A stretch of 39,322 bases of DNA, taken from contig JAITPM010000088.1 of assembly GCA_031289425.1 (NCBI GenBank), forward strand, positions 1-39,322, given 5' to 3'. The DNA comes from Fusobacteriaceae bacterium. Lineage in GTDB: Bacteria > Fusobacteriota > Fusobacteriia > Fusobacteriales > Fusobacteriaceae. The translations under genes and the position numbers were made by a program. The first letter of the stretch is position 1, and the number at the start of each line of letters is the position of its first letter. The notes under the pieces are model-generated. The model did no database searches and was not told the DNA's origin. It saw nothing but the letters and a program-made list of their open reading frames with translations. Shown one piece after another: positions 1 to 39,322 of this stretch.

Positions 1-206
1 ACATCAGTAGCTTCATCTTTATTTCGATAATCTCTATTTACTGTTCTTATGACATCATTGGTTGTGAATAAAATAGCAAGATATACAGGTTTTGTAGTTT
101 TATATTCCGTATTTAAAATACTGCCTACATATTCTTCTATTTTTTTTTCATTTATCAAGTCTTCATAATCTATAATTTCAATAGATATATCAAGCGTAAT
201 TTGCAT
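1..206 (-). CDS. ybeY: Endoribonuclease YbeY, N-terminal part (truncated by window edge)
   Basis: Reading the minus strand from the ATG at 206 gives about 68 residues, beginning MQITLDISIEI and running to NRDYRNKDEATDV at the window edge. The NxxYRxKDxxTDV signature is the segment just before the catalytic LSFP/zinc-histidine region of the YbeY family. That family is a single-strand-specific endoribonuclease used in 16S rRNA maturation and ribosome quality control. The metal-binding HxxxHLxxHGxLHLxGYDH motif would lie beyond the window. A GGTGA ribosome-binding site lies just upstream of the ATG. It follows the PgpH-type gene by about 40 bases on the same strand. The pgpH-ybeY order is common in Firmicutes and Fusobacteria. 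The start is well supported; the end is not visible. Confidence 0.88.
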   Translation of the reverse strand, partial: MQITLDISIEIIDYEDLINEKKIEEYVGSILNTEYKTTKPVYLAILFTTNDVIRTVNRDYRNKDEATD

Positions 207-246
207 AATTCAATCACCTTTTTATTGTTTCTATTTTATTATTTTT

Positions 247-2343
247 CTATTGTTTATTTTCTATCAAATGATTGGTTTGCCCAGGATATTTTACTCTTTC
301 GTGATGAATACCACCTAAAGATTTTGTAAAGGATTCAATTATTGATTCTATATCATTAAATGTTAAGGATGTATTAACAAGCTGATTTTCCTCTATTTTT
401 GTTTTGACTAAAGAACGAATAGTGTCTTCCATAGCTTTTGCTGATTTTTCGTCAAGAGAACGAACTGCTGCTTCTATTGAATCTGCAAGCATTATTATAC
501 CGGATTCTTTACTTTTAGGTTTAGGTCCTGGATATCTGAATTCTTCTTCTAGAACATTTGGATTTTCACTTTTAGCCAAGTTATAGAAATATGCAATCAA
601 AGTAGTTCCATGATGTTCCAGCATAATATCTCTTATTTCCATAGGTATGCCGTATTCTCTTCCCATTTCTACACCCTCTTTCGTATGGGCAGCGATTATC
701 ATTCTACTCATATATGCTGACAACCCGTCATGAGGATTGGACTCGCCTTCTCTATTTTCACTAAAAAACTTAGGCCTTTTAGATTTTCCGATATCATGAT
801 AATATGAAGCTACCCTAGCAAAGATATGATCTATATTTAGTGCCACAGCAGCATTTTCTGCCAATGTAGCTACCATCATAGAATGGTTGAATGTGCCCGG
901 AGCCTCTACTGAAAGCTTTTTTAAAAGTGGGTGAGATAAATCTCCCAACTCCAATAATTTAAAGACTGTCAATATATTAAATGTTCTTTCGAAATATGGA
1001 AGTATTGCTACCGTAAGAGTACCTGAGATAATACCGGATATCATTATTTGTATTAAATATACAAGAATTTTAGAACTATCAAAATTTAAAAATATTATCA
1101 TCAATAAAAATAATACAAGCCTAAACATTGCAGATTTTATCCCGGCTGCCAAGATACTTGAACGAGTATAAACATTTCGCATAAAATGACATCCTAAAGG
1201 AAAGGATACAAAATAGATAAAAATATAAACTAAATTATAATCTGCCATAGGTAACATAAAAACCAGCATTGCAGGGAAAATAGCTCGTGCAAATTTATCT
1301 TTTGTAATTAATAGCATTAAGAATAAGGCGCTGTCCGTAGGGAGGAGGAATAAATAAGTTTCGCCGAAAATTCTGTAAACCAAGAAAAAAGTAACTATTA
1401 TCAAAAAAACACTTCTGTATGTTCCTTTATTCAAAATTTCATTTTTAAATAAGGTAAAAAATATTACATAAAATAAAGTCGAAATAAGAAGTAGGTATAC
1501 GATATTTGCTATAAAATATAATATACTCTTTTTTAATGAAAATATATTCGAATGTTCTAAAATTTTTATATTTTTTTCATTTAAAACATCACCTTTTTTG
1601 ATAAGTAATGTACCAGCGTCTATATTAATGTATTGATCTTTTATCTGAGAAACTTTGTCATAAATTTTCTGCTTTGTTTTTTCATCATCATATTTATAAT
1701 TGGCTACTAAAAATACATCTAAAAGGCGTCTTTGCAAAGTAGGGAAATTTTTTAATTCTTCAGCACAAGCTTTGCTGAGAGTTATATCATTTCTATTTGT
1801 ATATATACCGTCGGCATATGCTTTTTTTAAAAATCTTTCTGATGTTTTTTGCAAATTATTCAGTGTAATATTGTTTAATTTACTGATGCTATCCAACAAA
1901 TCTTCGGGGATTTTCTTGCCCAGTTTTTTTTCAAATCCTTTCATATCAATATCAGATATAGATTTGGTTTTTAAAGATTTTATTTTATTAAAAAATTCAT
2001 TAAAATAACCTATAAATACCCGTTCAGCCTCGGCGGAGTAAACATATTCCCTACCCGATTCTTTTATCATATTTTCTATAATTTTTTCTTTAGACTCATC
2101 ATCACGAAAAACTATGGATTTTTGAGCGTAGATATCAATTTCGGCAAAATCGCCTATTTTATAATTTTTGTTATTATAAATTAAAGCTATTTTTGAACTT
2201 AATACAATTACAAACATGCATAAAATAAGATACAAGATTTTTTCTCTCACTGTAGAAAGTGGGGAATATCTATCTGCATCACTAGTAGATTTTCTCTTTA
2301 TATCTAAAGATATTTTTAAGCCGAATAAATTTATGATTCTCAT
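247..2343 (-). CDS. pgpH: 7TM-HD family phosphohydrolase (PgpH/YqfF-like)
   Basis: This is a membrane HD-domain protein of about 698 residues. Domain order fits the PgpH/YqfF family: an N-terminal membrane segment, an extracytoplasmic domain of about 220 residues, a block of about seven membrane segments, and a C-terminal cytosolic HD domain. HD residues are visible in VASYYHDIGK, EHHGTTL and LADSIEAA. Characterised PgpH enzymes hydrolyse cyclic di-AMP to pApA, so this protein probably lowers c-di-AMP; that activity is inferred from the family. The start at 2343 was chosen over an upstream in-frame ATG at 2373 because GGAGGT sits 7 bases before it (2351-2356). The upstream ATG has no such site. 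It ends about 40 bases before ybeY and is probably cotranscribed with it. It begins about 125 bases after the dinG-like gene. Confidence 0.9.
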   Translation of the reverse strand: MRIINLFGLKISLDIKRKSTSDADRYSPLSTVREKILYLILCMFVIVLSSKIALIYNNKNYKIGDFAEIDIYAQKSIVFRDDESKEKIIENMIKESGREYVYSAEAERVFIGYFNEFFNKIKSLKTKSISDIDMKGFEKKLGKKIPEDLLDSISKLNNITLNNLQKTSERFLKKAYADGIYTNRNDITLSKACAEELKNFPTLQRRLLDVFLVANYKYDDEKTKQKIYDKVSQIKDQYINIDAGTLLIKKGDVLNEKNIKILEHSNIFSLKKSILYFIANIVYLLLISTLFYVIFFTLFKNEILNKGTYRSVFLIIVTFFLVYRIFGETYLFLLPTDSALFLMLLITKDKFARAIFPAMLVFMLPMADYNLVYIFIYFVSFPLGCHFMRNVYTRSSILAAGIKSAMFRLVLFLLMIIFLNFDSSKILVYLIQIMISGIISGTLTVAILPYFERTFNILTVFKLLELGDLSHPLLKKLSVEAPGTFNHSMMVATLAENAAVALNIDHIFARVASYYHDIGKSKRPKFFSENREGESNPHDGLSAYMSRMIIAAHTKEGVEMGREYGIPMEIRDIMLEHHGTTLIAYFYNLAKSENPNVLEEEFRYPGPKPKSKESGIIMLADSIEAAVRSLDEKSAKAMEDTIRSLVKTKIEENQLVNTSLTFNDIESIIESFTKSLGGIHHERVKYPGQTNHLIENKQ

Positions 2344-2468
2344 GGAAATTACCTCCATAAAAAATTTAAACAAAATTTTATAAAATAGTATTTAAAATTA
2401 TTGTCATCTCTAATAAATTACCATATTTACTAAATTAATACAACATATATTTTGAGTATTAGGCCAAA

Positions 2469-4928
2469 TCATATATCAATATCGTTTAAAATATCCAATT
2501 TTGATCCTATTAAAATATTTTTTGTAGGAATAGAATCAAGAAAATATTTGCCGTATCTTTTATTGATTATTCTATTATCTAAAATTGTAATTGTTCCCTT
2601 ATCATTTTTACTTCTTATCAGACGTCCGATTCCTTGTTTAAATTTTATTACAGCTTCCGGAACCTGATAATCTGTGAATGAATTTTTACCTTGTGATATT
2701 ATATATTCTATTATAGCTTCAGTAACTGGGTCATTAGGGACTTTAAAAGGTAATTTCACTATTATTACAGAGCTTAACTGCTCACCTTTTATATCAACTC
2801 CCTCCCAGAAAGAATCTGTCCCAAATAATACCGGTTGCTTACTTTGCATAAACATATTGAGAAGTTGTGTACGTGGAGCCATTCCATGTATAAATAAATC
2901 TAATCCTGAACTTTCCAAACTATCCCGAATCATGTAATAAACATAATTTAAAACTCGATAGGATGTAAATAATACAAAAGTTTTTCCCATTGATTTTAGC
3001 AATAAATTTTTCAAGTATTCGGCTGTGTCTTCAGAAAATTTGGTATCATTTGGATCCAAAATATCTGTCGGTAAATATACTTTCATTTGTTTATCGTAGT
3101 TAAAAGGAGACTTAATAGCTTTATCAATTGTGTTTTCATCCAAAAGTCCCAGAGAACTTTTAAAGTAATTAAAGTTTTTACCTATGGCAATAGTAGCTGA
3201 AGTAAAAATTATCTGTTTTAGGTTCAGATATAAATGCATTTTTAGATCATTTTCTATTCTTAGAGGGGTAGCTACCAATTTAGAGTTACTCTTTTTACTA
3301 TTCACTTCTATCCAATAAATAAAATCATCATTATTAAAAGAGTTTACAAATTTGAAATTTAAAAAAAATGTTTCCAATCTTTTAAAATATTTGGCAAACT
3401 CATTTATTGTTCCATCCAAATCGGAATCATCTTCCAGTGATTTTATTATTTCATAAACTTTCTTATTATAACTAAAATATTGGGTAGATACTTCTTTTTC
3501 AAAGAGGGATAAATTTGATAAAAATTTGTTGTTGGCAATCTCATCTTTTTTTATTCTGAAATTATATGTACCTTCTTGTCCTTTTGAAAATTTATCAATT
3601 ATAAAATTAAAGTACTCTCTCCCACATGAGAATAATTTTTTATGAGATTTTTTAGTATCTTCTATATTTTTTAGGATAAGGTCTTTATTATCCAGACTAG
3701 TGAATTTTACATATTTAGCGAGGATTTCAATACTTCCTGTATTTTTCCTTTTTCCTTCAAAAGCGTAGATATAATTCATAATTTTAGTAAAACTATATTT
3801 TGATACTTCAATAGAAAAATAATCTCTTGCTACTTTTTCTACGTTATGAGCTTCGTCAAATACGACCAAACCATAATCTGGTATTATAGAAAATTCTGTA
3901 TTAAAGCCGGTTTCTTTTCTTATTGCGAGGTCTGAAAAGAACATATGATGATTGGTAATCAAAATATCGGCTTGCTTTTTTTCATTTCTTGACAGCATAA
4001 AGAAACAGTCCTCTCTATGGGGGCATTTGTTTCCTGCACAAATATCACTTTCACTTGCAAATAACTCCCATACAGTTCCATCCACCTCAAAGGGTAGCTC
4101 TGCTTTGTCCCCGTTTTTTGTTTTTAATCCCCATTTCAATATTTCTTTTATTTGCACATGTTGATCATTGCTATAATCACTCACGTCTATATTATCACCG
4201 GCCGTAATTTTTGTAAATTTTCTATTACAAAGATAATTTCCACGACCTTTTACCAAGAGGTATTTGAAATCTTCATGTATAATTTTTTTAGCTATTGGGA
4301 TATCTTTATTTAGCAGTTGTTCCTGTAGATTGATAGTATTGGTACTGATAACGGCTCTTTTCCTGTTTTTTTTAGCCCATTCTATAATAGGGACAAGATA
4401 AGCTAATGTTTTACCTGTCCCTGTGCCGGCTTCGACTATTATTTTCGTTTCATTATTTAGACCATCCTCAATATGTTTTGCCATTTGGAATTGCTCTTTT
4501 CTATATTCGAAATCATCAAAAGTACTTACCAGAATACCGTGCTCTTCAAAATATGGACCAATATCTATTTTTACATTTTTATCATCTATTAATTCAGTGA
4601 TTACATAGAGATCAGTTACGCTATTATTAATGATATAAGAGGCTCCAGCCATTTGGTTGGAGTATATAGAAGCTATCTCAGTATCAGCATCAGACGGGTA
4701 CAAGTAGCCGGAAGGATGATTATGAATTATTACTTCACCTTTTCTCATTATTTTCAAAATAGCGGGAACAGAATGCTTGTTTCCTCTTGCTAATACCTGA
4801 ACTTTTACGACCATTCCATTGTTATTCGGAATTCCCCTAAAAAAAACTTCGTTTCCAGAGGCATCAGAGATAGCTTTTTGCATCAATATTATTGCCTCGT
4901 TGGAGATTTTTTCAACAATTTTATCCAT
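2469..4928 (-). CDS. RadC-like JAMM domain fused to DinG/XPD-type iron-sulfur helicase
   Basis: The protein has about 819 residues in two parts. Residues 1-130 resemble the RadC/JAB family, with HNHPSG followed by PSDAD (H69, H71, S79, D82). This is a complete HxH-x7-S-x2-D JAMM metal-binding pattern, with E27 as a candidate catalytic glutamate. The rest is a superfamily 2 helicase of the DinG/XPD type: Walker A GTGTGKT (168-174), DEAH (358-361), and four cysteines (about 234, 297, 302, 308) positioned as the 4Fe-4S cluster of this family. C-terminal motifs include GTDSFWEGVDIKG and QGIGRLIRS. DinG enzymes unwind DNA and R-loops in repair. The role of the JAMM part is unknown. I preferred the ATG at 4928 (GGATGG 5 bases upstream); an in-frame ATG at 4937 is possible but lacks a site. 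Normal DinG has an exonuclease domain or nothing in the N-terminal position. Confidence 0.88.
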   Translation of the reverse strand: MDKIVEKISNEAIILMQKAISDASGNEVFFRGIPNNNGMVVKVQVLARGNKHSVPAILKIMRKGEVIIHNHPSGYLYPSDADTEIASIYSNQMAGASYIINNSVTDLYVITELIDDKNVKIDIGPYFEEHGILVSTFDDFEYRKEQFQMAKHIEDGLNNETKIIVEAGTGTGKTLAYLVPIIEWAKKNRKRAVISTNTINLQEQLLNKDIPIAKKIIHEDFKYLLVKGRGNYLCNRKFTKITAGDNIDVSDYSNDQHVQIKEILKWGLKTKNGDKAELPFEVDGTVWELFASESDICAGNKCPHREDCFFMLSRNEKKQADILITNHHMFFSDLAIRKETGFNTEFSIIPDYGLVVFDEAHNVEKVARDYFSIEVSKYSFTKIMNYIYAFEGKRKNTGSIEILAKYVKFTSLDNKDLILKNIEDTKKSHKKLFSCGREYFNFIIDKFSKGQEGTYNFRIKKDEIANNKFLSNLSLFEKEVSTQYFSYNKKVYEIIKSLEDDSDLDGTINEFAKYFKRLETFFLNFKFVNSFNNDDFIYWIEVNSKKSNSKLVATPLRIENDLKMHLYLNLKQIIFTSATIAIGKNFNYFKSSLGLLDENTIDKAIKSPFNYDKQMKVYLPTDILDPNDTKFSEDTAEYLKNLLLKSMGKTFVLFTSYRVLNYVYYMIRDSLESSGLDLFIHGMAPRTQLLNMFMQSKQPVLFGTDSFWEGVDIKGEQLSSVIIVKLPFKVPNDPVTEAIIEYIISQGKNSFTDYQVPEAVIKFKQGIGRLIRSKNDKGTITILDNRIINKRYGKYFLDSIPTKNILIGSKLDILNDIDI

Positions 4929-5015
4929 TATTTCCATCCAGTATTTTCATTTATAGAATCTATATAATTAACAAATCAATAATCTTTATTTTAATATTAC
5001 ATGTTACATATCACT

Positions 5016-5044
5016 ATCATACATCATTTTAGCTAAAAGGTCAA
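5016..5044 (-). promoter_or_regulatory. Promoter for the JAMM-DinG gene
   Basis: On the minus strand, TTGACC (5039-5044) is followed after 17 bases by TATGAT (5016-5021). A TGT just before it makes an extended -10. The predicted transcript starts near 5009, about 80 bases before the start codon. It lies back to back with the rpsT promoter, in an otherwise gene-free stretch of about 370 bases (4929-5299). I see nothing further in that stretch except long A and T runs. Confidence 0.6.
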
Positions 5045-5236
5045 AGGTAAAAATGCACTTGTAAAATAATGAAATCCGCTTTAAAAATAAATGGATTTTT
5101 TGGATAAAATAGAAATAAAAATATTTTACATTTTTTAAAAAATATGTTAAAATATTTTTGGTCCATTGTACAAAAATGTGTTTCTTTGTAACTTAGAATA
5201 AACAGCTTAAAATGACTTTAAAATAGTTTTATATAA

Positions 5237-5265
5237 TTGACATTTTGTTTATTTTATGTTATTAT
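5237..5265 (+). promoter_or_regulatory. Strong promoter for rpsT
   Basis: A perfect TTGACA (5237-5242), a 17-base spacer and TATTAT (5260-5265), with TGT immediately before the -10 giving an extended element. The start of transcription would fall near 5272, leaving a leader under 30 bases before the TTG start codon. This fits a highly expressed ribosomal protein gene. Confidence 0.75.
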
Positions 5266-5299
5266 ATTTGAATGAGTTATTATTCAGGAGGTTTTTAAT

Positions 5300-5566
5300 T
5301 TGGCACATTCAAAATCAGCTAAGAAGAGAATAGTTATTGCAGAAAAAAACAGAGAAAGAAATCAAGCAATAAAATCTAGAGTTAAGACTATGTCTAAAAA
5401 AGTTTTGGCAGCAGTCGAAACTAAAGATACAGAAAATTCTGATGCAGCTTTATCTGTTGCTTATCAAGAATTAGACAGAGCAGTTAGTAAGGGAATCTTA
5501 AAGAAAAATACTGCATCTAGAAAAAAATCCAGATTAGCCGTTAAAGTTAATGCTATAAAAGGATAA
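5300..5566 (+). CDS. rpsT: 30S ribosomal protein S20
   Basis: An 88-residue, very basic, alanine- and lysine-rich helical protein beginning AHSKSAKKRI and containing RNQAIKSRVKTM. This is the usual S20 signature and length. It binds the 5' domain of 16S rRNA early in 30S assembly. The start codon is TTG at 5300, with GGAGG at 5287-5291 and no ATG near by. S20 genes often use TTG or another weak start, and in E. coli the weak start takes part in translational self-control. Whether that applies here is inference. It is a single-gene unit, with a strong promoter directly upstream and a perfect hairpin terminator downstream. Confidence 0.97.
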   Translation: MAHSKSAKKRIVIAEKNRERNQAIKSRVKTMSKKVLAAVETKDTENSDAALSVAYQELDRAVSKGILKKNTASRKKSRLAVKVNAIKG

Positions 5567-5590
5567 AAAATACTAAAATTTTGCAATTTC

Positions 5591-5618
5591 AGGGATATTC
5601 GATGAATATCCCTTTTTT
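5591..5618 (+). terminator. Intrinsic terminator of rpsT
   Basis: A perfect 10-base-pair stem AGGGATATTC / GAATATCCCT with a GAT loop (5591-5613), followed directly by a T run. It closes the rpsT unit and separates it from the kinase/phosphatase block. Confidence 0.9.
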
Positions 5619-5668
5619 CACCATATAAATAAATTTAGTTAAAAATAAATTTTTTATAATGACAAATA

Positions 5669-5697
5669 TTGACGCCAATAATCTGATATAATATAAT
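5669..5697 (+). promoter_or_regulatory. Promoter and hairpin leader of the vWA/kinase/PP2C operon
   Basis: TTGACG (5669-5674), a 17-base spacer and TATAAT (5692-5697). An overlapping second TATAAT at 5687-5692 is preceded by TGA, so there may be two closely spaced starts. The transcript has a leader of about 85 bases. It contains an AT-only inverted repeat (5726-5736 with 5742-5752, one G-U pair, five-A loop) not followed by a T run. Its function is unknown and it may be chance in such AT-rich DNA. Confidence 0.6.
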
Positions 5698-5793
5698 TAA
5701 TGAAAACATAGATGTGGAGATTAATCTTAGTAATAAAAAAATTATTATTAAGGTATATTTACACAAAAAATTTATTTAAGAGAGAGGTCAACT

Positions 5794-6489
5794 ATGGATG
5801 ATTTAGCAAAGGAAAAAAAAGAAAGAAAGGATATAAAGGAAAGAAAGGATGATTTGATTGTAAACCCAACACCGAGATGTGCATGCATTTTGGTATTGGA
5901 CGTATCTGGCTCAATGTCGGGAGAGCCAATTTCTGAATTGAATAAAGGATTTGTGAATTTTATTGAGGAAGTAAAGAGTGATGAATTGGCGCAATATTCT
6001 GTAGAAATAGGAATTGTTACAGCAGGAGGAGGAGTTAGGCAAGAACTGCCTATTACACCGGTACATTTAATAGAGGCTGTCAGTACCTTTCAAGCAGATG
6101 GAGATACACCTTTGGGTGGTGCAGTACGGACAGCATTGCATATGTTAGAAGGGAGAAAAAGTGAGTATAAAAAGAAAGGTGTACCATATTATCAACCGTG
6201 GCTTGTTATTATAAGTGATGGCGAACCTAATGATGATTGGATAGAAGCGGCAAATATGGCACATGAGATGTCAGCAAATAGGAAATTGGTAGTAATGGCA
6301 ATAGGAGTAAGTGATGCTAATTTGGATGTCTTAGCAAAATTTTCCAATAGACCGGCAAAAAAATTAGCAGGGTTAAAATTTAGAGAGTTTTTTATTTGGC
6401 TTTCAGCCAGTATGGCAAGAGTATCAAGCTCAGCATCTACCACATCACAAGTAATCCTTCCTTCAACTGATGGATGGGATTCAATCTAG
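5794..6489 (+). CDS. TerY-like von Willebrand factor A domain protein
   Basis: A soluble protein of 231 residues. After a charged Lys/Glu-rich N-terminus (1-22), one vWA domain fills the rest. The metal-ion-dependent adhesion site is intact: DVSGS (36-40), a Thr in DGDTPLGG (about 105) and the Asp of SDGEPNDD (142). It resembles TerY, the vWA protein of tellurite/stress (Ter) loci. Comparative genomics describes a recurring 'TerY-P triad' in which such a vWA protein is encoded with a PP2C phosphatase and a Ser/Thr kinase. The next two genes are exactly those. No TerC, TerD or TerZ gene is present here. A site GAGAGGT precedes the ATG by about 6 bases. A likely role is a metal-dependent scaffold or substrate adaptor for the kinase/phosphatase pair (inference). 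Confidence 0.85.
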   Translation: MDDLAKEKKERKDIKERKDDLIVNPTPRCACILVLDVSGSMSGEPISELNKGFVNFIEEVKSDELAQYSVEIGIVTAGGGVRQELPITPVHLIEAVSTFQADGDTPLGGAVRTALHMLEGRKSEYKKKGVPYYQPWLVIISDGEPNDDWIEAANMAHEMSANRKLVVMAIGVSDANLDVLAKFSNRPAKKLAGLKFREFFIWLSASMARVSSSASTTSQVILPSTDGWDSI

Positions 6490-6546
6490 GATTATTTGGA
6501 AAAATTTTTTATAAGAAAACAATTTTTAAAGTAAGGAGAAAACGGT

Positions 6547-7710
6547 ATGGGTTATCATTCAATTTTTGGTAAAATCTTTGGAATAAATACTAAAAATGAT
6601 AAAAAATCTATTAAAACCAAAACAACACCTGCCACTACCAAAAAAACAAATAAAATCTCGACTAATTTTAATATTGTAAATGAGGAAAATGATCTTGTAT
6701 TTGATCAATTCGGAAATCCTAAAAAACTTGGAAAGCCTATAGCAAAGCCGGGCGGAGAAGGATGTGTATATTTTTTGAGGGATAAACCTGAGATTCTTGT
6801 CAAAATATATCATACTCGAAAACTAGATGAACATAGGAATGAATATAAAAATAAGATTGAGGCCATGATAAAGCTAAAGGATGAATTTAACGATATTAAT
6901 GTATGTTGGCCGCTACTCAGCATTTATGATAAATCTCGAAAATGGATAGGATATGCAATGAAACAAGGAATTGGAGCTCCTATGCGATATTTAGCCCATG
7001 CAGTTGCATATAAAAAATTTTTCCCTCATTTGGATAGAGCAGTATTATTAGAATATATTATAAGTTTTCTTAAAAATATTCAGATTTTACATTCCAAGAA
7101 AGTGTGTATCGGAGATTATAATATGCTCAATTTTCTTTGTGATAGCAAGGATATTAATGTGACCATGATTGACTGTGATAGTTATCAAATAAAAATAGGA
7201 AAAAAGTATTTCCCTTGTCCTGTGGGAAGCCCCGACCTTACCCCTGTGGAGCATCATAATATAGATTTTAAGAATGTGATTCACACAGAGACAAGTGAAG
7301 CATTTTCATTGGCAATCATTATTTTTGAATGCTTGATGTTAGGAAGACATCCTTATGATGTGGTGGGGGGAGATGATCCGGTGACCAATTTAAAAAACGG
7401 AAACTTTCCATATAAAAGAGGAAATAAAGGAATACCGGAAGGACCTTGGCGCAACATTTGGACGCATATGCCAATAAAAATAAAAAAATTATTTATACAA
7501 ACTTTTACAGAGGGAGTAAATCATCCTGAAAAACGGGTTTCTCTTGAACAATGGATAGAGGAACTTTCTATATATTTGGAAGATATGAGGGATGGGAATT
7601 ACGATAAAAATATAAATCCACTTAAAAAACTTATAAAAATTACGAAAAAGGAAAAAGAAGATAGTGATGAAAATGAAAACGAAAGCATCTATGAAAATTT
7701 TATAGATTAA
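6547..7710 (+). CDS. Divergent Ser/Thr protein kinase of a TerY-P-type triad
   Basis: 387 residues, no membrane segment. A Lys/Thr-rich linker (about 18-40) precedes a protein-kinase fold: glycine-rich loop GGEGCVYFL (about 69-77), ATP-binding lysine K86 in VKIYH, catalytic loop GDYNMLNF (D190 and N195, standing for HRDxxxxN) and IDCDS (209-211 region, standing for DFG). All catalytic positions appear filled, so it should be active despite the unusual motifs. The C-terminal tail (about 350-387) is acidic and low-complexity. GGAGAAAACGGT precedes the start. It lies 57 bases after the vWA gene and 11 bases before the PP2C gene. The pair is expected to write and erase phosphate on the same target. 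No target is identifiable from this window. Confidence 0.85.
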   Translation: MGYHSIFGKIFGINTKNDKKSIKTKTTPATTKKTNKISTNFNIVNEENDLVFDQFGNPKKLGKPIAKPGGEGCVYFLRDKPEILVKIYHTRKLDEHRNEYKNKIEAMIKLKDEFNDINVCWPLLSIYDKSRKWIGYAMKQGIGAPMRYLAHAVAYKKFFPHLDRAVLLEYIISFLKNIQILHSKKVCIGDYNMLNFLCDSKDINVTMIDCDSYQIKIGKKYFPCPVGSPDLTPVEHHNIDFKNVIHTETSEAFSLAIIIFECLMLGRHPYDVVGGDDPVTNLKNGNFPYKRGNKGIPEGPWRNIWTHMPIKIKKLFIQTFTEGVNHPEKRVSLEQWIEELSIYLEDMRDGNYDKNINPLKKLIKITKKEKEDSDENENESIYENFID

Positions 7711-7721
7711 GGGAGTGCTAA

Positions 7722-8732
7722 ATGTTAAAAAAAACGAAAAAAAATATAAAGAATTCTCCTAAAATGCAACGAATTTATAAAAAATTAAAAAAATTAGAAC
7801 AGGAATTAAATTTATCAAAAGGCGAAAAAGATGAAAAAATAACCAAAAATATCAATTTAACTGATGAAAAACAAATGAATGTGATTTCAAAAAAAATAGA
7901 TTCTATTATAAAAACCTATACAGACCGAAAAAATAAAATAGCAGAACAAATCGTAAAAGCTGAAAATATTGATGATATTCTTTGGCAGGCGGTGGGGGAA
8001 GCCATGGTAGGAATGGCGCATCACAAGGGGACAGATGTGGTTCCATGCCAAGATGCTTATTGTCTAAATAATACCAAAAGATTGATAATAGTTGTTTGTG
8101 ACGGTGCAGGAAGTGCTATTCTATCTGATATAGGATCAAAGAATTTGAGTCAGTCAATAGCAAGACTTGTTTTATCTTTGGAGAATTTTTTTATTGATTT
8201 ATTGGACGAATGTTTAGATATTATTTTGAATGATATGATTGCGGATATTATTTATAAATATTCGATATTGTTATTAAAGGATTTGGGAAGTAACCACAAG
8301 AGAAATTCAAAGGATTTTAGGACAACATTATTATTATTTGTTGCGGGAGGAAAGAAAGCTTTCTGGCTAAAAGTGGGAGATGGAGAGATAGTTATTGAAA
8401 AAAAGACAAAACTTGTAAGAGTGGGGACTTCTATTAAGGGAGAATATTCCAATGAGACAGTATTTATAGATGAGGGGTTGAAATTTGCAGATGTCCAATA
8501 CGGATTACTTGATATTTCTGATGTTACAGGGATAGCGGTTATGACTGATGGTACCAGCGAAAGATTAGTTTCGATAGATGGGAAAAATATAGCGGGAAGG
8601 CTTTCGGAATATTTTGATAAGTTGAGAAATTGCAAATTGCCTCGTGAAGAATTATATAAGTTTTTGACAAATTATGAAGATTGGAAAGGTAGTACTCATG
8701 ATGATAAAGCTATTGTGTTGGCCTCTAGATAA
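7722..8732 (+). CDS. PP2C-family Ser/Thr phosphatase of a TerY-P-type triad
   Basis: 336 residues. The first 80 or so are Lys-rich and probably helical or coiled coil. The PP2C domain follows, with metal-binding motifs QDAY (110-113), VCDGAGSA (D127, G128), SDIGS (135-139), a later MTDGTSERL and a C-terminal HDDKAIVLA. These give the aspartates of the two-metal centre, so it looks catalytically complete. It is the third gene of the operon, 11 bases after the kinase, with AAGGGAG before the ATG. It probably dephosphorylates the kinase or the kinase's substrates; this is inferred from context and from the known triad. No clear terminator follows. A GC-rich palindrome lies 19 bases downstream. 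Confidence 0.87.
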   Translation: MLKKTKKNIKNSPKMQRIYKKLKKLEQELNLSKGEKDEKITKNINLTDEKQMNVISKKIDSIIKTYTDRKNKIAEQIVKAENIDDILWQAVGEAMVGMAHHKGTDVVPCQDAYCLNNTKRLIIVVCDGAGSAILSDIGSKNLSQSIARLVLSLENFFIDLLDECLDIILNDMIADIIYKYSILLLKDLGSNHKRNSKDFRTTLLLFVAGGKKAFWLKVGDGEIVIEKKTKLVRVGTSIKGEYSNETVFIDEGLKFADVQYGLLDISDVTGIAVMTDGTSERLVSIDGKNIAGRLSEYFDKLRNCKLPREELYKFLTNYEDWKGSTHDDKAIVLASR

Positions 8733-8746
8733 AGTTTTAATAGGTG

Positions 8747-8770
8747 TAGGGGCGTTGCGTGCAACGCCTG
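8747..8770. repeat. GC-rich short palindrome, possible dispersed repeat
   Basis: GGCGTTGC (8751-8758), GT, GCAACGCC (8761-8768): a perfect 8-base palindrome with a two-base centre, preceded by GTAGG. It is by far the most GC-rich short patch in this AT-rich neighbourhood and has no T run on either side. GTAGGGGC-type palindromes of this kind occur as dispersed repeats in many bacterial genomes. Only one copy is visible here, so repeat status is inference. Confidence 0.45.
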
Positions 8771-8807
8771 TATGAAATAATATCGAAAAACAGGAAATGA
8801 TTATATC

Positions 8808-9377
8808 ATGAAACTGAACAAATTTGACAAAATATCTGAAAAAAGAAAAACAATTACGGGAATACTCTTATGTACTATTATTTTTTTATGCATATTAATG
8901 GCTTTTTCTCATTGGGCTAGATATTGGATATACTATAAACCGCTTTATACAATTTTTGAAAATAGTATCTATTTACCATTTTATTTACATGCTGCCAGTA
9001 TTTTAATATTATTTGGTGGTCTCTTTATTGTAAATTTAAAATTTGAATGTAAAGTATATACAAAAATTATTTGGGTATTAATTGTTGGTACAGGACTATT
9101 TTTTATTGGAAGAAATATATATAAAGATATTATTTTTATGAATACTAAAAAATATCTGACAGTAGAGTGCAATCTAAATACACTTAGGAGCTATCGTTCT
9201 CGTAGAAATAAATATTATGAAATATATAGTACAGAAAAAATTAACGGGAAAACATTGTCAGTTAAAATGGATTTTTACCAATATAATAAATTATTAAATG
9301 AACGAAAAGAAAATAAAAATAGGATAATAAAAATCCATTATTTACCAAATACAAAAAGGATGTTAATATACGAATAA
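8808..9377 (+). CDS. Hypothetical membrane protein, about three membrane segments
   Basis: I do not recognise this 189-residue protein. It shows hydrophobic segments near residues 17-35, 55-76 and 88-103, then a basic, mostly hydrophilic C-terminal half of about 85 residues rich in Tyr, Lys and Arg (for example RSYRSRRNKYYEIY). That half is probably a cytosolic or surface domain. The general plan (three helices plus a small beta-rich tail) resembles uncharacterised small membrane proteins often seen next to immunity-type genes, but I see no family-defining motif. AGGA lies about 12 bases before the ATG. It follows the PP2C gene by 75 bases, across a GC-rich palindrome, and precedes an STM3941-like gene by 35 bases. 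It could be the fourth gene of the triad operon or a later insertion. Confidence 0.65.
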   Translation: MKLNKFDKISEKRKTITGILLCTIIFLCILMAFSHWARYWIYYKPLYTIFENSIYLPFYLHAASILILFGGLFIVNLKFECKVYTKIIWVLIVGTGLFFIGRNIYKDIIFMNTKKYLTVECNLNTLRSYRSRRNKYYEIYSTEKINGKTLSVKMDFYQYNKLLNERKENKNRIIKIHYLPNTKRMLIYE

Positions 9378-9412
9378 ATCTAAATTTATAACTAAATAAT
9401 GGGGGAAATTAT

Positions 9413-9991
9413 ATGATAAATATTAATGAAAAAATTGAGATTCCTTTAAGTAAAAAAAAATTATTTTTGTTATTGCTTAGTTCTATCGGATTGATAGGCT
9501 CCAGTGTTTGGATTATTTTTATACGTGGGTTAAATATTGTGCAAAACCCTATTAATAATTCTTATGAAATAATTGATTTTGATATTTTTTATATAATAGT
9601 TGGTTTAATAGGTATTATATTTTTTGGAATATGCGATGTTTTTGTTATAAAATCTTTGTTAAAAAAAGAAATGGGACTTGTTATTGATTGTTATGGAATA
9701 ACAGATAATACGAGTGGAATATCAATAGGGCATATTCCATGGGAAAATATTATAGAAATAAATCGAATGAATATTTCAAAACAAAAAATGGTTATAATAA
9801 TAGTTAGTAATCCGAAAGAATATATCAATAGGCAAACAAATCCAATTAGTCGAAAAGCAGCAGAAGCAAATTATAGAATGTATGGTTCTCCGATTTTTAT
9901 ATCTTCAAATACATTAAAATGCGATTTCATTAAATTAAATACTGTTTTACATGAAGAATTCGAGAAATACAAAAATAATATTAATTATTAA
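9413..9991 (+). CDS. STM3941-like membrane protein
   Basis: 192 residues. Layout: an amphipathic start IEIPLSKKKL, two membrane segments (about 17-36 and 57-80), then a soluble domain with GLVIDCYGITDNTSGISIGHIPWENIIEI. The 'PLSKKK... DxxGIxDNxS...G.IPWxxI' pattern matches, from memory, the uncharacterised STM3941 family, whose soluble part looks like a small PH-type beta domain. No molecular function is known. Members are often scattered in accessory regions. GGGGGAAATTAT precedes the ATG. It ends just before the promoter of the thioredoxin operon, so it is probably the last gene of the accessory block. Confidence 0.65.
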   Translation: MININEKIEIPLSKKKLFLLLLSSIGLIGSSVWIIFIRGLNIVQNPINNSYEIIDFDIFYIIVGLIGIIFFGICDVFVIKSLLKKEMGLVIDCYGITDNTSGISIGHIPWENIIEINRMNISKQKMVIIIVSNPKEYINRQTNPISRKAAEANYRMYGSPIFISSNTLKCDFIKLNTVLHEEFEKYKNNINY

Positions 9992-10005
9992 ATAGTTTGT
10001 TTTTA

Positions 10006-10014
10006 TGATATAAT
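10006..10014 (+). promoter_or_regulatory. Extended -10 promoter for the TlpA/CXXC/polyferredoxin operon
   Basis: TGATATAAT (10006-10014) is a perfect TATAAT with the TGN extension. No good -35 is seen 17-18 bases upstream (TTATTA). The -10 lies inside a short palindrome GATATAATATC, which could be an operator. The leader is about 50 bases. Confidence 0.5.
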
Positions 10015-10073
10015 ATCAGATATATAAATTTATAAATCATTTACTAAATAAGGATATAGCAAAGGAGGAAGAA

Positions 10074-10631
10074 ATGAAAAAAAGAACTTTTTTAATGATA
10101 GGAGCATTGATTGTTTTAGTATGTAATTTAATTTTTAATACAGGTGAAAAATTATATGCAAGTAGTGTAAAAATTACTAAGTTCCCAAATTTTACTACTT
10201 CTGATTTGGATGGAAAACAAGTTAATCAAAATATTTTTAAAAATAACAAATTAACCATGGTAAATATTTGGGGGACATTTTGCGGACCATGCCTAAGAGA
10301 AATGCCTGAACTGGGAGAGCTAAACAAGGAATATAGTAAGGAAGGTTTTGCAATTGTAGGAATTGTGATAGATACTTTAAATCAAGATGGAAGCATTGAT
10401 AAAGGGCAAGTAGAATTGGCAAAGAAAATAGTAAAGGAAACCAAGGCTGATTATTTGCACTTATTACCGTCAGATGATTTGAATGAAGGTAAATTAAAAT
10501 ATGTTCAATATATTCCGGAAACTGTATTTGTGGATGAAAATGGGAATGTAGTAGGAGAATCTTTTATTGGCTCAAGAAGCAAAAAAGATTGGATTGAAAT
10601 TATTGATAAATACCTAGAGGAAATAAAATAA
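10074..10631 (+). CDS. TlpA/ResA-like exported thiol-disulfide oxidoreductase
   Basis: 185 residues. An N-terminal signal or anchor segment (about 5-22, ending near LYASS) is followed by a thioredoxin-like fold of the TlpA/ResA/AhpC-TSA type. The redox motif is CGPC (C70, C73) in NIWGTFCGPCLREMP, and the cis-proline region is YIPETVF. Such proteins act outside the membrane, reducing or oxidising protein thiols. There is no clear lipobox: the Cys at 17 has Val before it. AAGGAGGAAG gives a strong ribosome-binding site. The stop overlaps the next gene's ATG (TAATG), indicating translational coupling to the CXXC peptide and then the iron-sulfur membrane protein. That arrangement suggests electrons pass from the iron-sulfur protein across the membrane to this thioredoxin (inference). 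Confidence 0.85.
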   Translation: MKKRTFLMIGALIVLVCNLIFNTGEKLYASSVKITKFPNFTTSDLDGKQVNQNIFKNNKLTMVNIWGTFCGPCLREMPELGELNKEYSKEGFAIVGIVIDTLNQDGSIDKGQVELAKKIVKETKADYLHLLPSDDLNEGKLKYVQYIPETVFVDENGNVVGESFIGSRSKKDWIEIIDKYLEEIK

Positions 10632-10777
10632 TGACTTTAAAAAAATATAGATATATAAATTTGTTGTTGATTATCTGTAGTCTCGTATTTATTGTATACG
10701 GTATATACAGGAAAGAAATAAATACAGTTTTTAATAAGGCAGTAAATATATGTTTGGAGTGTATTGGAATTGGTTGA
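10631..10777 (+). CDS. CD1871A-type CXXC motif peptide (48 residues)
   Basis: A short gene of 48 codons overlapping the stop of the thioredoxin gene by one base (TAATG) and ending inside the start of the next gene. The peptide begins MTLKKYRYINLL, has one membrane segment (about 9-24), and ends NKAVNICLECIGIG. The C-terminal CLECIGIG is the hallmark of the small 'CD1871A family CXXC motif-containing' peptides. In anaerobes these are encoded between a thioredoxin-like protein and a 4Fe-4S membrane protein, just as here. A plausible role is a tiny membrane redox relay using the terminal CxxC; this is inference, as no function is established to my knowledge. Gene order and peptide motif together make the call strong even though the ORF is tiny. 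Confidence 0.85.
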   Translation: MTLKKYRYINLLLIICSLVFIVYGIYRKEINTVFNKAVNICLECIGIG

Positions 10778-11648
10778 TAAATTACGCTTATATTTTCAGA
10801 TGATATTTTTGATATTTACGAATATCAATATCAAAGGATTTATACGAGGAACTATTTATAAAGGAAAATTAAAAAATATATGCCTTCCAGGATTAAATTG
10901 TTATTCATGCCCTGGAGCTATAGGTTCATGTCCTATAGGTTCTTTGCAAGGTGTTATAGCCAGTAGGAATTATACCATCCCTTTTTATGTCCTCGGGTTT
11001 TTGATATTTTTTGGAAGTATATTCGGGAGATTTGTTTGTGGGTGGATGTGCCCGTTTGGATGGGTTCAGGATATTATTTATAAGATACCGTTTATAAAAA
11101 AAATAAATAATTTTGGGGTTGATAAGCATTTGAGGTATTTAAAATATTTAATATTATCTATATTTGTTATTATTTTACCCTTATTTGTTGTCGATATTGT
11201 AGGTCAAGGTAGACCTTGGTTTTGCGAATATATATGCCCTAGTGGGACATTATTTGCAGGGATTCCTCTGGTTTTTAATAATAGAGAATTATCCGATATT
11301 ATAGGTTTTTTGTATTATTGGAAGTTAGGGGTTTTGATATTTTTATTATGGGTATCTATCATAGTATATAGACCATTTTGTAAATATATATGCCCTCTGG
11401 GGGTTATATATGGATTCTTTAATCGCATATCTTTGTTTAATCTGGACGTGAATAAAAACAAATGTATAGATTGTAAAAAATGTGAGAATATCTGTGCAAT
11501 GAGGGTTGAGATCCTTAAAAATATCAATAGTGTAGAGTGCATCAGATGTGGTAAGTGTAAGGATGTATGCCCTGTTAGTGCAATAAACCTAACTTGCGGG
11601 CAAAAAAATATATTAATAAAAAATGATGAATTATCTAGAAATGTGTGA
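10764..11648 (+). CDS. Polyferredoxin-type 4Fe-4S integral membrane protein (NapH/YccM-like)
   Basis: About 294 residues with five or so membrane segments and many cysteines. Membrane-proximal motifs are CYSCPGAIGSCPIG, CGWMCPFGW, CEYICPSG and CKYICPLG. Two classical ferredoxin clusters follow at the C-terminus: CIDCKKCENIC and CIRCGKCKDVCP. This is the NapH/YccM/RdxA-like family that moves electrons to or through the membrane. Start choice: TTG at 10764 follows GGAGTG at 10756-10761 closely, and a second TTG at 10770 has better spacing. Both overlap the end of the CXXC peptide gene, so translation is coupled. With its two partners it probably forms a reductive route to extracytoplasmic thiols. 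The partner that receives the electrons is not in the window. Confidence 0.85.
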   Translation: MELVDKLRLYFQMIFLIFTNINIKGFIRGTIYKGKLKNICLPGLNCYSCPGAIGSCPIGSLQGVIASRNYTIPFYVLGFLIFFGSIFGRFVCGWMCPFGWVQDIIYKIPFIKKINNFGVDKHLRYLKYLILSIFVIILPLFVVDIVGQGRPWFCEYICPSGTLFAGIPLVFNNRELSDIIGFLYYWKLGVLIFLLWVSIIVYRPFCKYICPLGVIYGFFNRISLFNLDVNKNKCIDCKKCENICAMRVEILKNINSVECIRCGKCKDVCPVSAINLTCGQKNILIKNDELSRNV

Positions 11649-11713
11649 TTGCATATTAAAAAATTAATAGGATAGTCAAAAATAATATTTTAATTTGATG
11701 ATAAATGATTCCC

Positions 11714-11742
11714 TTTATATTTTTTATGAAATGTGTTAAAAT
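11714..11742 (+). promoter_or_regulatory. Candidate promoter for the dnaX operon
   Basis: TTTATA (11714-11719), 17 bases, then TAAAAT (11737-11742) with TGT before it (extended -10). The -35 is weak. The leader is about 90 bases and shows no SRP RNA or other recognisable structured RNA before dnaX. Confidence 0.4.
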
Positions 11743-11836
11743 ATAAAAGCAGTAGTTTTATTTATGACCCTCATTAATATGGTAAAAAATTCAAATAATA
11801 AAAAATTCATCTATTGCAGAGAAAGGTGTATGTAAA

Positions 11837-13291
11837 ATGCATGTAACATTATATAGAAAATATAGACCAAAAGATTTTGAAGAAATAGCCGGTCAAAGGG
11901 AAATTGTAAAAACATTAAAATCTTCTTTACGTAGTGAGAAGATTTCGCATGCTTATTTATTTACAGGGCCTAGAGGACTTGGTAAGACGACGATTGCCAG
12001 ATTGATTGCAAAGGGAGTAAACTGTCTCGCTCATGATACAATAACAGATGAGCCGTGTAATAAATGCGATAATTGTCTCGCTATCAATGAAGGAAGTTTT
12101 ATTGATATGATAGAAATTGATGCGGCTTCCAATCGGGGAATTGATGAAATAAGACAAATCAAAGAAAAGATCAATTATCAACCTTCCAATGGAAGAAAAA
12201 AAATATACATAATAGATGAAGCACACATGCTCACAAAAGAGGCTTTTAATGCGTTACTCAAAACTCTAGAAGAACCTCCGGAACATGTTATATTTATATT
12301 AGCGACTACAGAACCTGATAAAATACTTCCCACAATCATCTCTAGATGTCAAAGATATGATTTTAAAAGTGTTTTATATGAGGAAATGAAAGAAAGGTTA
12401 AAATATATTGTAGACCAAGAAAATATAATCATAGATGAGGATGTATACGAAATAATCTATGAAAGTGCTAGTGGTGGAATGAGAGATTCTATATCTATCT
12501 TGGAAAGATTGATGATTACTTGCTACGAAGAAGAGATAACTACCGAGAAGTGTGAACAGATATTGGGAATTACTTCTACAAAAAAAATGAAGAATTTTTT
12601 AGACAAAATTTTGAAAAAAGATATCAGAGAAACTATTAAAAAACTTGATGAATATTGGCTAGAATCTCTGGAAGTGGAAATGTTTTTTAAGGATTTTGCT
12701 AAATATTGTAAAAATCTTATAAGTAAAAATGAGCTTGCTATAGAAGAGGGTCTTGATATAATAGGGTCAATATATGAAAGCTTAAATAAATTTAAATATG
12801 AAGAAGATAAAAGATTGGTTGGATATGTAATAGTTAATAATATATTGAATCCCAAAAAACAAATTGAAATTCAAGAAAAAATAATAGAAAAAGAAGTCGA
12901 AAAAATAGTGTCTATTGATAAAAATGAAAATAACGGGATAATAGAAAATATTTCGTTATCCTTGGAAGAAATTCAAAACAAATGGAGCGATATAGTAAAT
13001 GAAGCTAAAAAAGTGAAAATTACGTTTAGCGCATTTCTACGTGATGCTAAACCATATAAAGTGGATAAAAATATTTTATATATTGGATTTAATAAAGAAT
13101 CATCTTATTCGAAGGAGTCAATGGAAAAAAAAGATTATAAAGAGCCTTTCTTGGAAATAGTGAGGAAAAAAATACATCCTAAAATATATGTACATTATAC
13201 TATTAATGATAATGAAGGAGACAAAAGTATTAAAAATGAAAAAAATCTTGGACAGAGAGTTGAAGATTTTTTTAGTGGGAAAATTTTATAG
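11837..13291 (+). CDS. dnaX: DNA polymerase III subunit gamma/tau
   Basis: 484 residues. The N-terminal AAA+ clamp-loader ATPase begins TLYRKYRPKDFEEIAGQ and carries Walker A GPRGLGKTT, a zinc-binding cysteine group (C, CNKCDNC), Walker B IIDEAHML, sensor motif ATTEP and the SRC arginine finger. This is the standard gamma core that opens the sliding clamp. The C-terminal part (about 360-484) is Lys/Glu-rich with a small folded domain and is shorter than the tau tail of E. coli. I saw no obvious frameshifting slippery site with a hairpin, so a separate gamma product is not predicted. AAAGGTG precedes the ATG. It heads a run of replication and translation genes. Confidence 0.95.
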   Translation: MHVTLYRKYRPKDFEEIAGQREIVKTLKSSLRSEKISHAYLFTGPRGLGKTTIARLIAKGVNCLAHDTITDEPCNKCDNCLAINEGSFIDMIEIDAASNRGIDEIRQIKEKINYQPSNGRKKIYIIDEAHMLTKEAFNALLKTLEEPPEHVIFILATTEPDKILPTIISRCQRYDFKSVLYEEMKERLKYIVDQENIIIDEDVYEIIYESASGGMRDSISILERLMITCYEEEITTEKCEQILGITSTKKMKNFLDKILKKDIRETIKKLDEYWLESLEVEMFFKDFAKYCKNLISKNELAIEEGLDIIGSIYESLNKFKYEEDKRLVGYVIVNNILNPKKQIEIQEKIIEKEVEKIVSIDKNENNGIIENISLSLEEIQNKWSDIVNEAKKVKITFSAFLRDAKPYKVDKNILYIGFNKESSYSKESMEKKDYKEPFLEIVRKKIHPKIYVHYTINDNEGDKSIKNEKNLGQRVEDFFSGKIL

Positions 13292-13305
13292 CTTCAGGGG
13301 GAACA

Positions 13306-14127
13306 ATGATATTTGTTAAAGAAATAATGATCGTATTGTTATTGTTTGTACTACCATTTTTATTTCCGCTCTCATCTTTCTTATTGCCGGTATATAAGAT
13401 AAAACAAGTAAGCAAATTAAGACCAAAAGATAGAATAATTATAAATATAGTGGTTTTGATTATACTAGGTATAATAACTCCAATATTGATGGTGATATAT
13501 TGTGGGTTTTATGGAATCATAGAATTATTATATTTTTATTTTAAACCTAAAAATATTAAAACATTTGATAAAATAATAATAATAGCTATATTGTCCAGTG
13601 CGATTATATTTTTATTGTATACGATAAACTTAGATAAGATAAATGGAATTTATAATAACGAAATTTTATTAAATAAATTAGGCTCAATTTTTAAGATAAA
13701 TACAGAACAAGTGAAACTCATGCTTATGGAAAATAGCAAATTTTTTTCATATACTGTATTTTTAATAAGTTTGACTTCCGTATTCTTAACTTATGTTGTT
13801 TTGGAGAGAGAGACGTATTTATATTGGGATATATCGTATTTGTGGCTTTTGATATTTATAATAGCATTTTTTGTGGAGAAATTTTTATTAATAAATAACT
13901 ATTATATTATCAATATGAGAGAAATTGGTAGAATTATATTTGTTTTGTACGGAATGAAGAGTATCTATAGTTGTCTTTACCTCAATTTAAATAATGCTAA
14001 ATATAAATTTTTATTTCATTTGGTAGCTTTTTTTATAACGATGCGCTTTTCTTTAATTGCATTTTTGGTAGGAGCAGCAGTTGCATTTAGTAAAAATTTA
14101 TTGATTTTAAAAAAAAATAAAGATTAA
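13306..14127 (+). CDS. Polytopic membrane protein, YybS/DUF2232-like by position
   Basis: 273 residues, almost entirely hydrophobic, with about seven or eight membrane segments and short polar loops. No catalytic motif is visible. In Firmicutes and related groups a YybS (DUF2232) membrane protein commonly precedes rplI and dnaB. This gene has the same position, size range and hydrophobicity, which is the main basis for the suggestion; sequence similarity is weak to the eye. GGGGGAACA precedes the ATG, 14 bases after dnaX. A GdpP/YybT gene, usual between yybS and rplI in Bacilli, is absent here. Function is unknown. Confidence 0.6.
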   Translation: MIFVKEIMIVLLLFVLPFLFPLSSFLLPVYKIKQVSKLRPKDRIIINIVVLIILGIITPILMVIYCGFYGIIELLYFYFKPKNIKTFDKIIIIAILSSAIIFLLYTINLDKINGIYNNEILLNKLGSIFKINTEQVKLMLMENSKFFSYTVFLISLTSVFLTYVVLERETYLYWDISYLWLLIFIIAFFVEKFLLINNYYIINMREIGRIIFVLYGMKSIYSCLYLNLNNAKYKFLFHLVAFFITMRFSLIAFLVGAAVAFSKNLLILKKNKD

Positions 14128-14159
14128 AAAAGAATTAAAAAATTAGGAGATGGTTGAAA

Positions 14160-14615
14160 ATGGCAAAAATAAAGGTGATTTTATTGGAAGATGTTGCTGG
14201 GCAAGGAAGAAAAGGAGATGTGATACAAGTATCAGATGGATATGCGCATAACTTTTTGATAAAGACCAAAAAGGGAATTATTGCAACTTCTGATGAATTG
14301 CAAAAAATAGAAAATCAAAAAAGTAAAATAGATAAAATAAGTAAAATAGAAAAAGGAAAAGCAGAAGAATTAAAAAAATTATTGGAATCAAAAAAAGTTC
14401 ATATGATGGTTAAGACTGGTGAAAACGGGAAATTATTTGGTTCAATTACAAATAAAGAGGTTGTACAAGCCATAGAAGAAGAATTCGGGGTAAAGATAGA
14501 CAAAAAGAAAATAGTAGATTGTAATGTTAAAAGTACAGGAGAGCATGAAATTTCAGTAAAATTATATAGTGAGGTAAAAGCTGATGTTAAACTTATCGTA
14601 GATGGAAAAGAATAA
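14160..14615 (+). CDS. rplI: 50S ribosomal protein L9
   Basis: About 151 residues: MAKIKVILLEDVAGQGRKGDVIQVSDGYAHNFLI is the conserved L9 N-terminal domain, followed by a long Lys/Glu helix and the C-terminal RNA-binding domain with NGKLFGSIT. L9 binds 23S rRNA helix 76 and supports frame maintenance. I chose the ATG at 14160, 9 bases after AGGAGA (14145-14150). An upstream TTG (14154) would add only two residues and sits too close. It is 33 bases after the membrane protein gene and about 100 bases before dnaB, the usual order. Confidence 0.96.
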   Translation: MAKIKVILLEDVAGQGRKGDVIQVSDGYAHNFLIKTKKGIIATSDELQKIENQKSKIDKISKIEKGKAEELKKLLESKKVHMMVKTGENGKLFGSITNKEVVQAIEEEFGVKIDKKKIVDCNVKSTGEHEISVKLYSEVKADVKLIVDGKE

Positions 14616-14717
14616 AAGAAATATTTATAAAATGTTATATTCTTTTGCGGGGCATATGATTACGCACTCATTAATAAAAAAGAAACGGTTATAAAATGAT
14701 ATGCGAAGGGAGTTATA

Positions 14718-16070
14718 ATGGTAGAAAACGATAATTTAAAAAAAATACCAAGCAGCATAGAGGCAGAAAAATCGTTATTATGTGGTATTTTTTTATTACC
14801 CCAAAAAATGGATGACGTACTCGAAAAAGTAAAAGCAGAGGATTTTTACAAAAAAGCTCATAAGAACATATTTAATGCTATGTTAAAATTATATGAAAAA
14901 AATGATATAATCGATATACAATTGGTTGTAGAAGAATTAAAAAGAGTGGATAAGTACGAGGAAAGCGGTGGTGAAGAAGTTTTAAGGGATATACTTGAGG
15001 AGATTCCAACACCAGCAAATATTCTCTCTTATGCTCAGATAGTCCACGACAAGGCAATATTGCGAGAAATAGGTTATGTGGGAACAAAAGTAGTAGAAAT
15101 GGTTTATGATGAGAATGAAGATACACAAACTATTTTGGATAGAGCTGAAAGTATGATATTTAAAATATCAGAAAATAAAGAATCTAAATCAGTATTTCAA
15201 TTAAAAGATGCTATACATGAAGAAATGATGCGGATTGATAAAGTATATAAAACTAAAGGACTGACAGGATTATCTTCGGGATATTCTGAATTTGACGCAA
15301 AAACTGGCGGATTTCATAAATCAGATCTCATTATATTAGCGGCCAGGCCAGCGATGGGAAAGACTGCATTTGCATTGAATTTAACTTTAAATATTGCAAA
15401 GGAAAAACATTCTGTATTAGTATTTAGTCTTGAAATGTCAAAATCTCAACTTATGCAAAGATTTCTTGCGGTTGATGCAAGTATTGAGCTTCAAAAGATA
15501 AAAAATGGATTTTTGGACGATAAAGACCTTGGAATGATAGGAGCATCGGCCGGAAGACTCTCAAAAATGAATATAAATATTGCTGATATGCCATACATGA
15601 ATGTTATGGAAATAAGGAATATGGCTAGGAAAATGAAAGCAATAAAAAATCTTGATTTGATAGTTATCGACTATTTACAATTGATAAATGGAGGTCATGC
15701 AGGAAAAGGGGAATTTAATAGACAGCAAGAAATATCGGAAATTTCCCGTTCTTTAAAAGGAATAGCGAGAGAATTGGATATACCGATTATTGCTTTATCT
15801 CAATTATCCAGAGCTGTCGAAAGCAGAATGGATAAAAAACCTCAATTATCAGACTTGAGAGAATCAGGGTCTATAGAACAAGATGCTGATATTGTAATGT
15901 TTTTATATAGAGATGAATATTACAATGAAGAGAGTGACAGGAAAGGAATTGTAGATGTAATAATAGGAAAACATAGAAATGGGCCTACAGGAAAAGTAGA
16001 ATTGAGGTTCTTTAGTGAACTTACAAAATTTACTAATTTAGAGAAAAAAGAATATTATTTGGAGAATTAA
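14718..16070 (+). CDS. dnaB: Replicative DNA helicase DnaB
   Basis: 450 residues. The N-terminal domain (about 1-110) has the typical start PSSIEAEKSLLCGIF. The RecA-like motor has Walker A ARPAMGKTAFALN, SLEMS, Walker B DLIVIDYLQLI, and the arginine-finger region KGIARELDIPIIALSQLSRAVESR. It ends with the conserved KHRNGPTG segment. No intein interrupts the Walker A region, a common intein site. It forms the hexameric fork helicase that loads primase. AAGGGAG precedes the ATG. The gene ends 3 bases before the U32 peptidase, so the two are cotranscribed. Confidence 0.97.
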   Translation: MVENDNLKKIPSSIEAEKSLLCGIFLLPQKMDDVLEKVKAEDFYKKAHKNIFNAMLKLYEKNDIIDIQLVVEELKRVDKYEESGGEEVLRDILEEIPTPANILSYAQIVHDKAILREIGYVGTKVVEMVYDENEDTQTILDRAESMIFKISENKESKSVFQLKDAIHEEMMRIDKVYKTKGLTGLSSGYSEFDAKTGGFHKSDLIILAARPAMGKTAFALNLTLNIAKEKHSVLVFSLEMSKSQLMQRFLAVDASIELQKIKNGFLDDKDLGMIGASAGRLSKMNINIADMPYMNVMEIRNMARKMKAIKNLDLIVIDYLQLINGGHAGKGEFNRQQEISEISRSLKGIARELDIPIIALSQLSRAVESRMDKKPQLSDLRESGSIEQDADIVMFLYRDEYYNEESDRKGIVDVIIGKHRNGPTGKVELRFFSELTKFTNLEKKEYYLEN

Positions 16071-16073
16071 TAT

Positions 16074-17291
16074 ATGAAAAAAGTAGAATTATTAGCCCCG
16101 GCAGGAAATATGGAAAAACTTCAGATGGCTTTTCATTATGGGGCAGACGCTGTGTATTTGGGTGGAAAATTGTTTAATCTGAGAGCCGGAAGTGATAATT
16201 TTTCCGATGAAGAAATGATATCGGTTGTAGAACATGCTCATAAATTATCCAAAAAAATATACGTTACACTTAATATAATACCACATAATGAGGAATTGGA
16301 ATTATTGCCTGAATATGTAAAATTTTTAGAAAGTGCAAAAGTAGATGGGGTAATAGTAGCAGATTTGGGAGTTTTTCAAATAGTAAAAGAAAATTCTGAT
16401 TTACAGATAAGTGTAAGCACCCAAGCGAGTAATACAAACTGGCGTTCAGTAAAAGTATGGAGGGATCTCGGAGCTAAAAGAGTGGTATTAGCTAGGGAAA
16501 TATCATTGGACAATATAAGAGAGATACGAGCAAAGGTTCCTGATATAGAATTGGAAGTTTTTGTACACGGAGCCATGTGTATGTCTATATCTGGTAGATG
16601 TTTACTCAGCAATTATATGACTGGAAGAGATGCCAATAGAGGGGATTGTGCTCAATCATGTAGATGGAAATATTCTATAGTCGAAGAAACGAGACCAGGG
16701 GAATATATGCCAGTATTTGAGGATGATAGAGGTACCTATATCTTTAGCTCAAAAGATTTATGTACGATAGAATTTTTGGATCAAATTATTGATGCCGGAG
16801 TGGATTCACTGAAAATAGAAGGAAGAATGAAAGGGATTTATTATGTGGCTAATTGTGCAAAAATATATAGGGATGCAATAGACAGCTATTATAGCGGAAA
16901 TTTCAAATATAACCCAAAATGGATAGAGGAATTGGAATCGACTTCGCATAGATTGTATACGACAGGATTTTATATGGGAAACCCGGGAGCGTCTGGTCAA
17001 AACTATAATGACAGAAATTCTTATAGCCAAACACATAAATTGGTAGCCAAGGTAATAGAAAAACTACCTGATAACGAATATATACTTGCTGTACGAAATA
17101 GAGTTGAAGTCGGAGAAAAACTGGAAGTTGTGAGTCCGCAAATGGAAACAAGAGAATTAATTTTTTCAAATATGAGACTAATTGTAAAAAATAGAGAAGA
17201 GGATATATTCGTTGCAAATCCTAATTCTTTTGTAAAAACAAAAATAGATATAGAATTAAATGTTTTTGATATGTTAAGGAAAAAAATATAA
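16074..17291 (+). CDS. U32 family peptidase-like protein (TrhP-type)
   Basis: 405 residues. It begins VELLAPAGNMEKLQMAFHYGADAVYLGG and carries the U32 signature VFVHGAMCMSISGRCLLS plus ANRGDCAQSCRW. Several cysteines lie in positions of the iron-sulfur/collagenase-like domain. U32 proteins were long called collagenase-like peptidases. Those of this length and motif (YegQ/TrhP type) are now known to be needed for prephenate-dependent 5-hydroxyuridine formation in tRNA. I favour that role, but the U32 family has several branches. The start follows GGAG inside the end of dnaB, and no terminator is visible after it. Roughly 235 AT-rich bases separate it from miaB. Confidence 0.85.
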   Translation: MKKVELLAPAGNMEKLQMAFHYGADAVYLGGKLFNLRAGSDNFSDEEMISVVEHAHKLSKKIYVTLNIIPHNEELELLPEYVKFLESAKVDGVIVADLGVFQIVKENSDLQISVSTQASNTNWRSVKVWRDLGAKRVVLAREISLDNIREIRAKVPDIELEVFVHGAMCMSISGRCLLSNYMTGRDANRGDCAQSCRWKYSIVEETRPGEYMPVFEDDRGTYIFSSKDLCTIEFLDQIIDAGVDSLKIEGRMKGIYYVANCAKIYRDAIDSYYSGNFKYNPKWIEELESTSHRLYTTGFYMGNPGASGQNYNDRNSYSQTHKLVAKVIEKLPDNEYILAVRNRVEVGEKLEVVSPQMETRELIFSNMRLIVKNREEDIFVANPNSFVKTKIDIELNVFDMLRKKI

Positions 17292-17453
17292 AATGTAAAA
17301 TAATAAATTTTGTTGTAATAAAATCATACATATATTAAAAATCAATGAAATTATTTTTTTAATAAATAAAATAAAAAATAGCTTTAAAAGTCAAATTTTA
17401 TGCGGTTTGCACTATTATAAGTTTATATAATAGACAATTATAAATTTTTTTTG

Positions 17454-17482
17454 TTGCTATAACTCAGAAATAATGGTATAAT
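17454..17482 (+). promoter_or_regulatory. Promoter for miaB
   Basis: TTGCTA (17454-17459), 17 bases, TATAAT (17477-17482), with TGG just upstream of the -10 (extended). About 20 bases further upstream is an 8-base-pair AT-rich hairpin (17412-17433) followed at a distance by eight Ts. It may end the preceding dnaB/U32 transcript weakly or be an operator. Confidence 0.6.
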
Positions 17483-17528
17483 AATAAAAATATCTTTATT
17501 TACTACTTTGTGAGGCTTGGAGGTACAA

Positions 17529-18836
17529 GTGAAAAGAGCATCAGTAGTGACATACGGATGTCAAATGAACGTGAACGAAAGCGCTAAAATCAAAAAAATA
17601 TTCGAAGATTTAGGATACGAAATAATAGAAGATATACATCAATCAGATATTATATTTTTAAATACATGTACAGTAAGAGAGGGAGCAGCTACTCAAATAT
17701 TTGGTAAAATTGGCGAATTAAAAACTATCAAAGAAAAAAGAGGAACGATAATAGGAATTACAGGCTGTTTTGCTCAGGAACAGGGAAACGAAATAATAAA
17801 AAAATTTCCAATAATTGATATTGTTATGGGGAATCAAAATATAGGATGTATCCCTGAAATAATAAAGAAGTTAAATAATAAGAGGAATGAACATATTGTA
17901 TGTACTGAGAATGAGAACATATTACCAGACCATATAGATGCTGACTTTGGAGATGAAAGCGGAGCTTGTGTTGCGATAACTTATGGTTGCAACAATTTCT
18001 GTACTTATTGCATTGTACCCTATGTGAGAGGGAGGGAACGCTCTGTACCAATGGATCAGATATTGGTAGATGTGAGAAAATATGTAAATAAGGGACATAA
18101 GGAGATTACTTTGCTTGGTCAAAATGTGAATTCTTATGGTAATGATTTTAAAAATGGTGATAATTTTGCAAAACTACTATCAGAAATATGTGCAATAGAG
18201 GAGGATTTTCTGATTAGATTTATTTCTCCTCATCCCAGAGATTTTACAGATGAAGTCATTGATGTAATGAGGAAAAATGAAAAAATATCAAGATCAATAC
18301 ATTTGCCATTACAATCAGGATCCAGCAAAATTTTAAAATTGATGAACAGAGGTTACACAAAGGAAGATTATTTATTCTTAGCTAATAAAATTAAAGAAAA
18401 AATAAATGGTGCATCTTTGACAACAGACATTATCGTAGGATTTCCGCAAGAAACAGAAGAAGATTTTATGGATACACTAGATATTGTAAAACAAGTAAGA
18501 TTTGAAAATTCTTTTATGTTTATGTATTCCAAGAGAAATGGAACGAAAGCTGCAATTATGGATGGACAAATAGAAGATAGTATAAAAAAAGAGAGATTAC
18601 AAAGATTGATAGAGGTACAAAATCAATGTTCTCTCGAAAATAGTCAAAAATATATAAACAAAATTGTAAGAGTATTAGTGGAAGGTGAAAGTAAAAAAAA
18701 TAAAAAAATGTTTACTGGTCGAACTTCAACCAATAAAGTGGTGTTGTTTGAGGGCAGTAAAGAAATCGAAGGGAAATTCGTGAATGTAAGAATAGGAAGT
18801 TGCAAAACTTGGACTTTATACGGTGAAATAGTATAA
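17529..18836 (+). CDS. miaB: tRNA-2-methylthio-N6-dimethylallyladenosine synthase MiaB
   Basis: About 435 residues. The order of domains is methylthiotransferase N-terminal ([26 protein letters not shown]: three cysteines for the auxiliary 4Fe-4S cluster), radical SAM ([19 protein letters not shown], the CxxxCxxC motif) and a C-terminal TRAM RNA-binding domain ending near [10 protein letters not shown]. It methylthiolates i6A37 in tRNAs that read UNN codons. I prefer GTG at 17529 as start because GGAGG (17519-17523) lies 5 bases before it; an in-frame TTG at 17517 overlaps the site. GTG start is unusual but well supported. A sigmaE-like promoter begins just after its stop codon. Confidence 0.93.
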
Positions 18837-18842
18837 TTTTAC

Positions 18843-18869
18843 AACTTTATTCTGGAATTTCACGTCTAA
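18843..18869 (+). promoter_or_regulatory. ECF (sigmaE-type) promoter before rho
   Basis: AACTT (18843-18847), 16 bases, GTCTAA (18864-18869), which matches the E. coli sigmaE consensus (GGAACTT / GTCTAA). Spacing and -10 match the element before the ECF sigma gene at 22943-22969. No housekeeping -10 is evident in the same gap. Transcription would begin near 18876, about 70 bases before rho. Confidence 0.65.
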
Positions 18870-18948
18870 TCGTGTCTCCATTATTATAAAAATAAATGGT
18901 AGTATTGTAGAAATCGTAGTTGTTTGTTTTTTATACACAGAGGTGAAC

Positions 18949-20202
18949 ATGAGTAAATTTGAAAAATTCTTGCAAAAAGAAGTTATAGAGATTGCAAGAG
19001 GCGTGGGGATTCCACTAAAAACCGGAATAAAAAAAATTGAAATAATCGAATTATTAGATGAATACTTAGCAGAAAAAAATAAAAATAATGAAGATATTGC
19101 ATGGGGAACCCTTGATGTGTTGCCTGAAGGATATGGATTCTTAAGAAATACTTCAGTAGAAAAGGATATCTATGTATCTGTTACACAAATACGTAAGTTT
19201 AAACTTCGTACTGAAGATGTTATCATAGGCGAAGTAAGAGAACCGAGTGAAAGCGAAAAAAATTATGCATTAAAAAAGGTTATTTTAGTAAACAATGGAA
19301 GCTTGGAAGCTGCAGAATCAAGAGTACCTTTTGAAGACTTGGTGCCTGCCTATCCGACTGAAAAGTACAAATTGGAAACCGGTAAAAGAGATATTTCTGG
19401 TAGAATCATAGATCTCATCACTCCAATAGGGAAAGGGCAGAGAGCACTTATAATAGCACCTCCTAAAGCCGGGAAGACAATGCTTATAACAAGCATTGCA
19501 AATTCACTAATAAAAAATAATAAAGACTTAGATGTGTGGATTCTTCTGATTGATGAGAGACCAGAAGAGGTCACAGATATAATGGAAAATGTAGATGGAG
19601 CGCAAGTATTTGCTTCTACATTTGATGAAGATCCGACAAATCATACGAAAGTTACTCAAAGTATATTAGAAAAAGCAAAAAGAAAAGTGGAGAATGGTGA
19701 AGATGTTGTAATATTGATGGATTCATTGACAAGACTTGCGAGAGCATACAATATAGTTATGCCTTCAAGTGGTAAATTGATTTCAGGTGGTATAGACCCA
19801 ACGGCACTATATTATCCCAAAAACTTTTTTGGAACAGCAAGAAATATCCGAAATGGAGGAAGTCTCACAATAATTGCTACTGTACTTGTAGATACGGGCA
19901 GTAAAATGGATGACATAATCTATGAAGAATTTAAATCTACAGGAAATTGTGATATCCAATTAGATAGAAATTTGGCAGAATTAAGGGTATTTCCAGCGAT
20001 AGATATTCAAAGATCCGGAACTAGGAAAGAAGAATTGCTTATTAGCAAAGATAAATTAGAGAGCATCTGGGGTATAAGACGATATTTATCCCAATTTGAT
20101 AGAGCAACTGCTGCTAGAAAATTAATTGATGGACTAAGCAAAACCGAATGCAATGAAGATTTATTAAAATACTACGAGAAAGGTGATAAGAGGGATGACT
20201 AG
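18949..20202 (+). CDS. rho: Transcription termination factor Rho
   Basis: About 417 residues. An N-terminal helix bundle (Rho_N, about 1-42) is followed by the cold-shock-like RNA-binding domain ([17 protein letters not shown]) and the RecA-type ATPase: Walker [51 protein letters not shown] and [19 protein letters not shown]. This is a complete hexameric RNA translocase; the insertion seen between domains in some clostridial Rho proteins is absent. I took the ATG at 18949, preceded by AGAGGTG. The GTG at 18943 is part of that site. The gene's last 8 bases overlap the next gene's start, so rho and the endopeptidase are translationally coupled. Confidence 0.96.
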
Positions 20203-21397
20203 TGGAGCCAGAAGAGACGCAAACTCAGAATTAAGAAAATTGTTTTTGAGTATTATAAATTTTAAACTTGGTAAAATAGCGACCATTGTCTTTTTCACGT
20301 TTATGTTTTTTATGGCTTTGAGTATTTTTATTCAAATGTATTCTGTGCCTAATGAAATAGTGGATTTAGCACAATTTACAGAATATTATGAAAAATCCGA
20401 AGAAGAAAATGGTGGAATTGAAGTTTTGGAACATGTATACTACACTTTCGAGAAAAAATATAATTTCGAAAGTGATTTTAAAAGTTCTAGTGATGGTCTA
20501 CTTACAGGAACAACAGGCGTGGATAAAAAAGAAATGCCTCAGGGCGTAGAATATGTGATAAAAAAGGGAGATACTATAGAGAGTATAGCAAAGGCTCACA
20601 AAATATCTAAGGAAGCTTTAATAGCTAATAATGGTGTATTGAATCAAAAAGCTCTTAAAATTGGAGACAAGATAAGTATTCTAACAGAAAATGGAGTTAT
20701 GTATAAAATTGTAAAAGGAGATTCTTTATACAAGATTGCGAGTAGATATAAGATAAATGTTGATGATATTTTGGCTTACAATGATGTAAATGCAAAAAGT
20801 CTAAAAATTGGTCAAGATATATTTTTAAAAGACCCTGATTTTAAAGCTTTTGCAAGTAATGCAGGAGCGGATAAGAAAAAAGATGTAAAGGATATGAAAT
20901 TACCAAAGGGCGATAAAAATATAACAGTTGCTAGAACACCAAGTAAAGGTGGAGATAAAGTAGCAGCAAGTAATGCGCCGACTGGTGGAAAAGAAATCGT
21001 TGCTGCAGGGGGATTTAGATATCCTGTGACTTATTCTGGAATAAGTAGTCCTTTCGGAAATAGATTTCATCCGGTGTTGAGACGATACATACTTCATACA
21101 GGGGTAGATTTTGTAGCAAAATATGTTCCTTTAAAGGCAGCACGTAGCGGAAAGGTTTCTTTTGCAGGATATATGGGCGGTTATGGTAAAATCATAATAG
21201 TAAAGCACCCGGATGGATATGAGACTAGATATGCTCATCTGAATTCTATTAATGTAAATGTCGGAACCAATGTAAAAGCCGGAGAATTAATAGGGAAAAC
21301 CGGTATGACAGGAAGAGTTACTGGACCACATTTACATTTTGAAATAAGAAAAGATGGGCAAGTAAAAAATCCTATGAAGTATTTAACACAAAAATAA
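20195..21397 (+). CDS. LysM-domain M23 family cell-wall endopeptidase
   Basis: About 400 residues. A single membrane anchor (about 20-40) follows a basic N-terminus. Two LysM peptidoglycan-binding modules ([19 protein letters not shown] and [19 protein letters not shown]) follow, then a Gly/Lys-rich linker, then an M23 (LytM) domain. The zinc ligands are present: H and D in [10 protein letters not shown] and the HLHF motif in [10 protein letters not shown]. It should cut peptide cross-bridges in the periplasm or wall, or activate amidases. GTG at 20183 is an alternative start. ATG at 20195 has AAGGTG about 10 bases upstream and is preferred. Cotranscription with rho is unusual, and both lie downstream of a sigmaE-type promoter, which fits an envelope-stress role for this enzyme. 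Confidence 0.9.
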
Positions 21398-21421
21398 AAT
21401 GTTTCATAATTTTGATGTGAG

Positions 21422-22471
21422 ATGAAAACTATGAGTAAAATTGTAAAAATGGGTGATTTAAAAATTGGTGGTGGAAATAGTATTGTTATTCAATCTATGA
21501 CTAACACCAATACTAGTGATGAAGATAATACTATAAATCAAATAAAAAAATTGGCTGATGCAGGTTGTGAACTGGTAAGAATTACCATAAACACCACAGA
21601 AGCTGCAGAAGCGATAAAAAAAATAAAAAAACAGAGTCCTATACCTTTAGTTGCAGATATACATTTTGATTACAAATTAGCATTACTTGCAATAAAAAAT
21701 GGGATTGATAAACTTAGATTAAATCCTGGTAATATAGGTTCTGATGATAAAGTAAGAGAAGTAGCGAGAGCTGCAAAGGACATGGGAATTCCGATTAGGA
21801 TAGGAGTTAACGGGGGCTCATTAGAAAAACATATTTTGGAAAAATATAAAAAAATAACATCTGATGCCATGGTAGACAGTGCAATTTATCATGTAAATTT
21901 ATTAGAAAAAAATAAATTTGAAGACATAGTAATTTCACTAAAATCTAGTAATATAAAAATAATGATAGAAGCCTATAGGAAAATATCTAAAATAGTAGAT
22001 TATCCATTGCATTTGGGAGTTACAGAAGCAGGGACATATTTCCAAGGTAGCATAAAATCTGCAATAGGAATAGGAAGTCTGCTTGCGGATGGGATTGGGG
22101 ATACGATAAGGGTATCTCTCACTGAGGATCCGGTAGAAGAAATAAAAGTCGCAAAAGAAATATTAAAGGTTTTGGGACTGAGAGCAAATGGGGTAGAAAT
22201 TGTATCCTGTCCAACTTGTGGGAGGACAGAGATTGATTTGATAAATTTGGCTAAGAAAGTTGAGAAAGAATTTGAAGATTATAAGGTAAATATCAAAATA
22301 GCAGTCATGGGATGCGTTGTAAATGGGCCGGGAGAGGCAAGAGAAGCAGATTACGGCGTGGCCGGTGGAAAAGGAGTAGGAATTTTATTTAAGAAAGGGC
22401 AAATTATCAAAAAAGTAAAAGAAAATGACATTTTGTTGGAACTGAAAAAAATGGTATTAGAAGAGTCTTGA
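21422..22471 (+). CDS. ispG: 4-hydroxy-3-methylbut-2-enyl diphosphate synthase IspG
   Basis: 349 residues. GGNSIVIQSMTNTNT starts the TIM-barrel part. The C-terminal domain carries SCPTCGR and MGCVVNGPGEAREADYG, whose three cysteines and glutamate hold the 4Fe-4S cluster. It makes HMBPP in the non-mevalonate (MEP) isoprenoid pathway, using reduced ferredoxin or flavodoxin. The short bacterial form without the plant insertion is seen. It lies 24 bases after the endopeptidase with a weak site (TGTGAG). It is likely in the rho operon. IspA, a later isoprenoid step, lies in another operon of this window. Confidence 0.96.
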   Translation: MKTMSKIVKMGDLKIGGGNSIVIQSMTNTNTSDEDNTINQIKKLADAGCELVRITINTTEAAEAIKKIKKQSPIPLVADIHFDYKLALLAIKNGIDKLRLNPGNIGSDDKVREVARAAKDMGIPIRIGVNGGSLEKHILEKYKKITSDAMVDSAIYHVNLLEKNKFEDIVISLKSSNIKIMIEAYRKISKIVDYPLHLGVTEAGTYFQGSIKSAIGIGSLLADGIGDTIRVSLTEDPVEEIKVAKEILKVLGLRANGVEIVSCPTCGRTEIDLINLAKKVEKEFEDYKVNIKIAVMGCVVNGPGEAREADYGVAGGKGVGILFKKGQIIKKVKENDILLELKKMVLEES

Positions 22472-22490
22472 TTGCCAGGTGGAAAATAAA

Positions 22491-22943
22491 ATGAAAGAAA
22501 ATAAAAATAAAGAAAATAAAAATAAAAAAAATAAAAATAAAAAAATATTAAAAATTGGGATTATAATAATGATTTTTACTTTATTGACAAGTGTATCTTT
22601 TGGAAAGCCCAAAATTTCTATTGAAAGAGAAAATCAGGGACAAAAGCAATTGGTTGTACACTATGACGAGAATAGAGTCATAGGTGTAAGAATAGGGAGG
22701 CAAAGAATAACATCAGGCGTTCCATATTATCTTACCCCAGGTAAATATTTTATAGAATATACGAATAAGGTCTTGATTTCGGCTTCATTCGAATATGGGT
22801 ATGGGAGAAAAGGACGAACTTGGAGAAATAACGATGACCATGATAATGATGAAGCAGAACCGATAGAAATAAAAGAAGACATGGAAATAGAAATAACAGG
22901 TAATAAATATCAAATAAAAGTTGGAGCAAGTACAAGTTTGTAA
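22491..22943 (+). CDS. Small exported protein with N-terminal (ENKNK) repeat
   Basis: About 150 residues and not recognised. It begins with a Lys/Asn-rich stretch made of three 5-residue repeats, then a hydrophobic segment (about 22-40) ending near VSFGKPK that looks like a signal peptide. The mature part is of beta type (SGVPYYLTPGKYFIEYTNK), with a His/Asp-rich patch NDDHDNDEAE and an acidic end. The unusually long Lys-rich n-region before the signal segment is odd. I chose ATG at 22491 because AGGTGG (22477-22482) is 8 bases upstream; GTG at 22479 overlaps that site. It follows ispG by 19 bases. The promoter of the ECF sigma gene overlaps its stop codon, and the neighbourhood suggests an envelope-related protein (inference). 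Confidence 0.7.
   Translation: MKENKNKENKNKKNKNKKILKIGIIIMIFTLLTSVSFGKPKISIERENQGQKQLVVHYDENRVIGVRIGRQRITSGVPYYLTPGKYFIEYTNKVLISASFEYGYGRKGRTWRNNDDHDNDEAEPIEIKEDMEIEITGNKYQIKVGASTSL
22497..22541 (+). repeat. Three 15-base tandem repeats inside the exported protein gene
   Basis: GAAAATAAAAATAAA is present twice exactly, and a third copy differs by G to A at the first base, encoding ENKNK-ENKNK-KNKNK. Unit length is a multiple of three, so copy-number change keeps frame. The runs of A (up to eight) could cause slippage. Confidence 0.8.
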
Positions 22944-22969
22944 ACTTTTTTGTATTTCTTATCGTCTAA
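22943..22969 (+). promoter_or_regulatory. Autoregulatory ECF (sigmaE-type) promoter before the sigma gene
   Basis: AACTT (22943-22947), 16 bases, GTCTAA (22964-22969), inside GTAAAC-N17-CGTC. This fits both the E. coli sigmaE consensus and the general ECF 'AAC / CGTC' pattern. It overlaps the stop codon of the upstream gene and lies about 30 bases before the sigma factor ATG. Confidence 0.7.
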
Positions 22970-22998
22970 ATATATAGATAAATTGAGAGGAATATACG

Positions 22999-23448
22999 AT
23001 GGAGTTTGATGAAATATTTGAGCAATATTTTGATAGGATATATTATAAAGTGCTTGGAGTGGTTAGAAATTCGGAAGATGCAGAGGATATATCTCAGGAA
23101 GTGTTTATGAGCGTATTCAAAAACCTCAGTAAATTTCGTGAAGAAAGTAATATTTATACATGGATTTATAAAATAGCGATAAATAAAACTTATGATTTTT
23201 TTAGAAAACGAAAAGAAAATTTGGATTTAAATGAGGAAATATTATTGATACCAGATGATTCAAATGCGGAGACTGGAATAATTTTGGAAGAAAAATTAAA
23301 AAAGATTTCACATCAAGAGCGTGAGATAGTATTGTTAAAAGATATCCATGGATACAAACTAAAGGAGATTGCTGATATGAAAAATATGAACATTTCAACT
23401 GTTAAATCTATTTATTATAAGGCTATTAAAGATATGGGAGGTATTTGA
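22999..23448 (+). CDS. ECF-family RNA polymerase sigma factor (sigmaE-like)
   Basis: 149 residues, the short sigma type with only regions 2 and 4. Region 2: DAEDISQEVFMSVFKNLSKF followed by YTWIYKIAINKTYDFFRKRK (the -10 recognition and melting part). Region 4: HQEREIVLLKDIHGYKLKEIADMKNMNISTVKSIYYKAIK, a helix-turn-helix for the -35. It directs RNA polymerase to stress promoters. The promoter just upstream matches the expected ECF pattern, so it probably activates itself. GAGAGGAAT precedes the ATG. Its stop is immediately followed by the ATG of a small membrane protein, a typical sigma/anti-sigma pairing. A sigmaE envelope-stress response is known in Fusobacterium; identity with that system is inference. 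Confidence 0.92.
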   Translation: MEFDEIFEQYFDRIYYKVLGVVRNSEDAEDISQEVFMSVFKNLSKFREESNIYTWIYKIAINKTYDFFRKRKENLDLNEEILLIPDDSNAETGIILEEKLKKISHQEREIVLLKDIHGYKLKEIADMKNMNISTVKSIYYKAIKDMGGI

Positions 23449-23847
23449 ATGTCACCAAAGGATCGTGTAAGAGGAAATATTTATAAAGACCTTTTTTCTG
23501 CGGAAAAACAAAAAAATAAAAAATTAGTTTGGACTTCCTTTGGATTATTTGTTTTTGGAATAATAGGTGGTTCTACTTACCAATCTATAAAAGAAATGGA
23601 AAAACCTGTTGTAATGGCTACATTGAGCTCTAAATGGGAAAGAATGTTGAACTATAAAGACAATGATTATGCTAAGATGAGGCTTCCTGATATAAAGATT
23701 GATAAGATTAGTTTTGTAAACGGCATATCCAAAGATAGTGAAGATAACATAACTTTAGACCATATTTTAAATGGAGAAATATTTGAGGAAACAGAATTAT
23801 TAAAAGAAATCAGTACTGATAATTTGTACAATTTAGATGATGCATAA
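23449..23847 (+). CDS. Putative anti-sigma factor, single membrane segment
   Basis: 132 residues. A basic cytosolic N-terminus (about 1-25), one membrane segment (about 26-43) and an acidic, Ser/Asp-rich outer part of about 85 residues. No zinc-binding HxxxCxxC anti-sigma motif is present, so it is not the ZAS type, and the cytosolic part is very short. The call rests on position: its ATG follows the sigma gene's stop without a gap, and GGAGG lies within the sigma gene's last codons. If it holds the sigma factor, the N-terminal 25 residues would have to do so, or it may act as a co-regulator sensing the envelope. Moderately sure of the gene, less of the function. Confidence 0.6.
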   Translation: MSPKDRVRGNIYKDLFSAEKQKNKKLVWTSFGLFVFGIIGGSTYQSIKEMEKPVVMATLSSKWERMLNYKDNDYAKMRLPDIKIDKISFVNGISKDSEDNITLDHILNGEIFEETELLKEISTDNLYNLDDA

Positions 23848-23865
23848 TTTAGTTGGAGGACTAAA

Positions 23866-24282
23866 ATGAAGAAGTTTTTTGGTTTATTAGTTATAGTTTT
23901 TTTATCGTTACCTTTATTTGGTACTAATAGCGGACTTGGAATAGTTTCTGTAGAAGATTTGGAAAATACAGGAGTTTCGCCTGAAAATATAGAAAATGCT
24001 AAAACTACAATTGAAAGAGTAAGTACAAAGTACAAATTATTACTTTTGGAAAAAAAACAAACGGAATTAGAAATAAATAAATTGGTTTTGGAAGGATCCG
24101 AAGAGAATATTGAAAAAATTTTTATACTTTTTGACAAATTGGGAGATCTTGATGCTACAATTTTAAAAGATAGACTGAAAAGTCAAATAGAAATAAGGAA
24201 ATTTATAAGTCAAGAACAATATATAAAAGCCAGAGAATTGGCTATAGATAGAATAAATAAACAGAATATGAAAGAAAATTAA
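23866..24282 (+). CDS. Exported helical protein of the ECF operon (Spy/CpxP-like layout)
   Basis: 138 residues. A clear signal peptide (MKKFFGLLVIVFLSLPLFG, cleavage near residue 19-20) is followed by an all-helical mature region rich in Leu, Lys and Glu. The middle repeats an EKKQTELEINKLVLEG type of heptad, and it ends QIEIRKFISQEQYIKARELAIDRIN. The size, export signal and 'I-x-QEQYIKAREL' ending recall Spy/CpxP-like periplasmic stress proteins, which often accompany envelope-stress regulators; the match is by layout, not by a diagnostic motif. TTGGAGGAC precedes the ATG, 18 bases after the putative anti-sigma gene. It is the last gene before a terminator. It could act as chaperone, sensor or feedback regulator. 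Confidence 0.65.
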   Translation: MKKFFGLLVIVFLSLPLFGTNSGLGIVSVEDLENTGVSPENIENAKTTIERVSTKYKLLLLEKKQTELEINKLVLEGSEENIEKIFILFDKLGDLDATILKDRLKSQIEIRKFISQEQYIKARELAIDRINKQNMKEN

Positions 24283-24318
24283 TAAAAATAAAATTGCCAA
24301 TAAAATAAATAATAGAAA

Positions 24319-24355
24319 AGAGGACGTAAAAGTCCTTTCTTTATTGATTTTTATT
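24319..24355 (+). terminator. Terminator of the ECF sigma operon
   Basis: Stem of 7 base pairs, including one G-U (24319-24325 with 24332-24338), a GTAAAA loop, then a T-rich tail. It lies 37 bases after the exported helical protein and just before the prfA promoter, whose -35 sits in the tail. Confidence 0.7.
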
Positions 24356-24372
24356 TTAATCTGTGGTAAAAT
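24344..24372 (+). promoter_or_regulatory. Promoter for prfA operon
   Basis: TTGATT (24344-24349), 17 bases, TAAAAT (24367-24372), preceded by TGG (extended -10). The leader is about 55 bases. It would drive prfA-prmC-queA-rsmD and perhaps xseB-ispA. Confidence 0.6.
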
Positions 24373-24433
24373 TTTTAAATAAAATAATAATTAATTAAAA
24401 ACATTAATATAAAAAATAGAGGAGTTGAAAATA

Positions 24434-25507
24434 TTGTTTGGTAAATTAGAAGAAGTTGTAAAAAAATATAACGAGTTGCAGGAAACATTAAGTTCTGATA
24501 AAATTGTAGAAAATCCTAATTTAATGATAGAATGCAGTAAAGCACTTAGAGAAATTGAATCAATTGTAGAAAAATACAAAGAATATAAGGCTAAAAATAG
24601 TGATTTGGAATATATAAAAGATAGCCTGAAAAATGAAAAAGATACAGAGATGCGTGAAATGATGCATGAAGAATTAAAAGAATTGGAAGAGGTTTTGCCG
24701 ATACTTGAAAAAGAATTAAAATTATTATTGCTTCCTAAAGATAAAAATGATGATAAAAATGTAATTGTTGAAATCAGAGGAGGTGCCGGAGGGGATGAAG
24801 CATCTTTATTTGCCGGAAATCTTTTTAGAATGTATTCCAGATATGCAGAAAGAAAAAGATGGAAAATGGAAATCATGGAAAAACAAGAAATGGGATTGGG
24901 TGGATTAAAAGAAATAGTATTTAGCATAAACGGTCTCGGAGCTTATTCCAAGTTAAAATTTGAATCGGGAGTACATAGAGTGCAGAGAGTCCCTGAAACA
25001 GAATCTCAAGGGAGAGTACATACATCTACAGCTACAGTTGCAGTATTACCCGAAATAGAAGATATTCAGGAAGTAAAGATAGATGTAAAAGATTTAAAGA
25101 TAGATACATATCGTTCTGGAGGGGCTGGAGGCCAGCATGTAAACATGACCGACTCTGCTGTCAGGATTACTCACTTACCTACGGGGATAGTGGTACAATG
25201 TCAAGATGAAAGGTCTCAGTTGAAAAATAGAGAAAAGGCAATGAAACACTTGGGCTCAAAACTATATGAGATGGAATGTGAAAAACAAAGGTCTCAAGTA
25301 GAAAACCAAAGAAGATTGCAAGTAGGAACAGGAGATAGATCAGAAAAAATAAGAACTTATAACTACCCACAAGGAAGAATAACGGATCATAGAATAAAAT
25401 ATACCGTATATCAATTAGATGCGTTTTTGGATGGAGACCTTGATGAAATGATAGATGCTCTGATAACATTTAATCAAGCTGAAATGTTGTCAAGCTCGGT
25501 GGAGTAA
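24434..25507 (+). CDS. prfA: Peptide chain release factor 1
   Basis: About 357 residues. The catalytic GGQ loop is seen in RSGGAGGQHVNMTDSAVRITHLPTG. The RF1-type recognition region is PETESQGRVHTSTATVAVLPE, and the expected AMKHLGSKL and RSEKIRTYNYPQGRITDHR segments follow. It reads UAA and UAG. I chose the TTG start at 24434 (giving FGKLEEVVKKYNELQE, the usual beginning of RF1), 9 bases after GAGGAG. An upstream TTG at 24425 touches the site. Non-ATG start is a possible means of limiting expression. The GGQ glutamine is normally methylated by PrmC, whose gene follows 2 bases after the stop. Confidence 0.96.
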   Translation: MFGKLEEVVKKYNELQETLSSDKIVENPNLMIECSKALREIESIVEKYKEYKAKNSDLEYIKDSLKNEKDTEMREMMHEELKELEEVLPILEKELKLLLLPKDKNDDKNVIVEIRGGAGGDEASLFAGNLFRMYSRYAERKRWKMEIMEKQEMGLGGLKEIVFSINGLGAYSKLKFESGVHRVQRVPETESQGRVHTSTATVAVLPEIEDIQEVKIDVKDLKIDTYRSGGAGGQHVNMTDSAVRITHLPTGIVVQCQDERSQLKNREKAMKHLGSKLYEMECEKQRSQVENQRRLQVGTGDRSEKIRTYNYPQGRITDHRIKYTVYQLDAFLDGDLDEMIDALITFNQAEMLSSSVE

Positions 25508-25509
25508 AT

Positions 25510-26631
25510 ATGAATTTGCTTGATATACTTAATTTTTCTAAAAAATATTTAGAAGAAAAAAATTTTAAAAAGGCCAGATTAGAGAGTGAAAAAATTATAG
25601 CTTATGTTTTGAATTTGGATAGAATAAGCCTTTATGCTAATTTTGACAAAAATTTAAAAGAAGAAGAAAAGGAAAAAATTAAGTATTTCTTAAAAAGAAT
25701 GACTTCGGAGAACAAAACATTTGATGAGTTGATATCGACAGTAGAAGAATCACCAAAGAATTACAAAAATGATAATTTGGAGCTTTTGAGTAAAAGTATA
25801 GAATATTTAAAAAAATATCAAGTACCTGATGCTAAGATAGATGCTGAATATATTTTTTCCTATGTGCTAAATGTTAATAGGTTGATTCTTACATTAAATT
25901 TTGCTCAAAAAATTGAAGATCAAAATATAGAAAAAATAAAAAAATTACTTATACTTAGAGGTAAATACAGAAAACCGCTTCAATATATAATTGGAGAATG
26001 GGAATTTTATGGTTATAAATTTTTGTTAGATGAAAGAGTTCTTATACCTAGAGCCGATACAGAAGTACTGGTAGAACAATGTAAACATATCATATTGGAT
26101 ATGGAATGTCCAAAAGTATTGGATATTGGATCAGGAAGTGGGGCTATTGCAATTGCAATAGCTAAAGAAATCCCAACGTCTTTGGTGATAGGTGTGGATA
26201 TAAGTGCAGGAGCTATAGAAGTTTCTAAGCATAATAAAAATCTAAATAAAGTAGACAATGTAGAATTTTTACAATCAGACTTATTTTCTAATGTAAAGGA
26301 TAAAAAATTTAATATTATAATTTCAAATCCACCGTATATTTCTAAAGATGAATATTCTAAACTGATGCCGGAAGTGCAAAAGTATGAGCCTAAGATAGCA
26401 TTGACTGATGACCTAGAAGGATTGAGTTTTTATGAGAAAATATCAAAAGAAGCCTGTGAATATCTGCTAGATGAGAGTTATTTAGCCTTTGAAATAGGGT
26501 ATAATCAGGGGGACGCAGTTAAAAAAATAATGGAAAAAAATAAATTTGATATAATTTTGATAGGAAAAGATTACAATGGAAATGACAGGGTGATAATAGG
26601 AAAAAAACAAGGTGAAATGAATGTTGACTAA
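25510..26631 (+). CDS. prmC: Release factor glutamine methyltransferase PrmC with doubled N-terminal domain
   Basis: 373 residues, about 90 more than usual. The C-terminal Rossmann methyltransferase has the SAM motif LDIGSGSGAIAIAIA (about 204-218) and NPPY (273-276), the hallmark of enzymes that methylate the GGQ glutamine of release factors. The N-terminal helical domain appears twice: residues about 3-63 and 89-150 share the pattern of an 'A(R/K)-(L/I)-(D/E)-x-E-x-I' helix followed by 'YVLN-x-(D/N)-R' and 'L-x-x-NF'. Both copies are full length. The domain normally contacts the release factor. The gene follows prfA and overlaps queA by 11 bases. Start ATG is preceded by GGTGGAGTAAAT. Confidence 0.94.
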   Translation: MNLLDILNFSKKYLEEKNFKKARLESEKIIAYVLNLDRISLYANFDKNLKEEEKEKIKYFLKRMTSENKTFDELISTVEESPKNYKNDNLELLSKSIEYLKKYQVPDAKIDAEYIFSYVLNVNRLILTLNFAQKIEDQNIEKIKKLLILRGKYRKPLQYIIGEWEFYGYKFLLDERVLIPRADTEVLVEQCKHIILDMECPKVLDIGSGSGAIAIAIAKEIPTSLVIGVDISAGAIEVSKHNKNLNKVDNVEFLQSDLFSNVKDKKFNIIISNPPYISKDEYSKLMPEVQKYEPKIALTDDLEGLSFYEKISKEACEYLLDESYLAFEIGYNQGDAVKKIMEKNKFDIILIGKDYNGNDRVIIGKKQGEMNVD

Positions 26632-27652
26632 ATTAGCTGATTATAACTATTATTTACCTGATGAATTAATAGGCCAAAAACCAAGAGAACCAAGAGACCA
26701 CTCAAGACTTATGATTGTAGATAAAAATAATGGTAAAATAGAGGAGACACTTTTTTATAATATAATAGATTATTTGAAAAAAGACGATATTTTGGTAAGA
26801 AATTCTACTAAAGTCATTCCAGCCAGATTGTTCGGACACAAAGAAAGTGGAGGTCTTATCCAAGTATTGCTATTAAAAAGAATAGAAAAGGATATCTGGG
26901 AATGTCTTTTGAAACCTGCAAAAAAATTAAAAACAGGACAAAAAATAAAAATAGGCGAAAATTCGGAATTAATTGCTGAATTACTTTCTATTAAAGAGGA
27001 TGGAAATAGGATTTTGGCATTTAAATATGATGGAATTTTTGAAGAAATATTGGATAAACTGGGAAACATGCCTCTTCCACCATATATTATAGAAAAATTA
27101 TCTGAAAAAAATAGATATCAAACAGTGTATGCAATAAGAGGAGAATCTATAGCGGCACCTACTGCAGGGTTACATTTTACGAAAGAATTACTCAAAAAAA
27201 TAGAATCAAAAGGAATAAAAATTTTAGACATTTTTTTAGATGTTGGATTGGGAACTTTCAGACCTGTGCAAGTAGAAGATGCAAAAGATCATAAGATGCA
27301 TGAAGAAACTTTCGAGATAAGTAGTGAAGTCGCTGATATAATAAATAAAGCTAAAAAAAATGGACAAAGGATAGTGTCTGTGGGGACAACCACCACCAGA
27401 GCATTAGAAAGTGCTGTAAATATTAATGGTGATGTTATCCCATATAAAGGGAGTACAAATATATTTATATACCCGGAGTATCGATTTAAAGTTATAGATG
27501 CTCTTATTACCAATTTTCATTTACCAAAATCTACACTTTTGATGCTTGTATCAGCTTTTTCAACGAGGGAAATTATGCTCAATTGCTATGGGCATGCAGT
27601 AGGTAACAAATATCATTTCTTTAGTTTTGGTGATGCAATGTTTATAAAATAG
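26621..27652 (+). CDS. queA: S-adenosylmethionine:tRNA ribosyltransferase-isomerase QueA
   Basis: 343 residues. Typical segments are YYLPDELIGQKPREPRDHSRLM, NSTKVIPARLFG, ESIAAPTAGLHFTKELL, LDVGLGTFRPVQVED and the C-terminal LITNFHLPKSTLLMLVSAF. It transfers the ribosyl part of SAM to preQ1 at tRNA position 34, giving epoxyqueuosine. The tgt and other queuosine genes are not in the window. The start lies within prmC (11-base overlap), with AAGGTGAA upstream, so translation is coupled. Full length, with no visible defects. Confidence 0.96.
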   Translation: MLTKLADYNYYLPDELIGQKPREPRDHSRLMIVDKNNGKIEETLFYNIIDYLKKDDILVRNSTKVIPARLFGHKESGGLIQVLLLKRIEKDIWECLLKPAKKLKTGQKIKIGENSELIAELLSIKEDGNRILAFKYDGIFEEILDKLGNMPLPPYIIEKLSEKNRYQTVYAIRGESIAAPTAGLHFTKELLKKIESKGIKILDIFLDVGLGTFRPVQVEDAKDHKMHEETFEISSEVADIINKAKKNGQRIVSVGTTTTRALESAVNINGDVIPYKGSTNIFIYPEYRFKVIDALITNFHLPKSTLLMLVSAFSTREIMLNCYGHAVGNKYHFFSFGDAMFIK

Positions 27653-27676
27653 CATTCTTCACATGAGGAGATTAAT

Positions 27677-28237
27677 ATGAGAATTATAGCCGGAAAAGAT
27701 AAGAATAGGATTATAAAAAGTAAAAAAGGGAACGATACAAGACCTACATTGGAAAGCCTAAGGGAGGCATTGTTTTCTATAATAGCGAAATATGTACCTG
27801 AAAGCTATTTTTTAGATTTGTATAGTGGGAGCGGTGCTATTGCTTTGGAGGCCTTAAGCCGTGGTGCCAAAAGGGCGGTTATGATAGAAAAGGATTCCGA
27901 AGCTATTAAAATTATCATAGAAAATATTAATTCTATAGGTTATGATGATCAATCAAGGGCATATAAAAATGATGTTTTCCGAGCCATTAAAATTTTGGGA
28001 AGAAAAAATGAATTATTTGATATAATTTTTATGGATCCGCCCTATTCTCTTAATATATGTGAAAATGTGGTAAAGGCCATAGGTAAAGAAAAAATTCTTA
28101 AAACAGACGGAATAATAATTTGCGAGCATTACTATATGGAAGAGATGAAGAAGGAAATTTTAAATTTTGAAAAATTTGATGAACGAAATTATAGTAAAAA
28201 AATAATAACTTTTTATAAATATAAGGATGAAATATAA
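27677..28237 (+). CDS. rsmD: 16S rRNA (guanine966-N2)-methyltransferase RsmD
   Basis: 186 residues: MRIIAGKDKNRIIKSKKG, then the conserved RPTLESLREALFSII, the SAM-binding LDLYSGSGAIALEALSRGA and the catalytic DPPY in IIFMDPPYSLNI. This is the standard RsmD, methylating G966 in the 30S P site. GAGGAG precedes the ATG. In many genomes coaD follows, but here xseB does. Confidence 0.95.
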   Translation: MRIIAGKDKNRIIKSKKGNDTRPTLESLREALFSIIAKYVPESYFLDLYSGSGAIALEALSRGAKRAVMIEKDSEAIKIIIENINSIGYDDQSRAYKNDVFRAIKILGRKNELFDIIFMDPPYSLNICENVVKAIGKEKILKTDGIIICEHYYMEEMKKEILNFEKFDERNYSKKIITFYKYKDEI

Positions 28238-28285
28238 TAATTTTGATAGTTTTGATAATTTAGGTATAGATAGGAGAGTAATAAT

Positions 28286-28489
28286 ATGAAAAAAAATACT
28301 TTTGAAGAAAATTTAAATTCTATAGATGAAATAATAGAAAAGTTGGAAAATGGACAATTAAATTTAGACGATTCTATAAAAGAATATGAAAGTGCTATGA
28401 AATTATTAAAAGAATCTTCTGAAATGTTAAAAGAAGCAGAAGGGAAAATATTAAAAGTAGGAAATTCGGATATAGAAGAAATCAAATAA
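28286..28489 (+). CDS. xseB: Exodeoxyribonuclease VII small subunit
   Basis: 67 residues with the family pattern TFEENLNSIDEIIEKLENGQLNLDDSIKEYESAMKLLKESSEMLKEAEGKI, two long helices. XseB partners the large catalytic subunit XseA to degrade single-stranded DNA. No xseA is present in this window, so it must lie elsewhere. GGAGAGTAATA precedes the ATG. It is followed 31 bases later by ispA, a very common neighbour. Confidence 0.95.
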   Translation: MKKNTFEENLNSIDEIIEKLENGQLNLDDSIKEYESAMKLLKESSEMLKEAEGKILKVGNSDIEEIK

Positions 28490-28520
28490 AAAATTTAAGA
28501 TTAAAACAATGGAGGATAAT

Positions 28521-29411
28521 ATGAATTTAAAAGAATATTTACTCGAAAATAACAAAAATCTTGAATATGAGATGTCAATGTATTTTAAAGAGTTATCTTA
28601 TCCTCAAGTTATTTCTGAAGGAATGGAGTATGCTGTATTAAATGGTGGAAAAAGAATAAGGCCTAATTTATTATTGTTGACCTTGGATATATTAGGAAAA
28701 GAAAAAGAAATGGGATTTCCTACAGCAATTGGGATAGAGATGATTCATAGCTATTCTCTCGTACATGATGATTTACCAGCTCTGGATAATGATGATTACC
28801 GAAGAGGTAAGCTGACTACCCATAAAAAATTTGGAGAAGCTCAGGGAATTTTGATAGGGGATTCTCTATTGACGCATGCTTTTTATATTTTAACCAAAAA
28901 AAATAAAAGATATTTATCACCGGATAAAATAATACATATAGTGGAAAAAACTGCTGATTATGCCGGAATAAATGGTATGATTGGGGGACAAACCATAGAT
29001 ATTGAGAGTGAAGGGAAAAAAATAGATTTAAAAACATTGAAATATATACATTCCCACAAGACCGGACAATTATTGAAATTGCCTGTAGAATGTGGATGCA
29101 TTATAGGTGATGCGACATATTCACAATATGAAGCTCTACAAAAATATGCAGAATTATTAGGTTTAGCTTTTCAGATAAAGGACGATATTTTGGATGTTGA
29201 GGGAGATTTCGAAAAACTTGGAAAACCTATAGGAAGTGATACTAATGCTGAAAAATCGACATATCCTTCCATAATCGGTATGGTCGAAAGTAAAAAATTA
29301 TTAAATAAAACGATAGAGGATGCTAAAAAAACGATACTTATAGAATTTGAAGAAGATAAAGCTCAATTGATGTTAGAATTGGCTGATTATATAAAAGACA
29401 GAGATAAATAG
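28521..29411 (+). CDS. ispA: Polyprenyl (farnesyl/geranylgeranyl) diphosphate synthase
   Basis: About 296 residues. The first aspartate-rich motif is in HDDLPALDNDDYRRG, the second in IKDDILDVEGD, with GGKRIRP at the N-terminus for diphosphate binding. It condenses IPP with allylic diphosphates, giving chains for undecaprenyl phosphate and quinones. The chain length made cannot be settled by eye. ATG at 28521 is chosen, 5 bases after GGAGG (28511-28515); an ATG at 28509 overlaps that site. It ends the operon, with a hairpin directly after its stop. Confidence 0.94.
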   Translation: MNLKEYLLENNKNLEYEMSMYFKELSYPQVISEGMEYAVLNGGKRIRPNLLLLTLDILGKEKEMGFPTAIGIEMIHSYSLVHDDLPALDNDDYRRGKLTTHKKFGEAQGILIGDSLLTHAFYILTKKNKRYLSPDKIIHIVEKTADYAGINGMIGGQTIDIESEGKKIDLKTLKYIHSHKTGQLLKLPVECGCIIGDATYSQYEALQKYAELLGLAFQIKDDILDVEGDFEKLGKPIGSDTNAEKSTYPSIIGMVESKKLLNKTIEDAKKTILIEFEEDKAQLMLELADYIKDRDK

Positions 29412-29413
29412 AA

Positions 29414-29444
29414 ATTTCCCCTCTCGGTGAGTAAGAGGGGAAAT
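29414..29444. terminator. Convergent hairpin between ispA and the transporter gene
   Basis: An 11-base-pair perfect stem, ATTTCCCCTCT (29414-29424) with AGAGGGGAAAT (29434-29444), and a 9-base loop. On the minus strand it is followed by a T-rich TTCTATTT, so it best ends the transporter transcript. For ispA the tail is poor in T. Both genes point toward it, so it may serve both. Confidence 0.7.
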
Positions 29445-29473
29445 ACATGATATCTACGATAAGAGAAATTTAT

Positions 29474-30781
29474 TTATATTGGTCCTAGAAAAAATGCGCC
29501 TGAAACTGCACCAACTATTATAGTTATCGTACATGCAATCCACAAAGGGATAAAGATATTTCTACAGTGTTGAGTAATCTCGAATCCACCTAATTCTGCG
29601 CAAAGATTCGCTGCTGCTGTCATTGGAGAACATTGAGAACCATGCAACATTACAAATGGTAATACACAAGCTATAGAAGAAAAACCAAAAGTTGCGCCTA
29701 TACCTATCAAAATAGGGAAGAAAGAGTAAAATAATTGATATGGAATAAATACCAATATTGGTACACTTAATAACCCGATTATAACATGAGCATATCTTGT
29801 CATAGATGAAGGAATCAAAGACATTATAGCAGTAATCATACCAGTTACCATACCGGAATCTTTCATAACTCCAACCATAACTCCTATTGCTAAGAAAATC
29901 AAGCATGGGTTTAACATAGTAGCTGCATATTTCTTAATTAAATCTTTTTGATCTTTAGCATTAGGATAATTGACAACCAAAGTAATATCAAAGAATAACA
30001 TGAATAAGAAATAAGTAGGAAGCTTGACAGTCATTAACGTAACAAGACAGCCTACAAAAATAAAGAAATTAACCCAGAACAATTTTGGACGTGCATATGG
30101 ACTAGAAGTAAAATCAAATTGTTTTGCTTCTAGGTTAGCATCTTCTGCTGATATTGTTCTGTTTTTATTTTGCTTGGATACAAAGACTCCTATTATGATA
30201 GCAAAAGCAAATGCAGTCAATGTTCCGGCTACTTGTAAAGGAATCAAATGACGCCACATGTCTACAGGGTTAGCATCTGCAAAAGTAGCTACCATGACTG
30301 CTACAGAACTCCATGGAAGAGCTGTCATAGGGCAAGCGGCCATAACGGTTAATACCAAAAGGTATTTTTTATCTATCCCTAATTTTTTATATAAAGGTAA
30401 TAATGCAGGAATAGTTATCAGATAAGTAGTATTGAATGAGCCATCCAAATGGGCAATAGTTGCTATGACAACTGTAGCTATAAGGATTACATATACATTT
30501 GAACCTGATATCTTGAGTATAGCATTTACGAGAATTTCAAACATGCATGTTTCCGATAATAAGCTAAAAAAGGCTACCGCAAATAAAATTAAAATAACTG
30601 CTGTAAAAGTAGAATTTATTCCTGATTGCACAAACCCTGATATTTTCTTTATATCAAAGCCGCCAAGCAGGGCAAAAAGTAATGGGATTGCAGAAAAAGC
30701 TGCTATTAAATTTACTCTGTTTGATAAAACCAAAATGGTAATTACAGCTAGCATTAAAAAACCAAGAATTGTTAAGTTCAT
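29474..30781 (-). CDS. CitMHS-type citrate/organic acid transporter
   Basis: About 435 residues with 10-12 membrane segments. It begins NLTILGFLMLAVITILVLSNRVN and contains AHLDGSFNTTYLITIPALLPLYKKLGI, TALPWSSVAVMVATFADAN and LHGSQCSPMTAAANLCAELGG. The pattern fits the CitMHS family of the ion transporter superfamily, whose studied members carry metal-citrate with protons. The real substrate may be another di- or tricarboxylate or amide. I moved the start to 30781, 5 bases after GGAGG (30787-30791); an ATG at 30793 overlaps that site. It is divergent from a sigma54 activator and has a sigma54 promoter upstream. Confidence 0.85.
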   Translation of the reverse strand: MNLTILGFLMLAVITILVLSNRVNLIAAFSAIPLLFALLGGFDIKKISGFVQSGINSTFTAVILILFAVAFFSLLSETCMFEILVNAILKISGSNVYVILIATVVIATIAHLDGSFNTTYLITIPALLPLYKKLGIDKKYLLVLTVMAACPMTALPWSSVAVMVATFADANPVDMWRHLIPLQVAGTLTAFAFAIIIGVFVSKQNKNRTISAEDANLEAKQFDFTSSPYARPKLFWVNFFIFVGCLVTLMTVKLPTYFLFMLFFDITLVVNYPNAKDQKDLIKKYAATMLNPCLIFLAIGVMVGVMKDSGMVTGMITAIMSLIPSSMTRYAHVIIGLLSVPILVFIPYQLFYSFFPILIGIGATFGFSSIACVLPFVMLHGSQCSPMTAAANLCAELGGFEITQHCRNIFIPLWIACTITIIVGAVSGAFFLGPI

Positions 30782-30898
30782 ATTTTCCTCCATATTTAGT
30801 TAATGTAGTAATTTTAAAATAATTTTTTTTAAAAAATTATTTTTCCAAAATATTTTTAAATAAATTTTAAACATGTCATCTCTTCATATTATATACTT

Positions 30899-30914
30899 AG
30901 CAAAAGATATGCCA
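30899..30914 (-). promoter_or_regulatory. Sigma54 (-24/-12) promoter of the transporter gene
   Basis: On the minus strand TGGCATATCTTTTGCT: GG and GC elements separated by exactly 10 bases, matching TGGCAC-N5-TTGCW closely. Transcription would start near 30887, with a leader of about 105 bases. Confidence 0.8.
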
Positions 30915-30920
30915 ATTAAA

Positions 30921-31000
30921 ATTTCAAGTTAAAAATATGTAAAATGACTTGAATGATTTCAAATTAAATGTTATGATTTAAATATAATGTTTCAAATGAA
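30921..31000. promoter_or_regulatory. Three spaced TTTCAA repeats, likely activator binding region
   Basis: ATTTCAAGTTAAA (30921-30933), ATTTCAAATTAAA (30956-30968) and GTTTCAAATGAA (30989-31000) are spaced 35 and 33 bases apart, about three helical turns. A reverse copy ACTTGAA also lies at 30947-30953. They sit between the sigma54 promoter and the activator gene, so they are good candidates for the activator's own sites. A TATAAT at 30983-30988 may be the activator's own promoter, overlapped by the third repeat. Confidence 0.5.
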
Positions 31001-31017
31001 TTAGAATGGAGATAATT

Positions 31018-32919
31018 ATGAGTTCACAAATATGTTATGTTACAATGGTTGAAGGTTTGGCAGATTTTGCAGGAGAATTATTTAAAAAAAATAAATATGA
31101 TATTGACGCCCACTACATAGATATAGACCAAACTCCTAGACAGGTGGGTAAATTTATCAAAGAAGGTGCAAAAGTCCTGATTGCACGTGGTGGAGTAGTT
31201 ACAATCATAAAGCAGTCTTTTTCTGTACCGATTATCAATCTTAAATATAATTTTCTTGAGTTTTTTGAGCCGATAAAAAAGGCCTATGAAATATCTGATA
31301 AAGTAGCTCTCATGGGATGGTACAATAGTATTGATAACTTTAATAAATATAAGGCTCTATTGAGTACGTCCCTTCATTATGTAGAATTGTCGCCTACTAC
31401 GGCTGCCGATTGTGAGGATTATATATATAGAGAAGTAAAAAAAGTCGTAGAAATGGGTATAAAAGTGGTCGTAGGTGGAGGAGGAGTTGTAAGAGCTGCA
31501 AAACGACTTAATATACCGTATGTTCATGTAGATATATCTGAGCAGGCATACTTGGATGCTGCTGATGAAGCATTGTATAACTTGTATATATATGAAGAAA
31601 ATCTTAGAAGGAATGAAATAATAACCGCAGTGCTCAATAATGTATTTGAGGGTGCGTTGACCATAGATTCAGGTGGATATATTACAAGTTGCAACAATAT
31701 AGCTCGTAGAATATTGAATCTGCCAAAACATGAAAACAATGAAAAAATACTATTATCTCAATACTTTCCACGTAAAGATACCATAGAAAATGCTATCAAT
31801 GGCAAAAAATTGGTAAATCAATTTTTTACTATAAATAATAATCAAGTAGTTTTGAATGCAGAACCATTATATCTTGATAAGCAGATAACGGGATCAATAA
31901 TAACCTTACAAGAGACAGATACGATATTAAATTTAGAAAAGAAAATATTAAAAAATGCAGTAGCATCAGGACATTATGCCAAATATTGCTTTGATGATAT
32001 TGTCGGTGGAAGTTATGCAATGTCTATGATAAAGGATAAAGCCCAAAAATATGCTGCATCCAACAGCCCTGTGCTGATATTGGGGGAATCTGGGACAGGA
32101 AAAGAGATATTTGCTCAGAGTATCCACAATGCCAGTACTAGAAAAAATAATCCTTTTGTCGCGATAAATTGTGCGGCATTACCTGAGAGTATCCTGGAAA
32201 GTGAATTGTTCGGATATGTAAAAGGAGCCTTTACCGGAGCCAGAAATGAGGGTAAAAAGGGAATATTTGAAATGGCTCATAAAGGTACTATTTTTTTGGA
32301 TGAAATAGGAGAATTTTCGCCGAAAGTACAAGCAAGATTGCTTCGTGTGCTCCAAGAAAAAGAAATTTCCAGAATAGGAGACGATAAAATTATTCCCGTA
32401 GATGTAAGAATAATAGCAGCAACTAACAAAGATTTATGGAAAGCCATGGAAGATGGCAGTTTTAGAGAAGATTTATATTATAGAATAAATGTATTAAATC
32501 TTACATTGCCACCGCTAAGAGAACGTAGGGAAGATATTATGGAAATGATAGAGAGGCTTACTATTCGTGCCGGATTTTCAAAAAAAACATTTGCTTTAGA
32601 GGCTATAGAGATAATATTGGATCAAAAATGGCGTGGAAATATAAGAGAATTAAATAATTTTATAGAAAGATTGGAAGTTATGAGTATAGCAGAAACTATT
32701 ACATTAAATGATGTATGCCAAATACTGGAATTGCCGTTTAAAGAAAAACTTGATTATAGAATAAGCAATGGTAATAGTATCCAAAAAGTAGACGGTAAAT
32801 ATATTTTACATATGTTAAAACAAAATTATGGAAATAAAAAGAAAACCGCTAAGGATTTAGGAATCAGTACAGCCACATTATGGAGACGTCTAAAGGAGAT
32901 TAAAGAAAAAATAAATTAA
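31018..32919 (+). CDS. PrpR-type sigma54-dependent transcriptional activator
   Basis: About 633 residues in the order: PrpR_N ligand-sensing domain (about 1-180, with ARGGVVTIIKQ and GGGGVVRAAKRL), a PAS-like domain (about 195-300), AAA+ sigma54-activating domain with Walker A GESGTGKE, the diagnostic GAFTGA loop, Walker B GTIFLDEIGEF and an arginine-finger region, and a Fis-type helix-turn-helix at the end (NKKKTAKDLGISTATLWRRLKEI). It is a complete activator. The ligand is unknown: PrpR itself senses 2-methylcitrate, but this N-terminal domain is used widely. Start at 31018 has GGAG 7 bases upstream (31008-31011). It stands between two sigma54 promoters, which it probably controls. Confidence 0.92.
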   Translation: MSSQICYVTMVEGLADFAGELFKKNKYDIDAHYIDIDQTPRQVGKFIKEGAKVLIARGGVVTIIKQSFSVPIINLKYNFLEFFEPIKKAYEISDKVALMGWYNSIDNFNKYKALLSTSLHYVELSPTTAADCEDYIYREVKKVVEMGIKVVVGGGGVVRAAKRLNIPYVHVDISEQAYLDAADEALYNLYIYEENLRRNEIITAVLNNVFEGALTIDSGGYITSCNNIARRILNLPKHENNEKILLSQYFPRKDTIENAINGKKLVNQFFTINNNQVVLNAEPLYLDKQITGSIITLQETDTILNLEKKILKNAVASGHYAKYCFDDIVGGSYAMSMIKDKAQKYAASNSPVLILGESGTGKEIFAQSIHNASTRKNNPFVAINCAALPESILESELFGYVKGAFTGARNEGKKGIFEMAHKGTIFLDEIGEFSPKVQARLLRVLQEKEISRIGDDKIIPVDVRIIAATNKDLWKAMEDGSFREDLYYRINVLNLTLPPLRERREDIMEMIERLTIRAGFSKKTFALEAIEIILDQKWRGNIRELNNFIERLEVMSIAETITLNDVCQILELPFKEKLDYRISNGNSIQKVDGKYILHMLKQNYGNKKKTAKDLGISTATLWRRLKEIKEKIN

Positions 32920-32967
32920 AAAAATAAATTAAAAAAATAAAATATTAATAAAAATATTTTGAAAGAT

Positions 32968-32983
32968 TGGCATTAAATTTGCT
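32968..32983 (+). promoter_or_regulatory. Sigma54 (-24/-12) promoter of the MBL-fold hydrolase gene
   Basis: TGGCATTAAATTTGCT, with GG and GC separated by exactly 10 bases. It shares TGGCAT and TTGCT with the transporter's promoter. Transcription would start near 32995, about 35 bases before the gene. Just upstream (32905-32940) are A/T-rich direct repeats of 'AAAAAATAAATT'. Confidence 0.8.
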
Positions 32984-33030
32984 ACATATAATAGTGTCAT
33001 CTTTTCAAAAAAAAATTAGGAGAACGCATT

Positions 33031-33864
33031 ATGACTGAAGAAAATAAAAAAAGGTTAGAGGCACTAAATCAAAAACTTATAAATTTTGTTGAACACCCCT
33101 GGATTTTGAAGCAATCTCCTTTTCATATTGTTGGAGATATATATTTTGTTGGAAATAGCTATGTATCATGTTTTTTACTTGATACAGAAAAGGGATTAAT
33201 ACTCATAGATGCAGCTTTCAAAGAGACTTGTTATCTACTCTTCGATAACATAAGAGCACTTGGGTATAACCCGGAAAAAATCAAATATTTATTGTTATCC
33301 CATGGTCATTTTGATCATTGTGGAGCTGCAAAATTGGTGCAGGAATATTCTGGATGCGAGATATATTTGGGAAAGAGAGATCATTTCTTTTTCACAGAAC
33401 GCCCGGATTTGATCCTTTTCGAAGACCGTGTACCACGATTTGAGATAAATAATTTTTATGACTATGATGGTGTAATGGATTTTGGAAATATTAAAATAAG
33501 ACCTATTCTGACTCCGGGACATACTCCGGGTACGACTACTTTTCTGATTGAAACTATACATAATGGAGAAAAAGTGACTTGTGCTATGCATGGTGGAATA
33601 GGTATCAATGGTCTTACAAGGGATGAATTGGAATCAAACGGATTACCTCTATCATTGCAACAGGATTTTTTGAATTCATTAGAATATCTAAAGACGCTTA
33701 AAGTGGATGTTGTGCTTGCTTCTCACTCACATCAATATAATATGATCGAGAGGTCGACAAAGGATGATGGAACAGGAAAAGCATTTTTTGATAACGAAAA
33801 CGGTTGGCAAAAAATGCTTGACCAATTTATGGAACTTATGAAAAAAATAATTTCAGAAAATTAA
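33031..33864 (+). CDS. MBL-fold metallohydrolase, subclass B3-like layout
   Basis: 277 residues, no export signal. Metal ligands: HGHFDH (H91, H93, D95, H96), the His of TPGHTPGTTT (H164) and a His of ASHSHQYN (H232 or H234). The GNSYVSCFLLDTEKGLILIDAAF start and the ligand set without a bridging Cys resemble the B3/THIN-B branch of the metallo-beta-lactamase superfamily. Most members of this superfamily are metabolic hydrolases. Because it lacks a signal peptide and is driven by a sigma54 promoter next to a carboxylate transporter, a catabolic hydrolase (amide, lactone or ester) is more likely than drug resistance. Substrate is unknown. AGGAGAACGCATT precedes the ATG. It ends at a strong terminator. 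Confidence 0.85.
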   Translation: MTEENKKRLEALNQKLINFVEHPWILKQSPFHIVGDIYFVGNSYVSCFLLDTEKGLILIDAAFKETCYLLFDNIRALGYNPEKIKYLLLSHGHFDHCGAAKLVQEYSGCEIYLGKRDHFFFTERPDLILFEDRVPRFEINNFYDYDGVMDFGNIKIRPILTPGHTPGTTTFLIETIHNGEKVTCAMHGGIGINGLTRDELESNGLPLSLQQDFLNSLEYLKTLKVDVVLASHSHQYNMIERSTKDDGTGKAFFDNENGWQKMLDQFMELMKKIISEN

Positions 33865-33870
33865 GGTTAT

Positions 33871-33911
33871 AAAAAACAGGATTTTATTTTTAAATTAAAA
33901 TCCTGTTTTTT
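33871..33911. terminator. Bidirectional terminator between MBL hydrolase and the arg operon
   Basis: A perfect 16-base-pair stem, AAAAAACAGGATTTTA (33871-33886) with its complement (33896-33911), and a 9-base loop. The A/T ends give a U tract in both directions. It ends the MBL gene (plus) and the arg/isochorismatase operon (minus). Confidence 0.92.
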
Positions 33912-33932
33912 ATTATAAATAATTTAGAACTA

Positions 33933-34544
33933 TTACTTGATAAGCTTTGATATCTCCCTAAACATTGGATGTGTTGCATCACTCATGAGCTCGAATAAAA
34001 TGCTCTCCACAGTAGTGATAACGACATCTGATGCGGACATGCGTGCTAATGCGCTATCATTGTCCTTATTATGTCTTGACGATACAGCATCTTCGGCAAG
34101 AAATACAGAGTATCCAAGATTAACCATATCCAATGCTGATTGTAAGACACAGACATGAGTTTCAACGCCACAGAGTATGATTTCTTTCTTTTGGGTTGAT
34201 TCCAATTCTTTTCGAAATGTCGTATCACCCATAATGCTAAAACTTGTCTTTTCAAAGAATGTAAAGTCTGAGTGATTTTCTGTTGCAATGGTAATATTTT
34301 TTGACGAATCATAGCTCCAGGTATCTATCAGAGAAGAAAGTGTCATACCCAGACCTTTTGTATATTGTTGAGTGTACAGAACATCAATACCTAAAATTTG
34401 GCTTCCCTTTACAAGTTTTTTACATGTATCAACCAGCGCTGATTTGTCCGACATGGCATTTACCAACTTTTCCTGCATGTCTATTACGATTAAAATAGCA
34501 TCCTCTACATGAAGCTTTTTAGATATTAAATTGTTTTTTGTCAT
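33933..34544 (-). CDS. Isochorismatase-family cysteine hydrolase
   Basis: 203 residues. Catalytic Asp in ILIVIDMQEKLV (D22), a lysine in the FFEKTSFS region, and the nucleophilic Cys in GVETHVCVLQSALDM, after the cis-peptide turn CGVET. This is the Asp-Lys-Cys triad of nicotinamidase/isochorismatase-like enzymes (YcaC/N-carbamoyl hydrolase group). The substrate is not predictable; amide or ureido compounds are typical of the family. AAAGGAGAAATAAA precedes the ATG. It follows argF by 88 bases with no terminator between, so it probably shares the arginine operon's transcript. That linkage makes a nitrogen- or arginine-related amide attractive (inference). Confidence 0.85.
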   Translation of the reverse strand: MTKNNLISKKLHVEDAILIVIDMQEKLVNAMSDKSALVDTCKKLVKGSQILGIDVLYTQQYTKGLGMTLSSLIDTWSYDSSKNITIATENHSDFTFFEKTSFSIMGDTTFRKELESTQKKEIILCGVETHVCVLQSALDMVNLGYSVFLAEDAVSSRHNKDNDSALARMSASDVVITTVESILFELMSDATHPMFREISKLIK

Positions 34545-34632
34545 TTTATTTCTCCTTTTGTTTATTTTGAAGTGTGCATTTAGAGCAAAGCTCCAATCTA
34601 TATTGCATTTTTTGATTAACTGATGATTGATG

Positions 34633-35547
34633 CTAATCTATTTTACCTAATAATTTAACAAGAACGGCTTTTTGTGCATGAATTCTATTTTCAGCCTCGT
34701 CAAATATTTCATCTGCATGTTCTTCAAAAACTTTATTTGTGATTTCCTCTTCTCTGTGAGCAGGAAGGCAATGTTGTACTATCGCATCTTTTTTGGCAAC
34801 AGATAGCACGTCATCATTGATTTGATATCCTTTGAAGATATCACGACGGTTTTTAGATTCTTCTTCTTGTCCCATAGAAGCCCATACATCTGTAATCAGC
34901 ACATCTGCATTTTTGGCAGCAGCAAAGACATCCTCAGTCATAGTGAATAATTCACCATATGATTTTAGCTCATTTACTATATCATCCTTTATTTGATATT
35001 GCTTTGGAGCTGCTAAAACAAATTTAATGCCTAATTTTACGCAACCATATGCCAATGAATTAGCCATGTTGTATCCATCCCCTATAAAGCATACTTTAAG
35101 TCCCTTGAAAGACCCTTTATATTCTCTGATGGTCATTAGATCAGCCAATACTTGGCAAGGGTGGGCATAATCTGTAAGACCGTTAATAATAGGGATACTT
35201 CCATAAGTTACCAAATCTTCCAAATCTTTTTGCGCATAAGTACGTATCATTATGCCATCCAAATATCTAGATAGAACTCTAGCAGTATCTTTAATAGGTT
35301 CACCTCTTCCCATCTGTAGATCAGATGCGCTTAATACTATAGCATTTCCGCCTAGTTCACCCATTCCTACTTCAAAAGATATTCTGGTTCTTGTAGAAGC
35401 TTTCTGGAAAATCATTCCCAAAGTTTTACCGAGTAAATATTGATGTGGAATTCCATGCTTTTTTTCATATTTCAATTGATCGGCCAAGTTTAATATATCT
35501 ATTATTTCATTTTCTGATAGATCAGCTATCTTTAATAAGTGTTTCAT
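34633..35547 (-). CDS. argF: Ornithine carbamoyltransferase
   Basis: 304 residues. Carbamoyl-phosphate binding STRTR in KASTRTRISFEVGM, HPCQ in DYAHPCQVLADL, ornithine-side DVWASMGQE and the catalytic HCLPAHREEE loop. The enzyme makes citrulline. The HCLP form and its place after argD favour the anabolic ArgF over catabolic ArcB or putrescine-type enzymes. The ATG overlaps the argD stop (ATGA at 35544-35547), with GGAGGT about 10 bases upstream, so the two are translationally coupled. argG and argH are not present here. Confidence 0.94.
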   Translation of the reverse strand: MKHLLKIADLSENEIIDILNLADQLKYEKKHGIPHQYLLGKTLGMIFQKASTRTRISFEVGMGELGGNAIVLSASDLQMGRGEPIKDTARVLSRYLDGIMIRTYAQKDLEDLVTYGSIPIINGLTDYAHPCQVLADLMTIREYKGSFKGLKVCFIGDGYNMANSLAYGCVKLGIKFVLAAPKQYQIKDDIVNELKSYGELFTMTEDVFAAAKNADVLITDVWASMGQEEESKNRRDIFKGYQINDDVLSVAKKDAIVQHCLPAHREEEITNKVFEEHADEIFDEAENRIHAQKAVLVKLLGKID

Positions 35548-36716
35548 TTATCTATTACCTCCTTTAATATGTTTAATCCGATTTCTAATGTTTTTCTATC
35601 AATGTTAAGAGGTGGTAATAGTCTAATTTTTTCTTTTGCAGTCAGAACAAGTAATCTTTTATTTATACATTCTTTTAGAACTTCTTTTGCATCTTTTTTC
35701 TTGAGTTCTATTCCAATCATGAGTCCCATTCCGGTTATATCTTTGACATTTTTACAATCACCCAAAACACTATAGATAATCTTTTCTTTTTCTTTTACTT
35801 CTTTTAAAAAATTCTCATCCAATCTGGAAAAAATACTTAATGCACCAGCAGCAGCAATAGGATTACCACCGAATGTACTTCCGTGAGCTCCATAATCAAA
35901 GGTGTTTTTGCATTTTTCACCAATTATTACGGCTCCAAATGGAAGACCGCCGGCAAGACCTTTAGCTGTAGTCACTATATCCGGTTTTATACCATAGGCC
36001 ATATACGAATATAGATAACCTGTTCTTCCATTTCCTGTTTGTACTTCATCTACAATGAGCAAAATATCATTTTTTTCACAGATTTCTGCTATTTCTTTTA
36101 TATATTTCGTATCAAGAGGAACTACCCCTCCTTCTCCCTGCACTAGTTCTATCATTATGGCACAAGTTTTTTTAGATAATTGTTTTTTCAAATCTTCTGT
36201 ATCATTGGGTTTTGCGTATTTAAACCCGTCTAAAAAAGGTCCAAAATATTTATGGAAAGAGTCTTGACCTGTGGCTGTTAGAGTTGCGATAGTACGGCCA
36301 TGAAAACTATTTACGAGAGTAATAATTTCGAATCTCTTGTCACCATATTTATCAAAGGAGTATTTTCTAGCACATTTTATTGCTCCTTCATTTGCCTCAG
36401 CTCCACTGTTTGCAAAAAAAACTTTGTCCATCTCAACTTTTTCACAGATCATTTTGGCCAATTTTGTCTGTGGTAAGGTATAATATAAATTTGATATGTG
36501 AGATAATGTTTTGACTTGTCGGATGACAGCACTTTGCCATTTTTTATCACAGGCCCCGAATGAATTAACTCCTATTCCACTTGTAAAATCAATATATTCA
36601 TTTCCATCTGTATCATATAAAAGTGATCCGTTTCCCTTTTCAATTGCTACATCAAATCTTGCATATGTGTTTGCAATGTTGCTATTGTCTAATTTTTTTA
36701 CGAATTCAAACTTCAT
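35544..36716 (-). CDS. argD: Acetylornithine aminotransferase
   Basis: 390 residues, a class III PLP aminotransferase. Motifs: YIDFTSGIGVNSFGACD, FANSGAEANEGAIKCARKY, FHGRTIATLTATGQ, VDEVQTGNGRTG and the PLP lysine in TTAKGLAGGLPFGA. It converts N-acetylglutamate semialdehyde to N-acetylornithine, fitting its place between argB and argF. AAGGGGGATAATA precedes the ATG. The 136-base gap to argB is larger than the others in this operon. It holds no terminator, only small AT-rich inverted repeats. Confidence 0.93.
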   Translation of the reverse strand: MKFEFVKKLDNSNIANTYARFDVAIEKGNGSLLYDTDGNEYIDFTSGIGVNSFGACDKKWQSAVIRQVKTLSHISNLYYTLPQTKLAKMICEKVEMDKVFFANSGAEANEGAIKCARKYSFDKYGDKRFEIITLVNSFHGRTIATLTATGQDSFHKYFGPFLDGFKYAKPNDTEDLKKQLSKKTCAIMIELVQGEGGVVPLDTKYIKEIAEICEKNDILLIVDEVQTGNGRTGYLYSYMAYGIKPDIVTTAKGLAGGLPFGAVIIGEKCKNTFDYGAHGSTFGGNPIAAAGALSIFSRLDENFLKEVKEKEKIIYSVLGDCKNVKDITGMGLMIGIELKKKDAKEVLKECINKRLLVLTAKEKIRLLPPLNIDRKTLEIGLNILKEVIDK

Positions 36717-36852
36717 TATTATCCCCCTTGTAAGTTAAGTATTAGGTTTTGATACATTTATCCAATTTCTATCACATATTTTTCTAATATGTTAATCAAA
36801 ATATTGCTAATTTTCTGAACCCCCATTCTTATTATAAGCAATGTATCCGATA

Positions 36853-37707
36853 TTACACATTCACAAACATGGTACCGATACCACTATCACTCAGAACCTC
36901 AATCAATATAGCATGAGGAATTCTTCCGTCTATTATGAATGCTCTATCTACACCTTGTCTTACAGCATCTACGCAACAATTTATTTTCGGAATCATACCA
37001 CCACTTATTATTCCTTCTTTTATTAGAGCTTTTACATCTGATATGCGCACATAAGGAATAAGAGTGCTTTCATCATCTTTGTCTTTGAGCAATCCTTTTA
37101 CATCAGTCATTGCAATTAGGCTTTTTGCCTTTAGCGCACCAGCAATAGCACTAGCAGCAGTATCAGCATTTATATTATAAACATTGGCATTATCATCACA
37201 TGCTATGGTGGAAATCACAGGGATGTAACCTAAAGCTAAAGCATCCAATATAATTTTTGTATTTATATTAGTAATATCCCCTACTTGACCATATTTTTCT
37301 TCTAGTTTTTGGGCTATCAACATATGACCATCTATTCCTGATAGACCTATTGCTTTTCCTCCATTGGATTCTAATATATTGACAAGATCTTTGTTTGCTT
37401 TTCCGGCCAATATCATTTGGACTATATCCATAGTCTCATCATCAGTGACACGAAGCCCATCAATAAATACAGATTCTTTTCCGATTTTTTTTAACATTTG
37501 GGAGATTTCCGGACCTCCTCCATGGACCAAGACAACCTTTATCCCGATAGTGGTAAGTAGAATCAAATCTTTCATTACGGATTGCTTTAGTTCATTATTT
37601 AACATTGCATTCCCACCGTATTTTACGACAATAATTTCGTTTATATATTTTTTGATATAAGGTAGAGCTTCTATTAATATTTCTGCTTTTTCGTTGTCAT
37701 TTTTCAT
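36853..37707 (-). CDS. argB: Acetylglutamate kinase
   Basis: 284 residues. EIIVVKYGGNAM (phosphate-binding Lys), VLVHGGGPEISQMLKKIG, GKANKDLVNILESNGGKAIGLSG, INADTAASAIAGALKAKSLIAMTDVKGLL and GGMIPKINCCVDAV. It phosphorylates N-acetylglutamate, usually the committed and, in some species, arginine-inhibited step. I cannot judge arginine sensitivity by eye, although the N-terminal helix (EKAEILIEALPYIKKY) typical of hexameric, inhibitable kinases is present. GGAGG lies 9 bases before the ATG. It follows argC by about 35 bases. Confidence 0.94.
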   Translation of the reverse strand: MKNDNEKAEILIEALPYIKKYINEIIVVKYGGNAMLNNELKQSVMKDLILLTTIGIKVVLVHGGGPEISQMLKKIGKESVFIDGLRVTDDETMDIVQMILAGKANKDLVNILESNGGKAIGLSGIDGHMLIAQKLEEKYGQVGDITNINTKIILDALALGYIPVISTIACDDNANVYNINADTAASAIAGALKAKSLIAMTDVKGLLKDKDDESTLIPYVRISDVKALIKEGIISGGMIPKINCCVDAVRQGVDRAFIIDGRIPHAILIEVLSDSGIGTMFVNV

Positions 37708-37741
37708 TTTTTATTACCTCCATATTATATATATTTTAAAA

Positions 37742-38665
37742 TTATAAATCTAAACCTTTTGTTGATGAAAGCCCCAGAGCTATATTCATACACTCTATAG
37801 CGGCTCCACTGGCGCCTTTACCCAAATTATCAAATTGAGAATGGATAGTGATTCTATCATCGTTACCGCACACAAAAATTTTCATATAATCTTTTTTAGC
37901 CAAAATATTCGAGCTAAGCATTGTAGGTATATCCGGCAAATCAATTACTTTTATAAAATCTTGGTCTTTATAAAAATTTTTATAGATTTCATGGATATCC
38001 TTTAAAGAAATATTTTTTTTATTAATTATTCCCACAGTTACAAGCATTCCAGCATAATATGGAGCTACTATGGGTAGGAAAATAGGATCAGTTTCTAAGT
38101 TACAATGTTTTTTAATTTCCGGTAAATGCTTGTGTTTTTGGTTGAGACCATAAACCCGTGGAGCATCTAATTCTATAGTATGTGGGTTTTCATATTCAGC
38201 AATCATTTTTTTCCCACCACCAGAATATCCGGTTAGAGATGTGATTGTAAAGGGATAATTTTTTTCTACTATGTTATTGGATATAAGAGGAGCTATTATT
38301 GCAATGGAGCCACTGGCATGACAACCGGGAACACTTATTTTATTAAAGTTTTTAACTTTTTCTAAGTAATTTTTTGATAATTCGGGTAATCCATATGCCC
38401 AATCATCGTCGCATCTGAAAGCGGTAGAGGCATCAATAATTTTTGCTTTTGTGCCATTGGTAAGCTCAACGATTTCTTTTGAGGCATCATCAGGTAAGCA
38501 CAAGAAAGTTATATCGGATTCATTAATTTTTTTTACTCTTTCATTTTTATCTTTTCTAAGATCATCGCTTATTTCTAAAACGGTGATATCGTCCCGACTG
38601 CCAAAACGGTCAAGGATTCTAAGCCCAGTCGTTCCTTCTTTTCCATCAATAAAAACTTTAAACAT
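37742..38665 (-). CDS. argC: N-acetyl-gamma-glutamyl-phosphate reductase, short (type 2) form
   Basis: 307 residues. It begins FKVFIDGKEGTTGLRILDRF, has the catalytic Cys in VPGCHASG and a conserved HKHLPEI. The start 'VFIDG-x-GTTG' and the length of about 310 fit the less common type 2 ArgC, rather than the 340-residue form of Bacillus or E. coli. It reduces N-acetylglutamyl phosphate using NADPH. AGGAGG lies 7 bases before the ATG. It is the first gene of the operon, 154 bases after a small Arg-rich leader ORF and 35-70 bases after a hairpin with a T-rich tail. argJ or argA is absent from the window. Confidence 0.92.
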   Translation of the reverse strand: MFKVFIDGKEGTTGLRILDRFGSRDDITVLEISDDLRKDKNERVKKINESDITFLCLPDDASKEIVELTNGTKAKIIDASTAFRCDDDWAYGLPELSKNYLEKVKNFNKISVPGCHASGSIAIIAPLISNNIVEKNYPFTITSLTGYSGGGKKMIAEYENPHTIELDAPRVYGLNQKHKHLPEIKKHCNLETDPIFLPIVAPYYAGMLVTVGIINKKNISLKDIHEIYKNFYKDQDFIKVIDLPDIPTMLSSNILAKKDYMKIFVCGNDDRITIHSQFDNLGKGASGAAIECMNIALGLSSTKGLDL

Positions 38666-38689
38666 TTTAACCTCCTAAAATTTTGAATT

Positions 38690-38736
38690 TTATAAAATAA
38701 AAATCAGTGGGCATCTTTTTACAATGTACACTGACT
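38690..38736 (-). terminator. Candidate attenuator terminator before argC
   Basis: On the minus strand AGTCAGTG (38729-38736) pairs with CACTGATT (38702-38709), 8 pairs including one G-U, followed by TTTTTATTTTA. The loop is large (19 bases), so the stem is only moderate. It lies between the leader ORF and the argC ribosome-binding site. Confidence 0.45.
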
Positions 38737-38746
38737 GCATAACAAT

Positions 38747-38819
38747 ATATAATTTAATGAAAAAAATCATCAAAAGAACTAATAGCACATGAAAAAAGAA
38801 AGGAATTATTAAATTATAT
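38747..38819 (-). promoter_or_regulatory. Long-range 12-base-pair pairing in the arg leader RNA
   Basis: A perfect 12-base inverted repeat: 38808-38819 (directly at the leader ORF's stop codon) with 38747-38758, separated by 49 bases. A competing AT hairpin (38804-38810 with 38821-38827) uses the last leader codons and is followed by CCTTTCTTTTTT. The two structures exclude each other, as expected of an attenuator. Which one is anti-terminating is not settled. Confidence 0.45.
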
Positions 38820-38863
38820 CAATAATTGTATTTCCTCATCCTCAATCTTGCTAAAAATTGCAT
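38819..38863 (-). CDS. Arginine-rich leader peptide of the arg operon
   Basis: A 14-codon ORF reading MQFLARLRMRKYNY, with AGGAGGAA at 38868-38875, one of the best ribosome-binding sites in the window. Three of its residues are Arg (AGA, AGG, AGG at codons 6, 8 and 10), just before the region that forms competing RNA structures. It lies between a consensus promoter and argC. By analogy with classical amino-acid attenuation (his, trp, leu leaders), ribosome stalling at the Arg codons when charged arginyl-tRNA is scarce would change RNA folding and let transcription go on into argC. A translational arginine-sensing peptide is an alternative. The peptide is too short for homology; the evidence is site, codons, position and flanking structures. 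Confidence 0.7.
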   Translation of the reverse strand: MQFLARLRMRKYNY

Positions 38864-38916
38864 TTAATTCCTCCTGAAGTTATGTGTTAAAAATTAATTA
38901 TATTTTAATTTCCATG

Positions 38917-38944
38917 ATTATATCATATGAGGGAAAAATGTCAA
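38917..38944 (-). promoter_or_regulatory. Consensus promoter of the arg operon
   Basis: On the minus strand TTGACA (38939-38944), 16 bases, TATAAT (38917-38922), with TGA before it (extended -10): both hexamers perfect. A near-palindrome ATTAA-N7-TTAAT lies just downstream and could be a repressor site, but it does not clearly match an ARG box. The leader RNA to argC is about 245 bases. Confidence 0.8.
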
Positions 38945-39262
38945 CATTTTTTTTATAGATTTTAGATATTTTTTAAAAAAATAGTAAATTTTATTTCGAT
39001 AAGTGAGAAGTGCAATTTATGGAAATAGAGTTTATGGAAAAATAAAAAAAAATTTTCAAAAAAAGATAGACAAAATTAAATATATGTTATATACTCAAAT
39101 AAATTTGCCATTAGCAACACATAAAATATATCTAAATATAACATATAGAATTTTTATTGATTTAATCTATTGTGTCAATGATGAATGTCAGACATATTTA
39201 TATATAAATGATAATGGTATTGTTCATAAAATAATTTTATTTTTAATAATTGGAGGAATCTC
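38945..39262 (+). other. Gene-free AT-rich stretch
   Basis: About 320 bases between the arg promoter and the next gene on the plus strand. I see no convincing coding frame (a GTG-started frame of 91 codons has no ribosome-binding site), no structured RNA and no clear promoter hexamer pair, although several TATAAA-like words occur. It should contain the promoter of the following gene. Confidence 0.5.
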
Positions 39263-39322
39263 ATGGTTAAAAAAATAGTTATGCTTGTCATGTTTATTAT
39301 ATCTTTTTCGTTAATAGCCAGT
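39263..39322 (+). CDS. Start of an exported protein (truncated by window edge)
   Basis: Twenty codons are visible: MVKKIVMLVMFIISFSLIAS, a classic signal peptide (two lysines, then a hydrophobic core), possibly a lipoprotein signal if a Cys follows. GGAGG at 39252-39256 lies 6 bases before the ATG. Nothing can be said of the mature protein. Confidence 0.75.
   Translation, partial: MVKKIVMLVMFIISFSLIAS

Follow-up and report, generated by a model that had tools for sequence, protein, structure and literature searches.

Textbooks present arginine biosynthesis as the model of regulation through a repressor that binds DNA; arginine T-boxes are the RNA alternative. Control of arginine genes by T-boxes has been described elsewhere (PMC1262725). 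Leaders that carry arginine codons are known for non-biosynthetic genes: in the Salmonella speF leader the ribosome pauses at the arginine codons of orf34 when arginine is low (PMC6386406), and in S. aureus rare AGA/AGG codons in rbfL, a small upstream ORF, sense the arginine supply (PMC13009471). For carA of Pseudomonas aeruginosa there is a leader peptide and attenuation has been proposed; the paper that mentions it attributes it to pyrimidines, and ArgR acts for arginine (PMC4997734). The main text of a broad attenuator survey (PMC2965389) mentions neither arginine nor Fusobacteria, and searches limited to open-access papers turned up no report of leader-peptide attenuation in Fusobacteria or for arginine biosynthesis genes. 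A preliminary description of the locus studied here stated that no arginine leader attenuator is well established in bacteria; this agrees with those searches as regards arginine biosynthesis operons and is too wide for arginine-codon leaders in general, given speF orf34 and rbfL.

The window analysed is the whole stretch of 39,322 nucleotides. Its reverse strand carries argC, encoding N-acetyl-gamma-glutamyl-phosphate reductase (37742..38665; TIGR01851), followed by argB, acetylglutamate kinase (36853..37707; TIGR00761), argD, of the acetylornithine aminotransferase family (35544..36716; TIGR00707), and argF, ornithine carbamoyltransferase (34633..35547; TIGR00658). The ArgC is of type 2, the less common ArgC type; its gene starts at 38665, behind a Shine-Dalgarno sequence AGGAGG at 38671..38676. 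Nearby are genes for a sigma-54-dependent activator (31006-32919, forward strand; nearest models PrdR/PrpR, score below cut-off), a citrate-symporter-like transporter (29474-30793, reverse strand) and an MBL-fold protein (33031-33864, forward strand).

The leader region lies upstream of argC on the same reverse strand. The -35 box TTGACA (38939..38944) and the -10 box TATAAT (38917..38922), separated by 16 nt, match the consensus at 12 of 12 positions, so the promoter is as perfect as the preliminary description had claimed. About 47 nt downstream of the predicted transcription start begins the ATG of a 14-codon leader ORF, MQFLARLRMRKYNY (38819..38863 including the stop codon), which is preceded by a Shine-Dalgarno AGGAGG at 38870..38875. 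Arginine occupies codons 6 (AGA, 38848-38846), 8 (AGG, 38842-38840) and 10 (AGG, 38836-38834), and this cluster at 38834..38848 holds the proposed control codons; a well-initiated ORF with three arginine codons in five is indeed present. Further downstream, the hairpin AGUCAGUG...CACUGAUU (38702..38736, regions 3:4) runs into a T-rich tail, TTTTATTTT (38694..38702), and together they end 29 nt upstream of the argC start. The hairpin has a folding energy of -11.4 kcal/mol (z -3.2) that was matched by none of 200 dinucleotide shuffles, and the earlier claim of a second hairpin with a T tail just before argC is thereby confirmed. A simple terminator scan of the window did not pick it up, since its stem is not continuous. 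Taken whole, the leader has a better fold than 199 of 200 shuffles.

ArgR was searched for with PF01316. The window genome (97.8% complete) gave no match; the same search was positive in 9 of 14 control genomes. Among 98 Fusobacteriota genomes a single one exceeds the ArgR cut-off, and it lies outside the order; two further genomes, one of them G002 from the window genus, have weak matches below the cut-off. In the genome above the cut-off, a class-level relative, two PF01316 matches fall in one 326-aa frame (G097:C2:618-1247), which is perhaps a fused or duplicated ArgR. A T-box or another known RNA element was considered and rejected, as the window has no Rfam match and 38600-39100 has none even at E<=1. 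The lineage makes arginine without ArgR, and therefore it needs another control. We propose, with a probability of about 0.77, that a ribosome-mediated transcription attenuator of the trp/his type senses charged tRNA-Arg and controls argCBDF in place of ArgR.

Conservation inside the genus was assessed from three sequences, the window, G001 and G002, where the ArgC proteins of the two relatives are 73 and 71% identical to that of the window. Before argC both relatives show the window layout, with TTGACA-17-TATAAT, a Shine-Dalgarno sequence and a leader ORF. Their leaders, MQSKARQRIRTYF... and MQSMARQRIRTYF..., compared with MQFLARLRMRKY in the window, define the genus pattern MQxxARxRxRxY, in which M1, Q2, A5, R6, R8, R10 and Y12 are invariant. 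The idea that relatives would keep the ORF and its arginine codons is borne out: all three positions are retained with interchange of AGA and AGG, while codons 3, 4, 7, 9 and 11 drift. The stem is kept as well. Shortly upstream of argC, G001 and G002 have a homologous hairpin with a terminal CTGATTTTTATTT, which is common to all three genus members, and CAGUG:CACUG in the window terminator becomes CAGCG:CGCUG in G002, a compensatory change from U-A to C-G. The terminator of G002 has a z of -4.6; that of G001 is unexceptional alone, with 27 of 200 shuffles as good. A 36-nt leader pattern run over the 98 genomes hits the argC leaders of all three members and, apart from them, a single unrelated site; its reversed control returns nothing.

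Further matches to an SD-RxRxR pattern in the genus were rejected as leader copies: three were examined, and these either begin or sit inside longer genes or, in the case of L189, are not followed by a gene; in the remaining ones the matched letters are unlike leader ORFs. Scans found no arginine-rich leader upstream of argG in the window genome.

Most other argC-bearing Fusobacteriales have an ArgC of type 1, with 28-37% identity across part of the protein. Arginine-rich leader ORFs with a Shine-Dalgarno start, together with terminators, precede most of these type-1 argC genes, both in the Leptotrichiaceae (our name for family f4, inferred from group structure) and in many Fusobacteriaceae (f1, the family of the window). 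The leader peptides include MKMIRRIRDNKF..., MKLVRRIRERK... and MIKFIRRIRERN... in the former, and MLFRIRRMRRNKK..., MMFRISRTRRQ..., MLLRNFRIM..., MRRYRRIRSKYN..., MLRKRFRRSN... and MMIKFLKRTSYTR... in the latter. With ArgR absent and such leaders before argC in most argC-bearing Fusobacteriales, the layout of ribosome-stalling attenuation noted in the preliminary description gains support. Arginine leaders also stand ahead of operons that join a binding protein to argG and of ABC-type-argHGC operons (MTMRRILRTQTR..., MLLTVLRKRNSQRF..., MLLVVNIRSRRL..., MRNLRNLRKRKK...). The binding protein heading the argG operons has its best family match, below the curated cut-off, to lysine/arginine/ornithine-binding proteins. 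In some operons (G013, G024, G036) two arginine-rich ORFs stand in tandem.

Several features of these loci can be added. Tandem leaders ahead of one argC are seen in L026, L170 (from G036) and L025; in L170 they are MLIRRSRMRRKES... at -525 and MLRKRFRRSNL... at -191 upstream of argC. In L026 and L170 a hairpin and T-run follow each ORF, a possible double attenuator. The argG genes of genus group g21 (L112, L115, L118, L125) have a short ORF with a Shine-Dalgarno sequence upstream (MRNNFRIM..., MKNFFRMTRINKT) with one to three arginine codons, and a terminator, CAGTCAATGG...CCATTGATTTTTATT, that closely resembles that of the window. Many relatives, among them L007, L010, L157, L004 and L163, have a second hairpin with a T-run, for example AGGCCTAAAAAAATAGGCTTTTTTT, past the leader terminator and before argC. 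One locus that holds an argG operon with an arginine leader also contains a lysine riboswitch (L127:579-753, reverse strand, 119 bits).

Within one family, ArgC is of type 2 in the window genus and of type 1 elsewhere (L004-L028), and an arginine leader precedes both. Judged from the sequences, the enzyme may have been replaced while the control layout was kept or re-evolved. Beyond Fusobacteria, candidate leaders of type-2 argC genes (Acidaminococcus, Clostridia, Burkholderiales) were rejected: the flagged ORFs use TTG as start codon and fall within upstream coding sequence or at its edge.

Beyond the window genus, the search for leaders relied in part on ORFs being arginine-rich; the comparison with a null and a covariance search are less exposed to this choice. 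For the former the criteria were fixed: an ATG, a Shine-Dalgarno sequence, 6-45 codons and at least 3 arginines in eight. By these criteria leaders occur at 10 of 21 argC- or argG-first genes versus 6 of 75 others, where the six are one more argC (L025) and five binding-protein genes heading argG operons. After hand sorting, a leader is present at 11 of 14 argC-first genes versus 0 of 69 non-arginine genes of the same loci (Fisher p 2e-11). Two of the argC misses have arginine-bearing leaders that fail a threshold (L004 with 50 codons, L012 with two arginines in eight), and in the third, L023, argC does not come first. Where a gap lies upstream of argG, such a leader is mostly absent.

The covariance model was built from 17 Leptotrichiaceae leaders and searched against the 98 whole genomes. 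It gives 18 matches at E<=0.05, one per genome and all immediately upstream of argC. Of these, 17 are the training set; the 18th comes from a genome of another family outside the training (G071, E 3e-4). Three genomes of the same genus in f4 that are without type-1 argC (G043, G046, G049) show no match. Across the 98 genomes the model does not reach the window genus, and the link between the window and the Leptotrichiaceae therefore rests on layout and arginine codons, not on sequence homology.

These comparisons bear on the simplest alternative, that a short ORF arose by chance in a purine-rich, AT-rich leader, that the hairpin terminates transcription in the ordinary way or constitutively, and that argCBDF is under some repressor. 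Short ORFs are common in AT-rich regions such as this one, and the RNA switch in the window itself, discussed below, is not significant. Against it stand the conservation of the leader and of both promoter boxes in two relatives, recurrence with the other argC type, the control genes that all lack a leader and the covariance matches specific to argC, and we consider chance very improbable.

The choice of codons points to the attenuator proposed above. Counting one leader per genus group, all 57 arginine codons are AGA or AGG. AGG accounts for 36 of the 57 (63%), as against 34 of 175 in long ORFs from these loci (p 3e-9), and AGG is the rarer codon, with 7 of the 82 arginine codons in the window. 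Arginine triplets are distributed 57:1:1 over frames 0, +1 and +2, a ratio that is partly circular as the leaders were chosen for arginine. A nascent-peptide sensor, in which the leader peptide, bound to arginine within the tunnel, halts its ribosome at high arginine, as in fungal AAP and the ornithine-sensing SpeFL, so promoting termination or blocking argC, would not need arginine codons that are all AGR and enriched in AGG. Such a sensor would fit the retention of M1, Q2, A5 and Y12, residues other than arginine, within the genus, and of RRIR in most Leptotrichiaceae. However, across genera the peptides range from 13 to 50 aa and share neither a sequence nor a C-terminus besides the arginine cluster, and nucleotide conservation falls on the positions paired with region 2. 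It is an improbable reading, though one less so than chance.

For the proposed attenuator the pairing of the leader RNA is central. Region 1, the strand across the arginine codons (38831..38848, reverse strand), is predicted to pair with a pyrimidine-rich strand downstream, region 2, AUUCCUUUCUUUUUUCA (38790..38806, reverse strand). In the preliminary description CCTTTCTTTTTT was taken as the tail of a first terminator; the strand instead pairs back onto arginine codons 8-10. The same 1:2 pairing is formed by AAAGGAUAAG:CUUAUCUUUU, with a bulge, in G001 and G002, by GAUAAGGG:CCCUUGUC or CCUUUAUC in the Leptotrichiaceae and by CAGGAUAA:UUAUUCUG in g8. Compared with spacer shuffles its combined p is 1.5e-6, taking one median per genus group; individual values are 0.17 for the window, 0.007 for G001 and 0.036 for G002. 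When the 17 Leptotrichiaceae leaders are aligned the helix is paired in 100% of cells and varies on the downstream side only, as expected if the codons fix the other side. The terminator of this family co-varies: at four pairs both partners have changed, with 12 two-sided cells in all, and 0 of 500 shuffles reach this.

To model the switch we placed a ribosome on the leader and asked whether the 5' arm of the terminator is pre-empted before the 3' arm is made. This readout was used because equilibrium probability does not discriminate: at equilibrium the terminator is favoured in nearly every case. With the ribosome on the arginine codons the 5' arm is captured by upstream RNA at 0.5-0.85 in most Leptotrichiaceae and in g8; with the ribosome at the stop codon or absent, capture is mostly below 0.3, and up to 0.6 in g21. 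In g14 the modelled switch is weaker and partial. Spacer shuffles seldom switch (1 of 100 for L010 and 0 of 100 for each of L015, L163 and L172), while for L007, L159 and L160 the switch is not distinct from shuffles; taking one median per group, the p values combine to 4e-4. These folds support a trp-type 1:2 / 2:3 / 3:4 switch in most Leptotrichiaceae and some Fusobacteriaceae genera. In the three members of the window genus there is no significant switch, as shuffles do as well in 36 of 100 cases for the window, 32 of 100 for G001 and 53 of 100 for G002. The mutually exclusive hairpins of the preliminary description are thus supported by the folds of most Leptotrichiaceae and some Fusobacteriaceae genera and not by those of the window genus. 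Here the terminator and the predicted 1:2 pairing are conserved, and the 2:3 antiterminator is not demonstrable from three divergent sequences.

The unclear antiterminator in the window genus would also fit a leader that responds to arginine at another step, such as argC translation, Rho access or mRNA stability, with the hairpin of little weight. There are precedents in S. aureus rbfL, which works by occlusion of the ribosome binding site (PMC13009471), and in Salmonella speF (PMC6386406), and the fold of the whole leader allows contact between its 5' part and the argC Shine-Dalgarno sequence. Yet in the genus, as in the other leaders examined, the leader ORF is followed by a hairpin with a T-tail before the first gene, this hairpin co-varies in the Leptotrichiaceae, and the leader stop codon is about 140 nt from the argC ribosome binding site, which makes simple occlusion as in rbfL inapplicable. 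We regard control at another step as unlikely, although it is the strongest of the three alternatives.

Under the attenuator model, transcription would start near 38910 and a ribosome would translate the 14-codon leader. With ample Arg-tRNA it would clear the AGA/AGG codons and be released, the arginine-codon strand would pair with region 2, and the hairpin at 38736-38702 with its T-tail would halt RNA polymerase upstream of argC. When arginine is scarce the ribosome would stall at codons 6-10 and mask region 1; region 2 would then be available to pair with the terminator's 5' arm, and transcription could enter argC. The position of the leader stop codon, about 13 nt upstream of region 2, counts against this mechanism. 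The layout recurs across Fusobacteria without ArgR, and therefore these bacteria probably gauge arginine by the speed of the ribosome on arginine codons.

We also lean, with less confidence than for the window operon, towards a wider reading. The ArgR-less Fusobacteriales may run their whole arginine regulon by attenuation at AGG-codon leaders, covering argC of either type, argG with the arginine-type binding protein, ABC-argHGC and some tandem leaders. This would be the first phylum-scale leader system for arginine biosynthesis in bacteria, one in which the leader outlives replacement of the enzyme. If true, arginine joins the amino acids for which the ribosome itself serves as the sensor of the biosynthetic operon, and Fusobacterial arginine control without ArgR is explained. 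Annotators would gain a simple signature and a covariance model for finding arginine leaders.

In general the locus resembles the attenuators of trp, his, ilv, leu, thr and phe: a short ORF with a Shine-Dalgarno sequence, a cluster of control codons and an intrinsic terminator before the first biosynthetic gene. In the Leptotrichiaceae the likeness extends to the alternative 1:2, 2:3 and 3:4 pairings predicted there. It differs from the classical cases in that the control amino acid is arginine, and in the window genus 2:3 is only putative. Arginine T-boxes and ArgR/AhrC likewise make arg genes respond to arginine; however, the window has no T-box by Rfam and the genome no ArgR gene. The Salmonella orf34 shares arginine codons in a leader ORF, but it acts on ornithine decarboxylase via Rho, unfolding of a ribosome binding site and RNase G, and not on arginine biosynthesis genes behind an intrinsic terminator. 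In rbfL, occlusion of the ribosome binding site blocks translation of a biofilm regulator, and arginine shortage lowers expression. The carA leader of P. aeruginosa is alike in placing a leader peptide ahead of an arginine/pyrimidine gene. In contrast to fungal AAP there is no conserved arrest peptide here beyond arginine, and only the arginine cluster is common across genera. On the best reading the mechanism itself is known, and what would be new, as far as the open-access papers searched go, is its application to an arginine operon and its occurrence in Fusobacteria.
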